41,018 bases of DNA, taken from an uncultured Ignatzschineria sp. (lineage in GTDB: Bacteria > Pseudomonadota > Gammaproteobacteria > Cardiobacteriales > Wohlfahrtiimonadaceae). Below are positions 1 to 41,018 of the stretch, piece after piece. The notes under the pieces are model-generated. The model saw only the letters and a list, made by a program, of their open reading frames with translations, was not told the DNA's origin and made no database searches. Where the stretch lies: the NCBI GenBank assembly GCA_947632245.1, contig CANRON010000004.1, positions 1-41,018 of the forward strand, written 5' to 3'. Both the position numbers and the translations under genes were made by a program. Positions within the stretch are counted from its first letter, which is position 1. Every line of letters begins with the position of its first letter.

Positions 1-333
1 TTTTTGTCGCTTTTTTACGGAATGCAAGTCATTACATAATATATGTCATGTCAAATTAAATAGATTGAGTAGATTTAATAAATAATATTTTAATAACAAT
101 TACAAAAACGGACATTTTTTTAAGGCAATCAGTGCTATGTTGTTAACGTATTGATTTTTATAATGATAGTAGTGCTGTGAAATTAATAGTAAGGGGGCAA
201 TGAAAGAGCAACTGAAAATGGAGTAGCGTAATGTTTAGCTCCTAATTGAATAGGCGAGATTTATTTCAAAATCTAATAAAGCTATCGATGCCAAATAGGC
301 ATTGATGTCCGCGCGAAAGACTGGAGATCTATT
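1..333. other. AT-rich upstream region of the RpoS-like sigma gene
   Basis: No convincing gene is visible. The first 40 bases are T-rich and could be the tail of a unit outside the window, but no complete hairpin is present. A perfect TATAAT at 159-164 is the best -10 element in front of the sigma gene. The matching -35 position (about 136-141, TATGTT) is poor, so the promoter call is weak. A leader of roughly 160 bases would follow, ending in a GGAG ribosome site at 323-326. Confidence 0.4.
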
Positions 334-1353
334 ATGACAAATTACAAAGATGCAAAACTGCAAAATGAAAAGTATCAGACGAATGACGGAATTGTTGTTG
401 AGCGCTTAAGTCACGTAAACAACGTATCTGAAGCAGAGCGTGCTGATTTTCAATTGCTCGCTGACAGTTATTCTGAGTTTGAGGAAATTTTAAAAAACCG
501 AGAGAATCCATATGATCACTCGCATAATTTACTCTACCGATATTACGCGGAAGTTGGAAAACATCCGCTTTTAACCCCTGAAGAAGAGCTTTATTACGGG
601 CGTTTGGTGCATAAGGGGGATCAGGCTGCAATTGATAAGCTGATGCAGGGAAATTTGCGACTTGTCATTATGCTCGCACAACGATATGAGAATCGAGGCG
701 TCGAGTTAGCTGACCTTATATCTGAGGGGAATTTAGGATTAAGGCATGCGATTGGGAAATATGATCCTGAGCGAAATTTCCGATTCTCCACCTATGCCGT
801 TTGGTGGATTCGATACTATATCGAAACGGCAATTATGAATCATGGACGGACGATTCGAATTCCGATACATATTAATAAATTAATTGCAAAGCTGATCAAA
901 TCCGAAAGAGAGCTATCTCGGAAATTGCAACGAGAGGTCACAGTTTCAGAATTGGCAAAAGCGATAGATTTAACTATTTTTGAAGTGATGAAGCTACAAA
1001 CAAGTAGTGAAGCCTCGATATCATTAGATGGCCTATTAGGGGATAATGATAATCGGGATCTATATGACGTCTTGCCAGGCACGTTGTGTGATGATCTATT
1101 AGATAAGTCACTTGACAGTGAAGTTTTTTCTGTTTTAGAATCGGTTGTCAGTTCATTAACTGATCCTGAAAAAGAAGTGATTGCTTATCGCTTTGGTATC
1201 AATGGAAAGAGAGCAAAGACGCTAGAAGTTACAGGTGAGAAAATGGGTATTACACGAGATCAGGTTCGTTACTTACAACTTAAAACACTCGAGAAAATAC
1301 GCAGCTTACTCAATGAGCAAGAGATTGAGTTAGAGGATTTATTAACCGGTTGA
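334..1353 (+). CDS. RpoS-like sigma-70 family factor (divergent)
   Basis: This is a sigma-70 family RNA polymerase subunit of 339 residues, of RpoS layout: no region 1.1, a short variable N-terminus of about 65 residues, region 1.2 from about 67, region 2 with an NLRLV core and the ISEGNLGL helix, region 3 and region 4. Best family fit is RpoS (stress/stationary phase), from the FSTYA-WWIR and AIMN-RTIRIPIHI strings. Promoter-reading residues differ from the family. The conserved Gln after WWIR is Tyr161, followed by Tyr162 and Glu164. In the 4.2 recognition helix TRERVRQIQ is replaced by TRDQVRYLQ (Asp309, Gln310, Tyr313). A GGAG site lies 7 bases before the ATG. It sits directly upstream of rpoD, not beside nlpD as rpoS usually does. 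It may be a true but diverged RpoS, or a separate alternative sigma. RpoH is unlikely. Confidence 0.85.
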   Translation: MTNYKDAKLQNEKYQTNDGIVVERLSHVNNVSEAERADFQLLADSYSEFEEILKNRENPYDHSHNLLYRYYAEVGKHPLLTPEEELYYGRLVHKGDQAAIDKLMQGNLRLVIMLAQRYENRGVELADLISEGNLGLRHAIGKYDPERNFRFSTYAVWWIRYYIETAIMNHGRTIRIPIHINKLIAKLIKSERELSRKLQREVTVSELAKAIDLTIFEVMKLQTSSEASISLDGLLGDNDNRDLYDVLPGTLCDDLLDKSLDSEVFSVLESVVSSLTDPEKEVIAYRFGINGKRAKTLEVTGEKMGITRDQVRYLQLKTLEKIRSLLNEQEIELEDLLTG

Positions 1354-1451
1354 CTTGAAAAAATGAATTTAACCCCTATTTAGTAGATATGCAGATGCAT
1401 TAATAGAGTTGGCGGCACATGTTTTTCCGAGTATCCGAAATTATGGAATCA

Positions 1452-1460
1452 TGTTATACT
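1452..1460 (+). promoter_or_regulatory. Extended -10 promoter for rpoD
   Basis: TG at 1452-1453, one base, then TATACT at 1455-1460 form a textbook extended -10 element, 69 bases before the rpoD start codon. The -35 position (about 1432-1437) has no good match, which is usual for extended -10 promoters. rpoD therefore has its own promoter and does not depend on the upstream sigma gene. Confidence 0.5.
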
Positions 1461-1528
1461 GATCTGCTTGAAAAAGCGGTAGACTCTTTTTATCCGTGTA
1501 TTTATTAATTGGGGTGTCATTCTAAATT

Positions 1529-3349
1529 ATGAGCAATCAGTCAGATCAAAAAAAACAAGATCAGCTTAAAAAAGAACAAATTAAAAAGCTTATCGCTTAT
1601 GGTAAAGAACAGGGCTATCTTACCTTTTCTGAGGTAAACGACCATCTTCCAAAAGGAATGGTAGACCCAGAGCAAATTGAAAGTATCATCGGCATGATCG
1701 AAGATATGGGTATCACGGTTCATGAAGAGGCACCAGATGAAGATACCTTGATGCTCAGTGAAAACGTTGATAGCGATGATGCTGTAGAAGAAGCTGCGGA
1801 AGTATTAGCAAATATTGACGATGAAGAGATTGGTCGTACTACTGATCCTGTGCGTATGTATATGCGTGAAATGGGTACGGTTGATCTTCTAACACGTGAA
1901 GAAGAGAAGCAAATTGCAATTAGAATTGAAGAAGGTCTTCATTCTTCATTAAACTCGCTTGCGCTCTATATTCCGGCAACTTATCATTTGATCGACTCTT
2001 ATCATGTTGCTGTTAAAGAAGAGGGAAGAATTACTGACCTCGTTTTGGGCTTTATTGATCCAAATTTCTTCCAAGAAGATGAAGAGAAAGAAGATGAAGA
2101 GGTTGAAGTCGAAGATAGCGCAAATGGACCTGATCTTGAAATCTTAGCGACTAAAATTACAGAACTTCAAGCAATCGTTGATAAACTCAATGCATTGAAA
2201 GAGAAAGAAGGCGCAACAAGTAAGTCGGATAAGGTGAAAGAAGTTCGTGCAAGTCTTCGTGAAAAATTCATGGAGTTCCAATTAGCACCGAAATTCCAAA
2301 TTGAGATGTACAATAAGCTTCGTGAGACAATTGATCGTATTCGTCCACTTGAGCGCAAAATTATGCAGATTTGCCTGACTAAAGCAAAAATGCCACGTAC
2401 TGAGTTTTTGAAATCATTCCCGCGTAATGAAGCGAATAAAGATATTTTCAAAAATGATATTTTTAAACGCAAAGCAAAATATACGGAAGAGCTCGTGAAA
2501 TATGATAAGCATATTTATGAGTTCCAAGATCGTTTAGCGAGTATTGAAACAGAAACAGATTTAACGATTTATGAAATTAAAGAGATCAATCGTCAAATTT
2601 CGATCGGTGAAGCACAGGCGCGTCGTGCAAAGCGTGAGATGATTGAGGCAAACTTGCGTCTTGTTATCTCTATTGCTAAAAAGTACACAAATCGCGGTTT
2701 ACAGTTCTTGGATCTTATTCAAGAAGGGAATATCGGTCTGATGAAGGCGGTTGATAAGTTTGAATATCGCCGTGGTTATAAGTTCTCAACTTATGCAACG
2801 TGGTGGATTCGTCAGGCAATAACGCGTTCCATTGCCGACCAAGCACGCACGATTCGTATCCCTGTACATATGATTGAAACGATTAATAAGTTAAATCGAA
2901 TTTCACGTCAGTTACTTCAGGAGTTTGGTCGTGAAGCTACGCCAGAAGAGATTGCAGTTGCAATGGGTGAGACTGAAGAGCGTGTTCGTCGTGTATTGAA
3001 AATTGCGCGTGAACCTGTATCAATGGAAACACCGGTTGGAGATGATGAAGATTCGAGCTTAGGTGACTTTATTGAGGACGTTTATGCGGTGTCTCCGATT
3101 GATTCTGCAACTGATGAGGGACTCAACGAAGCAACGCGTGATGTTCTCGATACGTTAACTGCCCGTGAAGCAAAAGTGCTTCGTATGCGTTTTGGTATTG
3201 ATATGAATACAGATCATACGCTTGAAGAAGTCGGTAAACAGTTTGATGTAACGCGTGAGCGTATTCGTCAGATTGAAGCAAAAGCGCTTCGTAAGTTACG
3301 CCACCCAAATCGCTCTGAAAGTCTTAAGAGCTTCTTAGAAGTAGATTAG
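1529..3349 (+). CDS. rpoD: RNA polymerase primary sigma factor RpoD (sigma-70)
   Basis: This is the housekeeping sigma factor that directs RNA polymerase to vegetative promoters; 606 residues, close to the usual 610-620. Region 1.1 occupies about 15-75 ([15 protein letters not shown]). Region 1.2 starts near 108 with [12 protein letters not shown] strongly acidic stretch of Glu/Asp near 184-200 is part of the non-conserved region. Region 2 keeps [15 protein letters not shown], and region 4.2 keeps the canonical [16 protein letters not shown] recognition helix. A GGGGTG ribosome site precedes the ATG. Unlike the common rpsU-dnaG-rpoD order, rpoD here is upstream of dnaG, separated by dusA, an exported protein and yqeY, and has its own promoter and terminator. 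Confidence 0.98.
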
Positions 3350-3370
3350 TCTTAACAGCTAGTTTTAGAT

Positions 3371-3410
3371 AAATCCCCGAGCTATTTCAGATATCTCGGG
3401 GATTTTTATT
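3371..3410 (+). terminator. Intrinsic terminator of rpoD
   Basis: An 11-base-pair perfect stem (3371-3381 with 3395-3405, core TCCCCGAG/CTCGGGGA) has a 13-base loop and runs into a T-rich tract. It ends the rpoD transcript 21 bases after the stop codon. Confidence 0.9.
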
Positions 3411-3503
3411 TTTTATTATTCTTCCCGTATGATGAATAGGGTAAAATAGCGAGCATTATAAAACAGACATGATTTGATAGAAGATAAAGAGAATATAAAG
3501 TAT

Positions 3504-4484
3504 ATGAAGATTGCCCCTTTTTCAGTAGCGCCGATGTTAGATTGGACGGATCGCCATTGTCGTTATTTTTATCGAGTGATGAGTGATAATGCATTACTGT
3601 ATAGCGAGATGGTCACAACAGGTGCCATTTTATATGGTGATCAGGATCGACATCTCTATTTTGAAGAAGCGGGTCCTGTTGCGCTTCAATTAGGCGGATC
3701 AGATCCTACAGATTTAGCAAAAGCAGCAAAAATTGGAGAATCTTATGGTTATAGTGAAATAAATCTTAACTGTGGATGTCCCTCTGACCGGGTGCAAAAA
3801 GGGCGTTTTGGTGCATGTTTGATGGAAGAGCCGGAGTTAGTGGCAGATTGCTATCAAGCAATGAGTGAAGCGACAAAGCTGCCGGTTACGATTAAAACGA
3901 GAATTGGCATAGATCATGAAGATAGCTATGCGTTTTTAGCGCGCTTTATAGAGCAGGTTTCAGCAAGAGGCTGTGACCATTTTATATTGCATGCAAGAAA
4001 GGCATGGTTATCAGGACTCTCGCCGAAAGAAAATCGCGAAATTCCTCCACTGAATTATGAACGAGTGTTTGAAATCAAAAAAAATTATCCAAAGCTACAG
4101 ATTGCACTCAATGGCGGCGTTCAGACATTAGAAGAGGCAAAGGACTTATTGGCTGAAGTCGATAGTGTGATGGTTGGGCGCTCGATTTATCATAATCCTT
4201 ATCAGATGGCGATGGTGGATCAGCAGATTTTTGGAGATGCATCAAAAGCGCCGAAGACAAGATTGGCAGTAATTATGGCAATGGAGCCCTATATTACAAA
4301 ACATATCGAAAGCGGTGGGCGATTGAATCATATTGCAAGACATATGCTTGGGCTTTTCCATGAGGTGCCGAGAAGTAGATTATGGCGCCGCTTTTTGAGT
4401 GAGAATATGCACCAAGATGGCGCTGACTTTAGTGTATTATTAGCCGCTTACCAGGCGATGATTGGTGAAAAGGATGATTTTTAA
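3504..4484 (+). CDS. dusA: tRNA-dihydrouridine(20/20a) synthase DusA
   Basis: DusA is an FMN- and NADPH-dependent enzyme that reduces uridine 20 and 20a in the tRNA D-loop. The protein (326 residues from this start) shows the DusA opening FSVAPMLDWTDRHCRYF, the catalytic-cysteine segment NCGCPSDRVQ, FMN-binding KTRIGID, HARKAWLSGLSPKENR, and the C-terminal RHMLGLF. These strings separate DusA from DusB and DusC. I chose ATG 3504, 12 bases after a purine-rich AAAGAG. A TTG at 3474 in the same frame would add ten residues of non-family sequence and has no good ribosome site. It lies between the rpoD terminator and the DUF945-like gene as a likely single-gene unit. Confidence 0.95.
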   Translation: MKIAPFSVAPMLDWTDRHCRYFYRVMSDNALLYSEMVTTGAILYGDQDRHLYFEEAGPVALQLGGSDPTDLAKAAKIGESYGYSEINLNCGCPSDRVQKGRFGACLMEEPELVADCYQAMSEATKLPVTIKTRIGIDHEDSYAFLARFIEQVSARGCDHFILHARKAWLSGLSPKENREIPPLNYERVFEIKKNYPKLQIALNGGVQTLEEAKDLLAEVDSVMVGRSIYHNPYQMAMVDQQIFGDASKAPKTRLAVIMAMEPYITKHIESGGRLNHIARHMLGLFHEVPRSRLWRRFLSENMHQDGADFSVLLAAYQAMIGEKDDF

Positions 4485-4534
4485 TAGACGAAATATGAAG
4501 GCTCGACGTATTATAGGGGCTCTTGTTAAAGAGT

Positions 4535-4572
4535 TATAATTGACAGATATATTTCCTTCTTGAGAGAAGGAA
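4535..4572 (+). promoter_or_regulatory. Possible -10 element and leader hairpin before the DUF945-like gene
   Basis: TATAAT at 4535-4540 is a perfect -10 hexamer without a clear -35 partner. Just downstream is a perfect 8-base-pair hairpin (4553-4560 with 4565-4572, loop TGAG). No T tract follows, so it is unlikely to be a terminator; it would sit at the 5' end of the transcript, where it could stabilise the message. Confidence 0.35.
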
Positions 4573-4616
4573 GAACACACAATAAATATCATATAAAATC
4601 CGAGAAAGGGATAATA

Positions 4617-6104
4617 ATGAAAAAAAGAATCCTCGCTTATACATTGCCATTCCTGCTCGGTGCAGGAGGTATTGTTTCTGCAGCGCCAATAGCGCTTTTT
4701 GAGCAAGATTATGCAAAAATTATGGAAGCTTCCTTAAATGCCTCTATTTTATCGCAATTTAAAGAGCGCTCTATCGAATTACAATCTGTTGTGCAAAGTG
4801 AAAATGTTGCAGATTTTACGGCAGAGCTTAATATTGTGCTCAATGAGAATGAAAACTTTCAATCCACTGAAAAAGGGGAGATAGTTTTTACAAACTATGC
4901 TGAAAATAAAGGCGTTGCGACGATTATTTCTAAAGGAAATATGATTGTTAACTCTCTCCGAGAAGGGAGTAGTAATTCTATTTTGGCAGAGATAGAAGGG
5001 ATTAACACTCAAAGTCAGATTGATCGGGAAAATAAGAGTTATAAGTTTGCAGTTCAGTACCCTAAAATCACGCTCGTTAATCCGGATGTGGAAACGAAAG
5101 GTACAGTTGTGATTGAAGATGCTGTAGCGGATGGGATTTATGGTTTTGAGGGTAATTTTGATCGCGTGAAAACGATTGATGCCGCGTATAAATCTGGAAA
5201 GGTTACCATTGATGTAGAAGACGCATCGAGAGCTGTTGAAGTTTCCGTTGCTAATACGCTTGCAACAGTTAAGGTCGATAATCAGGCATCTATTCAAAAA
5301 TCAGTGATGGAAGCCATCGAGCCTAAAGTCATCAGTACGACTCATGATGGTACTGCTTATGAATTCTCTTTAGATAAACTCACTTATACTGCCGGGGCTG
5401 ATGTTGTTGATTCGGGGCCGCGTGTATATGGTGATTTCAATTTTAAAAATATTGTCATTAAACCAGATGGCAGAGATCAAAACGTCCATTTTGGTGATGT
5501 TGTATTAGATATAAAACTCACTTCGCTGACGCAAGATCTCTTTGAAAAGCTTGAGACACTATCTGTCAATGGTTTGTCGAGCTTTGATAGTACGAGCTTT
5601 AGTGAAGTCTTTAAGGTGCAAGACTACTTTGTAGAGGGGAGTGCATTTGAATTCTCTGTCAATGGTGAGCTTGCCGATTCTACCGCCAAAAATAGTGTGC
5701 GCATTGTGCCGAAAGTAGCACTTATTAACCGTTTGGCAGAGACTGATCTTGAGGATGAAGCTGCGGTATCTAATCTATTTGCAGGGCTTGGTTTCTTTGA
5801 TTTTGTGAAGCAATATATTGCAGAAATTGATGTTGATGTGAAAGTGAAGCAGAAATACATCATGGAGTTTGGTAGCAATATTTTATTGGCGCAAGGCGAG
5901 CACGAAACAATAGAAAGTGCGCGTACGGATATGAAAGAAGTCTATCAACAATTTATGTTTATGGCGATGATGGCGAATTCCGAAACGCCTGTTGTCGAGT
6001 TTGTTGATGAAGGGATCAGTATTAATATACAATATAGAGATGGCGTGTGGACTATCAATGGCCACGTTGTTGATCTTGAGTCACTAGCATCCCTTTTTGG
6101 TTAA
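4617..6104 (+). CDS. Exported DUF945-like (YdgA-type) protein
   Basis: Unknown function. The 495-residue protein begins with a classic Sec signal peptide (MKKR, hydrophobic stretch, likely cut after Val-Ser-Ala near residue 21) and is otherwise soluble, acidic and beta-rich in appearance, with no further membrane segment. The size, the repeating LTS-type amphipathic strands and the ending -YRDGVWTINGHVVDLESL resemble the DUF945/YdgA family of periplasmic proteins. That assignment is from pattern memory and is moderate at best. The start at 4617 follows GAGAAAGGG and begins the signal peptide; an upstream in-frame start at 4560 would add a non-signal extension and is rejected. It stands alone between dusA and yqeY. 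Confidence 0.7.
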   Translation: MKKRILAYTLPFLLGAGGIVSAAPIALFEQDYAKIMEASLNASILSQFKERSIELQSVVQSENVADFTAELNIVLNENENFQSTEKGEIVFTNYAENKGVATIISKGNMIVNSLREGSSNSILAEIEGINTQSQIDRENKSYKFAVQYPKITLVNPDVETKGTVVIEDAVADGIYGFEGNFDRVKTIDAAYKSGKVTIDVEDASRAVEVSVANTLATVKVDNQASIQKSVMEAIEPKVISTTHDGTAYEFSLDKLTYTAGADVVDSGPRVYGDFNFKNIVIKPDGRDQNVHFGDVVLDIKLTSLTQDLFEKLETLSVNGLSSFDSTSFSEVFKVQDYFVEGSAFEFSVNGELADSTAKNSVRIVPKVALINRLAETDLEDEAAVSNLFAGLGFFDFVKQYIAEIDVDVKVKQKYIMEFGSNILLAQGEHETIESARTDMKEVYQQFMFMAMMANSETPVVEFVDEGISINIQYRDGVWTINGHVVDLESLASLFG

Positions 6105-6199
6105 GCCTAAGAAGAAGATTGTGAAGATCCACATAAAATATTGAGGGGAGGCAGAGGTCTCCCTTCTTTCGTTAGCAGTTACAACTGAGGAATTAAAAG

Positions 6200-6640
6200 A
6201 TGAAAGCAAGAATTCAAGAAGATGTGAAAACAGCAATGCGTGCAAAAGATCGTGAAAAAACGATGACATTGCGTGCGATCTTAGCAGAAGTGCAAGAGGC
6301 TGAACTACAGAAAAGAGGTGGAGAGCTATTTGAAGAAGATTACCTTAATATCTTAAATAGAATGGTGAATCAACGCCGTGAATCTATTGATCAGTTTAAA
6401 AAAGCAGATCGTCAAGACTTAGTCGATAAAGAAGAGTCTGAACTTAAGCACATTATGCCGTACTTACCCGCGCAGCTATCAGAAGCAGAAGTGATGGCTG
6501 TCATCGATGCTGCAATGGCGAGCTTAGATGTGAAAGATATGAGCGGAATGGGTAAATTGATGAATGCGATTCGCCCACAGCTTTTGGGTAAGGCGGATAT
6601 GTCTGCGGTGAGTGCAATCGTAAAAAGCCGCATTGGTTAA
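6200..6640 (+). CDS. GatB/YqeY domain-containing protein
   Basis: A 146-residue YqeY-family protein, usual length about 148. It has the N-terminal helical part (RIQEDVKTAMRAKDREKTMTLR) and the C-terminal GatB-like helical domain with the conserved MGKLMNAIRP motif. The domain is shared with the tail of GatB, where it contacts tRNA; the free-standing protein has no settled role. A GAGG ribosome site precedes the ATG. It sits 42 bases upstream of dnaG and probably shares its transcript. In many beta- and gammaproteobacteria yqeY lies between rpsU and dnaG. Here the rpsU position is taken by a 95-base spacer with only a weak GGGAG/CTCCC hairpin near 6146-6163. Confidence 0.93.
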   Translation: MKARIQEDVKTAMRAKDREKTMTLRAILAEVQEAELQKRGGELFEEDYLNILNRMVNQRRESIDQFKKADRQDLVDKEESELKHIMPYLPAQLSEAEVMAVIDAAMASLDVKDMSGMGKLMNAIRPQLLGKADMSAVSAIVKSRIG

Positions 6641-6682
6641 TTTGAAGTTTGGTTCATTTAGTTCAATTGGAAAATTAAGAAT

Positions 6683-8428
6683 ATGAGTAGAGGAAAGGGG
6701 TTTATACCCCGGGAATTCATTGATCAGTTGATCGCCAGAGCAGATATTGTAACGGTGATTAATCAGCGTGTTCCACTGAAAAGGGCGGGGAGTAACTATA
6801 AAGCTTGTTGTCCTTTTCATGATGAGAAGTCCCCTTCCTTTACTGTGAGCGAGCCAAAGCAGTTTTATTACTGTTTTGGCTGTAATGCGAGCGGAAGTGT
6901 TCTTGATTTTCTAATGAATTATGAACGCCTTGAATTTATTGAGGCGGTTGAGGCACTTGCGCAAATTGAGGGGCTAGAAGTTCCCTATGAGGCGCGCAGT
7001 AAAAAGTCAGAAGCAACGATAGCACGTCAAAAAAACCTGCTTGAAGTGATGAATATGGCGGAAGCTTTTTATCGCCAACAACTACGCGTCTCGAATGATA
7101 AAGAGCGCGCGGTGGCATACTTGCAAAAACGCGGCATTAGCGGTGATGATGCGAAAAAATTTGGGATTGGATTTGCCCCTGAAGGCTGGAATGGGTTGAT
7201 GTCAGAGCTAACCAAGCACGGGATTCCGGAAACTGAATTGTTGGAAGCAGGGCTTCTGAGTGAATCTGATAATAACCGCCGCTATGATCGTTTTAGAGAT
7301 CGGATTATGTTTCCGATTCGAAATCGAAAAGGGGAAACGATTGGCTTTGGTGGGCGCATATTAGATCAAGGAGAGCCTAAGTACCTTAACTCACCTGAAA
7401 CACCGATTTTTAAGAAGGGTGAAGAGGTCTATGGTTTATATGAGCTCAGACAATATACTCGCGATTATGAAGAGATTATTGTCGTTGAGGGGTATATGGA
7501 TGTTGTGATGCTCTCCCATTATGGCGTTGGAAATGCAGTTGCTACATTAGGAACGGCGGTAGGTCGGCGTCAAATAGAGCTATTATTGAGATATACCTCA
7601 CGTATTGTATTTTGCTTTGATGGCGATAGAGCGGGTCGTGGTGCTGCGCATAAGGCAATGGACGAGTCATTTTCTGTATTAACTGCCGGTAAGGAGATCT
7701 CATTTTTATTCTTACCAGAGGGCGAAGATCCAGATAGTTATGTTGGTAAAAATGGTAAAGATGCATTTTTATCGCTCGTAAAGGATGCAGATCCGCTCTC
7801 TAAATTTTTATTTGAAGCGGCAGAAAGTGAAGTAAATATGAGTTCATTTGAAGGGAGATCTCAATTTTTAGAGATTGCAGGCGAAAAAATCAATGGTATG
7901 CGGGATATTCCTCTCCGAGATTTTCTCCGAGCTGAGCTTGGAAGAAGGGCGAATTTAGCAGATAATCTACTGAATCGGTATGTGAGAGAAGGTCAGCGCA
8001 CAACAGCGCGTTCAAGAACAAATTTTAGTGGTGGGCAATCACTTGTTGAGCGCATTGTCATTTTACTTTTGACGAATCCTAGTCTTGCAAGAAGCCTACA
8101 AGGATTACACTTTTTATTGGAAAGTGATGATCGCCAGCAAAATGTGCTTTATGAGATTATTACCGCGATTAAAGATTACACATCGATAGAAACAGCCGCG
8201 CAATTGTTAAGACACTTTGAAGAGGAATCTTGGGCAGGTTGGCTACGAAATTTGGCAGTTCAAGAGTTGTTAATTGCCGATGAGTTACAAGAAAATGAGC
8301 TTACAGACCTTTTAAAACAGCTAGCAAAGGGTGAGTCACCTTTAAAGAAGGTCTTGGCAAAATTGCAGAATAATGAGCCTTTAACCCCCGAGGAATTGAT
8401 GCTTCTCCGTCAGCCTCAGGGCAATTGA
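6683..8428 (+). CDS. dnaG: DNA primase DnaG
   Basis: DnaG makes the RNA primers for leading- and lagging-strand replication and works with the DnaB helicase. Its 581 residues match the E. coli length. The N-terminal CHC2 zinc finger uses Cys43, His46, Cys64 and Cys67. The TOPRIM catalytic core has Glu269 (VVEGYMD) and the DGD acidic pair Asp313/Asp315. The C-terminal part from about 440 is the variable helicase-binding domain. The gene follows yqeY closely and ends in a bidirectional terminator. rpoD, normally its downstream partner, is over 3 kb upstream here. Confidence 0.98.
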   Translation: MSRGKGFIPREFIDQLIARADIVTVINQRVPLKRAGSNYKACCPFHDEKSPSFTVSEPKQFYYCFGCNASGSVLDFLMNYERLEFIEAVEALAQIEGLEVPYEARSKKSEATIARQKNLLEVMNMAEAFYRQQLRVSNDKERAVAYLQKRGISGDDAKKFGIGFAPEGWNGLMSELTKHGIPETELLEAGLLSESDNNRRYDRFRDRIMFPIRNRKGETIGFGGRILDQGEPKYLNSPETPIFKKGEEVYGLYELRQYTRDYEEIIVVEGYMDVVMLSHYGVGNAVATLGTAVGRRQIELLLRYTSRIVFCFDGDRAGRGAAHKAMDESFSVLTAGKEISFLFLPEGEDPDSYVGKNGKDAFLSLVKDADPLSKFLFEAAESEVNMSSFEGRSQFLEIAGEKINGMRDIPLRDFLRAELGRRANLADNLLNRYVREGQRTTARSRTNFSGGQSLVERIVILLLTNPSLARSLQGLHFLLESDDRQQNVLYEIITAIKDYTSIETAAQLLRHFEEESWAGWLRNLAVQELLIADELQENELTDLLKQLAKGESPLKKVLAKLQNNEPLTPEELMLLRQPQGN

Positions 8429-8462
8429 TATTGATTTTCAAGTAGTGGCCATTTCAAATAGT

Positions 8463-8498
8463 AAATAGGCATTCGTTTTATAGCGAATGCCTATTTTT
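8463..8498. terminator. Bidirectional terminator between dnaG and the ABC permease genes
   Basis: A 13-base-pair perfect stem (8463-8475 with 8484-8496, core ATAGGCATTCG) is flanked by A-rich and T-rich arms, so it can end both the plus-strand dnaG transcript and the converging minus-strand permease transcript. Confidence 0.88.
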
Positions 8499-8520
8499 AT
8501 GATATTTCCGTATCTTTATC

Positions 8521-8540
8521 TGTCCTGATATTTCAGGACA
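8521..8540. repeat. Perfect inverted repeat beyond the permease genes
   Basis: TGTCCTGA and TCAGGACA arms flank a 4-base centre. It lies between the dnaG terminator and the stop of the HisM-like gene. No U tract follows it on either strand, so it may be a helper hairpin for 3' end formation or a protein site; the sequence does not decide. Confidence 0.45.
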
Positions 8541-8562
8541 TTAATGCAGCGAGTATTATAGA

Positions 8563-9264
8563 TTAAAAGCTTGGTTTAAGATGCGATAACCAACGTTTTT
8601 CACAATATCTGAATAGCATGATTAACCCAAAGGTTAACACTAGATAAACGAGCGCTGCAATGAGAAAGGGGATAAAGGGAGAGTAGGTAATACTGTATAC
8701 CTTACGTGCCCAGCCTAATATATCAATCAAGGTAATCACAGATGCCTGCGCGGTGCCATGAAGCATAAAGATGACTTCATTGCTGTAAGCGGGGAGTGCG
8801 CGTCTGAATCCTGAAGGAAAGATGATACGTCTGAAAAGGGTATATTTACTCATGCCAAAAGCAATTCCCGCTTCAATTTCCCCTTTAGGTGTATGCTTGA
8901 GAGCGCCCTTAAATATTTCGATGGTATAAGCGCACGTATTTAATGTGAAAGCGATCAGCGCACATTTATAAGCATCCGTGAGTACATGCGTCCATAACCA
9001 GCCACTATTGCGAACGGCTTCAAATTGTCCTAAACCAAAATAGATAAGATAAATTTGGATTAAAAGTGGGGTTCCGCGAAAGAAATAACTAAAAAGCTCG
9101 ATCGGAAGACTAATGATACGATTTTTCGATAATGCGAAAATTGACAGCGGAATCGCCAGTACAAGGCCGAGTAATGAAGCGATGACTGTCAATTTAATCG
9201 TGAGCCAAATGGCGGGAAGTAGATCCGGTAATTCTGGAATAATAGCGTCAAATGCTTCTATCAT
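8563..9264 (-). CDS. Polar amino-acid ABC transporter permease (HisM/ArtM-like)
   Basis: An inner-membrane permease subunit of the HAAT (polar amino acid) ABC family, 233 residues, with about five membrane helices. The EAA loop that docks the ATPase is visible near 144-170 (EIEAGIAFGMSKYTLFRRIIFP). TPLLIQIYLIYFGL near 65-80 is typical of HisM/ArtM. Its ATG overlaps the stop of the upstream permease in an ATGA, so the two are translationally coupled and likely form a heterodimer. Substrate cannot be read from sequence; histidine, lysine/arginine/ornithine or glutamine are candidates. No ATP-binding subunit or solute-binding protein is adjacent. Confidence 0.9.
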   Translation of the reverse strand: MIEAFDAIIPELPDLLPAIWLTIKLTVIASLLGLVLAIPLSIFALSKNRIISLPIELFSYFFRGTPLLIQIYLIYFGLGQFEAVRNSGWLWTHVLTDAYKCALIAFTLNTCAYTIEIFKGALKHTPKGEIEAGIAFGMSKYTLFRRIIFPSGFRRALPAYSNEVIFMLHGTAQASVITLIDILGWARKVYSITYSPFIPFLIAALVYLVLTFGLIMLFRYCEKRWLSHLKPSF

Positions 9265-9956
9265 AAGGACACCTCGTTATTAAAGCCCGTACTATAACGG
9301 CGTTCAAGATATTTAATTATAAAGATAGAAACAGATGTTAATGCTAAAAATCCGAGCGCTGTGACCATATAGAAGTCAAAAGACATTCTCGTTGCTTTAC
9401 CGGCATTATTAGCAATAAATACCAGGTCATGTAGCCCGATGAGGGATACTAGCGCTGTTGTTTTCAGCATCACCAGCCAGTTGTTGCTAAGGCCAGGTAG
9501 TGCAAAACGCATCGCTTGTGGGAAAATGACACGGCGATAAAAACGAATCTTCGGCATGCCAAGTGCGATACAGGATTCAAATTGTCCCTTTGGAACAGCG
9601 ATTAATGCACCTCTAAATGTCTCTGAAATAAATGCCCCAAAAATAAGACCAATTGTAATGACACCGGACACAAATGGGTTTAAAAAGATAATATTGAGAC
9701 CGACTGCTTCCGTGAGGAAATTCATAAGTTCTTGCAAGCCATAAAACAGCAGGAATATCAATACAATATCTGGGATTCCGCGTATGAGCGTTGTGTACGT
9801 TTTTGATAAAAAACGTAATGTTCTATGTTTACTAAAAGAGAGTAATGCAGAACCCAACCCTAAAGCTGCGGCTATAAAAAACGAGAAAAGCCCCAGGGTG
9901 ATCGTAATGAAAAACCCCTCTAAAAGTGAGGGGCCGTATTTGATTATCTCACTCAA
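9261..9956 (-). CDS. Polar amino-acid ABC transporter permease (HisQ/ArtQ-like)
   Basis: Partner permease of the HisM-like subunit, 231 residues, with about five membrane helices and an EAA loop (QFESCIALGMPKIRFYRRVIFPQAMRFALP). The TTLIRGIPDIVLIFLLFYG segment is typical of HisQ. The start appears to be TTG at 9954-9956, two bases after the glnS stop. Its ribosome site GGAG lies in the last codons of glnS, so translation is coupled to glnS. The rare start and embedded site suggest deliberately low or coupled expression. Confidence 0.9.
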   Translation of the reverse strand: MSEIIKYGPSLLEGFFITITLGLFSFFIAAALGLGSALLSFSKHRTLRFLSKTYTTLIRGIPDIVLIFLLFYGLQELMNFLTEAVGLNIIFLNPFVSGVITIGLIFGAFISETFRGALIAVPKGQFESCIALGMPKIRFYRRVIFPQAMRFALPGLSNNWLVMLKTTALVSLIGLHDLVFIANNAGKATRMSFDFYMVTALGFLALTSVSIFIIKYLERRYSTGFNNEVSL

Positions 9957-9958
9957 AC

Positions 9959-11605
9959 TTATTCTCCAAAGCTATCTTTTAGCTCGACGGTTCTGTTAAA
10001 GACCAGTCCGTCTGATTTTGAGTCGCGTGCATAGTAGCCAATTCTTTCAAATTGGTATGCTTGTTCTACCGGAGCATCTGCAAGAGAAGGCTCGCCTTTC
10101 CCATTTACAACGGCTAAAGAGTCATGATTGACATATTCAATGAGCTCACCGGGTAGAGCGCTTGGGTTTTTTTCCGCAAAGAGTGTGCCGTAGTTGTGAA
10201 CCGTAATATCAATGGCATCTTTAGCAGATACCCATTGAATAACGCCACGTGCTTTAACACCTTCTACATTTTTACCAAGAGATCCCGGCACGATTTCCGC
10301 AATAATTTCTGTAATTTCGCCATTATTATCTGTAATCATTTCCGTTGCTTTAATAATGTAAGCCCCGCGTAGACGCACATATCCATCTAAAACAAGACGT
10401 TTATAATGTTTGTTGGCAGATTCTTGGAAGTCTGCTCTATCAATATACAGCGTATTGCTGAAGTTGACTTTGCGTGTGCCGCGATCTGCTTGTTGCGGGT
10501 GATTCGCGATATCTAAAAGTTCATCATTAGGAAGATTGGTGAGCGTCACTTTTAACGGATCAAGTACAGCCATGCGGCGGTCTGCTTGATCATTTAGCAC
10601 ATCGCGCATTGATTGGCTGAGCTGTTGATATTCAATTAAGTTTTCAGATTTCGTCACGCCAATACGCTCACAGAAGAGTCTTAATGCTTCAGGCGGACAG
10701 CCACGGCGACGTAACCCGGAGATTGTTGGCATGCGTGGATCATTCCAGCCATCTACAAAGCCGGAAGTCACGAGTTGTGTCAAAAGACGTTTAGACATGA
10801 CTGCATATTCAATGTTAAGGCGAGAAAACTCATACTGATGCGGCGCATGTGGCTGATCTGTATTTTCTACGCACCAATCGTAAAGCGGGCGGTGGTCTTC
10901 AAATTCTAATGAACATAAAGAGTGGGTAATCCCTTCAAATGAATCACTGAGCGCATGCGCAAAGTCATACATAGGATAGATACACCACTCATCGCCTGTT
11001 TGATGATGGGTTTCATGACGAATGCGATAAAGAGCAGGATCACGAAGATTCATGTTCGGCGCACTCATATCAATTTTAGCGCGTAGAATTTTCTCACCAT
11101 CTTTGAACTCACCTGCACGCATGCGGGCAAACAGATCTAAGTTCTCTTCGATAGAGCGCTCACGGTAGGGAGAATTAACCCCTGCTTGTGTCAGCGTACC
11201 CCGCATTTCACGAATCTCTTCAGCTGTGCTGTCATCAACGTAAGCTAAACCTTTATTAATAAGGTAAACGGCTGCATCGTAGAACTTTTCAAAGTAATCA
11301 GAGGCATAGAAAAGATCATCCCATTTGAAGCCTAACCATTCAACATCTTGTTTGATGGCATCAACGAATTCGATCTCTTCTTTCGTAGGATTGGTATCGT
11401 CAAAACGCAAGTTACAACGACCGCCGTAATCGCTTGCAATACCAAAGTTTAAGCAGATGGATTTTGCATGACCGATATGAAGATAGCCATTAGGCTCCGG
11501 CGGGAAGCGTGTATGAATATCAGAGGGACTCTGGTATTTTCCGCTCTCTAAATCTTTATCAATAATTTGACGGATAAAGTTAGTGCGAACAATATTTTCA
11601 GACAT
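9959..11605 (-). CDS. glnS: Glutaminyl-tRNA synthetase
   Basis: A class I aminoacyl-tRNA synthetase that charges tRNA-Gln; 548 residues (E. coli GlnS about 554). The class I HIGH motif is His43-Ile-Gly-His46 within PPEPNGYLHIGHAK, and the KMSKS-equivalent is VMSKR near 271-275. The C-terminal half contains the two beta-barrel anticodon-binding domains, ending in FNRTVELKDSFGE. An AAGG-type ribosome site precedes the ATG. It is the first gene of an apparent operon with the two ABC permeases. Presence of GlnS means this organism can charge tRNA-Gln directly, as gammaproteobacteria do. Confidence 0.98.
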   Translation of the reverse strand: MSENIVRTNFIRQIIDKDLESGKYQSPSDIHTRFPPEPNGYLHIGHAKSICLNFGIASDYGGRCNLRFDDTNPTKEEIEFVDAIKQDVEWLGFKWDDLFYASDYFEKFYDAAVYLINKGLAYVDDSTAEEIREMRGTLTQAGVNSPYRERSIEENLDLFARMRAGEFKDGEKILRAKIDMSAPNMNLRDPALYRIRHETHHQTGDEWCIYPMYDFAHALSDSFEGITHSLCSLEFEDHRPLYDWCVENTDQPHAPHQYEFSRLNIEYAVMSKRLLTQLVTSGFVDGWNDPRMPTISGLRRRGCPPEALRLFCERIGVTKSENLIEYQQLSQSMRDVLNDQADRRMAVLDPLKVTLTNLPNDELLDIANHPQQADRGTRKVNFSNTLYIDRADFQESANKHYKRLVLDGYVRLRGAYIIKATEMITDNNGEITEIIAEIVPGSLGKNVEGVKARGVIQWVSAKDAIDITVHNYGTLFAEKNPSALPGELIEYVNHDSLAVVNGKGEPSLADAPVEQAYQFERIGYYARDSKSDGLVFNRTVELKDSFGE

Positions 11606-11695
11606 AATTCTAATGGCCTTTAATTTCTAAATAATAGTGAAGTAAATAGTTAGGATAGTAGCATAAATACGGGGATATTTCGATTTTAAAAACGC

Positions 11696-12667
11696 TTATT
11701 CCTTATGCGTATTTTGGGGCGTTTTGAGAAGCGTATGACGAATTTGATCGATATTGTGTTTAAAGAGATCAATATAAGTATTTGCAGGAGCGCCGTTCGT
11801 TAATGCATCAGAGTATAAGACTCCACCATCTTCTAAATGTAGATCCTTTGAGAGTGTTTTAATAAAACGAGAAGGGGCAATATTTTCACTAAATATTGCT
11901 TGGATATTCTCTTTTTTGATCAGACTGTAGAGTTCAGACATTTTTTTTGCAGAAGGTTCAGCCAGCGGGTTAATATCTGAAATAGCCACAAAATGAAGAT
12001 TATAAGCTTGTGCTAGATAACCAAAGCTATTATGTAAAACCATCAGTCTCGCTTCTGTATCAATGCCCTTAAGAGCCGTTTTAGCATATTCATTGAGTGC
12101 TTCAAGAGATTGTTTATATTTTTCGAAGTTATTATCAAAGTAGGGCGCACTCTCAGGGGCTGCGAGCGATAGGCCTTCTGTAATGTTTTTAGTCATCACA
12201 ATGGCATTGAGCGGGCTTTGCCAAATATGAGGGTCGAACTCACCATGATCATGGCTATGTTCTTCATGCCCCTCATGCCCCTCATGCTCATCATGTCCAT
12301 CATGATTGTCATGGTGATGCGCATCGCCGTTAAATGTAATTAACGGTACATTTAAGCTCGCTTGAATAATGATGCCCTCATATTCATTTGCATCTAGTAT
12401 TTTCTGCAGCCAATTATCAAATCCGAGGCCATTGAGTACGACCACATCTGAGTTTTTTATTTTAATAATATCTTTTGGGGTTGGCTCAAAGCTATGTGCT
12501 TCTTGGTCTGGGCCAATAATGGATTCGATGCTTACTTTATCTTGCCCAATATTTTCTGTCATATCCTCTAAAATAGAGAAGCTGGTGATCACTTTAAGGG
12601 GCGCTGAAAAGCTCATAGATAAAGGGAGTAGAAGCACAGCAATAATGCTCAGTAGGCGTTTTTTCAT
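11696..12667 (-). CDS. znuA: Zinc ABC transporter substrate-binding protein (ZnuA-like)
   Basis: A periplasmic cluster A-I metal-binding protein that delivers zinc (possibly manganese) to an ABC importer; 323 residues. A signal peptide covers about 1-22. Ligand candidates are His58 (EAHSFEP), His147 (DPHIW), a His near 212 (VLHNSFGY) and an Asp near 288 (LYSDAL). Between the first two lies a disordered loop, about 117-141, with 11 histidines among acidic residues; such loops are typical of zinc rather than manganese receptors. The ZnuB permease and ZnuC ATPase are not in the window. The upstream intergenic region holds inverted repeats that could be operators, but I could not match a Zur box confidently. 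Confidence 0.93.
   Translation of the reverse strand: MKKRLLSIIAVLLLPLSMSFSAPLKVITSFSILEDMTENIGQDKVSIESIIGPDQEAHSFEPTPKDIIKIKNSDVVVLNGLGFDNWLQKILDANEYEGIIIQASLNVPLITFNGDAHHHDNHDGHDEHEGHEGHEEHSHDHGEFDPHIWQSPLNAIVMTKNITEGLSLAAPESAPYFDNNFEKYKQSLEALNEYAKTALKGIDTEARLMVLHNSFGYLAQAYNLHFVAISDINPLAEPSAKKMSELYSLIKKENIQAIFSENIAPSRFIKTLSKDLHLEDGGVLYSDALTNGAPANTYIDLFKHNIDQIRHTLLKTPQNTHKE
12265..12318 (-). repeat. 9-bp tandem repeat encoding the ZnuA histidine loop
   Basis: Six CATG-starting units recur every 9 bases (12265, 12274, 12283, 12292, 12301, 12310); the first two full units are identical (CATGCCCCT). They encode the His-x-x array of ZnuA. The exact copies suggest recent unit duplication, so loop length is likely to vary between strains. 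Confidence 0.8.
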
Positions 12668-12928
12668 AATCTTAATATCCTCTATAAAAACAGTGAGTTT
12701 TTTATGGATCAGCTCTTTTTCTCACGATCTTTCATAATAACGTGTTCTGTATCGAAAGCGTTACTTTTTTAATGACCTTTCTGGTAAATATTCGCATTTA
12801 GGTTACTTTTGTCTTAATTTAAAATTAAACATGTATGTTTAATATTATCGTGATATGTTATCAGTGATAAGCTTTTTGAAATGATGAGAAAGGTATTTCT
12901 TATTGATATTGATGGAGAGGGATGGCAA
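12668..12928. promoter_or_regulatory. Divergent control region between znuA and the MetQ-like gene
   Basis: Two palindromes stand out. Arms ATTAAACAT and ATGTTTAAT (12824-12832, 12835-12843) flank GT. TTATCA-G-TGATAA lies at 12858-12870. Both lie upstream of the plus-strand lipoprotein start and could be operators for either gene. They do not match the MetJ box or a SAM riboswitch that I know, and the Zur consensus is not clearly met. Confidence 0.4.
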
Positions 12929-13747
12929 ATGAAAAGGTTTACGACTAAATTACTATTCACACTGATTATAGTGATGGGATTAACGGGGTGCTTCTCATCA
13001 AAAAATGAGAATGAAATTATCATGGGATCATCGCCAGGTCCTTATAATGAACTGTTTGATGCCGCTATTGTGCCGATTTTAGAATCAAAAGGGTATACCG
13101 TTAAAAGTATTAATTTCTCGGCATTAATGGAGGCGAATATTGCCATGACGGAAGAATCTGTCGATGTCGTAGTATCTCAACATGCGGGATATATGAAGGT
13201 CTTTAATGCGCAGAGAGGGACTGACTTAGTTGCTGTGACGATGATTCCGACAGTACCCGCAGGAATATTTTCCAATAAATATAAAGGCCTTGAAGAGATT
13301 AAAGCAGGGATGACCATTTTAATCCCACAAGATGCATCGAATGCGGCGCGCGCGTATGGATTATTGGAAAAAGCAGGTTGGATTTCACTCAAAAAGGATA
13401 TTAACCCTATGGAAGCAGGTAAAAATGATATTGAGCGCAATCCTTACCAACTTAAAATCCAAGAAATAGATTCTAATTTAATCCCTCGTGTATTAGATGA
13501 TACTGATTATGCGGTTATTCCAGGCAGTATTGTTTGGCTAGGTCAATTAGATCCGGCAAAGGTATTGCTCCAAGAGACATTATTACCAGATCTTTATCTG
13601 CAAGTAGTCTTGCTCGGTAAGAATCAGAATACGGAGTGGGCGCAAGCAATTGTTGATGCCTATAATTCCCCTGAATTTAAAGCGTATATGGATGCGCATA
13701 ATGAGAATAATTATTGGATTCTACCGCCGGCATTAGACGCGATTTAA
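12929..13747 (+). CDS. MetQ/NlpA-family substrate-binding lipoprotein
   Basis: A solute-binding lipoprotein of the NlpA/MetQ family (methionine or related amino-acid uptake), 272 residues from this start. The signal peptide ends in the lipobox Leu-Thr-Gly-Cys (Cys21), followed by the mature IIMGSSPGPYNELF opening, and NNYWILPPAL at the end. I chose ATG 12929 because it follows GAGAGGGATGG and starts directly with the signal peptide; an in-frame ATG at 12881 would add 16 residues that spoil it. MetN and MetI are not adjacent, so the partner transporter is elsewhere or the protein has another role. Ligand identity cannot be read. Confidence 0.9.
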   Translation: MKRFTTKLLFTLIIVMGLTGCFSSKNENEIIMGSSPGPYNELFDAAIVPILESKGYTVKSINFSALMEANIAMTEESVDVVVSQHAGYMKVFNAQRGTDLVAVTMIPTVPAGIFSNKYKGLEEIKAGMTILIPQDASNAARAYGLLEKAGWISLKKDINPMEAGKNDIERNPYQLKIQEIDSNLIPRVLDDTDYAVIPGSIVWLGQLDPAKVLLQETLLPDLYLQVVLLGKNQNTEWAQAIVDAYNSPEFKAYMDAHNENNYWILPPALDAI

Positions 13748-13830
13748 TAGCATAAAATATTCGCTTGTATCAGGCATTTGCAGTCAATACAAGGTCAATC
13801 GAATTTTCTTAGCAACCTATCTAGAGCGCT

Positions 13831-13866
13831 TAAAAGGTTCACGGTTATTGTAAGGTGAACCTTTTA
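13831..13866. terminator. Convergent terminator between the MetQ-like gene and tilS
   Basis: A 12-base-pair perfect stem (13831-13842 with 13855-13866, core AAAAGGTTCAC) has a 12-base loop. Its A/T-rich outer arms supply modest U tracts on both strands, which suits the converging genes on each side. Confidence 0.75.
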
Positions 13867-13928
13867 TGATTTTGATAGTCACGACAATCAACGACAATAG
13901 ATATTATAATCACGCGGTACCAACACCC

Positions 13929-15260
13929 TTAGGATCGTGGGTATATCGATGGGCTTAAGCCTTTTTCTTGTAGGAAAGGTGCTAATGATTTTGCAAAACC
14001 GAAGTGATTGATCCAGAGTATTTCATCTGTTTGTCTATTTTTAAGCATCCAACATTGATCTCTTTCCCATTGAGGGAGATTGATCTCTTGCAATAGTTTT
14101 CGTAATAATTGGCTCTTATCACGATGAAGCGGCTGGAATCGTTCACCGCCTTGGCGCTGAGTGAGGATGAGATCGTCAGGATCAAACTGTGCCCAGAATT
14201 TTTCGGCGGGCGCATTATTGGCATTGATGAAGTGAAGCTCAGCATCTGTAGGTAGCGTCTCTATTTTACGAAGATATAAATGCTCTTGGAAATAAAAAAC
14301 ACCGAAATCTTCCATTTTAAAGATCGTTTGATGCGTCGGAATTTCTTGAAGAAATACACGCGTAAATTCCCGCATCTGTTTTTGGCTAAAGATAAGATTG
14401 TAGGGCCGAATCCAGTTTTGTAAAAGATTTTTTTGTCTTGCCGGTGAGAGGGATACAAGGCTTGGGAGATGTAGGCATGATGCCGCATCATTGCCACGCC
14501 GAAAAGGATTATCTCGGCTGACTTTCTTGAGATCTTCTAATGCCAATTCAGTGAGAAGATCATCGGCTTCTTGCATAAACTGAGTGACTTGATAAAAGGC
14601 AGCTTCATATTTCGGAAACTCCTTTTCCATCACTTTAAAGAGATTATTTCGAATAATATTTCGCTCCATATCATCCGCTTCATGATTGGTATAATCCTCT
14701 AGCCATGGGAGATTCAGGTGCGTTGCTGTTTCATATAAGGTCTGTTTTGAAATCGATAAAAAAGGTCTAAAAAGCTCGATCGCATAAGGGCCAAATTCCA
14801 CGGTGTTAAAATCACGCATAGCGCCTAATCCCCTGGTTCCTGCGCTTCTAAGTAGACGCTGCATCAGTGTTTCTGCTTGGTCTGATCGGTGATGACCGAC
14901 ACATAATAGGGAGTTGGGTTTCATTGTTTCCCCAAATTTGAGATAACGCATCTCTCTACCCGCAGCTTCCAGCCCTTTGGGGTCATGGTCTGCAAAGTAC
15001 GCTTCATAGTGATAATGCGTAAAGCCATAAGCTTCCGCACGTTTTCGTGCAAAATTAGCCCAAAGATGAGAGTAATCTCCATGCCAATTGTGATTAACAT
15101 GGATGGTATAGATGGGGGGAAGTTCTGATTTGAAACTATAGAGCCAGTGGAGGAGTGTATTAGAATCAACACCGGCGCTGAGAGCGACATACAGGGCATC
15201 TTTAGATTGAAGTGTTGTTTTATAGCGATTGAATATTTCGAAATACCACGCAGGTAGCAT
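13929..15260 (-). CDS. tilS: tRNA(Ile)-lysidine synthetase TilS
   Basis: TilS attaches lysine to cytidine 34 of tRNA-Ile(CAU), changing it to read AUA; it is essential. Its 443 residues fit the long gammaproteobacterial form. The N-terminal PP-loop nucleotidase reads Ser28-Ala-Gly-Val-Asp-Ser33, where most family members have SGGxDS. It also shows GHHRSDQAETLMQRLLRSAGTRGLGAM near 120-146 and RNIIRNNLF near 197. The C-terminal tRNA-binding domain includes QRQGGERF. A GGGAG ribosome site lies 10 bases before the ATG. The Gly-to-Ala change in the PP loop is unusual but conservative. Downstream of tamA on the same strand. Confidence 0.95.
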   Translation of the reverse strand: MLPAWYFEIFNRYKTTLQSKDALYVALSAGVDSNTLLHWLYSFKSELPPIYTIHVNHNWHGDYSHLWANFARKRAEAYGFTHYHYEAYFADHDPKGLEAAGREMRYLKFGETMKPNSLLCVGHHRSDQAETLMQRLLRSAGTRGLGAMRDFNTVEFGPYAIELFRPFLSISKQTLYETATHLNLPWLEDYTNHEADDMERNIIRNNLFKVMEKEFPKYEAAFYQVTQFMQEADDLLTELALEDLKKVSRDNPFRRGNDAASCLHLPSLVSLSPARQKNLLQNWIRPYNLIFSQKQMREFTRVFLQEIPTHQTIFKMEDFGVFYFQEHLYLRKIETLPTDAELHFINANNAPAEKFWAQFDPDDLILTQRQGGERFQPLHRDKSQLLRKLLQEINLPQWERDQCWMLKNRQTDEILWINHFGFAKSLAPFLQEKGLSPSIYPRS

Positions 15261-15419
15261 AGTTTTAAATCTCCCAATGAATCATAAGTAATAATGGTTT
15301 ATTGAAGTTGGCTTTTTAAGTCGTATCTATAGCTAATCGGGTATTAAGTGGTGAAGTAGCGTAGAGGATTATCGTGACTTATCAAATGCAGGCATCAATT
15401 ACGGAAGGAAATCGATAGA

Positions 15420-17204
15420 TTACAAGTCTGTACCAATATTAAGATGAAGCTTGACCGTTTCGCCAAACTCTTTATCAAACCCATGGGCAAGATCGAGCTT
15501 GACGGTACCAATCGGGGAATACCAGCGGATACCAGCCCCCGCGCCATATTTTAAATTCGCCTTATCATTGAATGCATCTCCGGCATCTACAAAGCCGACG
15601 ATTGCAAAACTCGGCGTAATTTTGTGCTCATATTCGGCACTGATGATCACGAGCTTCTTACCGCCGTAGATATCGCCGTTATACCCTTTTTCCCCAATAC
15701 CATCATATTTGTATCCGCGAACAGTATTATCTCCTCCCGTATAAAATCGTAGGCTAGGGGGGAGTTTGCGAAGATCTTTATCTCGAATTTTTGTGTAGCC
15801 AAGTCCGCCACGAATGACGAAGCGGTTATTTTCGCTAATAGGAAGGTAAGTGTGAAGAATGAGGCTTGCCTGTAAAAAGCTAATATCCGCTAATACATTT
15901 TTAATCGATCCGCGCAGCTTTCCTTCGGCTTTAAAGCCGAATTTATCGAAAGGTATTTGCGGTGCTGTTTTCCATTCGCCATAAATAGTGGGGACAAGTA
16001 AGCTACTGGTCTGTTTTTCCCCGGTGACATCTCTAAAGCGGTCATATTGATAGTGAAGAGAATAGCCATAGCTATATTGTTCCCGTATTCGCTCTTTAGA
16101 GGTTCCAACTAAATAGGTTGTATAGTCTTTCGTTGAGGTATTTTCAAAATCGTAATTGAAATAAATATTATATTTATCTTGAGTCGGATCGGTGCCAGGA
16201 ATCTGGTAGTTAATCGTGGCATCCCGTTTTTTTTGAGCCCATAAAATACTAGTATTCAGTTTATGGCCATATCGATTAATGTAATGCCAGTTTAAGCCCG
16301 CCATTGCTTTTAAACCAATATCTGTAGAATACCCCACCCCTAGTGTGAGCGTTCTCTGTTTGCGAGGACGCAGATATATATCAAGCGGTACTTCTTTAGT
16401 CTTATAATCAATCTTAGGGACAATCACAACATCCTCAAAATATCCCGCTTCATTAAAGGTGGATTGAAGTTCAATCAGTTTGTTGTCACTATAATCGCTA
16501 TGTTCTCGCATGTTCAGTAAGAAGCGATCAAGAAACTCATCAGAAAAATAGGATTGATTAAATATTGCAGCCCCAAAAAGATAGCGTTGCTTAAGTGTCA
16601 TTTCGAGATCAACGGTTGCTTGATAAGTTACGAGATTCACTATTAATTCATGATGTGGGAAAAAGGCATCAAAGTAGCCGAGTTCCGCCGCTTTTTCAGA
16701 TAGCTTTGATTTAGTTGATTCATATTGAGTATGATTCAAGGGCTCGCCCACCTTCATCTTGGTCGAGGTGAGAATTTTCTTGAAGGCCTGGTATTCTTTT
16801 TTGGAATTTTGCGTGTGGCGATCTTTAACGGCTTCTAAATCTGTAATCCCTAGGTGGAGTGTTTCAATAGGAATGCGAGGGCCTGGTGTCACGTTATAAG
16901 TGGCTGTGACGCGATCATTTTTATAAATAAGATCACTTTTGATTTTTACGCGATAATATCCAAAGGGTTCAAGCGCTTGGGTGATTTCTTTGATTCCCTC
17001 TTCATATAGCCATTGAATCCGCAGATCTGAAGGGGCTTCTTTCTCATTTAATGCATAAATTTCCGTGGCATTTTGCGCGTTTTCTAGCGCTTTTTTATTC
17101 TCAATTCCGACTATTTCCACATGCATTAATTTTTCAGCAAAACTGAATGGCATCAGTAGTGCGAAAGCTAGGATGGTGAGCAATAGTTGATTGAATTTTT
17201 TCAT
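15420..17204 (-). CDS. tamA: TamA-like outer-membrane assembly protein
   Basis: An Omp85-superfamily protein of 594 residues that inserts autotransporters and other proteins into the outer membrane. It has a signal peptide at about 1-24, three POTRA-like domains to about 270, and a 16-strand beta barrel behind. The barrel carries the family motif RFYTGGDNTVRGY (near 480) and ends in the TamA-style LNIGTDL. I chose ATG 17204 (MKKFNQLL), the natural signal-peptide start; a GTG at 17213 would add three residues. The usual partner tamB does not follow: the next gene is tilS. No good Shine-Dalgarno site is visible. Confidence 0.93.
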   Translation of the reverse strand: MKKFNQLLLTILAFALLMPFSFAEKLMHVEIVGIENKKALENAQNATEIYALNEKEAPSDLRIQWLYEEGIKEITQALEPFGYYRVKIKSDLIYKNDRVTATYNVTPGPRIPIETLHLGITDLEAVKDRHTQNSKKEYQAFKKILTSTKMKVGEPLNHTQYESTKSKLSEKAAELGYFDAFFPHHELIVNLVTYQATVDLEMTLKQRYLFGAAIFNQSYFSDEFLDRFLLNMREHSDYSDNKLIELQSTFNEAGYFEDVVIVPKIDYKTKEVPLDIYLRPRKQRTLTLGVGYSTDIGLKAMAGLNWHYINRYGHKLNTSILWAQKKRDATINYQIPGTDPTQDKYNIYFNYDFENTSTKDYTTYLVGTSKERIREQYSYGYSLHYQYDRFRDVTGEKQTSSLLVPTIYGEWKTAPQIPFDKFGFKAEGKLRGSIKNVLADISFLQASLILHTYLPISENNRFVIRGGLGYTKIRDKDLRKLPPSLRFYTGGDNTVRGYKYDGIGEKGYNGDIYGGKKLVIISAEYEHKITPSFAIVGFVDAGDAFNDKANLKYGAGAGIRWYSPIGTVKLDLAHGFDKEFGETVKLHLNIGTDL

Positions 17205-17381
17205 AAATATCACGGCTAATCTTATTAACAGTGGAATCCTTTTTGTTATGCCAGATGAATCAATGAGGCCTGACTCAGTATTGTCTTAGAATTATAAGGG
17301 AGTTACTTCTAAACTACCAATCATTTATCGATTTGAGAACTACAAGTATAGCGTGATATATGCGTGATATGTTTGTAAAAT

Positions 17382-17422
17382 AAATAACCTTACAAACTAT
17401 AAAAGATTTGTAAGGTTATTTT
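17382..17422. terminator. Terminator downstream of lysC
   Basis: A 15-base-pair perfect stem (17382-17396 with 17407-17421, core AATAACCTTACAAA) lies 57 bases past the lysC stop on the minus strand, between lysC and tamA. It has a T run on the plus side and a weaker one on the minus side. Confidence 0.85.
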
Positions 17423-17477
17423 AAATAAAGAGTGTTAACAATGATTGTAGTTGAACTATCGTATCAATCGCACCTGA

Positions 17478-18698
17478 TTATTCATCGAGTTTGAAAGCAT
17501 CATGGAGTGTTCTGACAGCTAATTCATGATATTTGCTATCAATGATGACAGATACTTTGATTTCTGAAGTAGAGATCATCTTGATATTGATCTTTTCATT
17601 TGCAAGCGCTTTGAACATTAAGCTCGCAACACCGGCATGTGAACGCATACCCAGACCTACAAGTGATACTTTTACGATATCTTTGTCACCAATAACACTA
17701 CGCGCACCCATTGCTTGTGCCGCAGCTTCTGCAATTTCAAGCGCTTTATCGAAATCAATTTCATTGACCGTAAAGGTGAAATCAGTTGTGTCGTCTTGAG
17801 CGATATTTTGAACGATCATATCGACTTCAATATTCGCCTCGCTAATCTGCTCGAGAATATTAAAAGCAATACCGGGTTGATCAGGAACGCCGAGAACGGT
17901 AATTTTAGCTTCATTTTTACTTGTTGCAACGCCGGAGATAAGGGCAGCTTCCATATCAATATCCTTTTCTGTAGTAATAAGTGTTCCTTCCCCCCCATCA
18001 GTGAGTGACGAGAGAACGCGGATAGGAACGTTGTTTTTAGCAGCAAGCTCAACAGAGCGAATTTGTAATACTTTTGAACCTAAACTTGATAACTCTAACA
18101 TCTCTTCAAAAGCGATTTTATCAAGTTTGCGAGCTTTTGGCTCGATACGTGGATCTGTTGTGTAAACACCATCAACGTCTGTGTAAATTTGGCACTCTGT
18201 CGCTTTAAGGCTAGCCGCTAATGCAACTGCTGTTGTATCAGAACCCCCGCGGCCGAGTGTTGTCACAGAGCCATCGGTTGTAACCCCTTGAAACCCTGCA
18301 ACAACAATCACATAGCCAGCAGCAAGGTCTGCTTCCATGGCGGAAGTATCAATGTTTTTAATACGTGCTTTAGTATGGACTCGGTCGGTTAAAATACGGG
18401 CTTGATCACCATTGTATGATTTTGCTTTAATGCCCATCGCTTCAAGCGCTATGCATAAAAGTGAAATACTGACCTGTTCTCCGGTTGAAATTAAAGCATC
18501 CATTTCACGCGGATTAGGTCTTTTGGTAAGCGCATGTGCTAAGCCTAAAAGACGATCAGTTTCTCCTGACATCGCAGAGAGAACAATGACCATTTGATGT
18601 CCTTCATTGTGGTTTTTTTGAATACGGCGTGCGACATTTTGGATGCGTTCAATATTTGCAACCGAGCTGCCGCCATATTTTTGTACTAACAGAGTCAT
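17478..18698 (-). CDS. lysC: Aspartate kinase (monofunctional, LysC/Ask type)
   Basis: Catalyses the first step from aspartate to lysine, methionine, threonine and diaminopimelate; cytosolic; 406 residues. The kinase domain opens with VQKYGGSSVA and has GRGGSDTTA near 152-160. The C-terminal third carries two ACT domains (from about 265 and 345; VLGVPDQPGIAFNILE and VGLGMRSHAG), which bind feedback inhibitors. This is the short proteobacterial type, not fused to homoserine dehydrogenase. An AGGA ribosome site precedes the ATG. Flanked by hairpins on both sides, so probably its own unit. No lysine riboswitch is visible upstream. Confidence 0.97.
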   Translation of the reverse strand: MTLLVQKYGGSSVANIERIQNVARRIQKNHNEGHQMVIVLSAMSGETDRLLGLAHALTKRPNPREMDALISTGEQVSISLLCIALEAMGIKAKSYNGDQARILTDRVHTKARIKNIDTSAMEADLAAGYVIVVAGFQGVTTDGSVTTLGRGGSDTTAVALAASLKATECQIYTDVDGVYTTDPRIEPKARKLDKIAFEEMLELSSLGSKVLQIRSVELAAKNNVPIRVLSSLTDGGEGTLITTEKDIDMEAALISGVATSKNEAKITVLGVPDQPGIAFNILEQISEANIEVDMIVQNIAQDDTTDFTFTVNEIDFDKALEIAEAAAQAMGARSVIGDKDIVKVSLVGLGMRSHAGVASLMFKALANEKINIKMISTSEIKVSVIIDSKYHELAVRTLHDAFKLDE

Positions 18699-18771
18699 TT
18701 AATTTATCCTGCCTTATTTTTATCAGTACTATTATAGAGGTCGAACTTTTGAGACCGACTTATAAATATTA

Positions 18772-18804
18772 CAAGAAAGCGCTCGAAAATCTAGCGCTTT
18801 CTTG
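18772..18804. terminator. Terminator downstream of the NhaD-like gene
   Basis: A 12-base-pair perfect stem (18772-18783 with 18793-18804, core GAAAGCGCT) has a 9-base loop. It is 29 bases past the stop of the minus-strand transporter gene, with only a weak U tract. Confidence 0.7.
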
Positions 18805-18832
18805 AATTTATCATAATCTATCTTTTTGAAGG

Positions 18833-20257
18833 TTATAAGAAGATAAAGTTCAGTAAGATATAGACCGGTGTAAGTACGATTGTTGCGATAAACATATAAC
18901 CGAAGAAGGAGGGCATTTTGATCCCTTCTTGTTCTGCTATTGATTTCACCATAAAGTTTGGTGCGTTACCAATATAGGTTAATGGGCCTGTAAATACGGT
19001 ACCCATTGATATCGCTAATAAGGTTGCAGCCATACTATCACTCATGAGATAGTTCGCAGCTGTGACACCTTCAGGGGCCTGGGCTCCTGCCATTTTAAAG
19101 AATACTAAGTATGTCGGTGCGTTATCTAAGAAGGCAGATAATACAGTTGTGACCCAGAAGTAGATCACATTAATCGGTGCGCCTGTATCTGTGTGCGTAA
19201 TATCGACAACTGCACTAAATGCACCATTTCTGCCTGCTTCTAAAATAGTAATCACTGGCACGATCGTTAAGAAGATTCCGAGGAATATTTTTGCAACCTC
19301 AATAATCGGATGCCAATTAAAGTTGTTATCTTCTCGGATTTTTTTCGAGGTGATTTTAAGGGAAATAATGGTAAGTACAATGAAGAAAATATCGCGGAGA
19401 ACGTTTTCAATATGAACATCAACCCCAAATACATCCCATGAGATTCCCGGAATCCAAACGCCCGATAAAATGATTCCAAACAAAACACCTAAGATAATAA
19501 GAAAGTTTTGTTTACCAACAACAACGATTGTTGTTTTCTCCGTTGGTTTAGCAATGTTCTCCTTCTTAAAGTAGTAGCTATCGATCACAAAGAAGAGTGA
19601 GAGTAAGATTACAGAGAAAATGACAACGGGTAAGAACATGTGTTCTAGCGTCCAGAAGAAATCAACGCCGTTGAGGAAACCTAGGAATAATGGTGGATCC
19701 CCTAAAGGTGTTAGCCCGCCCCCTATATTTGCCACTAAGAAAATGAAAAATATAGGAATGTGCATACGGAATTTACGATCTTTGTTTGCAGATAAAATCG
19801 GACGGATTAAGAGCATTGCCGCACCCGTTGTTCCCATTACAGACGCAAGAATCGTCCCTATTGCCAGAATGGATACGTTGAATTTTGGACTAGCTGCTAA
19901 GTTTCCAGAGATATGAATCCCGCCTGATGCGGCAAACAACACAAGAAGCAGTAATATGAACGGGATATATTCACCGAGCATCGCATGGGCAAAGAGATTC
20001 GCCGTGATCGACATGTCAAATTGTATGATCAATGGAATAAAGAATAAAAGCGTCCAAACAAAGACAATTTTACCGTAGTGATGCTCCCAGAGACGCGGGG
20101 CAAAAAGAGGGAGGATTGCAATCGAGAGAATAATCCCAATAAATGGGATAGACCAAAGTGGTGAAAGGCTCTGTCCGTCGAAAGATAAGTCTCCACCGGC
20201 AAGCGCTATGCTTGGTAGCATGCAGATGCTCAGAAGAAAGGATAAGGCTTTACGCAT
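18833..20257 (-). CDS. NhaD/CitM-superfamily sodium:proton antiporter or anion transporter
   Basis: An inner-membrane ion transporter of 474 residues with a cleavable-looking N-terminal hydrophobic segment (about 1-20) and about 11-12 further membrane helices. GGGLTPLGDPPLFLGFL near 175-190 and DNAPTYLVFFKMAG near 385 are the paired half-site motifs of the ArsB/NhaD (ion transporter) superfamily. Members are usually annotated as sodium:proton antiporters; citrate and other anions are alternatives. A very strong GGAGG site sits before the ATG. Divergent from nadK. Confidence 0.85.
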   Translation of the reverse strand: MRKALSFLLSICMLPSIALAGGDLSFDGQSLSPLWSIPFIGIILSIAILPLFAPRLWEHHYGKIVFVWTLLFFIPLIIQFDMSITANLFAHAMLGEYIPFILLLLVLFAASGGIHISGNLAASPKFNVSILAIGTILASVMGTTGAAMLLIRPILSANKDRKFRMHIPIFFIFLVANIGGGLTPLGDPPLFLGFLNGVDFFWTLEHMFLPVVIFSVILLSLFFVIDSYYFKKENIAKPTEKTTIVVVGKQNFLIILGVLFGIILSGVWIPGISWDVFGVDVHIENVLRDIFFIVLTIISLKITSKKIREDNNFNWHPIIEVAKIFLGIFLTIVPVITILEAGRNGAFSAVVDITHTDTGAPINVIYFWVTTVLSAFLDNAPTYLVFFKMAGAQAPEGVTAANYLMSDSMAATLLAISMGTVFTGPLTYIGNAPNFMVKSIAEQEGIKMPSFFGYMFIATIVLTPVYILLNFIFL

Positions 20258-20653
20258 TTTACCTCCAATATTTATTTAGCGTAGTGTGTTTGAACTATCA
20301 ACTCTTTAATAAAAAAGAACGTATTTAGATCCGACATCGATATATATGATGATGTAACGATTAACAGATTGTTAACAGATCGATCATATATTGCTTGGAA
20401 AATGATTTGGAAAGCCTTTTGTACTGCTTCTTTAGTATAAGACCATAAATACAGACTAAAATAAAAAGCACCCCACCCTAAAGAGAGTAGATCAATTTTA
20501 TTTTAAGTGAGGTAGTGAGCAAATCCTAAAGAGGAACTACTAGAGGCCTTCGTTATCGGTTAAAGCAAGTTTAAGCTACAAATTATGTCTTTGGGAAACG
20601 GTAACATGTTATGCTATAAACTAACTTCAAATCAATTCACAATAGCACATAAT
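20258..20653. promoter_or_regulatory. Divergent intergenic region between the NhaD-like gene and nadK
   Basis: About 395 bases. Two direct copies of TTAACAGAT lie at 20361-20369 and 20372-20380, one helical turn apart, a plausible activator or repressor site. Flanking ATATATGAT (about 20342-20350) and ATCATATAT (about 20383-20391) form an inverted pair around them. A plausible nadK promoter is TTGGGA (20591-20596), 18 bases, TATAAA (20615-20620). No gene was recognised. Confidence 0.45.
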
Positions 20654-21526
20654 ATGAGAAAATTTCAAAAAATCGCCCTAGTACTGAGCAATAAAGAGTC
20701 ACTTGAAATACAAGAGGCTGTTGCCCGTACAAAAGAAATTATGGATATCCATGGTGCATGTTATTTTGAAGTGAATAACTTAGAGTATCGTAATAAGTTG
20801 AGTTATCCCGATGTCATTATGGCGGAAATCTCAACATGCGACTTAATTATTGCCTTTGGGGGCGATGGGACCTTTTTAGGCATTGCCCGAAAAGTTCATC
20901 AGTTCAATATCCCTGTTTTAGGCGTTAATCTCGGACGATTAGGTTTCTTGACAGACATAGATCAAAAGACATTGCATACGCACTTGTCGGCAATTTTGGA
21001 AGGGGATGTTGATTATGAGGAGCGTTTTCTTTTAAAAGCTTCTATCAATGAAAATTTACGTTCTTTTGCGATGAATGATGTGGTGATTCATAAAACGGAA
21101 TTATCGCGATTGATAGAGATTGATGTCTATGTGAATGATCATTATTTATCCACATATCGTGCCGATGGGCTAATTTTAGCAACCCCCACAGGGTCAACTG
21201 CATATTCTCTATCTACGGGTGGGCCGATTATGTATCCATCGTTGCCGGCGATTGTGATTTCGCCCATTTGTCCCCATACATTCAGTCATCGTCCTTTAGT
21301 GATTCCCTCTAATTGCAAGATTGATGTCGTGACGAGTGATCGTGAAAAAGAGCCCGTGCATGTTACCTGTGATGGGCAAGAACTATTTACGCTCTCTAAT
21401 GATGAGCGCTTAACGATTGAACCCTCCACCCATCTTCTGACACTCTTACACGCGAAGGATTATAATTATTTTTCCATTTTAAGAGAAAAGCTTAACTGGG
21501 GGAATCAGCCCGTTATCAGAAGATAA
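20654..21526 (+). CDS. nadK: NAD kinase
   Basis: Phosphorylates NAD to NADP in the cytosol; 290 residues from this start, the usual length. The catalytic GGDG loop is in IIAFGGDGTFLGIAR (about 61-75), followed by NLGRLGFLTD and the NAD-binding TPTGSTAYSLSTGGP. I chose ATG 20654 (MRKFQKIALVLS), where family similarity begins. A -10-like TATAAA at 20615-20620 would put the transcript start after the two upstream in-frame ATGs (20585 and 20606). No strong Shine-Dalgarno is seen for any of the three. In many relatives nadK neighbours recN or grpE; here it is alone. Confidence 0.95.
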   Translation: MRKFQKIALVLSNKESLEIQEAVARTKEIMDIHGACYFEVNNLEYRNKLSYPDVIMAEISTCDLIIAFGGDGTFLGIARKVHQFNIPVLGVNLGRLGFLTDIDQKTLHTHLSAILEGDVDYEERFLLKASINENLRSFAMNDVVIHKTELSRLIEIDVYVNDHYLSTYRADGLILATPTGSTAYSLSTGGPIMYPSLPAIVISPICPHTFSHRPLVIPSNCKIDVVTSDREKEPVHVTCDGQELFTLSNDERLTIEPSTHLLTLLHAKDYNYFSILREKLNWGNQPVIRR

Positions 21527-21560
21527 GGGCTGATAAGATATTTTTTTATATAGTATGATT

Positions 21561-23006
21561 TTATTTTGAAGTCGGCTGATCCATGCCTTTAATACTTTGA
21601 AGTTTCGCGAAATTATATTGCTGTTTTGTCGTACGCTCTAATATTAAGCAGATAATTGCGGGGATAAATGCTGCGACTAAGAAGGATTCCAATAGGTAAT
21701 CAAGCGGACCTGTTGGGCTTGGGAAGAGATAAAGGCTCGCTAGTAGACCCATAATTGTAGCGATCGTAGCTTGTGTCCCTGTGATTTTTTTGCTGTAAAG
21801 CCCATAAAATACAGGAAAGGCCGCCGCAGAGCAGAGCAGATCTGCGAGTAAAAAAAGGTAGAGTACACTTAATCCCTTTGCCGATGTATACCAAACAGGA
21901 ATTGCGAGTACAATCACAAGCCAGCGAGAAATAGCCATGAGTTGCTGACTGGTTAAATGGGGCATAATTCGTCTTGCATCCACCGCTATTAAGCTACTCA
22001 CAGCACTAATTGCGGTATCTGCACTACTCATCACTAGCGCAAGACCGAGTGGAATCAGTAAAATAATAAACCAAAGCGGTAATGAGGAGATTAAGACATT
22101 AAATAGTGCGACTGAGCTATCTCCATCGGGTGTCCATGCCATAAAGGCAAGACCAAATAACCCCATCACGAAAATAATCGGTGCCACGAAAATCCCACCC
22201 ATCAGAAAACCATTACGCATCGCTTTATCGTTATGTGCAGCATAGATGCGCTGCCAATTTCCCTGATGAAAAAGACCGGTGAGTAAAATAGCCACAAAAA
22301 AGGTTAAGCCTGATTTAATGCCGACAGCACTTGTTAAGTGGAGTAGTTCCGGAGCCGTTGCTTTGAGCTTATCGATGGTTGGGGTCGCACCGCCGATGGC
22401 ATTCCAGCCGAATATAATCAGTAAAAAGAGCAGCGGAATAATGACGAGCATCTGAACTTTATCGGTAAAGATGCTTGCGCGAAGCCCTCCGAAATATGTG
22501 TATGAGAGCGTCGCAATTAACACAATCGCACCCGTCACCCAAAGGGGAATCGGCGCTATGAGTGTGACAAGTTTTGCCATTGCGGTAATCTCCGCTGTGA
22601 GTGAGATAAACATATAAAACATCATAATCACTAGCGTGAGCGCATACATCGGTTTGCCAAAACGTGTAATCACATATTCAGTTAAAGTATGGCCATGCGG
22701 CATTAATCCGCGCATGCGGCTGCCAAGCGGAATCATCGCAAAGCGCGGCGCCATTGAGCCGAGCGCATAGCCAATGACGGCGCCAAGCCCGCCCCAAGTT
22801 GCAGCTTGGGCTGGCGAAAAGAGAATCCAGGCGCCTAAAGAGGAAGCCATAAGCGTGAGCATGGTGGCAAAACCACCTTGTGTATTTCGCGCAATAATAT
22901 AGTTTTCGAGGCTATCGTGATGCCGGCGCGCATAGAGAATGCCCGCTACTGCAAATATTGTTGAAAAGAGAAGCAGCCAAATAATGGTGGCACTTTCATT
23001 AAGCAT
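21561..23006 (-). CDS. Sodium/solute symporter (SSS family), TPP-riboswitch controlled, likely thiamine or precursor uptake
   Basis: An inner-membrane SSS (PanF/PutP-like) symporter of 481 residues with about 13 membrane helices; typical strings are NYIIARNTQGG near 35, ASSLGAWILFSPAQAA near 54-69, and SSADTAISAVSSL near 330. The 5' leader on the same strand is a complete TPP aptamer, so expression is expected to fall when thiamine pyrophosphate is plentiful. From that I infer a substrate of thiamine, its pyrimidine (HMP), its thiazole, or a breakdown product. SSS transporters under TPP riboswitches have been predicted before (the ThiV type); whether this is ThiV itself I cannot tell. An AGGATGG ribosome site precedes the ATG. 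Divergent from the dehydrogenase/monooxygenase pair. Confidence 0.88.
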   Translation of the reverse strand: MLNESATIIWLLLFSTIFAVAGILYARRHHDSLENYIIARNTQGGFATMLTLMASSLGAWILFSPAQAATWGGLGAVIGYALGSMAPRFAMIPLGSRMRGLMPHGHTLTEYVITRFGKPMYALTLVIMMFYMFISLTAEITAMAKLVTLIAPIPLWVTGAIVLIATLSYTYFGGLRASIFTDKVQMLVIIPLLFLLIIFGWNAIGGATPTIDKLKATAPELLHLTSAVGIKSGLTFFVAILLTGLFHQGNWQRIYAAHNDKAMRNGFLMGGIFVAPIIFVMGLFGLAFMAWTPDGDSSVALFNVLISSLPLWFIILLIPLGLALVMSSADTAISAVSSLIAVDARRIMPHLTSQQLMAISRWLVIVLAIPVWYTSAKGLSVLYLFLLADLLCSAAAFPVFYGLYSKKITGTQATIATIMGLLASLYLFPSPTGPLDYLLESFLVAAFIPAIICLILERTTKQQYNFAKLQSIKGMDQPTSK

Positions 23007-23028
23007 AATTTTCCCATCCTAAAAGTAG

Positions 23029-23040
23029 ATTAACGTTAAT
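23029..23040. repeat. 12-bp perfect palindrome in the symporter leader
   Basis: ATTAACGTTAAT lies between the TPP aptamer and the symporter ribosome site, about 23 bases before the start codon. It may be part of the riboswitch expression platform or a protein site. Confidence 0.5.
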
Positions 23041-23096
23041 TTTATTGGATGTGGAAATGCGTCGCTTTGGGGCACTAAAAAGTGTATTGGAGATGA

Positions 23097-23193
23097 TATC
23101 CTTCCCTGCGCTGGCATTATCCAGATCAGGTTCAAAGGGTCGGTTATTCACCTCTCAGCTGTAAAGCACCCCTAGGAACTATGAGTGAGGATA
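23097..23193 (-). ncRNA. TPP riboswitch (THI element) upstream of the symporter
   Basis: Read on the minus strand, the conserved TPP aptamer blocks appear in order: GGGGTGC, CTGAGA, ACCCTTTGAACCTGATCTGG, and ATGCCAGCGCAGGGAAGG. Terminal P1 pairing is TATCCT (minus strand 5' end, 23193-23188) with AGGATA (23102-23097). The aptamer ends 91 bases before the symporter start. No clear intrinsic terminator follows, so control is probably translational, although the exact switch pairing could not be settled. Confidence 0.96.
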
Positions 23194-23217
23194 GGGAATT
23201 TTCGCCTAACAGTCAAA

Positions 23218-23259
23218 TTAACCGGCAGACTTCCTCGCGGGGGAGCCCCTTTCGGTTAA
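23218..23259. repeat. Structured inverted repeat between the two TPP riboswitches
   Basis: A 7-base-pair outer stem (TTAACCG 23218-23224 with CGGTTAA 23253-23259) encloses a GC-rich inner hairpin (CTTCCTC near 230-236 with GGGGGAG near 239-245, one bulge). It sits in the 106-base gap where both divergent promoters should be. It is not a standard terminator on either strand and matches no RNA family I can name. Confidence 0.5.
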
Positions 23260-23299
23260 AAGTTTCGAAGTGAGTGTGAGTATGTTATCTTTGCTTCTT

Positions 23300-23409
23300 G
23301 ACACGGGGTGTCTGCATTCTTGGCGTATTCATTAAAATACAATCATGCAATGACAGACTGAGAGAATACCCGTTGAACCTGATCCAGCTCATACTGGCGG
23401 AGGGATGTC
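23300..23409 (+). ncRNA. TPP riboswitch (THI element) upstream of the dehydrogenase/monooxygenase genes
   Basis: The aptamer blocks appear in order: GGGGTG (23305-23310), an extended P3 arm (about 23312-23350), ACTGAGAGAATACCCGTTGA, ACCTGATCCAGCTCATACTG, and GCGGAGGGATGTC. P1 pairs GACA (23300-23303) with TGTC (23406-23409). The start codon of the first gene is 61 bases downstream. A weaker hairpin at about 23410-23428 follows but has no adjacent U tract. Translational control is more likely than termination. Confidence 0.96.
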
Positions 23410-23469
23410 GGACATACATTGCATGTGTCGTTACATTACCTTTGCCGCTCAATTTTTTTGGAGGCAAAT

Positions 23470-24243
23470 ATGGTTAAAGTTTTACCTATCCAGGAACAAG
23501 TTGTATTAATCACCGGCGGTGCGCGCGGTCTTGGTGCTGAATTAACACGCGCCTTTCTCGATGCGGGTGCTTGCGTTATCATCAATTATCTTACGAGTGA
23601 AACAGCAGCAAAAGCACTCGTTTCATTAGCACCAGAACGGGCGATTGCTATTGAAGCGGATGTTTGTGACAAAGCTGCGGTTGAAAAGATGGTACTTGAA
23701 GCCAGCACTCATTTTGGCAAACCGATCACTACGGTGATTAATAATGCACTACCTAGTTTTAGTTTTAATGGCGATGCGCGTCCTCATGCTGATGCATTAA
23801 CGTGGGATAATCTCACGCAGCAGATGGAAGGAATCGTCAGAGGCGCACTCAATACGACACAAGCGACAATGGCGGGGATGGAAGCCATTCAATTTGGTCG
23901 CATTATTAATATTGGCACCAATCTTTTTCAAAATCCTGTTGTGCCTTATCACGATTATACTGCGGCAAAAGCAGCGTTGCTCTCATTAACCCGTACTCTT
24001 TCCCAAGACCTTGGGCCGAAGGGGATTACCGTCAATATGCTCTCAGGCGGTTTACTACGAACAACGGATGCATCAAGTGCAACGCCGGAAGCAGTATTTG
24101 ATTATATTGCTGCAAATACACCGCTTCGCAAAGTGACGGATCCCACTGAGTTTGCCGATACTGCACTTTTCTTTGCATCGCCTTGGTCAAGAGCTGTCAC
24201 AGGGCAGAATCTGATCGTCGATGGTGGCTTGGTGAAAGGGTAG
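23470..24243 (+). CDS. Short-chain dehydrogenase/reductase under TPP control
   Basis: A classical SDR oxidoreductase of 257 residues. The Rossmann nucleotide-binding motif TGGARGLG begins at Thr15, INNALP supplies the NNA motif, and the catalytic Tyr163-x-x-x-Lys167 lies in YTAAK. The C-terminal GQNLIVDGG is typical of the FabG-like branch. Coenzyme and substrate cannot be read. ATG 23470 follows a strong GGAGG site at 23460-23464; an in-frame ATG at 23419 lies just past the aptamer and adds 17 unrelated residues. The next gene begins 8 bases after its stop, so the pair is co-transcribed. TPP control suggests a role in making or salvaging a thiamine moiety. Confidence 0.9.
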   Translation: MVKVLPIQEQVVLITGGARGLGAELTRAFLDAGACVIINYLTSETAAKALVSLAPERAIAIEADVCDKAAVEKMVLEASTHFGKPITTVINNALPSFSFNGDARPHADALTWDNLTQQMEGIVRGALNTTQATMAGMEAIQFGRIINIGTNLFQNPVVPYHDYTAAKAALLSLTRTLSQDLGPKGITVNMLSGGLLRTTDASSATPEAVFDYIAANTPLRKVTDPTEFADTALFFASPWSRAVTGQNLIVDGGLVKG

Positions 24244-24251
24244 GGAGATTG

Positions 24252-25550
24252 ATGATGAATAGACAATTACATTTAAATCTTTTTATTTACACTTGTGGAC
24301 ATCATCGTGCTGCATGGCGGCATCCTGATTCCCCAGTGGAGCGCTTGGGCGATGTTCGTTATTATGAAGCGCTCGCCCAAGCTGCCGAAAGGGCAAAGCT
24401 TGATGCGGTTTTTTTCGCAGATGGACATTCTCCCAGCAATGTCGAAGATGGACCACAGTGGTTTTTAGAGCCCTTAACGCTGCTTTCAGCGCTAGCAAGA
24501 GCGACAGAGAAGATTGGGCTTATCAGTACGGTTTCAAGCACCTTTCAAACGCCCTTTAATGCCGCACGAATGATGGCATCACTCGATTATATCTCTGGGG
24601 GGCGAGTCGCTTGGAATGTTGTGACATCTATGTATGATGCCGAAGCCCGTAATCATGGTTATGAATCAATGCCGGTGCACGCAGATCGTTATGATCGTGC
24701 CGTGGAGTTCATTACCGCTGCGAAAAATTTATGGGATTCTTGGGCTGATGATGCGCTTGTTTTAGATCGACAAGGCCTTTATGCGGATAAAAGTCGGGTT
24801 AATCCAATTCATCATCAAGGGGATCATTTCTTAGTGGATGGTCCCTTAACGATTCCAAGACCGCCGCAAGGGCATCCTGTTCTATTTCAGGCAGGCGCAA
24901 GTGAGCAGGGGCGACAGGTTGCGGCAACGCTTGCTGAGGCGATCTATGCAGTTGCCTATGATCTGCCTGCATCGCAAGCTTATTACCGAGATATTAAACG
25001 CCGAGTCAAAGCAGCGGGTAGAACCGTAGATGTTCCGATTATGCCGGGATTAGTCACGTATGTCGGCTCAACACTAGAAGAAGCGCGCCGCAAGCAGCGT
25101 GAGCTTGATGAGTTGTTACCGACAGAGACCTCTCTTCGTCAGCTTGGGGCTTTTATCGCACAAGATTGCTCGGATTGGGAGCTTGATGCACCTGTGCCGA
25201 AGCTGCCACCACTAGAGGCGCATACTGGGCCGAAAGGGCGTTACAGTACGATTTTGCGTATTATTGAGAAAGAGAACCCAACACTTCGTCAGCTTTTAGG
25301 GCGATTAGCCGCAGGTGGAGGACATTGCACTATGGTCGGTACTCCAGAATCGATTGCAGATGAGATGGAGCATTGGTTCCGTAATGAGGGCGCTGATGGT
25401 TTTAACTTAATGCCGCCTGCATTGCCTTCTAGCTTTCATGATTTTGCTGAACACGTCATTCCTGTCTTACAAAAGCGCGGATTATTTCGTAAAGAGTATG
25501 AAGGTAGTACGCTGCGAGATCATTTGGGTTTAACAAGGCCGAATCGGTAG
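24252..25550 (+). CDS. NtaA/SnaA/DszA-family flavin-dependent monooxygenase under TPP control
   Basis: A luciferase-like (LLM class) monooxygenase of 432 residues, of the NtaA/SnaA/DszA branch that uses reduced FMN from a separate reductase and oxygen. The branch opening LHLNLFIYTCGHHRAAWRHP is clear, followed by YYEALAQAAERAKLDAVFFAD, ISGGRVAWNVVTS near 117-129, RYDRAVEF, VLFQAGAS near 215-222, and a C-terminal DGFNLMPP. Two ATGs (24252, 24255) follow AGGGAG; either could be used. Relatives open C-N or C-S bonds (nitrilotriacetate, dibenzothiophene sulfone), which would suit attack on a thiamine-derived ring, but this is inference. No flavin reductase is adjacent. Sampled lines have 48-55% GC, richer than most of the window. 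Confidence 0.92.
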   Translation: MMNRQLHLNLFIYTCGHHRAAWRHPDSPVERLGDVRYYEALAQAAERAKLDAVFFADGHSPSNVEDGPQWFLEPLTLLSALARATEKIGLISTVSSTFQTPFNAARMMASLDYISGGRVAWNVVTSMYDAEARNHGYESMPVHADRYDRAVEFITAAKNLWDSWADDALVLDRQGLYADKSRVNPIHHQGDHFLVDGPLTIPRPPQGHPVLFQAGASEQGRQVAATLAEAIYAVAYDLPASQAYYRDIKRRVKAAGRTVDVPIMPGLVTYVGSTLEEARRKQRELDELLPTETSLRQLGAFIAQDCSDWELDAPVPKLPPLEAHTGPKGRYSTILRIIEKENPTLRQLLGRLAAGGGHCTMVGTPESIADEMEHWFRNEGADGFNLMPPALPSSFHDFAEHVIPVLQKRGLFRKEYEGSTLRDHLGLTRPNR

Positions 25551-25769
25551 CGTTACGATATAAAGTCATCAATAGAAAATTAAATTCATTGAAAGGCTCA
25601 GTGAAAGAAATAAATTTATAAAATCAATATATTAGTTGTTAAATTGAAGAGGATGTATTTAGGTTTTTTATAAAAAACAAAAAATAAAAAGGGCATTTGG
25701 TTGCATTTGTTTTTTTACGATATATACTCTACTCGTTTGTTTCGAGTAAGATGATAGAGAGATCAAAGA
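25551..25769 (+). promoter_or_regulatory. AT-rich spacer with promoter for the leader/amidohydrolase unit
   Basis: The first part is AT-rich without a gene. A 16-base palindrome GTTTTTTATAAAAAAC (25663-25678) and A/T tracts precede a good sigma-70 promoter: TTGCAT (25701-25706), 16 bases, TATACT (25723-25728). The tracts could act as an UP element. Transcription would begin near 25735, in front of the leader ORF. Confidence 0.6.
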
Positions 25770-25898
25770 ATGAATCGACGTATGAGCACAGTGAAGTTTC
25801 ATCAAGTCGTCCGCACAATGGGACCGACTCAATCATTCTCTATTTCTATTATTATCGATCAAGCTATTACAGATTTTATAGAAAAAGCCTCCATTTAA
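25770..25898 (+). CDS. Possible 42-codon leader peptide
   Basis: A small ORF with AGAGAG about 7 bases upstream of ATG 25770. It encodes 42 residues with a Ser-Ile-Ser-Ile-Ile-Ile cluster at residues 24-29 and its stop codon lies in the loop of the following intrinsic terminator, the geometry of attenuator leader peptides. A competing frame through the same DNA reads Tyr-rich (YFYYYRSSYYRFY) and stays open beyond the terminator to 25993, so the frame choice is uncertain. I see no homology to a known leader. It may also be a small RNA unit without translation. Confidence 0.35.
   Translation: MNRRMSTVKFHQVVRTMGPTQSFSISIIIDQAITDFIEKASI
25805..25829 (+). promoter_or_regulatory. Leader hairpin upstream of the attenuator-like terminator
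   Basis: AGTCGTCC (25805-25812) pairs with GGA-C-CGACT (25821-25829), eight pairs with one bulged C. Part of its loop and right arm (AATGG near 25817-25821) can alternatively pair with CCATT in the terminator's left arm (25891-25895), a possible switch pairing. Confidence 0.35.
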
Positions 25899-25914
25899 AT
25901 GGGGGCTTTTTTTT
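25882..25914 (+). terminator. Strong intrinsic terminator in the amidohydrolase leader
   Basis: A 13-base-pair stem (25882-25894 with 25899-25911, core AAAAAGCCTCCAT with one G-T pair) closes a 4-base loop and ends in a run of T. It lies between a good promoter and the amidohydrolase start about 90 bases further on, so read-through must be allowed or a second promoter used. Confidence 0.92.
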
Positions 25915-26003
25915 AGCTAAAAAAGTCACTGAGGACTTTAAGACACAACTTCAGTATCACACACATACACAGATCCATCATGAAAGAGAATAGGGAAATT
26001 ATT

Positions 26004-27041
26004 ATGAGCACACCAATCAATAACGCACATCGTATTTACACAGACACTAAAAGTTTGAAAGCATATTTATTGAATAATATTCAAAAAAATGGTGGTTGGG
26101 TCAATGCGCATATGCATGGTGATCGTGCATTTACGATTGACTATGAAGGATTTGATGTTTATCAAACGCAAACACTCATTGAGAAATGGGATACGCTTGA
26201 TCGCATTAAATCGAATATGACAGAAGAAGACTACTACCGTCATTTTTCAATGGGTATTGAGCGTATGATAGAGCAGGGCGTTTCGGCAGTCGGAAGCTTT
26301 ATCGATGTGGATCCTATCTGTGAAGAGCGCGCGATTAATGCGGCACTTCGCGCTCGCCGTAATTATGAGGGCGATATTGTTATTAAACTTGTAAACCAGA
26401 CCTTGAAAGGCGTGATTGCAAAAGATGCGCGCTACTGGTTTGATAAAGGTGCAGAAAAAGTTGATATCATCGGTGGTTTACCGCGTCGTGACTTCCGTGA
26501 TCATGGTGAGGGCATGGATGCAGTACATATGGATGTATTGTTAACGACCGCAAAAGCACAAGGAAAGATGGTACATGTCCACGTTGACCAATTTAACTCT
26601 AAAGATGAGAAAGAGACGGAGTTAGTCGCGGATAAAACAATTGAGCATGGCATGGAAGGTCGTGTCGCGGCGATTCATAGTATCTCCATCACAGCGCATG
26701 ATGAAGAGTATCGTCAAATGCTCTATAACAAAATGCTTAAAGCGCAAATGATGGTAATCGCTTGCCCATTTGCATGGATCGACAGCCCACGCCGTGAAGA
26801 TCATGGTCCAACGCGTAACGCAATCACCCCAGCAGATGAGCTTGCAAAAGCTGGTATTCCGGTTGCAGTGGGTACAGATAATATTGCGGACTATATGTTG
26901 CCATTTAGTGATGGCGATATGTGGGAAGAGCTCAAGCTTTTGATCACAGGTTGTCGTTATACAAACCTTGAAGAAGCCATCAATATTGCAACCAAAAATG
27001 GACGTATGGTACTTGGTTTAGAACCTTACGCCCGCGTGTAA
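26004..27041 (+). CDS. Cytosine-deaminase-like metal-dependent amidohydrolase
   Basis: An amidohydrolase-superfamily enzyme of 345 residues. Metal-site candidates are His36 and His38 (NAHMHGD), His191/His193 with Asp195 (HVHVDQF), His225 (AIHSIS) and Asp292 (GTDNI), the order of the cytosine deaminase/N-acyl hydrolase branch. It likely hydrolyses a C-N bond in a cyclic amide, imine or aminopyrimidine; the substrate is unknown. ATG 26004 follows TAGGGA; an in-frame ATG at 25980 is less well placed. It lies after the TPP-controlled monooxygenase but has its own promoter and an upstream terminator, so membership in the same pathway is only suggested by position. No second aptamer is visible in front of it. 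Confidence 0.85.
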   Translation: MSTPINNAHRIYTDTKSLKAYLLNNIQKNGGWVNAHMHGDRAFTIDYEGFDVYQTQTLIEKWDTLDRIKSNMTEEDYYRHFSMGIERMIEQGVSAVGSFIDVDPICEERAINAALRARRNYEGDIVIKLVNQTLKGVIAKDARYWFDKGAEKVDIIGGLPRRDFRDHGEGMDAVHMDVLLTTAKAQGKMVHVHVDQFNSKDEKETELVADKTIEHGMEGRVAAIHSISITAHDEEYRQMLYNKMLKAQMMVIACPFAWIDSPRREDHGPTRNAITPADELAKAGIPVAVGTDNIADYMLPFSDGDMWEELKLLITGCRYTNLEEAINIATKNGRMVLGLEPYARV

Positions 27042-27273
27042 TCTTTTAATTAGGATCCCTAGTCCTGATTGAAAGATGACAAGAGAGCTCCTCTAGCGCT
27101 AAGAGTAAAGGATTATTGTATCGCGAGGGAGTTCTCAAAATACCTCTGAATAAGAAGAATGAATAAGATGAGAGGTGGATAGAGAAAGGTGGCAAATCCT
27201 TTTAATCCCCTTTAATTAGGGATAAATACGGAATCACTGGATCAATATCACAAAAGGTCATTGACCTATGAAT

Positions 27274-27314
27274 GGCACTGAATAATGGCTAATCCCTGTT
27301 TCAGTGCCTTTTTT
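27274..27314 (+). terminator. Intrinsic terminator after the amidohydrolase
   Basis: GGCACTGAA (27274-27282) pairs with TTCAGTGCC (27300-27308), nine perfect pairs, followed by TTTTTT. It is about 230 bases past the amidohydrolase stop, leaving a long 3' untranslated tail or an unrecognised small transcript. Confidence 0.85.
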
Positions 27315-27363
27315 AATCTTTGCAAAACAGTGAGATAGTGGGGTGTAAAATTAAAGCCTTTAA

Positions 27364-27397
27364 AAAAGTCGCTTAAATTTTACTTTAAGCGACTTTT
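27364..27397. terminator. Terminator downstream of folD
   Basis: A 14-base-pair perfect stem (27364-27377 with 27384-27397, core AAGTCGCTTAAA) is followed on the minus strand by a T run, 50 bases past the folD stop. It also has T on the plus side, so it can work in both directions. Confidence 0.87.
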
Positions 27398-27446
27398 ATT
27401 GATGGGCAGTTAAGAAATTCCCATTGAGTTGTAACTCTCTGATTAC

Positions 27447-28331
27447 TTACAGTTTATTTGGATCTTCAATCCCATTTTGTAAACACATTGCTGTTAAGGT
27501 ATTTCTCAAAAGACAAGCAATCGTCATAGGGCCAACACCACCTGGCACGGGTGTGATGTAAGCGGCATTTTTAACAGCCTCATCAAAATCAACATCCCCA
27601 ACTAAACGCATTTTACCATTTTCCTCAATACGATTGATGCCGACATCAATCACAGCCGCGCCTTTTTTGATCCAGTCACCTTTCACAAGCTTAGGAACCC
27701 CGACCGCAGCCACAACAATATCCGCTTCGCGGCAAAGTGCAGCAACATCTTTAGTCCGCGAATGGGCGATTGTGACAGTGCAGTTTTGAGAGAGTAATAA
27801 CTGCATCATTGGTTTCCCGACAATATTAGAACGACCGACAATCACAGCGTGTTTTCCTGAAAGATCTTTTCCGAGTTTATCTTGCAAAAGAAGCAGTGAG
27901 CCAAGTGGTGTACACGGAATAAGGTAAGGTTTACCGATAGAGAGCTGACCGATATTCACAGGGTGAAAACCATCGACATCTTTTAAGGGATTGATCGCAT
28001 AGAGTACTTCTTCTTCATTTAAATGCTTTGGTAATGGCAGTTGTACTAAGATACCGTGAATGGTTTTATCATTATTCAACGTTTCAATGAGTGTTAATAA
28101 CTCTTCTTGAGAAGTTTCTGCCGGAAGACGGAATGTTTCAGATTTAAAACCACACTCGATTGCAAATTTCTCTTTATTACGTACATATACTTGGCTTGCA
28201 GGATCTTCACCGACTAAGACAACGGCGAGCCCTGGATGAATATGATGTTTTTTCTCCAGCTCAGCAGTTTGTTCTGTAATGGTTTTACGGAGGTTTTCTG
28301 CGAAAGCTTTTCCATCAATGAGATTAGACAT
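27447..28331 (-). CDS. folD: Bifunctional methylenetetrahydrofolate dehydrogenase/cyclohydrolase FolD
   Basis: FolD interconverts 5,10-methylene-, methenyl- and 10-formyl-tetrahydrofolate using NADP, supplying one-carbon units for purines and fMet-tRNA. Its 294 residues include YVRNKEKFA (with the catalytic Lys and Tyr near 50-57), QLPLPKHL near 98-105, [16 protein letters not shown], the nucleotide-binding [10 protein letters not shown] near 165-175, and the C-terminal [13 protein letters not shown]. An AAGGAAAA ribosome site precedes the ATG. Probably its own unit. Confidence 0.97.
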
Positions 28332-28425
28332 ACGGTTTTCCTTGTTGAATATTAAAATAGAGTGTGTTTGTGTACTGAAATTTAAAATGAACTAATAATT
28401 AGAATAAACGGTGATTTATGCCAGG

Positions 28426-29286
28426 TTATTGATTGATTTCGCGATGTTTGACGATCGTACTGTAATCTTCACTGAGCAATTGAAAGAGCTTTTGCGAAAG
28501 ATAAACAGATCGATGCTTGCCGCCGGTACAACCAATAGCAATCGTTAAATATGAGCGAGTTCCTTGTGCAAAGGAGGGCAGCCACTTTGTAATAAAGTGC
28601 GCGATATCACTGTAAAATTCTTGAATATCATCAGTCGTTGCAAAGTAATCTATGACAGGTTGATCAAGGCCTGTATATTCTCGTAATTCTGGAACCCAGT
28701 GGGGGTTTGTGAGCATTCGTGCATCAAAGACAAAGTCAGCATCGAGGGGGATGCCATTGCGATAACCAAAGGAGACAATAGAGATTGCAAGCGCTGCGCG
28801 CTTATTTTCGATCAGGCGATCTTTCAAGATGGCGCGTAATTCATGAACATTTAAAAATGAAGTATCAATCGTGACATCTGCAGAAGATCGCAATGGGGAG
28901 AGCAGTTCCCTCTCTTTTGTGATTGCATCAGATAAACTGACGCTTGCGCTAGTAAGTGGATGACGTCTACGAGTATGACTATAACGTTTGATTAAGGTCT
29001 CATCATTGGTTTCTAAAAATAGAATTCGAGGTTTGAGTGCCGTCGATTTTTCAATGATTTTGAGAATATGTTCAGCTTCCAGAAGATCTTCTGGAAAGCT
29101 TCTAGCATCAACGCCTATTGCAAGCTTACTCGTTTGATTTTTTTGTTGAATTTCTTCGATGAAACGAGGGATAAAAGAGATCGGTAAATTATCGATACAA
29201 AAATAACCTTCATCTTCTAGCGTCTGTAATGCGATAGATTTACCAGAACCTGAAAGACCGCTGATAATAATCATATTTTGCATCAT
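28426..29286 (-). CDS. rapZ: RNase adapter protein RapZ
   Basis: RapZ (formerly YhbJ) binds small RNAs of the GlmY/GlmZ type and presents them to RNase E to control glucosamine-6-phosphate synthase; 286 residues. The N-terminal Walker A is GLSGSGKS (about 9-16), with GYFCIDNLP just after. The C-terminal RNA-binding domain has the conserved GCTGGKHRSV near 253-262. Two ATGs (codons 1 and 2) could start it. In most gammaproteobacteria it sits in the rpoN-hpf-ptsN cluster; none of those genes is here, so it has moved. Whether GlmZ exists in this organism is unknown. Confidence 0.95.
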   Translation of the reverse strand: MMQNMIIISGLSGSGKSIALQTLEDEGYFCIDNLPISFIPRFIEEIQQKNQTSKLAIGVDARSFPEDLLEAEHILKIIEKSTALKPRILFLETNDETLIKRYSHTRRRHPLTSASVSLSDAITKERELLSPLRSSADVTIDTSFLNVHELRAILKDRLIENKRAALAISIVSFGYRNGIPLDADFVFDARMLTNPHWVPELREYTGLDQPVIDYFATTDDIQEFYSDIAHFITKWLPSFAQGTRSYLTIAIGCTGGKHRSVYLSQKLFQLLSEDYSTIVKHREINQ

Positions 29287-29364
29287 AGAGGGATAGTTCC
29301 TTATATCATAAATTTATAGTGCAGCAGATAAGTTGTTAGAATGGGGTAATTTATATATCTAATT

Positions 29365-30081
29365 TTATATATCTAATTTCATCTGCTCAGGTTTTTTTTG
29401 AGTCCGTTTTTTGGGCGGCGAAGGAGGAGTATCCAACGCTTCCTTTTTTGCGTGGGTAGAACGAGAAGTACTGCTTTTGGGAGACGTTACTTTTTTTGAT
29501 ATTTTTGTTGCCGGTAAAGGCACTGATTTTTTAGCGAGAGGCTGCTCTTTTTTAGGGGCTTTCGCGCGAACTTTTTTGTCCGCAGGTAAGGGTTTTGCTT
29601 CACTTATATCTTGTGTCGCAAGTTTTTTCTGATTTTGAGATGCAGTGGTCGACTTTATATTGACAGCTTCGGCATTGTTGCGACGAACATGCCCTAAGTT
29701 AGGCGGTGTTGAGACTCTCTTTGTGGGAGACGCTGGCCTGCCAGGGCCTGCCTTTGCAATAATTTGGGCCCCTACGCGATTTGTGGGACGAATACGACTC
29801 TTAACTTGTTGGGCTTTTAAAATGCTGAGTAATGCTGATGCAATGCAAAATAGTGCAAAAGCGGCGGCAAAGTAATATTTATAATCAGCCAGAATATAGC
29901 GAAATTCACCTTTAAAGCTAATATTCGGTAGCACCCAGATAATGACAGGGAGCGAGATCGCAAGGAGTAACAGGTGAATCCTTGCCGGGATTAAGAGCCA
30001 CGTGCCTGTAATGCCATCATAGTCATACTTTGAGGCGGGCGAGTGAAGCTGTTTTTGTAATTGCGGGTCATTATTGTTCAT
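29365..30081 (-). CDS. Small membrane protein with long basic tail, overlapping recC
   Basis: Unrecognised; 238 residues. Two membrane segments lie at about 28-50 and 68-88, with a short soluble N-terminus. From about 92 to the end it is a low-complexity tail rich in Lys, Pro, Ser and Thr (repeated Lys-Lys, Ala-Lys-Lys, Pro-Pro), probably disordered and cytosolic. The last six residues, Gln-Met-Lys-Leu-Asp-Ile, fit the loose QxxLx(L/I) shape of sliding-clamp-binding hexapeptides. Its ATG overlaps the recC stop by 11 bases, so it is translationally coupled to recC. The basic tail could touch DNA or acidic membrane lipid; this is inference. Confidence 0.75.
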   Translation of the reverse strand: MNNNDPQLQKQLHSPASKYDYDGITGTWLLIPARIHLLLLAISLPVIIWVLPNISFKGEFRYILADYKYYFAAAFALFCIASALLSILKAQQVKSRIRPTNRVGAQIIAKAGPGRPASPTKRVSTPPNLGHVRRNNAEAVNIKSTTASQNQKKLATQDISEAKPLPADKKVRAKAPKKEQPLAKKSVPLPATKISKKVTSPKSSTSRSTHAKKEALDTPPSPPKKRTQKKPEQMKLDI

Positions 30082-33000
30082 ACGGCATTAACTCATCGAG
30101 GTAATGGTTGTAGAAAAGAATAAAAGCGAGCACTTCTTTTTCTCCAAATTGTGGAAATAATCGCATAAAAGCATTATTTCCAGACACATGAGATTTTACC
30201 TTATTTAATTGGTTTCGGATAGTTTCTGGCAGAGAATTGATATAATGATGATCTTTTAATATTGTTGTTAATAATTCAGGTCGCCAAGCATCCCATGGAA
30301 TATTCACTAAATGGGGGAGAGAGGATCGTACTTCCATTAATGCATTGAGGAAAAATCGATCTTGAAAGCACGATTTTCCGGTTTCTTTTGAAACGAGGTA
30401 AGGAATCGGCGCACTGATCCCATATAAAAAACCACGGATAAGGTGTTTTAACAGCTTAGAGGCATCTTCTTTGGTATAAAATGTACATGTGTGAAAGTCA
30501 GCAGTTTGTTGATTATTATAGAAAAAAAGGACGGAATTGTGCAGATCATCTGTTTTTTTGGTGGCATGATAAAAGATGCTCGATATCTCTGCCTTGATTA
30601 ATCTTCTCTGATCGAGCTTACCGACATCCCATAAAATCACTTCGCCTTGATTAGATTCTCGAGGCACTTTACCATGCAGCGTAATACCATCCTTAAATTG
30701 GCATATCTCAAATTCACCATAAGGGTACTCTTTGCTCATCAGTTTTTGCGTCAGCGCTTTCGGTAATGTAACTTTATCATCCCAAGCGATTTTACCATAT
30801 GCAAACTTTGGAAGAGACCCCTCAAGTCGATGTCGGGTAAAGAGATCTTCCGCAACATGATTGAGTTTTTCTTGAAGCCCTGACAGTGGAAGATCATCTT
30901 TAGCCTCCATCATGGATTTTAAAAGGGCATCTGTCATTGTGCGGTTGAACTGAAACTCATCGAGCCCTTTGCTGATTGTAAAGATCTCATCATCTTCGAT
31001 CAAGGTTGTGTAATCTTTTAAAGAAGAGAGATTTAATCGGTATTCTGCAAAATAATCTGTCGGGTTTTGATAAAATCGGATTAAAGAATCAAGGGAGATA
31101 TCTGTCAGCGGCGTGATTTTTTGAGCAGCTTCATAGCTATGGATTAAGGACTCATAGTGATAAGGGGCTGTATAATAATGTTCAGGATCTTCAGTTAAAA
31201 TCCACTCATTTTGGTAGCTCTGTATTTTACTGCCCATTTGGAAGAGGCTATCATTATAAGATGCCATCGGATGAGTGAATGTAATAGCATCAGATGCCGA
31301 TGAGGGTGCTGATACAAGCGAATCATGTTGTGTGTCTATCGTGGCGACTTGATCAATATATCGTGTTAATTCATCGATTAAGAGCGAGGGGAAAAGATCG
31401 CTATTATCTCGAATTGATTTGCCAATATAGCTCAAATAGAGTATCTCTTTTGCGGAGAGAATCGCTTCTAGAAATAGATAGCGATCATCTGTATTACGAT
31501 TTCGATCGCCCCGCATTCTTTGATATTGCATTAGGTCAAAGCCGTGACTAATCGATGATTTAGGGAAATCGGATTGGTTCATACCAATCATGGCAATCAT
31601 CTTAAAGGGAATTGTCCGCATGGGGATAAAGGAGCAAAATGTGATTTTTCCTTGGATAAAATTTTGCTCTGGTTTCTCTTCGAGAAGCTTGTTCTCTAAC
31701 ATCGGAGTTAATGCTTTCAGCGGTAGGGTTTTGTGAAAGGAGACACTTTCCGCGCCGGCAAGAAGATTTTGCCATATCCGCTGGGTAAAATGTAATTTAT
31801 CATTATTCTGCGATGTTTCCGCAAAGAAGTTTTGCCAAACGACCGGCAATATCTGCCGCCAATCATTGATTGTTTTATCTCCGGATAACTGATCTCGAGT
31901 TTCGGCAAGAAGATCAATAAAATGGCAGAGGTAGCCGAGGATTTCGGCATTTTTCCCTTCGACATGCGCGTAAGGATAGAGTGTGTGGTCGTTATCCTCA
32001 GAGAGTGTTAATGTTGCAGACTCAGAACCATATCCAAGGAGCATGCGTCTCAGTCCCCAACGCCATGTATTAATATCCCAGTCGAACTGATTGTTATAAG
32101 GGACTTGCAGCTCATCTGTAAGTTGCTGTCCATCGAGTGCTTGTTTGATATTCGCATCATGAATCCAGAAGTGAATTAAGGCTAAATCTCGTTCCTCAAA
32201 ATGGAACTTTTCCATAATTTCAGGGAGCTGAATAAGCATTAATAGATCACTTGCTTTGAAAGTACTCTCAGGCAGGGCAAGCAGTTGTAAGAGTGCTGTA
32301 AAAATCGTTTCGCTCTCTTTTAAACTTACATCAGAAATTGAGTAGGGTAGATAACGCTCTTTGGGCGCACTACCAAAAATAGCATGAATAAAAGGCGCAT
32401 ATAGCTCGATATCTGGCGTCATTACAACAATATCTTGTGGCTCTAGCGTTGGATTATCCATCAATTCCCGCAAGATTTGATTATATAAGGCTTCCACTTC
32501 CCGCATCGGACTGTACGTCACATGAATTTGAATGGAACGATCATCAGGGTTGAGCGGATGTTTTTCTGTTTCATTCGTCGGTTTTAGGTGATAAACCTCA
32601 GATTGAATTTTCGTCAGTAGGGAAGAAATAACAGGTTCAGAGAATGCCTCTGTGATGTGTAGATCTAATTCACCATCAAATTTTTGTAATAGATGTAGAT
32701 GATCTCTCCCGACTTTTCCTAAAGATGCTAAAAGCGGATTTCCGTAACTATTTTGCCAGTAATCATCGAGTGAATTTAATACATCTTTTGGAATGTGGGG
32801 AGATACAGGGTCAATTTCACTCTGCTGCTGGAGAAAGAAGTTTGTGAGATCAAATTGTGGGATACCCATTCCTTTGATCAAATCGCCCCAATAGTACTGA
32901 GAGGGATTATTGAAAAAGAGATGAATATCCATCACTTTTGAAAATTGCGCAATAAGCTCTAAAAAAAGTGGCGGAAGTGAATTCAACCCAATAATAAAGA

Positions 33001-33703
33001 TCCGTTTAGGAAGACGTTTTTGAATGAGAGGATCTTGCAATTTTCGATCAATCAAAGGCGGGAGCATACCAAAATGAAGTGGGTGTCCTAATGCTTCATA
33101 CAATTTTCGGAATAATGCCATTTGCCACACCTCAAGATCAACGGGTAGTTGTTGATCAAAATGGGGCGGTGCAAGATTGCCATTTGTCCATGCATTAATC
33201 CAATGGCTACGATAGACGATATATTTGTCAAAAATAGCCGCGAGTTCTTCACTCAAATGTAAAATCCCTAAAAGGGGATTGCGTTCCCGTTTGCTTTCAG
33301 CATCTTTCTCATATTTTTCTAAATATTGTTTGATCGGTGAAAAGAGATCATTCTCGTTATCGCCAATTTTATTCCCCGTAACAATTTCATCGATAATTTT
33401 TACAAGTGGCCAAAAAAGCTGGTCTTTAGAGAGCCTCTCGATCGGTCTTTCGGCACGTTCTTCTTCTGAAAATACCGTTTCCAGCAAGTTCATCAACATT
33501 TTTGCCGGCAGTAAGAATTCAGCTTGTGTCAGTATACCGAGTTGTTTTGCTAGCTTAATCTGCATCCATCTCGCCATCCCAAAGTTTTGGACAAGAAAGT
33601 ACTCTTTATCAAAGGGGCTTTTTTGAGGGTCAACTTTTGTGAGATACCCTGTAATATATTGCAAGGTATCTAAATGGTTGGAGTAGTAGAGATTAAAACT
33701 CAT
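30071..33703 (-). CDS. recC: Exonuclease V subunit gamma, RecC
   Basis: RecC is the Chi-scanning subunit of the RecBCD helicase-nuclease that processes double-strand breaks. The protein has 1210 residues (E. coli 1122). It opens with the family pattern YYSNHLDTLQYI and FLVQNFGMARWMQIKLAKQLGI, and has IFIIGLNSLPP near 236 and VVMTPDIELYAPFI near 425-440 of the inactive SF1 helicase core. A later IAMIGMNQSDFP near 710 and the C-terminal inactive nuclease-like domain complete it. recB and recD are not in the window. The downstream gene overlaps by 11 bases. The extra length is spread along the protein; no inserted domain stands out. Confidence 0.95.
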   Translation of the reverse strand: MSFNLYYSNHLDTLQYITGYLTKVDPQKSPFDKEYFLVQNFGMARWMQIKLAKQLGILTQAEFLLPAKMLMNLLETVFSEEERAERPIERLSKDQLFWPLVKIIDEIVTGNKIGDNENDLFSPIKQYLEKYEKDAESKRERNPLLGILHLSEELAAIFDKYIVYRSHWINAWTNGNLAPPHFDQQLPVDLEVWQMALFRKLYEALGHPLHFGMLPPLIDRKLQDPLIQKRLPKRIFIIGLNSLPPLFLELIAQFSKVMDIHLFFNNPSQYYWGDLIKGMGIPQFDLTNFFLQQQSEIDPVSPHIPKDVLNSLDDYWQNSYGNPLLASLGKVGRDHLHLLQKFDGELDLHITEAFSEPVISSLLTKIQSEVYHLKPTNETEKHPLNPDDRSIQIHVTYSPMREVEALYNQILRELMDNPTLEPQDIVVMTPDIELYAPFIHAIFGSAPKERYLPYSISDVSLKESETIFTALLQLLALPESTFKASDLLMLIQLPEIMEKFHFEERDLALIHFWIHDANIKQALDGQQLTDELQVPYNNQFDWDINTWRWGLRRMLLGYGSESATLTLSEDNDHTLYPYAHVEGKNAEILGYLCHFIDLLAETRDQLSGDKTINDWRQILPVVWQNFFAETSQNNDKLHFTQRIWQNLLAGAESVSFHKTLPLKALTPMLENKLLEEKPEQNFIQGKITFCSFIPMRTIPFKMIAMIGMNQSDFPKSSISHGFDLMQYQRMRGDRNRNTDDRYLFLEAILSAKEILYLSYIGKSIRDNSDLFPSLLIDELTRYIDQVATIDTQHDSLVSAPSSASDAITFTHPMASYNDSLFQMGSKIQSYQNEWILTEDPEHYYTAPYHYESLIHSYEAAQKITPLTDISLDSLIRFYQNPTDYFAEYRLNLSSLKDYTTLIEDDEIFTISKGLDEFQFNRTMTDALLKSMMEAKDDLPLSGLQEKLNHVAEDLFTRHRLEGSLPKFAYGKIAWDDKVTLPKALTQKLMSKEYPYGEFEICQFKDGITLHGKVPRESNQGEVILWDVGKLDQRRLIKAEISSIFYHATKKTDDLHNSVLFFYNNQQTADFHTCTFYTKEDASKLLKHLIRGFLYGISAPIPYLVSKETGKSCFQDRFFLNALMEVRSSLPHLVNIPWDAWRPELLTTILKDHHYINSLPETIRNQLNKVKSHVSGNNAFMRLFPQFGEKEVLAFILFYNHYLDELMPYEQ

Positions 33704-34109
33704 CGTAAAATTTCCTATAAGCGGGGAGCAATCAGGGATTGATCGCAGAAAAGGCGGCTTGATACGGATAATGTTGTGAGAGATAAAATCATAATATCAT
33801 TCATAAAAATAGTCTGCCGAAGTCCCTTTTTATCTGCTACATTAGTATAGCAAAGATCATATTAGAGGCATTGATATCTATCTCTTTGCGCAGAAACCTA
33901 AACCTGCATTGATAGACCCTGATCAATATATTGAGCGGATATTTATCTTTTAGTATGACAACAGAATATAGGCGCATGTTTTACAGATCTATCAGAACAT
34001 GTGTCGCGCTAATCAAAGGTCATTATCTTCGGAAGCGCATCGAGATATAGGCATTTATTCATCATCAGATTCATCATCAGAAAATTTTAGATAGGAGTAG
34101 TAGCAGATT
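33704..34109. promoter_or_regulatory. Divergent intergenic region between recC and the aminotransferase gene
   Basis: About 400 bases without a gene. It holds a 12-base palindrome TCAATATATTGA (33923-33934), a loose inverted pair CATGTT (33975-33980) / AACATG (33996-34001), and an exact tandem duplication of TTCATCATCAGA (34058-34069, 34070-34081) just before the AGGAG ribosome site of the aminotransferase. Promoters for both genes must be here, but none is clear-cut. Confidence 0.45.
34058..34081 (+). repeat. Tandem duplication of a 12-mer before the aminotransferase gene
   Basis: Two abutting exact copies of TTCATCATCAGA end 28 bases before the start codon, in the untranslated leader. Confidence 0.85.
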
Positions 34110-35312
34110 ATGGCAGGAGTAGAGAATTTATTTGCAAAGCGTATCCAAGGCTCTCAAAGTTCAATCGTAAGAGACCTTTTACAATATACGAAAATGCCGA
34201 ATATTGTTTCGCTTGCAGGCGGAATTCCAGCGGCAGATATGTTTGATATGGAAGGAATTAATGCTGCTTTAAATGAGGTCATTACTTCTGGCGAAGTCAA
34301 TGCTTATCAGTATAGTACAACTGATGGTGAAGAGGTTCTTCGTGATGAGATTGTAAAATTCATCGCGGATCGTGATATCCATGCTAAAGCGGATGAGATT
34401 GTTGTGACGAGTGGTTCACAGCAAGGGCTTGATCTTATTTCACGAACATTCCTGGATGAAGGCGATGTCATTTTGGTGGAGCGACCGACTTATCTTGCTG
34501 CTATTTCGGGCTTTAAATTAACAGGCGCAACCGTTGAAGATGTTGAGGGCGGCGCGGATGGTTTAAATGTCGATGCCTTAGAAGCACGTCTTGAAAAAGG
34601 CCCCGTAAAAGCACTCTATATTGTGCCAACCTTTGCAAATCCAACGGGTTCAACGCTTTCAGCAGAGAAACGCCAGCGTATTTTAGATTTAGCTGTTAAA
34701 CATAATTTTGTGATTTTTGAAGATGACCCTTATGGTGAAATTCGTTTTACAGATGCATTGGCAAAGCCCATCTATTCGCTCGTGAAGACGGAAGAAGAGA
34801 AAGAGCATATTGTTTATCTCTCATCATTCTCAAAAGTATTAGTACCGGGACTTCGTTTGGGCTTTATCGTTACAAGTCCAAAAATTCGCGAAAAAATTGT
34901 GATCTGCAAACAATCTGTCGATCTTCATACGCCTGTATTATCACAATTGATTGTCGCAAATTATCTTAAAAGTGGTCGCTTGCAACCTCGGATTAAAGAG
35001 ATTTCAAAAGCATATCAATTACGTTGCCAATATTTAATGGATTCTCTACGTAAATATACCGGCGATAAAATTACTTTTGCTGAACCAACGGGCGGCATGT
35101 TCCTCTGGGCAAAGTTACCAGAAGGCATGAGTGCGAGTAAATTGTTAAAACACGCAATTGATGCAGAAGTTGTATTTGTTCCAGGATCGGCATTTTATGT
35201 CGGTACACCAGAAGATAATACGCTTCGACTCTCATTTGCGACAGTGACGGAAGATTCAGCAGAAGAGGCGGGGCGTCGTTTAGCGATCGCTTTAGAAAAT
35301 TACGAGGCATAA
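34110..35312 (+). CDS. PLP-dependent aminotransferase (fold type I, 2-aminoadipate/LysN-like)
   Basis: A class I/II aminotransferase of 400 residues. The PLP lysine is Lys242 in SSFSKVLVPGLRLGF. Other family marks are VSLAGGIPA near 34, YQYSTTDGEEVLR near 68, VTSGSQQGLDL near 100, and PTFANPTGSTLS near 172. This layout is that of MocR-related and LysN-like enzymes that act on 2-aminoadipate, branched-chain or aromatic amino acids; substrate cannot be settled. An AGGAG lies 12 bases before the ATG. A single-gene unit, ended by an intrinsic terminator. Confidence 0.9.
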   Translation: MAGVENLFAKRIQGSQSSIVRDLLQYTKMPNIVSLAGGIPAADMFDMEGINAALNEVITSGEVNAYQYSTTDGEEVLRDEIVKFIADRDIHAKADEIVVTSGSQQGLDLISRTFLDEGDVILVERPTYLAAISGFKLTGATVEDVEGGADGLNVDALEARLEKGPVKALYIVPTFANPTGSTLSAEKRQRILDLAVKHNFVIFEDDPYGEIRFTDALAKPIYSLVKTEEEKEHIVYLSSFSKVLVPGLRLGFIVTSPKIREKIVICKQSVDLHTPVLSQLIVANYLKSGRLQPRIKEISKAYQLRCQYLMDSLRKYTGDKITFAEPTGGMFLWAKLPEGMSASKLLKHAIDAEVVFVPGSAFYVGTPEDNTLRLSFATVTEDSAEEAGRRLAIALENYEA

Positions 35313-35412
35313 TTGAGTCATTCATTCACTAAAATACGCCGTAATCATCAAGTTTTTTACCACAAGGGCCTAGATGAATCGGTCAGTGATTTGATTACAT
35401 GCTGTATTAATA

Positions 35413-35440
35413 TACGTATAGATGATTACGTATAGATGAT
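35413..35440 (+). repeat. Tandem duplication of a 14-mer after the aminotransferase gene
   Basis: Two abutting exact copies of TACGTATAGATGAT stand just before the terminator stem. Each copy contains the palindrome TACGTA. Confidence 0.85.
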
Positions 35441-35442
35441 CG

Positions 35443-35476
35443 AAGCCATCTCTCGCTGCATAGAGGTGGCTTTTTT
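35443..35476 (+). terminator. Intrinsic terminator of the aminotransferase gene
   Basis: An 11-base-pair stem (35443-35453 with 35462-35472, core AAGCCATCTCT with one G-T pair) has an 8-base loop and then a T tract, ending the aminotransferase unit before the YigZ gene. Confidence 0.88.
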
Positions 35477-35529
35477 ATTGAGTGCGTAACGGCATTTATG
35501 AAACAAGATGATAATGGTATGATATCGCA

Positions 35530-36141
35530 ATGAATAGTGATCAATATAAAACCATAACCGCTTCTAGCGAAGATGAATTCGTAATTTCACGAAGCCGATT
35601 TATTACGTTTGCAGTGCCTGTGAAGTCTGAAGAAGAGATAGATACAATCTTAGATGAATATCGTAAGCGTTACAATGACTCTCGGCATGTGTGTTACGCT
35701 TATGTTTTGGGTGAAAAGTACGATCGTTACCGCGCAAATGATGATGGCGAGCCATCGGGTTCTGCCGGAAGGCCCATTCTCGGGCAGATCCGCTCGCTTG
35801 AACTGACGAATGTATTAGTAATGGTGGTTCGTTATTTTGGGGGGATTAAGCTCGGCACTGGCGGGTTAGTCACTGCATATCAGGAAGGGGCGCGTAATGC
35901 GCTTGAAAAAGCGACCATTGTGACAAAAACAATCGGACAAAAGGTGACTTTCACCTTTGATTATCCTGCAACCAATGATGTAAACCATATCATTAATGAT
36001 TTTAATGCCGCAAAATCGAATGAAAATTATGGGGTGAATTGTGAGATGACTTTAAGTGTCCGAGCCAATGATTATGCAGGATTACTTGCGCGGTTAGAGA
36101 AGGTTGATACGCTCTTTATCACTGAAAAGCAAGACGAGTAA
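35530..36141 (+). CDS. YigZ/IMPACT-family protein
   Basis: A 203-residue member of the YigZ (UPF0029/IMPACT) family, matching the E. coli length. The N-terminal Impact domain carries the signature DDGEPSGSAGRPIL and VRYFGGIKLGTGGLVTAY (about 75-120). The C-terminal part is the ferredoxin-like DUF1949 domain (about 137-195). In eukaryotes IMPACT modulates Gcn2 signalling; the bacterial role is unknown, with ribosome or RNA binding suspected. No strong ribosome site is visible before the ATG. It has its own short upstream region after the aminotransferase terminator. Confidence 0.93.
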   Translation: MNSDQYKTITASSEDEFVISRSRFITFAVPVKSEEEIDTILDEYRKRYNDSRHVCYAYVLGEKYDRYRANDDGEPSGSAGRPILGQIRSLELTNVLVMVVRYFGGIKLGTGGLVTAYQEGARNALEKATIVTKTIGQKVTFTFDYPATNDVNHIINDFNAAKSNENYGVNCEMTLSVRANDYAGLLARLEKVDTLFITEKQDE

Positions 36142-36309
36142 AAGCATCTAGTTAATGGATCATTAATCTCGAAATTTGTCAGTTTGTCAGTCATTAAAAA
36201 CTACAAGAAATACTACATAATCTGAATACTCCGCATAGAGGTATCCTTCTGAATAGGTACCTCCAAGCGGATACTATTTCCAAGTTAAGTACATTAAAAG
36301 CTAAGAGCG

Positions 36310-37083
36310 TTAATATAATCTAAAGTCGACCAATAACGGATTATGATCTGAAGCATCCGTTTCTAGGACTTGACTCTTCTCTAAACGTAGGCCGCGATAA
36401 AAGACAAAATCTAATGGGGAGTTAAAGAATGATTTGCGGTGATCGTTATCAAAATTGACGGATTTTAGCCCCATTCTGCGGGTGAAGAGATAGAGAAGAT
36501 GTAAGCGTTTTCGGCTCCAAGTATTAAAATCACCGGCAAAAATGACAGGGCCATTATGATTCATGACATGCTCGGCAATAGATTGGATCTGTTCGCGATA
36601 GATTTTAACGCCTAAACTGAAATTGACAGAATGAACATTCACAACCATTAGTAAACGTTTATCATATAAGGGATAGACTGTAATAAGCGCTGATTTTGCG
36701 AGACGCAGAAAAGGCTCTGCTGTTCTAAAAGGGCGTGAATAGAGCGGATAGCTTGAAGCGAGAGTCATTACCCCATATGAATCTTTAGTGATTTCAATTG
36801 CCGGCACCTGATCCCCTACTAAAAAGTGTTCTTGAGAGAACTTCACAAGTTCCTCGGATGATTTCGCTTCTTGCAGCAGAATTAGATCCCGATCCTTTCC
36901 ATACTCTTTTAAGATCGATAGCCAGTTTAATTTCTGTTGCTTGTAGATATTCCACACCATGATTGTCAGGCGGTTATCTTTAGAAAAAGGATAGAATCGA
37001 TCAAGGCGGGTTTCACCATGTAGGGTTTCTCGCCCCTTGTGGTCTGAGGTAAATCTAAATAGATGATTTTTTTTATTCGCCAT
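36310..37083 (-). CDS. Endonuclease/exonuclease/phosphatase (EEP) family protein, YafD-like
   Basis: An EEP-superfamily phosphodiesterase of 257 residues, resembling the UPF0294/YafD group. The catalytic set is visible: Asn45 (VWNIYK), Glu72 (LLQEAK), His151 (NVHSVNF), Asp185 and Asn187 (GDFNTW), Asp225 and the final Asp246-His247 (SDHNPL). All metal and catalytic residues are present, so it should be active. Substrate (DNA, RNA or lipid phosphate) cannot be told. No signal peptide or membrane segment. Gene stands alone between the YigZ gene and the exported-protein pair. Confidence 0.88.
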   Translation of the reverse strand: MANKKNHLFRFTSDHKGRETLHGETRLDRFYPFSKDNRLTIMVWNIYKQQKLNWLSILKEYGKDRDLILLQEAKSSEELVKFSQEHFLVGDQVPAIEITKDSYGVMTLASSYPLYSRPFRTAEPFLRLAKSALITVYPLYDKRLLMVVNVHSVNFSLGVKIYREQIQSIAEHVMNHNGPVIFAGDFNTWSRKRLHLLYLFTRRMGLKSVNFDNDHRKSFFNSPLDFVFYRGLRLEKSQVLETDASDHNPLLVDFRLY

Positions 37084-37419
37084 AGATCATTCGAACCGAG
37101 CTCGTCCTTCATAGATAGGAAGTTTAATATTCCATTGTCGCTCATTCATCTTGAAAAATCATGACTTATTTCAGGTCTTAGGGCAGCAAGCGTATCCGCC
37201 TGATACTATGGATGATTGAGTAATACCGTCGTTTACCATTTGAATGATTCGTTTTAGGTTGATCTTACATATCGATAAATCCTAGAGCATATGCGAGTTT
37301 TAATTAACAAGTAGGTCGAAATATGCCTATAATCGAATCGTTATTCATTATTAATCATTAGATTGAATGCAGCAGTAACGTATTTCCATCGATTTTGACA
37401 TATTGCTTTCTGAGGAGAA
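37084..37419. other. Gene-free intergenic stretch before the exported-protein pair
   Basis: About 336 bases between divergent genes. No ORF, hairpin terminator or clear promoter pair was seen. TTGACA near 37396 is well shaped but sits too close to the start codon at 37420 to be a -35 for it. Confidence 0.4.
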
Positions 37420-37860
37420 ATGTACGTGATCACTACTTCGAGATTAAAAAAAACAATCCTTACACTGTCTATCATTTCGTTATTACAGACCCCGCTAGTA
37501 TTTGGGCAGGATTCCAATAGAAGTGAGAGTTCTGTTATCTATTCTTCCATTGTTATGGTTGGGATTTCAGCGATGCCCATTATTCTCCCAATGACAGTTT
37601 TTGACTCTATGGCGGATAAGAGCGATAAGAGTCTGGCAGAAGAATTTGTCTATGTTGATGCCCAAAATGAAGAAGGGGAGCCAGTCAAATTGAAGCTTCC
37701 GAAAGAGGCTGCAGATAAAGTTTCAATCAATCCTACTGATAAGATTAAGATTGAAGTGGGGGATAAGGGAGATCGCACGCTTTATGTGAATGGGGAGGCA
37801 AAAACACTCTTTTTACGGGAAGGGGATAGTCATATTTTAAAGCAAAAACCACTTAATTAA
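37420..37860 (+). CDS. Small exported or membrane-anchored protein paired with a DUF2145 lipoprotein
   Basis: Unknown function; 146 residues. A signal peptide spans about 1-29 (LKKTILTLSIISLLQTPLVFG), then a second hydrophobic, Ile/Val/Met-rich stretch at about 39-61, then a charged C-terminal part with DKIKIEVGDKGDRTLYVNGEAK. The layout (signal, hydrophobic middle, short beta-like tail) is like small STM0539-type proteins I recall next to DUF2145 genes; that recollection is weak. GAGGAG lies just 3-4 bases before ATG 37420; a GTG at 37426 gives better spacing and may be the true start. The next gene follows after 30 bases, so the two are an operon. Confidence 0.75.
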   Translation: MYVITTSRLKKTILTLSIISLLQTPLVFGQDSNRSESSVIYSSIVMVGISAMPIILPMTVFDSMADKSDKSLAEEFVYVDAQNEEGEPVKLKLPKEAADKVSINPTDKIKIEVGDKGDRTLYVNGEAKTLFLREGDSHILKQKPLN

Positions 37861-37890
37861 GTCAAACATGATTATTCAGGTAAAACAATA

Positions 37891-38817
37891 ATGATTCTAG
37901 AGAAAATAGTGAACAGAGCTCGTATACTTTTTTTGTTGAGTAGCATGTTATTGCTAACGGCATGCAGCGCAATCGTTGCTGACAATAGCTGCGGCGAAAA
38001 CAATCTCAGCGTAGAAGAGATGCGTAAAACTTTTGTTGTGGGTAAAAATCTAGAGTCAGCTCTGAATAAACTCGGTGCTGAAGTCATTGTAGTGGCGCGA
38101 AGTGGGCAAGATCTTGGCGATTATGGTATTAGCTATTCTCATGCAGGATTTGTGGTAAAAGAAAAAACGGGCTGGAATGTCTATCATTTATTAAATGAGT
38201 GCCCATCAAGTTTGGGTGGACTGTACCAAGAGGGGTTAGGTGACTTTGTGGTTCCGGCAATTATTAATGAAAAGCGATTGAGTATTGATAGTAAAAGAGA
38301 TCAAGATTCAGCGCCTGTGGCGGCGAATCTTACCTTTGCTTATGCAATACCGCCTGTAAAAGTGCAGAGAGCTTTGCAATCTTTGCTTCTGAACAAAAGT
38401 ATTAGAAATAGTGTTTTTGAGCGAAATTATAGCGCTGTTGCCCATCCTTATAATCTCATTAATCAAAATAGTAATGGTTGGCTATTAGAGCTCTATGCAC
38501 TCGCTGAGGCGCAAACAGAAGGTGTTAAGCTTAAAGACCGTGAAGATGCGCACAAATGGCTTCAAGAGAATGGTTATCAGGGCACTGAGTTACCGGCATC
38601 TATCTTAAAGCAGCGTTTAGCTGCGATGGTTGTGGGCAATATCTCTTTAAAAGGACATGCGACGGGGGACCGTTATCAAGGAAAACTATTGATTAATAGT
38701 GGGGATTCAGTACTCGATTATATTGCCGGTAACAGCCCTCTTTTAAATTGTGAGCGATACGTGAATAGTGCTAAAAGTCAGGCAGGCGATTATTGTGAAT
38801 TAAGTTTGGCGCGTTAA
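37891..38817 (+). CDS. DUF2145-family lipoprotein
   Basis: A 308-residue protein with a lipoprotein signal ending in Leu-Thr-Ala-Cys (Cys25). The DUF2145 hallmarks are present: VIVVARSGQDLGDYGISYSHAGF (near 64-87), a VYHLLNECPSS segment, LYQEGLGDFV near 110, and NYSAVAHPYNLINQNSNGWLLE near 180. The Ser-His-Ala-Gly-Phe string with its later His and Asn recalls NlpC/P60-like papain-fold enzymes (YiiX type), but the role of the family is not established. Placed in the cell envelope by its lipid anchor. Partner of the small exported protein upstream. Confidence 0.82.
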   Translation: MILEKIVNRARILFLLSSMLLLTACSAIVADNSCGENNLSVEEMRKTFVVGKNLESALNKLGAEVIVVARSGQDLGDYGISYSHAGFVVKEKTGWNVYHLLNECPSSLGGLYQEGLGDFVVPAIINEKRLSIDSKRDQDSAPVAANLTFAYAIPPVKVQRALQSLLLNKSIRNSVFERNYSAVAHPYNLINQNSNGWLLELYALAEAQTEGVKLKDREDAHKWLQENGYQGTELPASILKQRLAAMVVGNISLKGHATGDRYQGKLLINSGDSVLDYIAGNSPLLNCERYVNSAKSQAGDYCELSLAR

Positions 38818-38825
38818 ATGACGAG

Positions 38826-38855
38826 TCTCATGAAACTTTCTGAAGTTTAATGAGA
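38826..38855. terminator. Hairpin between the convergent DUF2145 and acyltransferase genes
   Basis: A 12-position stem (38826-38837 with 38844-38855, one mismatch, arms TCTCATGAAACT / AGTTTAATGAGA) lies just past the DUF2145 stop, and a smaller AGCTCC/GGAGCT hairpin follows at 38862-38882. Neither has a real U tract, so termination efficiency is uncertain. Confidence 0.45.
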
Positions 38856-38910
38856 ATACTGAGCTCCGAAGACTAGGGAGCTAGGGGATTATATTATTGA
38901 AGGCACATAT

Positions 38911-39585
38911 TTAATGATCTTGAATCGGAATGATACTTTGTTCAATGAGAGTGTGAAAGGCTGTCTCTAATGATGTTAAATATGTTTGCGCATTTACATT
39001 GTATGGCAGGGCATTGCCTATAATTACATCACAATTAAAGGGAACAAACAGTGCTTCACCTTTAGGAAGCGCTTTCCCTAATCCTCGAAGTATGATGGGA
39101 ATAACCGGAATCTCTGGGTATTGGCTGATCAACATATGAATACCCCGTTTAAGTTTAAAATCCCGCTCTTCGGTGATCGAACGCGTTCCTTCTGGAAATA
39201 AAATCAAAATCTCATTGTTCTCTAAAGCTTCGTAGCACTCTTTAAATAGCTCTTGTGGTGCTTTCATGACCTTGCGCTCCATAGGAATAATATCAATGCA
39301 GTACTGTGAGAAGAAGCGCATGAATCGATTTTTCATAAAGTAATCCGCGGCTGCAACAGGGCGGATGTTATTGATCCTTGAAAGGGGATAGAGACTCATC
39401 AGTACTAGTGTATCTAAGTGGCTAGTATGATTGGCAACGATTATTGCGGGGCCTTTTATGGGAATCTGCGGGCGGTTGATGATGTTAAGCCCAAGGCCTA
39501 TCAAAACAAGCGGTTTAATGATCAACCCAAAAAAGAGGAGCTTTAACCATTTTATTTTTCGATGGGAATGAGAGGATGTCATCAT
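38911..39585 (-). CDS. 1-acyl-sn-glycerol-3-phosphate acyltransferase family protein (PlsC-like)
   Basis: A membrane-associated acyltransferase of 224 residues that transfers a fatty acyl chain to a lysophospholipid, most likely lysophosphatidate. The HX4D catalytic motif is in VANHTSHLDTL (near 52-57), and the substrate-binding FPEGTRS lies near 133-139. One N-terminal membrane segment (about 12-34). Its ATG shares the A of the upstream TAA stop (TAATG), so it is translationally coupled to the CDP-diglyceride synthase gene. With that partner it would supply and activate phosphatidate. The main PlsC may be elsewhere. Confidence 0.9.
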   Translation of the reverse strand: MMTSSHSHRKIKWLKLLFFGLIIKPLVLIGLGLNIINRPQIPIKGPAIIVANHTSHLDTLVLMSLYPLSRINNIRPVAAADYFMKNRFMRFFSQYCIDIIPMERKVMKAPQELFKECYEALENNEILILFPEGTRSITEERDFKLKRGIHMLISQYPEIPVIPIILRGLGKALPKGEALFVPFNCDVIIGNALPYNVNAQTYLTSLETAFHTLIEQSIIPIQDH

Positions 39586-40577
39586 TAAGCCCCCGTGACA
39601 TAGTAGAAATAATGAAAGAAGATAGGCGCTGCATACATTAGGCTATCGATACGATCTAAAATGCCGCCATGACCCGGAATGAGAGAACTACTATCTTTAA
39701 TCTTGAGATCCCGCTTAACAGAAGAGAGCACGACATCGCCTACAAAGCCCGAAACTGCAATTAATATGCCGGCAATGATCCCTTGTTGTAATGATAAAAT
39801 CGTCAGGAATGGGGCTAAAAATGCCGAAAGTATCGTAGTAACAATTAGGCCACCGATAAAGCCGCCCCAAGTTTTATTGGGGCTTACTTTGGGAATGATT
39901 TTTCGTTTTCCAAAGCATTTTCCGGATACATATTGGCTCACGTCATTGAACTGTGTCACGAATAGAAGATAAAGAATGAGCCCTGAAAAGCCGGCATTAG
40001 GGTTGATTCGATCAATATTTGCAAGATAAGCAATGTGGCTAAAAGCGAAGACGCAGAGCATCAAGCTCCATTGGATAATCGCATTGGCTCTGATAAAGCC
40101 ATGCGTTTCACCGATTAGGATCGATCTAAAGGGTAAAAATAGAAACATATAGACCGGAATAAAGATAATAAACATGCCGTACCACTGAATATATGCAAAA
40201 TAAAATTGGAGTGGGATAGCGAGATAAGCCCAAAAGATTAATCTTCGATCCACAATACGCAGCGGCGTAATAGAAAAGAACTCTTTAAGTGCTAAGAAGC
40301 TGATAAAGCCAAAAAAGATAGTGCTCGCTTTCGCACCGAAAAGGAGCGCTCCGACTATTAGCGCAATCATCCACCACCAAGAGCGGGTACGAAGCACTAA
40401 TTCTTGATAATCTTTATCCGGATTACGTTTCACTTTAAAGTAAACAATAAAGCTTGCAATGATAAGGGTCAGGATAAGTGCTAATCCCATCATCAAGGCG
40501 TGGCTCGGAATGAAGGAGAAGATTCGCCCCGGGATATTAAAGGGGCTGTAAGCCATAATATTGTTTGATGTATTCAT
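39585..40577 (-). CDS. Phosphatidate cytidylyltransferase (CdsA/YnbB-like)
   Basis: An inner-membrane enzyme of 330 residues that makes CDP-diacylglycerol from phosphatidate and CTP. About eight membrane helices. The CdsA signature is complete: VSPNKTWGGFIGG near 229-241 and the metal-binding end SSVKRDLKIKDSSSLIPGHG followed by GILDRIDS. Between a CDP-alcohol phosphatidyltransferase and an acyltransferase, it resembles E. coli ynbB beside ynbA, rather than the housekeeping cdsA beside dxr and uppS. The N-terminus is long and an internal Met could be the start. Confidence 0.92.
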   Translation of the reverse strand: MNTSNNIMAYSPFNIPGRIFSFIPSHALMMGLALILTLIIASFIVYFKVKRNPDKDYQELVLRTRSWWWMIALIVGALLFGAKASTIFFGFISFLALKEFFSITPLRIVDRRLIFWAYLAIPLQFYFAYIQWYGMFIIFIPVYMFLFLPFRSILIGETHGFIRANAIIQWSLMLCVFAFSHIAYLANIDRINPNAGFSGLILYLLFVTQFNDVSQYVSGKCFGKRKIIPKVSPNKTWGGFIGGLIVTTILSAFLAPFLTILSLQQGIIAGILIAVSGFVGDVVLSSVKRDLKIKDSSSLIPGHGGILDRIDSLMYAAPIFFHYFYYVTGA

Positions 40578-40618
40578 TGAAAACTCCCTAGTCAGTTGAT
40601 CTCTTTTGTTGAGATGGC

Positions 40619-41018
40619 TTATTTTTCGCTATTTTTGAACCGGTAAATCTGAATAAGTCGTCTAACTGTGGTGATAAAGCTACCGACAATGATAATGATG
40701 ATGGCGATCCAGAGAAACTCGGTTGTTAAAGCGAAAAAGAGTCCGATAATAGTTGCGATGAGTGCAATGCTCATCAATGCCATGCGATGCTGTTTGGCAA
40801 AGGGGCCTGAGAAGAAAGCTGGCGTCCCCATAGAAACACCTAATACACGGACATAAGCTGTGAATGCCGCAAAGAGTGAGGCCAATAAGCCAAGCGTTAA
40901 TCCATAAGAGAGATCGTGGTTAAAGGGCGCAATCAAGCTTAAACCAAGGCCTATAAAGAAAAAGGTATCGCTCACCCGATCAGGTACTTCATTAAAGAGT
41001 TCGCCAGCAGCTGTGACT
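40619..41018 (-). CDS. CDP-alcohol phosphatidyltransferase (YnbA-like), 5' end outside the window
   Basis: Only the C-terminal 132 codons are present; the frame stays open to the window edge. The visible start contains the end of the CDP-OH-P motif, GELFNEVPDRVSD, with its final Asp-x-x-x-Asp, followed by four or so membrane helices. The enzyme would exchange CMP on CDP-diacylglycerol for an alcohol headgroup. A GTG at 40973-40975 lies in the middle of the motif, so it is not the real start. It heads the operon with the cytidylyltransferase (41 bases downstream) and PlsC-like gene. Headgroup specificity is unknown. Confidence 0.85.
   Translation of the reverse strand, partial: VTAAGELFNEVPDRVSDTFFFIGLGLSLIAPFNHDLSYGLTLGLLASLFAAFTAYVRVLGVSMGTPAFFSGPFAKQHRMALMSIALIATIIGLFFALTTEFLWIAIIIIIVGSFITTVRRLIQIYRFKNSEK

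Follow-up and report, generated by a model that had tools for sequence, protein, structure and literature searches.

The stretch of DNA analysed here (the window, 41,018 nucleotides) belongs to a 2.02 Mb genome whose close relatives are Ignatzschineria, and carries on its forward strand a sigma-70-like promoter, a small open reading frame (ORF), an intrinsic terminator and a gene for a cytosine-deaminase-like amidohydrolase of the NCBIfam family PRK06886, in that order (Table 1). The −35 element of the promoter, TTGCAT (25701-25706), and its −10 element, TATACT (25723-25728), are separated by a 16-nt spacer, and the leader ORF runs from the ATG at 25770 to the TAA at 25896-25898, its predicted peptide being MNRRMSTVKFHQVVRTMGPTQSFSISIIIDQAITDFIEKASI. 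The stem of the terminator (25882-25911) has 13 bp and closes on a UUAA loop that contains the stop codon of the ORF, with the U8 tract at 25907-25914. Promoter, small ORF and a terminator holding the stop codon in its loop, all of which an earlier note on this DNA had described in front of the amidohydrolase, were thus located at 25701-25914. The amidohydrolase itself likely starts at ATG 26004, as it does in relatives, rather than at the upstream ATG 25980.

Table 1. Coordinates of the leader and controlled gene in the window, and of the downstream DHODH-like gene in four related loci
Feature	Position	Strand	Basis or remark
Sigma-70-like promoter, TTGCAT-N16-TATACT	25701..25728	+	Sequence; TATACT or TAGAAT at the equivalent site in relatives
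Candidate pause hairpin, formed by the purine-rich start of the leader ORF and the U/C-rich tract	25735..25863	+	Fold; weak
Leader ORF, 42 codons, stop within the terminator loop	25770..25898	+	Sequence; ORF reaches the terminator in 80/83 leaders
U/C-rich tract 5' of the terminator, candidate region of UTP-sensitive pausing by RNA polymerase	25833..25881	+	T-rich composition
Intrinsic terminator (attenuator), CCUCC/GGGGG stem + U8	25882..25914	+	Fold −16.6 kcal/mol; terminator in relatives
Controlled gene, cytosine-deaminase-like amidohydrolase, NCBIfam PRK06886	26004..27041	+	NF005365 460.6 bits; fold matches
DHODH-like gene	L044:3600-4664, L045:3627-4688, L047:3611-4666, L049:3520-4617		Directly downstream of the amidohydrolase

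Elsewhere in the window, two divergent TPP riboswitches (Rfam RF00059), at 23086-23183 on the reverse and 23294-23422 on the forward strand, have an SSF-family symporter gene on one side and a monooxygenase pair of the SDR/NtaA type on the other. These genes separate the NAD kinase gene of the window (20585-21526) from the amidohydrolase, which in other Ignatzschineria loci, L027, L030 and L050 among them, is immediately preceded by an NAD-kinase-like gene of 290 aa.

For comparison, 128 leaders of the PRK06886 gene were collected. By a strict rule, a terminator is present in 36 of 36 entries from Ignatzschineria (14/14, with some species represented in duplicate, from two collections), the sister genus (3/3), Orbaceae (18/18) and the metagenome-assembled genome (MAG) L049. 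For Pasteurellaceae the count is 49 of 91 leaders, and a looser rule finds more. Promoter, ORF and terminator follow one another in this order in the PRK06886 leaders of Ignatzschineria and Orbaceae and in roughly half of those sampled from Pasteurellaceae. When an ORF was counted as entering the terminator if it began with ATG, had at least 12 codons and ran without a stop to a point no more than 12 nt from the terminator, 80 of the 83 terminator-bearing leaders had one, against 24.2 expected from dinucleotide shuffles; the remaining three look like promoter mis-picks, L045 having such an ORF in an earlier scan. The ORF sequences diverge strongly among families, with little sequence identity, and the stop codon, which in the window falls within the loop of the terminator, lies past the terminator in many relatives. 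Among Pasteurellaceae leaders of the MLL type (MLLIKNxRIFxNI), the ORF has at least 28 codons in 26 of the 26 that carry a terminator under the looser rule and in only 19 of the 34 that do not (Fisher p = 4e-5, phylogeny ignored), an association between terminator loss and ORF loss that fits translation acting on the terminator. From these comparisons the window leader is very likely a translation-coupled attenuator, whatever its signal, and in this translation-coupled form the attenuator geometry proposed in the earlier note is strongly supported.

The Pasteurellaceae leaders vary further. Some contain two tandem hairpin-plus-U-run units, and many (within L141-L250) have at their 5' end a small CUAG...CUAG-like hairpin around the Shine-Dalgarno region; AATGTTATTAATnAAAAATCnGnGAATTTTTnATAACATT is near-invariant in many leaders of the same range, serving as both hairpin and coding sequence. 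The Haemophilus-type leaders L161, L162, L167, L168, L192-L196, L200 and L202 are without a terminator by either rule, and in many of them the ORF is broken too, yet the PRK06886 gene is retained. In Orbaceae (L032-L048), an element resembling TCTCAAAAATAATACTTTAACnATTTCATTTATTTATATATTTT is conserved 5' of the promoter.

A short terminated leader RNA of about 180 nt should be made under any model, including one in which the element is a stand-alone small RNA that ends at the terminator, as the earlier note had considered, or a plain unregulated upstream terminator. A simple promoter and terminator scan of the window would also suit that reading, since its counts were at chance level; it missed the terminator at 25882-25914, probably because the perfect stem takes up part of the U tract, so that only three T remain. 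However, the overlap of ORF and terminator is retained in three families despite little identity, the two decay jointly, and the window leader and 12 related loci gave no Rfam match at the gathering score. Wherever a relative has the element, it lies directly 5' of a PRK06886 gene; a separate small RNA is therefore unnecessary, and we regard this whole class of explanation as highly improbable.

The window leader as a whole folds more stably than 200 of 200 shuffles (z = −4.0), most of this value coming from the terminator. The upstream hairpin of the earlier note is present in the fold and, taken alone, exceeds chance only weakly: its z is −1.4 for the window, and eight further leaders from Ignatzschineria range from −0.7 to −3.3. 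For the candidate pause hairpin of Pasteurellaceae, compensatory changes occur at 9 of 12 pairs, a score reached by none of 500 shuffles, and many of these leaders place a U run between the hairpin and the terminator, all within reach of the ORF.

The identity of the signal was approached through the leader peptides. In a classical amino-acid attenuator, ribosomes held up at codons for Ile, Ser, Tyr, Leu or Phe would switch RNA structures, an idea suggested by the Ile/Ser cluster of the window leader and matched in Ignatzschineria and Orbaceae by the Ile richness of the 13 codons that immediately precede the terminator; the same codons are, however, Leu/Phe-rich in Pasteurellaceae, and the L010 and L031 leaders have one Ile. 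Comparing the leaders of relatives for conserved codons, as the earlier note had suggested, revealed no conserved residue or control-codon run across the clades compared. The overlapping Tyr-rich frame is real (ORF 25697-25993); it is the UAUUUCUAUUAUUAU stretch of the U-rich tract translated in a different frame, and scanning the ORFs of relatives turned up no Tyr-rich counterpart. The frequency of T at codon positions 1/2/3 is 0.24/0.42/0.62 in Ignatzschineria leaders against 0.13/0.28/0.36 in the structural gene, and 0.40/0.51/0.42 against 0.17/0.30/0.38 in Pasteurellaceae, the baseline being one structural gene per group, so that enrichment extends to the wobble positions. Over the 42 nt before the terminator, T is 0.43 and A 0.28 in Ignatzschineria; for Ignatzschineria and Pasteurellaceae together the ranges are 0.43-0.44 for T and 0.24-0.28 for A, and in Orbaceae the values are 0.39 and 0.36. 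To judge from these sequences, the conserved property of the leader is its U content rather than a residue. No antiterminator pairing to the terminator arm was seen in folds of the window and related leaders, and the gene lies outside amino-acid synthesis; we consider stalling at particular amino-acid codons very unlikely. With no conserved residue and U high at every codon position, what fits is UTP-sensitive attenuation of the kind that operates at E. coli pyrBI, not the sensing of an amino acid, be it Ile, Ser or Tyr.

We propose that the window leader is probably a pyrBI-type attenuator with UTP as its signal. RNA polymerase would initiate near 25735 and transcribe the leader ORF and then the U/C-rich tract. 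At high UTP, the polymerase would outrun the first ribosome, allowing the terminator at 25882-25914 to fold and transcription to end; at low UTP, it would pause in the U-rich tract, and a ribosome translating the 42-codon ORF could catch up and enter the 5' arm of the terminator, blocking the stem so that the amidohydrolase is transcribed. If the sensed pool is indeed UTP, the puzzle of a controlled gene that is not one of amino-acid synthesis would be resolved, as in pyrBI. Gilliamella is the weak point of the UTP model, having leaders without a clear U excess and weak covariation in the pause hairpin. The lack of U skew there would suit a translation-coupled attenuator of the same ORF-over-terminator geometry that senses translation rate, antibiotics, GTP/ATP or the product of the amidohydrolase, which would account equally for all the structural evidence. 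The U-rich tracts and the missing pyrB described below nevertheless favour pyrimidines, and the leaders compared share no arrest peptide across families, which makes these other signals unlikely.

The controlled gene points in the same general direction by its context. Its product matches the PRK06886 model NF005365 with 460.6 bits (cut-off 340), and the AlphaFold model (mean pLDDT 82.9) has 5-methylcytosine and cytosine deaminases as its top fold matches (TM ~0.79); sequence comparison, too, places it nearest bacterial cytosine deaminases. It shares the fold and metal-site motifs of CodA at 21-24 percent identity. Glu217, the catalytic residue of CodA, is replaced by Gln204 in all PRK06886-type proteins aligned, and a separate CodA-like protein in the window genome (L077) retains the Glu. 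A plain cytosine deaminase was rejected on this ground, the Gln indicating that PRK06886 is probably not one. Neither this attenuator nor a function for PRK06886 was described in the literature searched.

Among 152 PRK06886-positive genomes (10 of the Ignatzschineria group, 9 Orbaceae and 133 Pasteurellaceae), none has PyrB (aspartate carbamoyltransferase) over the cut-off, although these are few lineages, in three families, and the genome counts thus overstate independence. In the window's order, all ten scored genomes with PRK06886 (nine of the genus Ignatzschineria and one of the sister genus) are without pyrB over the cut-off, and all nine scored relatives without PRK06886 have it (Fisher p = 1e-5, phylogeny ignored). 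Weaker matches to the pyrB profile (L063, L079, L084 and L087; the window genome's L067 left out) bear the HCLP motif of ornithine carbamoyltransferases. In the G292 family, assigned to Pasteurellaceae through its uptake signal sequences (119 AAGTGCGGT against 1.5 expected), PRK06886 is present in 133 of 140 genomes and pyrB over the cut-off in none; the other seven (G419, G489, G518-G521 and G543) are without both.

Later steps of the pathway are present: PyrD and PyrF were detected in 21 of 21 genomes tested in the window's order. None of the ten Ignatzschineria-group genomes has dimeric PyrC, nor do seven of the nine Orbaceae tested, and in some of these genomes there are multi-type PyrC matches below the cut-off. 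In three Orbaceae (Orbus, Frischella and Zophobihabitans) and in MAG L049, a DHODH-like gene (Pfam DHO_dh) lies directly 3' of the amidohydrolase, assigned by profile search in Orbus and L049 and by sequence likeness in the other two; in Orbus and Zophobihabitans it is followed by a 96-aa ABM-domain-like gene. L049 is a GC-rich MAG contig labelled Methylobacteriaceae, the other carriers of the PRK06886 gene being gammaproteobacterial, and combines that gene with a terminator of the same kind and the DHODH-like neighbour. As to nutrition, Actinobacillus succinogenes, a species that may or may not be among the 140 Pasteurellaceae genomes, reportedly requires only Glu, Cys, Met and vitamins when grown in defined medium, with uracil unmentioned (PMC3091790), whereas H. 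influenzae appears in a list of pyrimidine auxotrophs (PMC13328217).

Since the attenuator architecture recurs in three PyrB-less families, PRK06886 may belong to an unrecognised pyrimidine pathway. Our tentative suggestion, which could well prove wrong, is that in Pasteurellaceae, Orbaceae and Ignatzschineria it acts in a route that replaces PyrB, and mostly PyrC too, and feeds PyrD, under a pyrBI-like UTP-sensing attenuator that arose or was kept with it. The bypass of PyrB is put forward as a hypothesis drawn from co-occurrence in few lineages and from gene context, and the link of the enzyme to pyrimidines is likewise one of context. The pattern exposes a gap, namely how UMP is synthesized without aspartate carbamoyltransferase in these bacteria, and offers a lead on the function of a hypothetical enzyme found in nearly all sampled Pasteurellaceae. 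We considered and rejected the idea that the leader was inherited from an adjacent pyrB, the pyrB loci of relatives being, by eye, without such a leader; no similar leader was found at pyrD of Ignatzschineria.

Among known systems, attenuators of the trp/his/ilv type likewise place a leader peptide, a hairpin and a terminator before a metabolic gene; they differ from the window and related leaders, in which neither conserved control codons nor an antiterminator was found. The closer likeness is to E. coli pyrBI, with its leader pyrL, in which a promoter, an ORF of about 40 codons, a hairpin (in the window a weak candidate), a U-rich tract, an ORF-overlapped terminator and the gene come in the same order, and which shares the pyrimidine context. 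The pyrL sequence used as control (a 100 percent match to E. coli records) has 88 nt from ATG to terminator arm, a hairpin, UUUUUCUUCCC and a terminator inside the ORF. In E. coli, suppression of the pyrL terminator by the advancing ribosome is established (PMC5021804), and nucleotide-specific pausing at pyrL was reported by Donahue and Turnbough (1994), according to the passage of PMC9291695 that cites them. The leaders of the window and its relatives likewise have an ORF running into the terminator and, in Ignatzschineria and Pasteurellaceae, a U-rich tract, for a mechanism that would need neither control codons nor an antiterminator. Unlike pyrBI, the gene behind the window leader is the PRK06886 amidohydrolase, in genomes without pyrB, and sequence homology to pyrL is undemonstrated; we therefore class the leader as a variant of the pyrBI type, not a member. 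If this reading is true, pyrBI-type attenuation would have moved to, or arisen on, a different gene.
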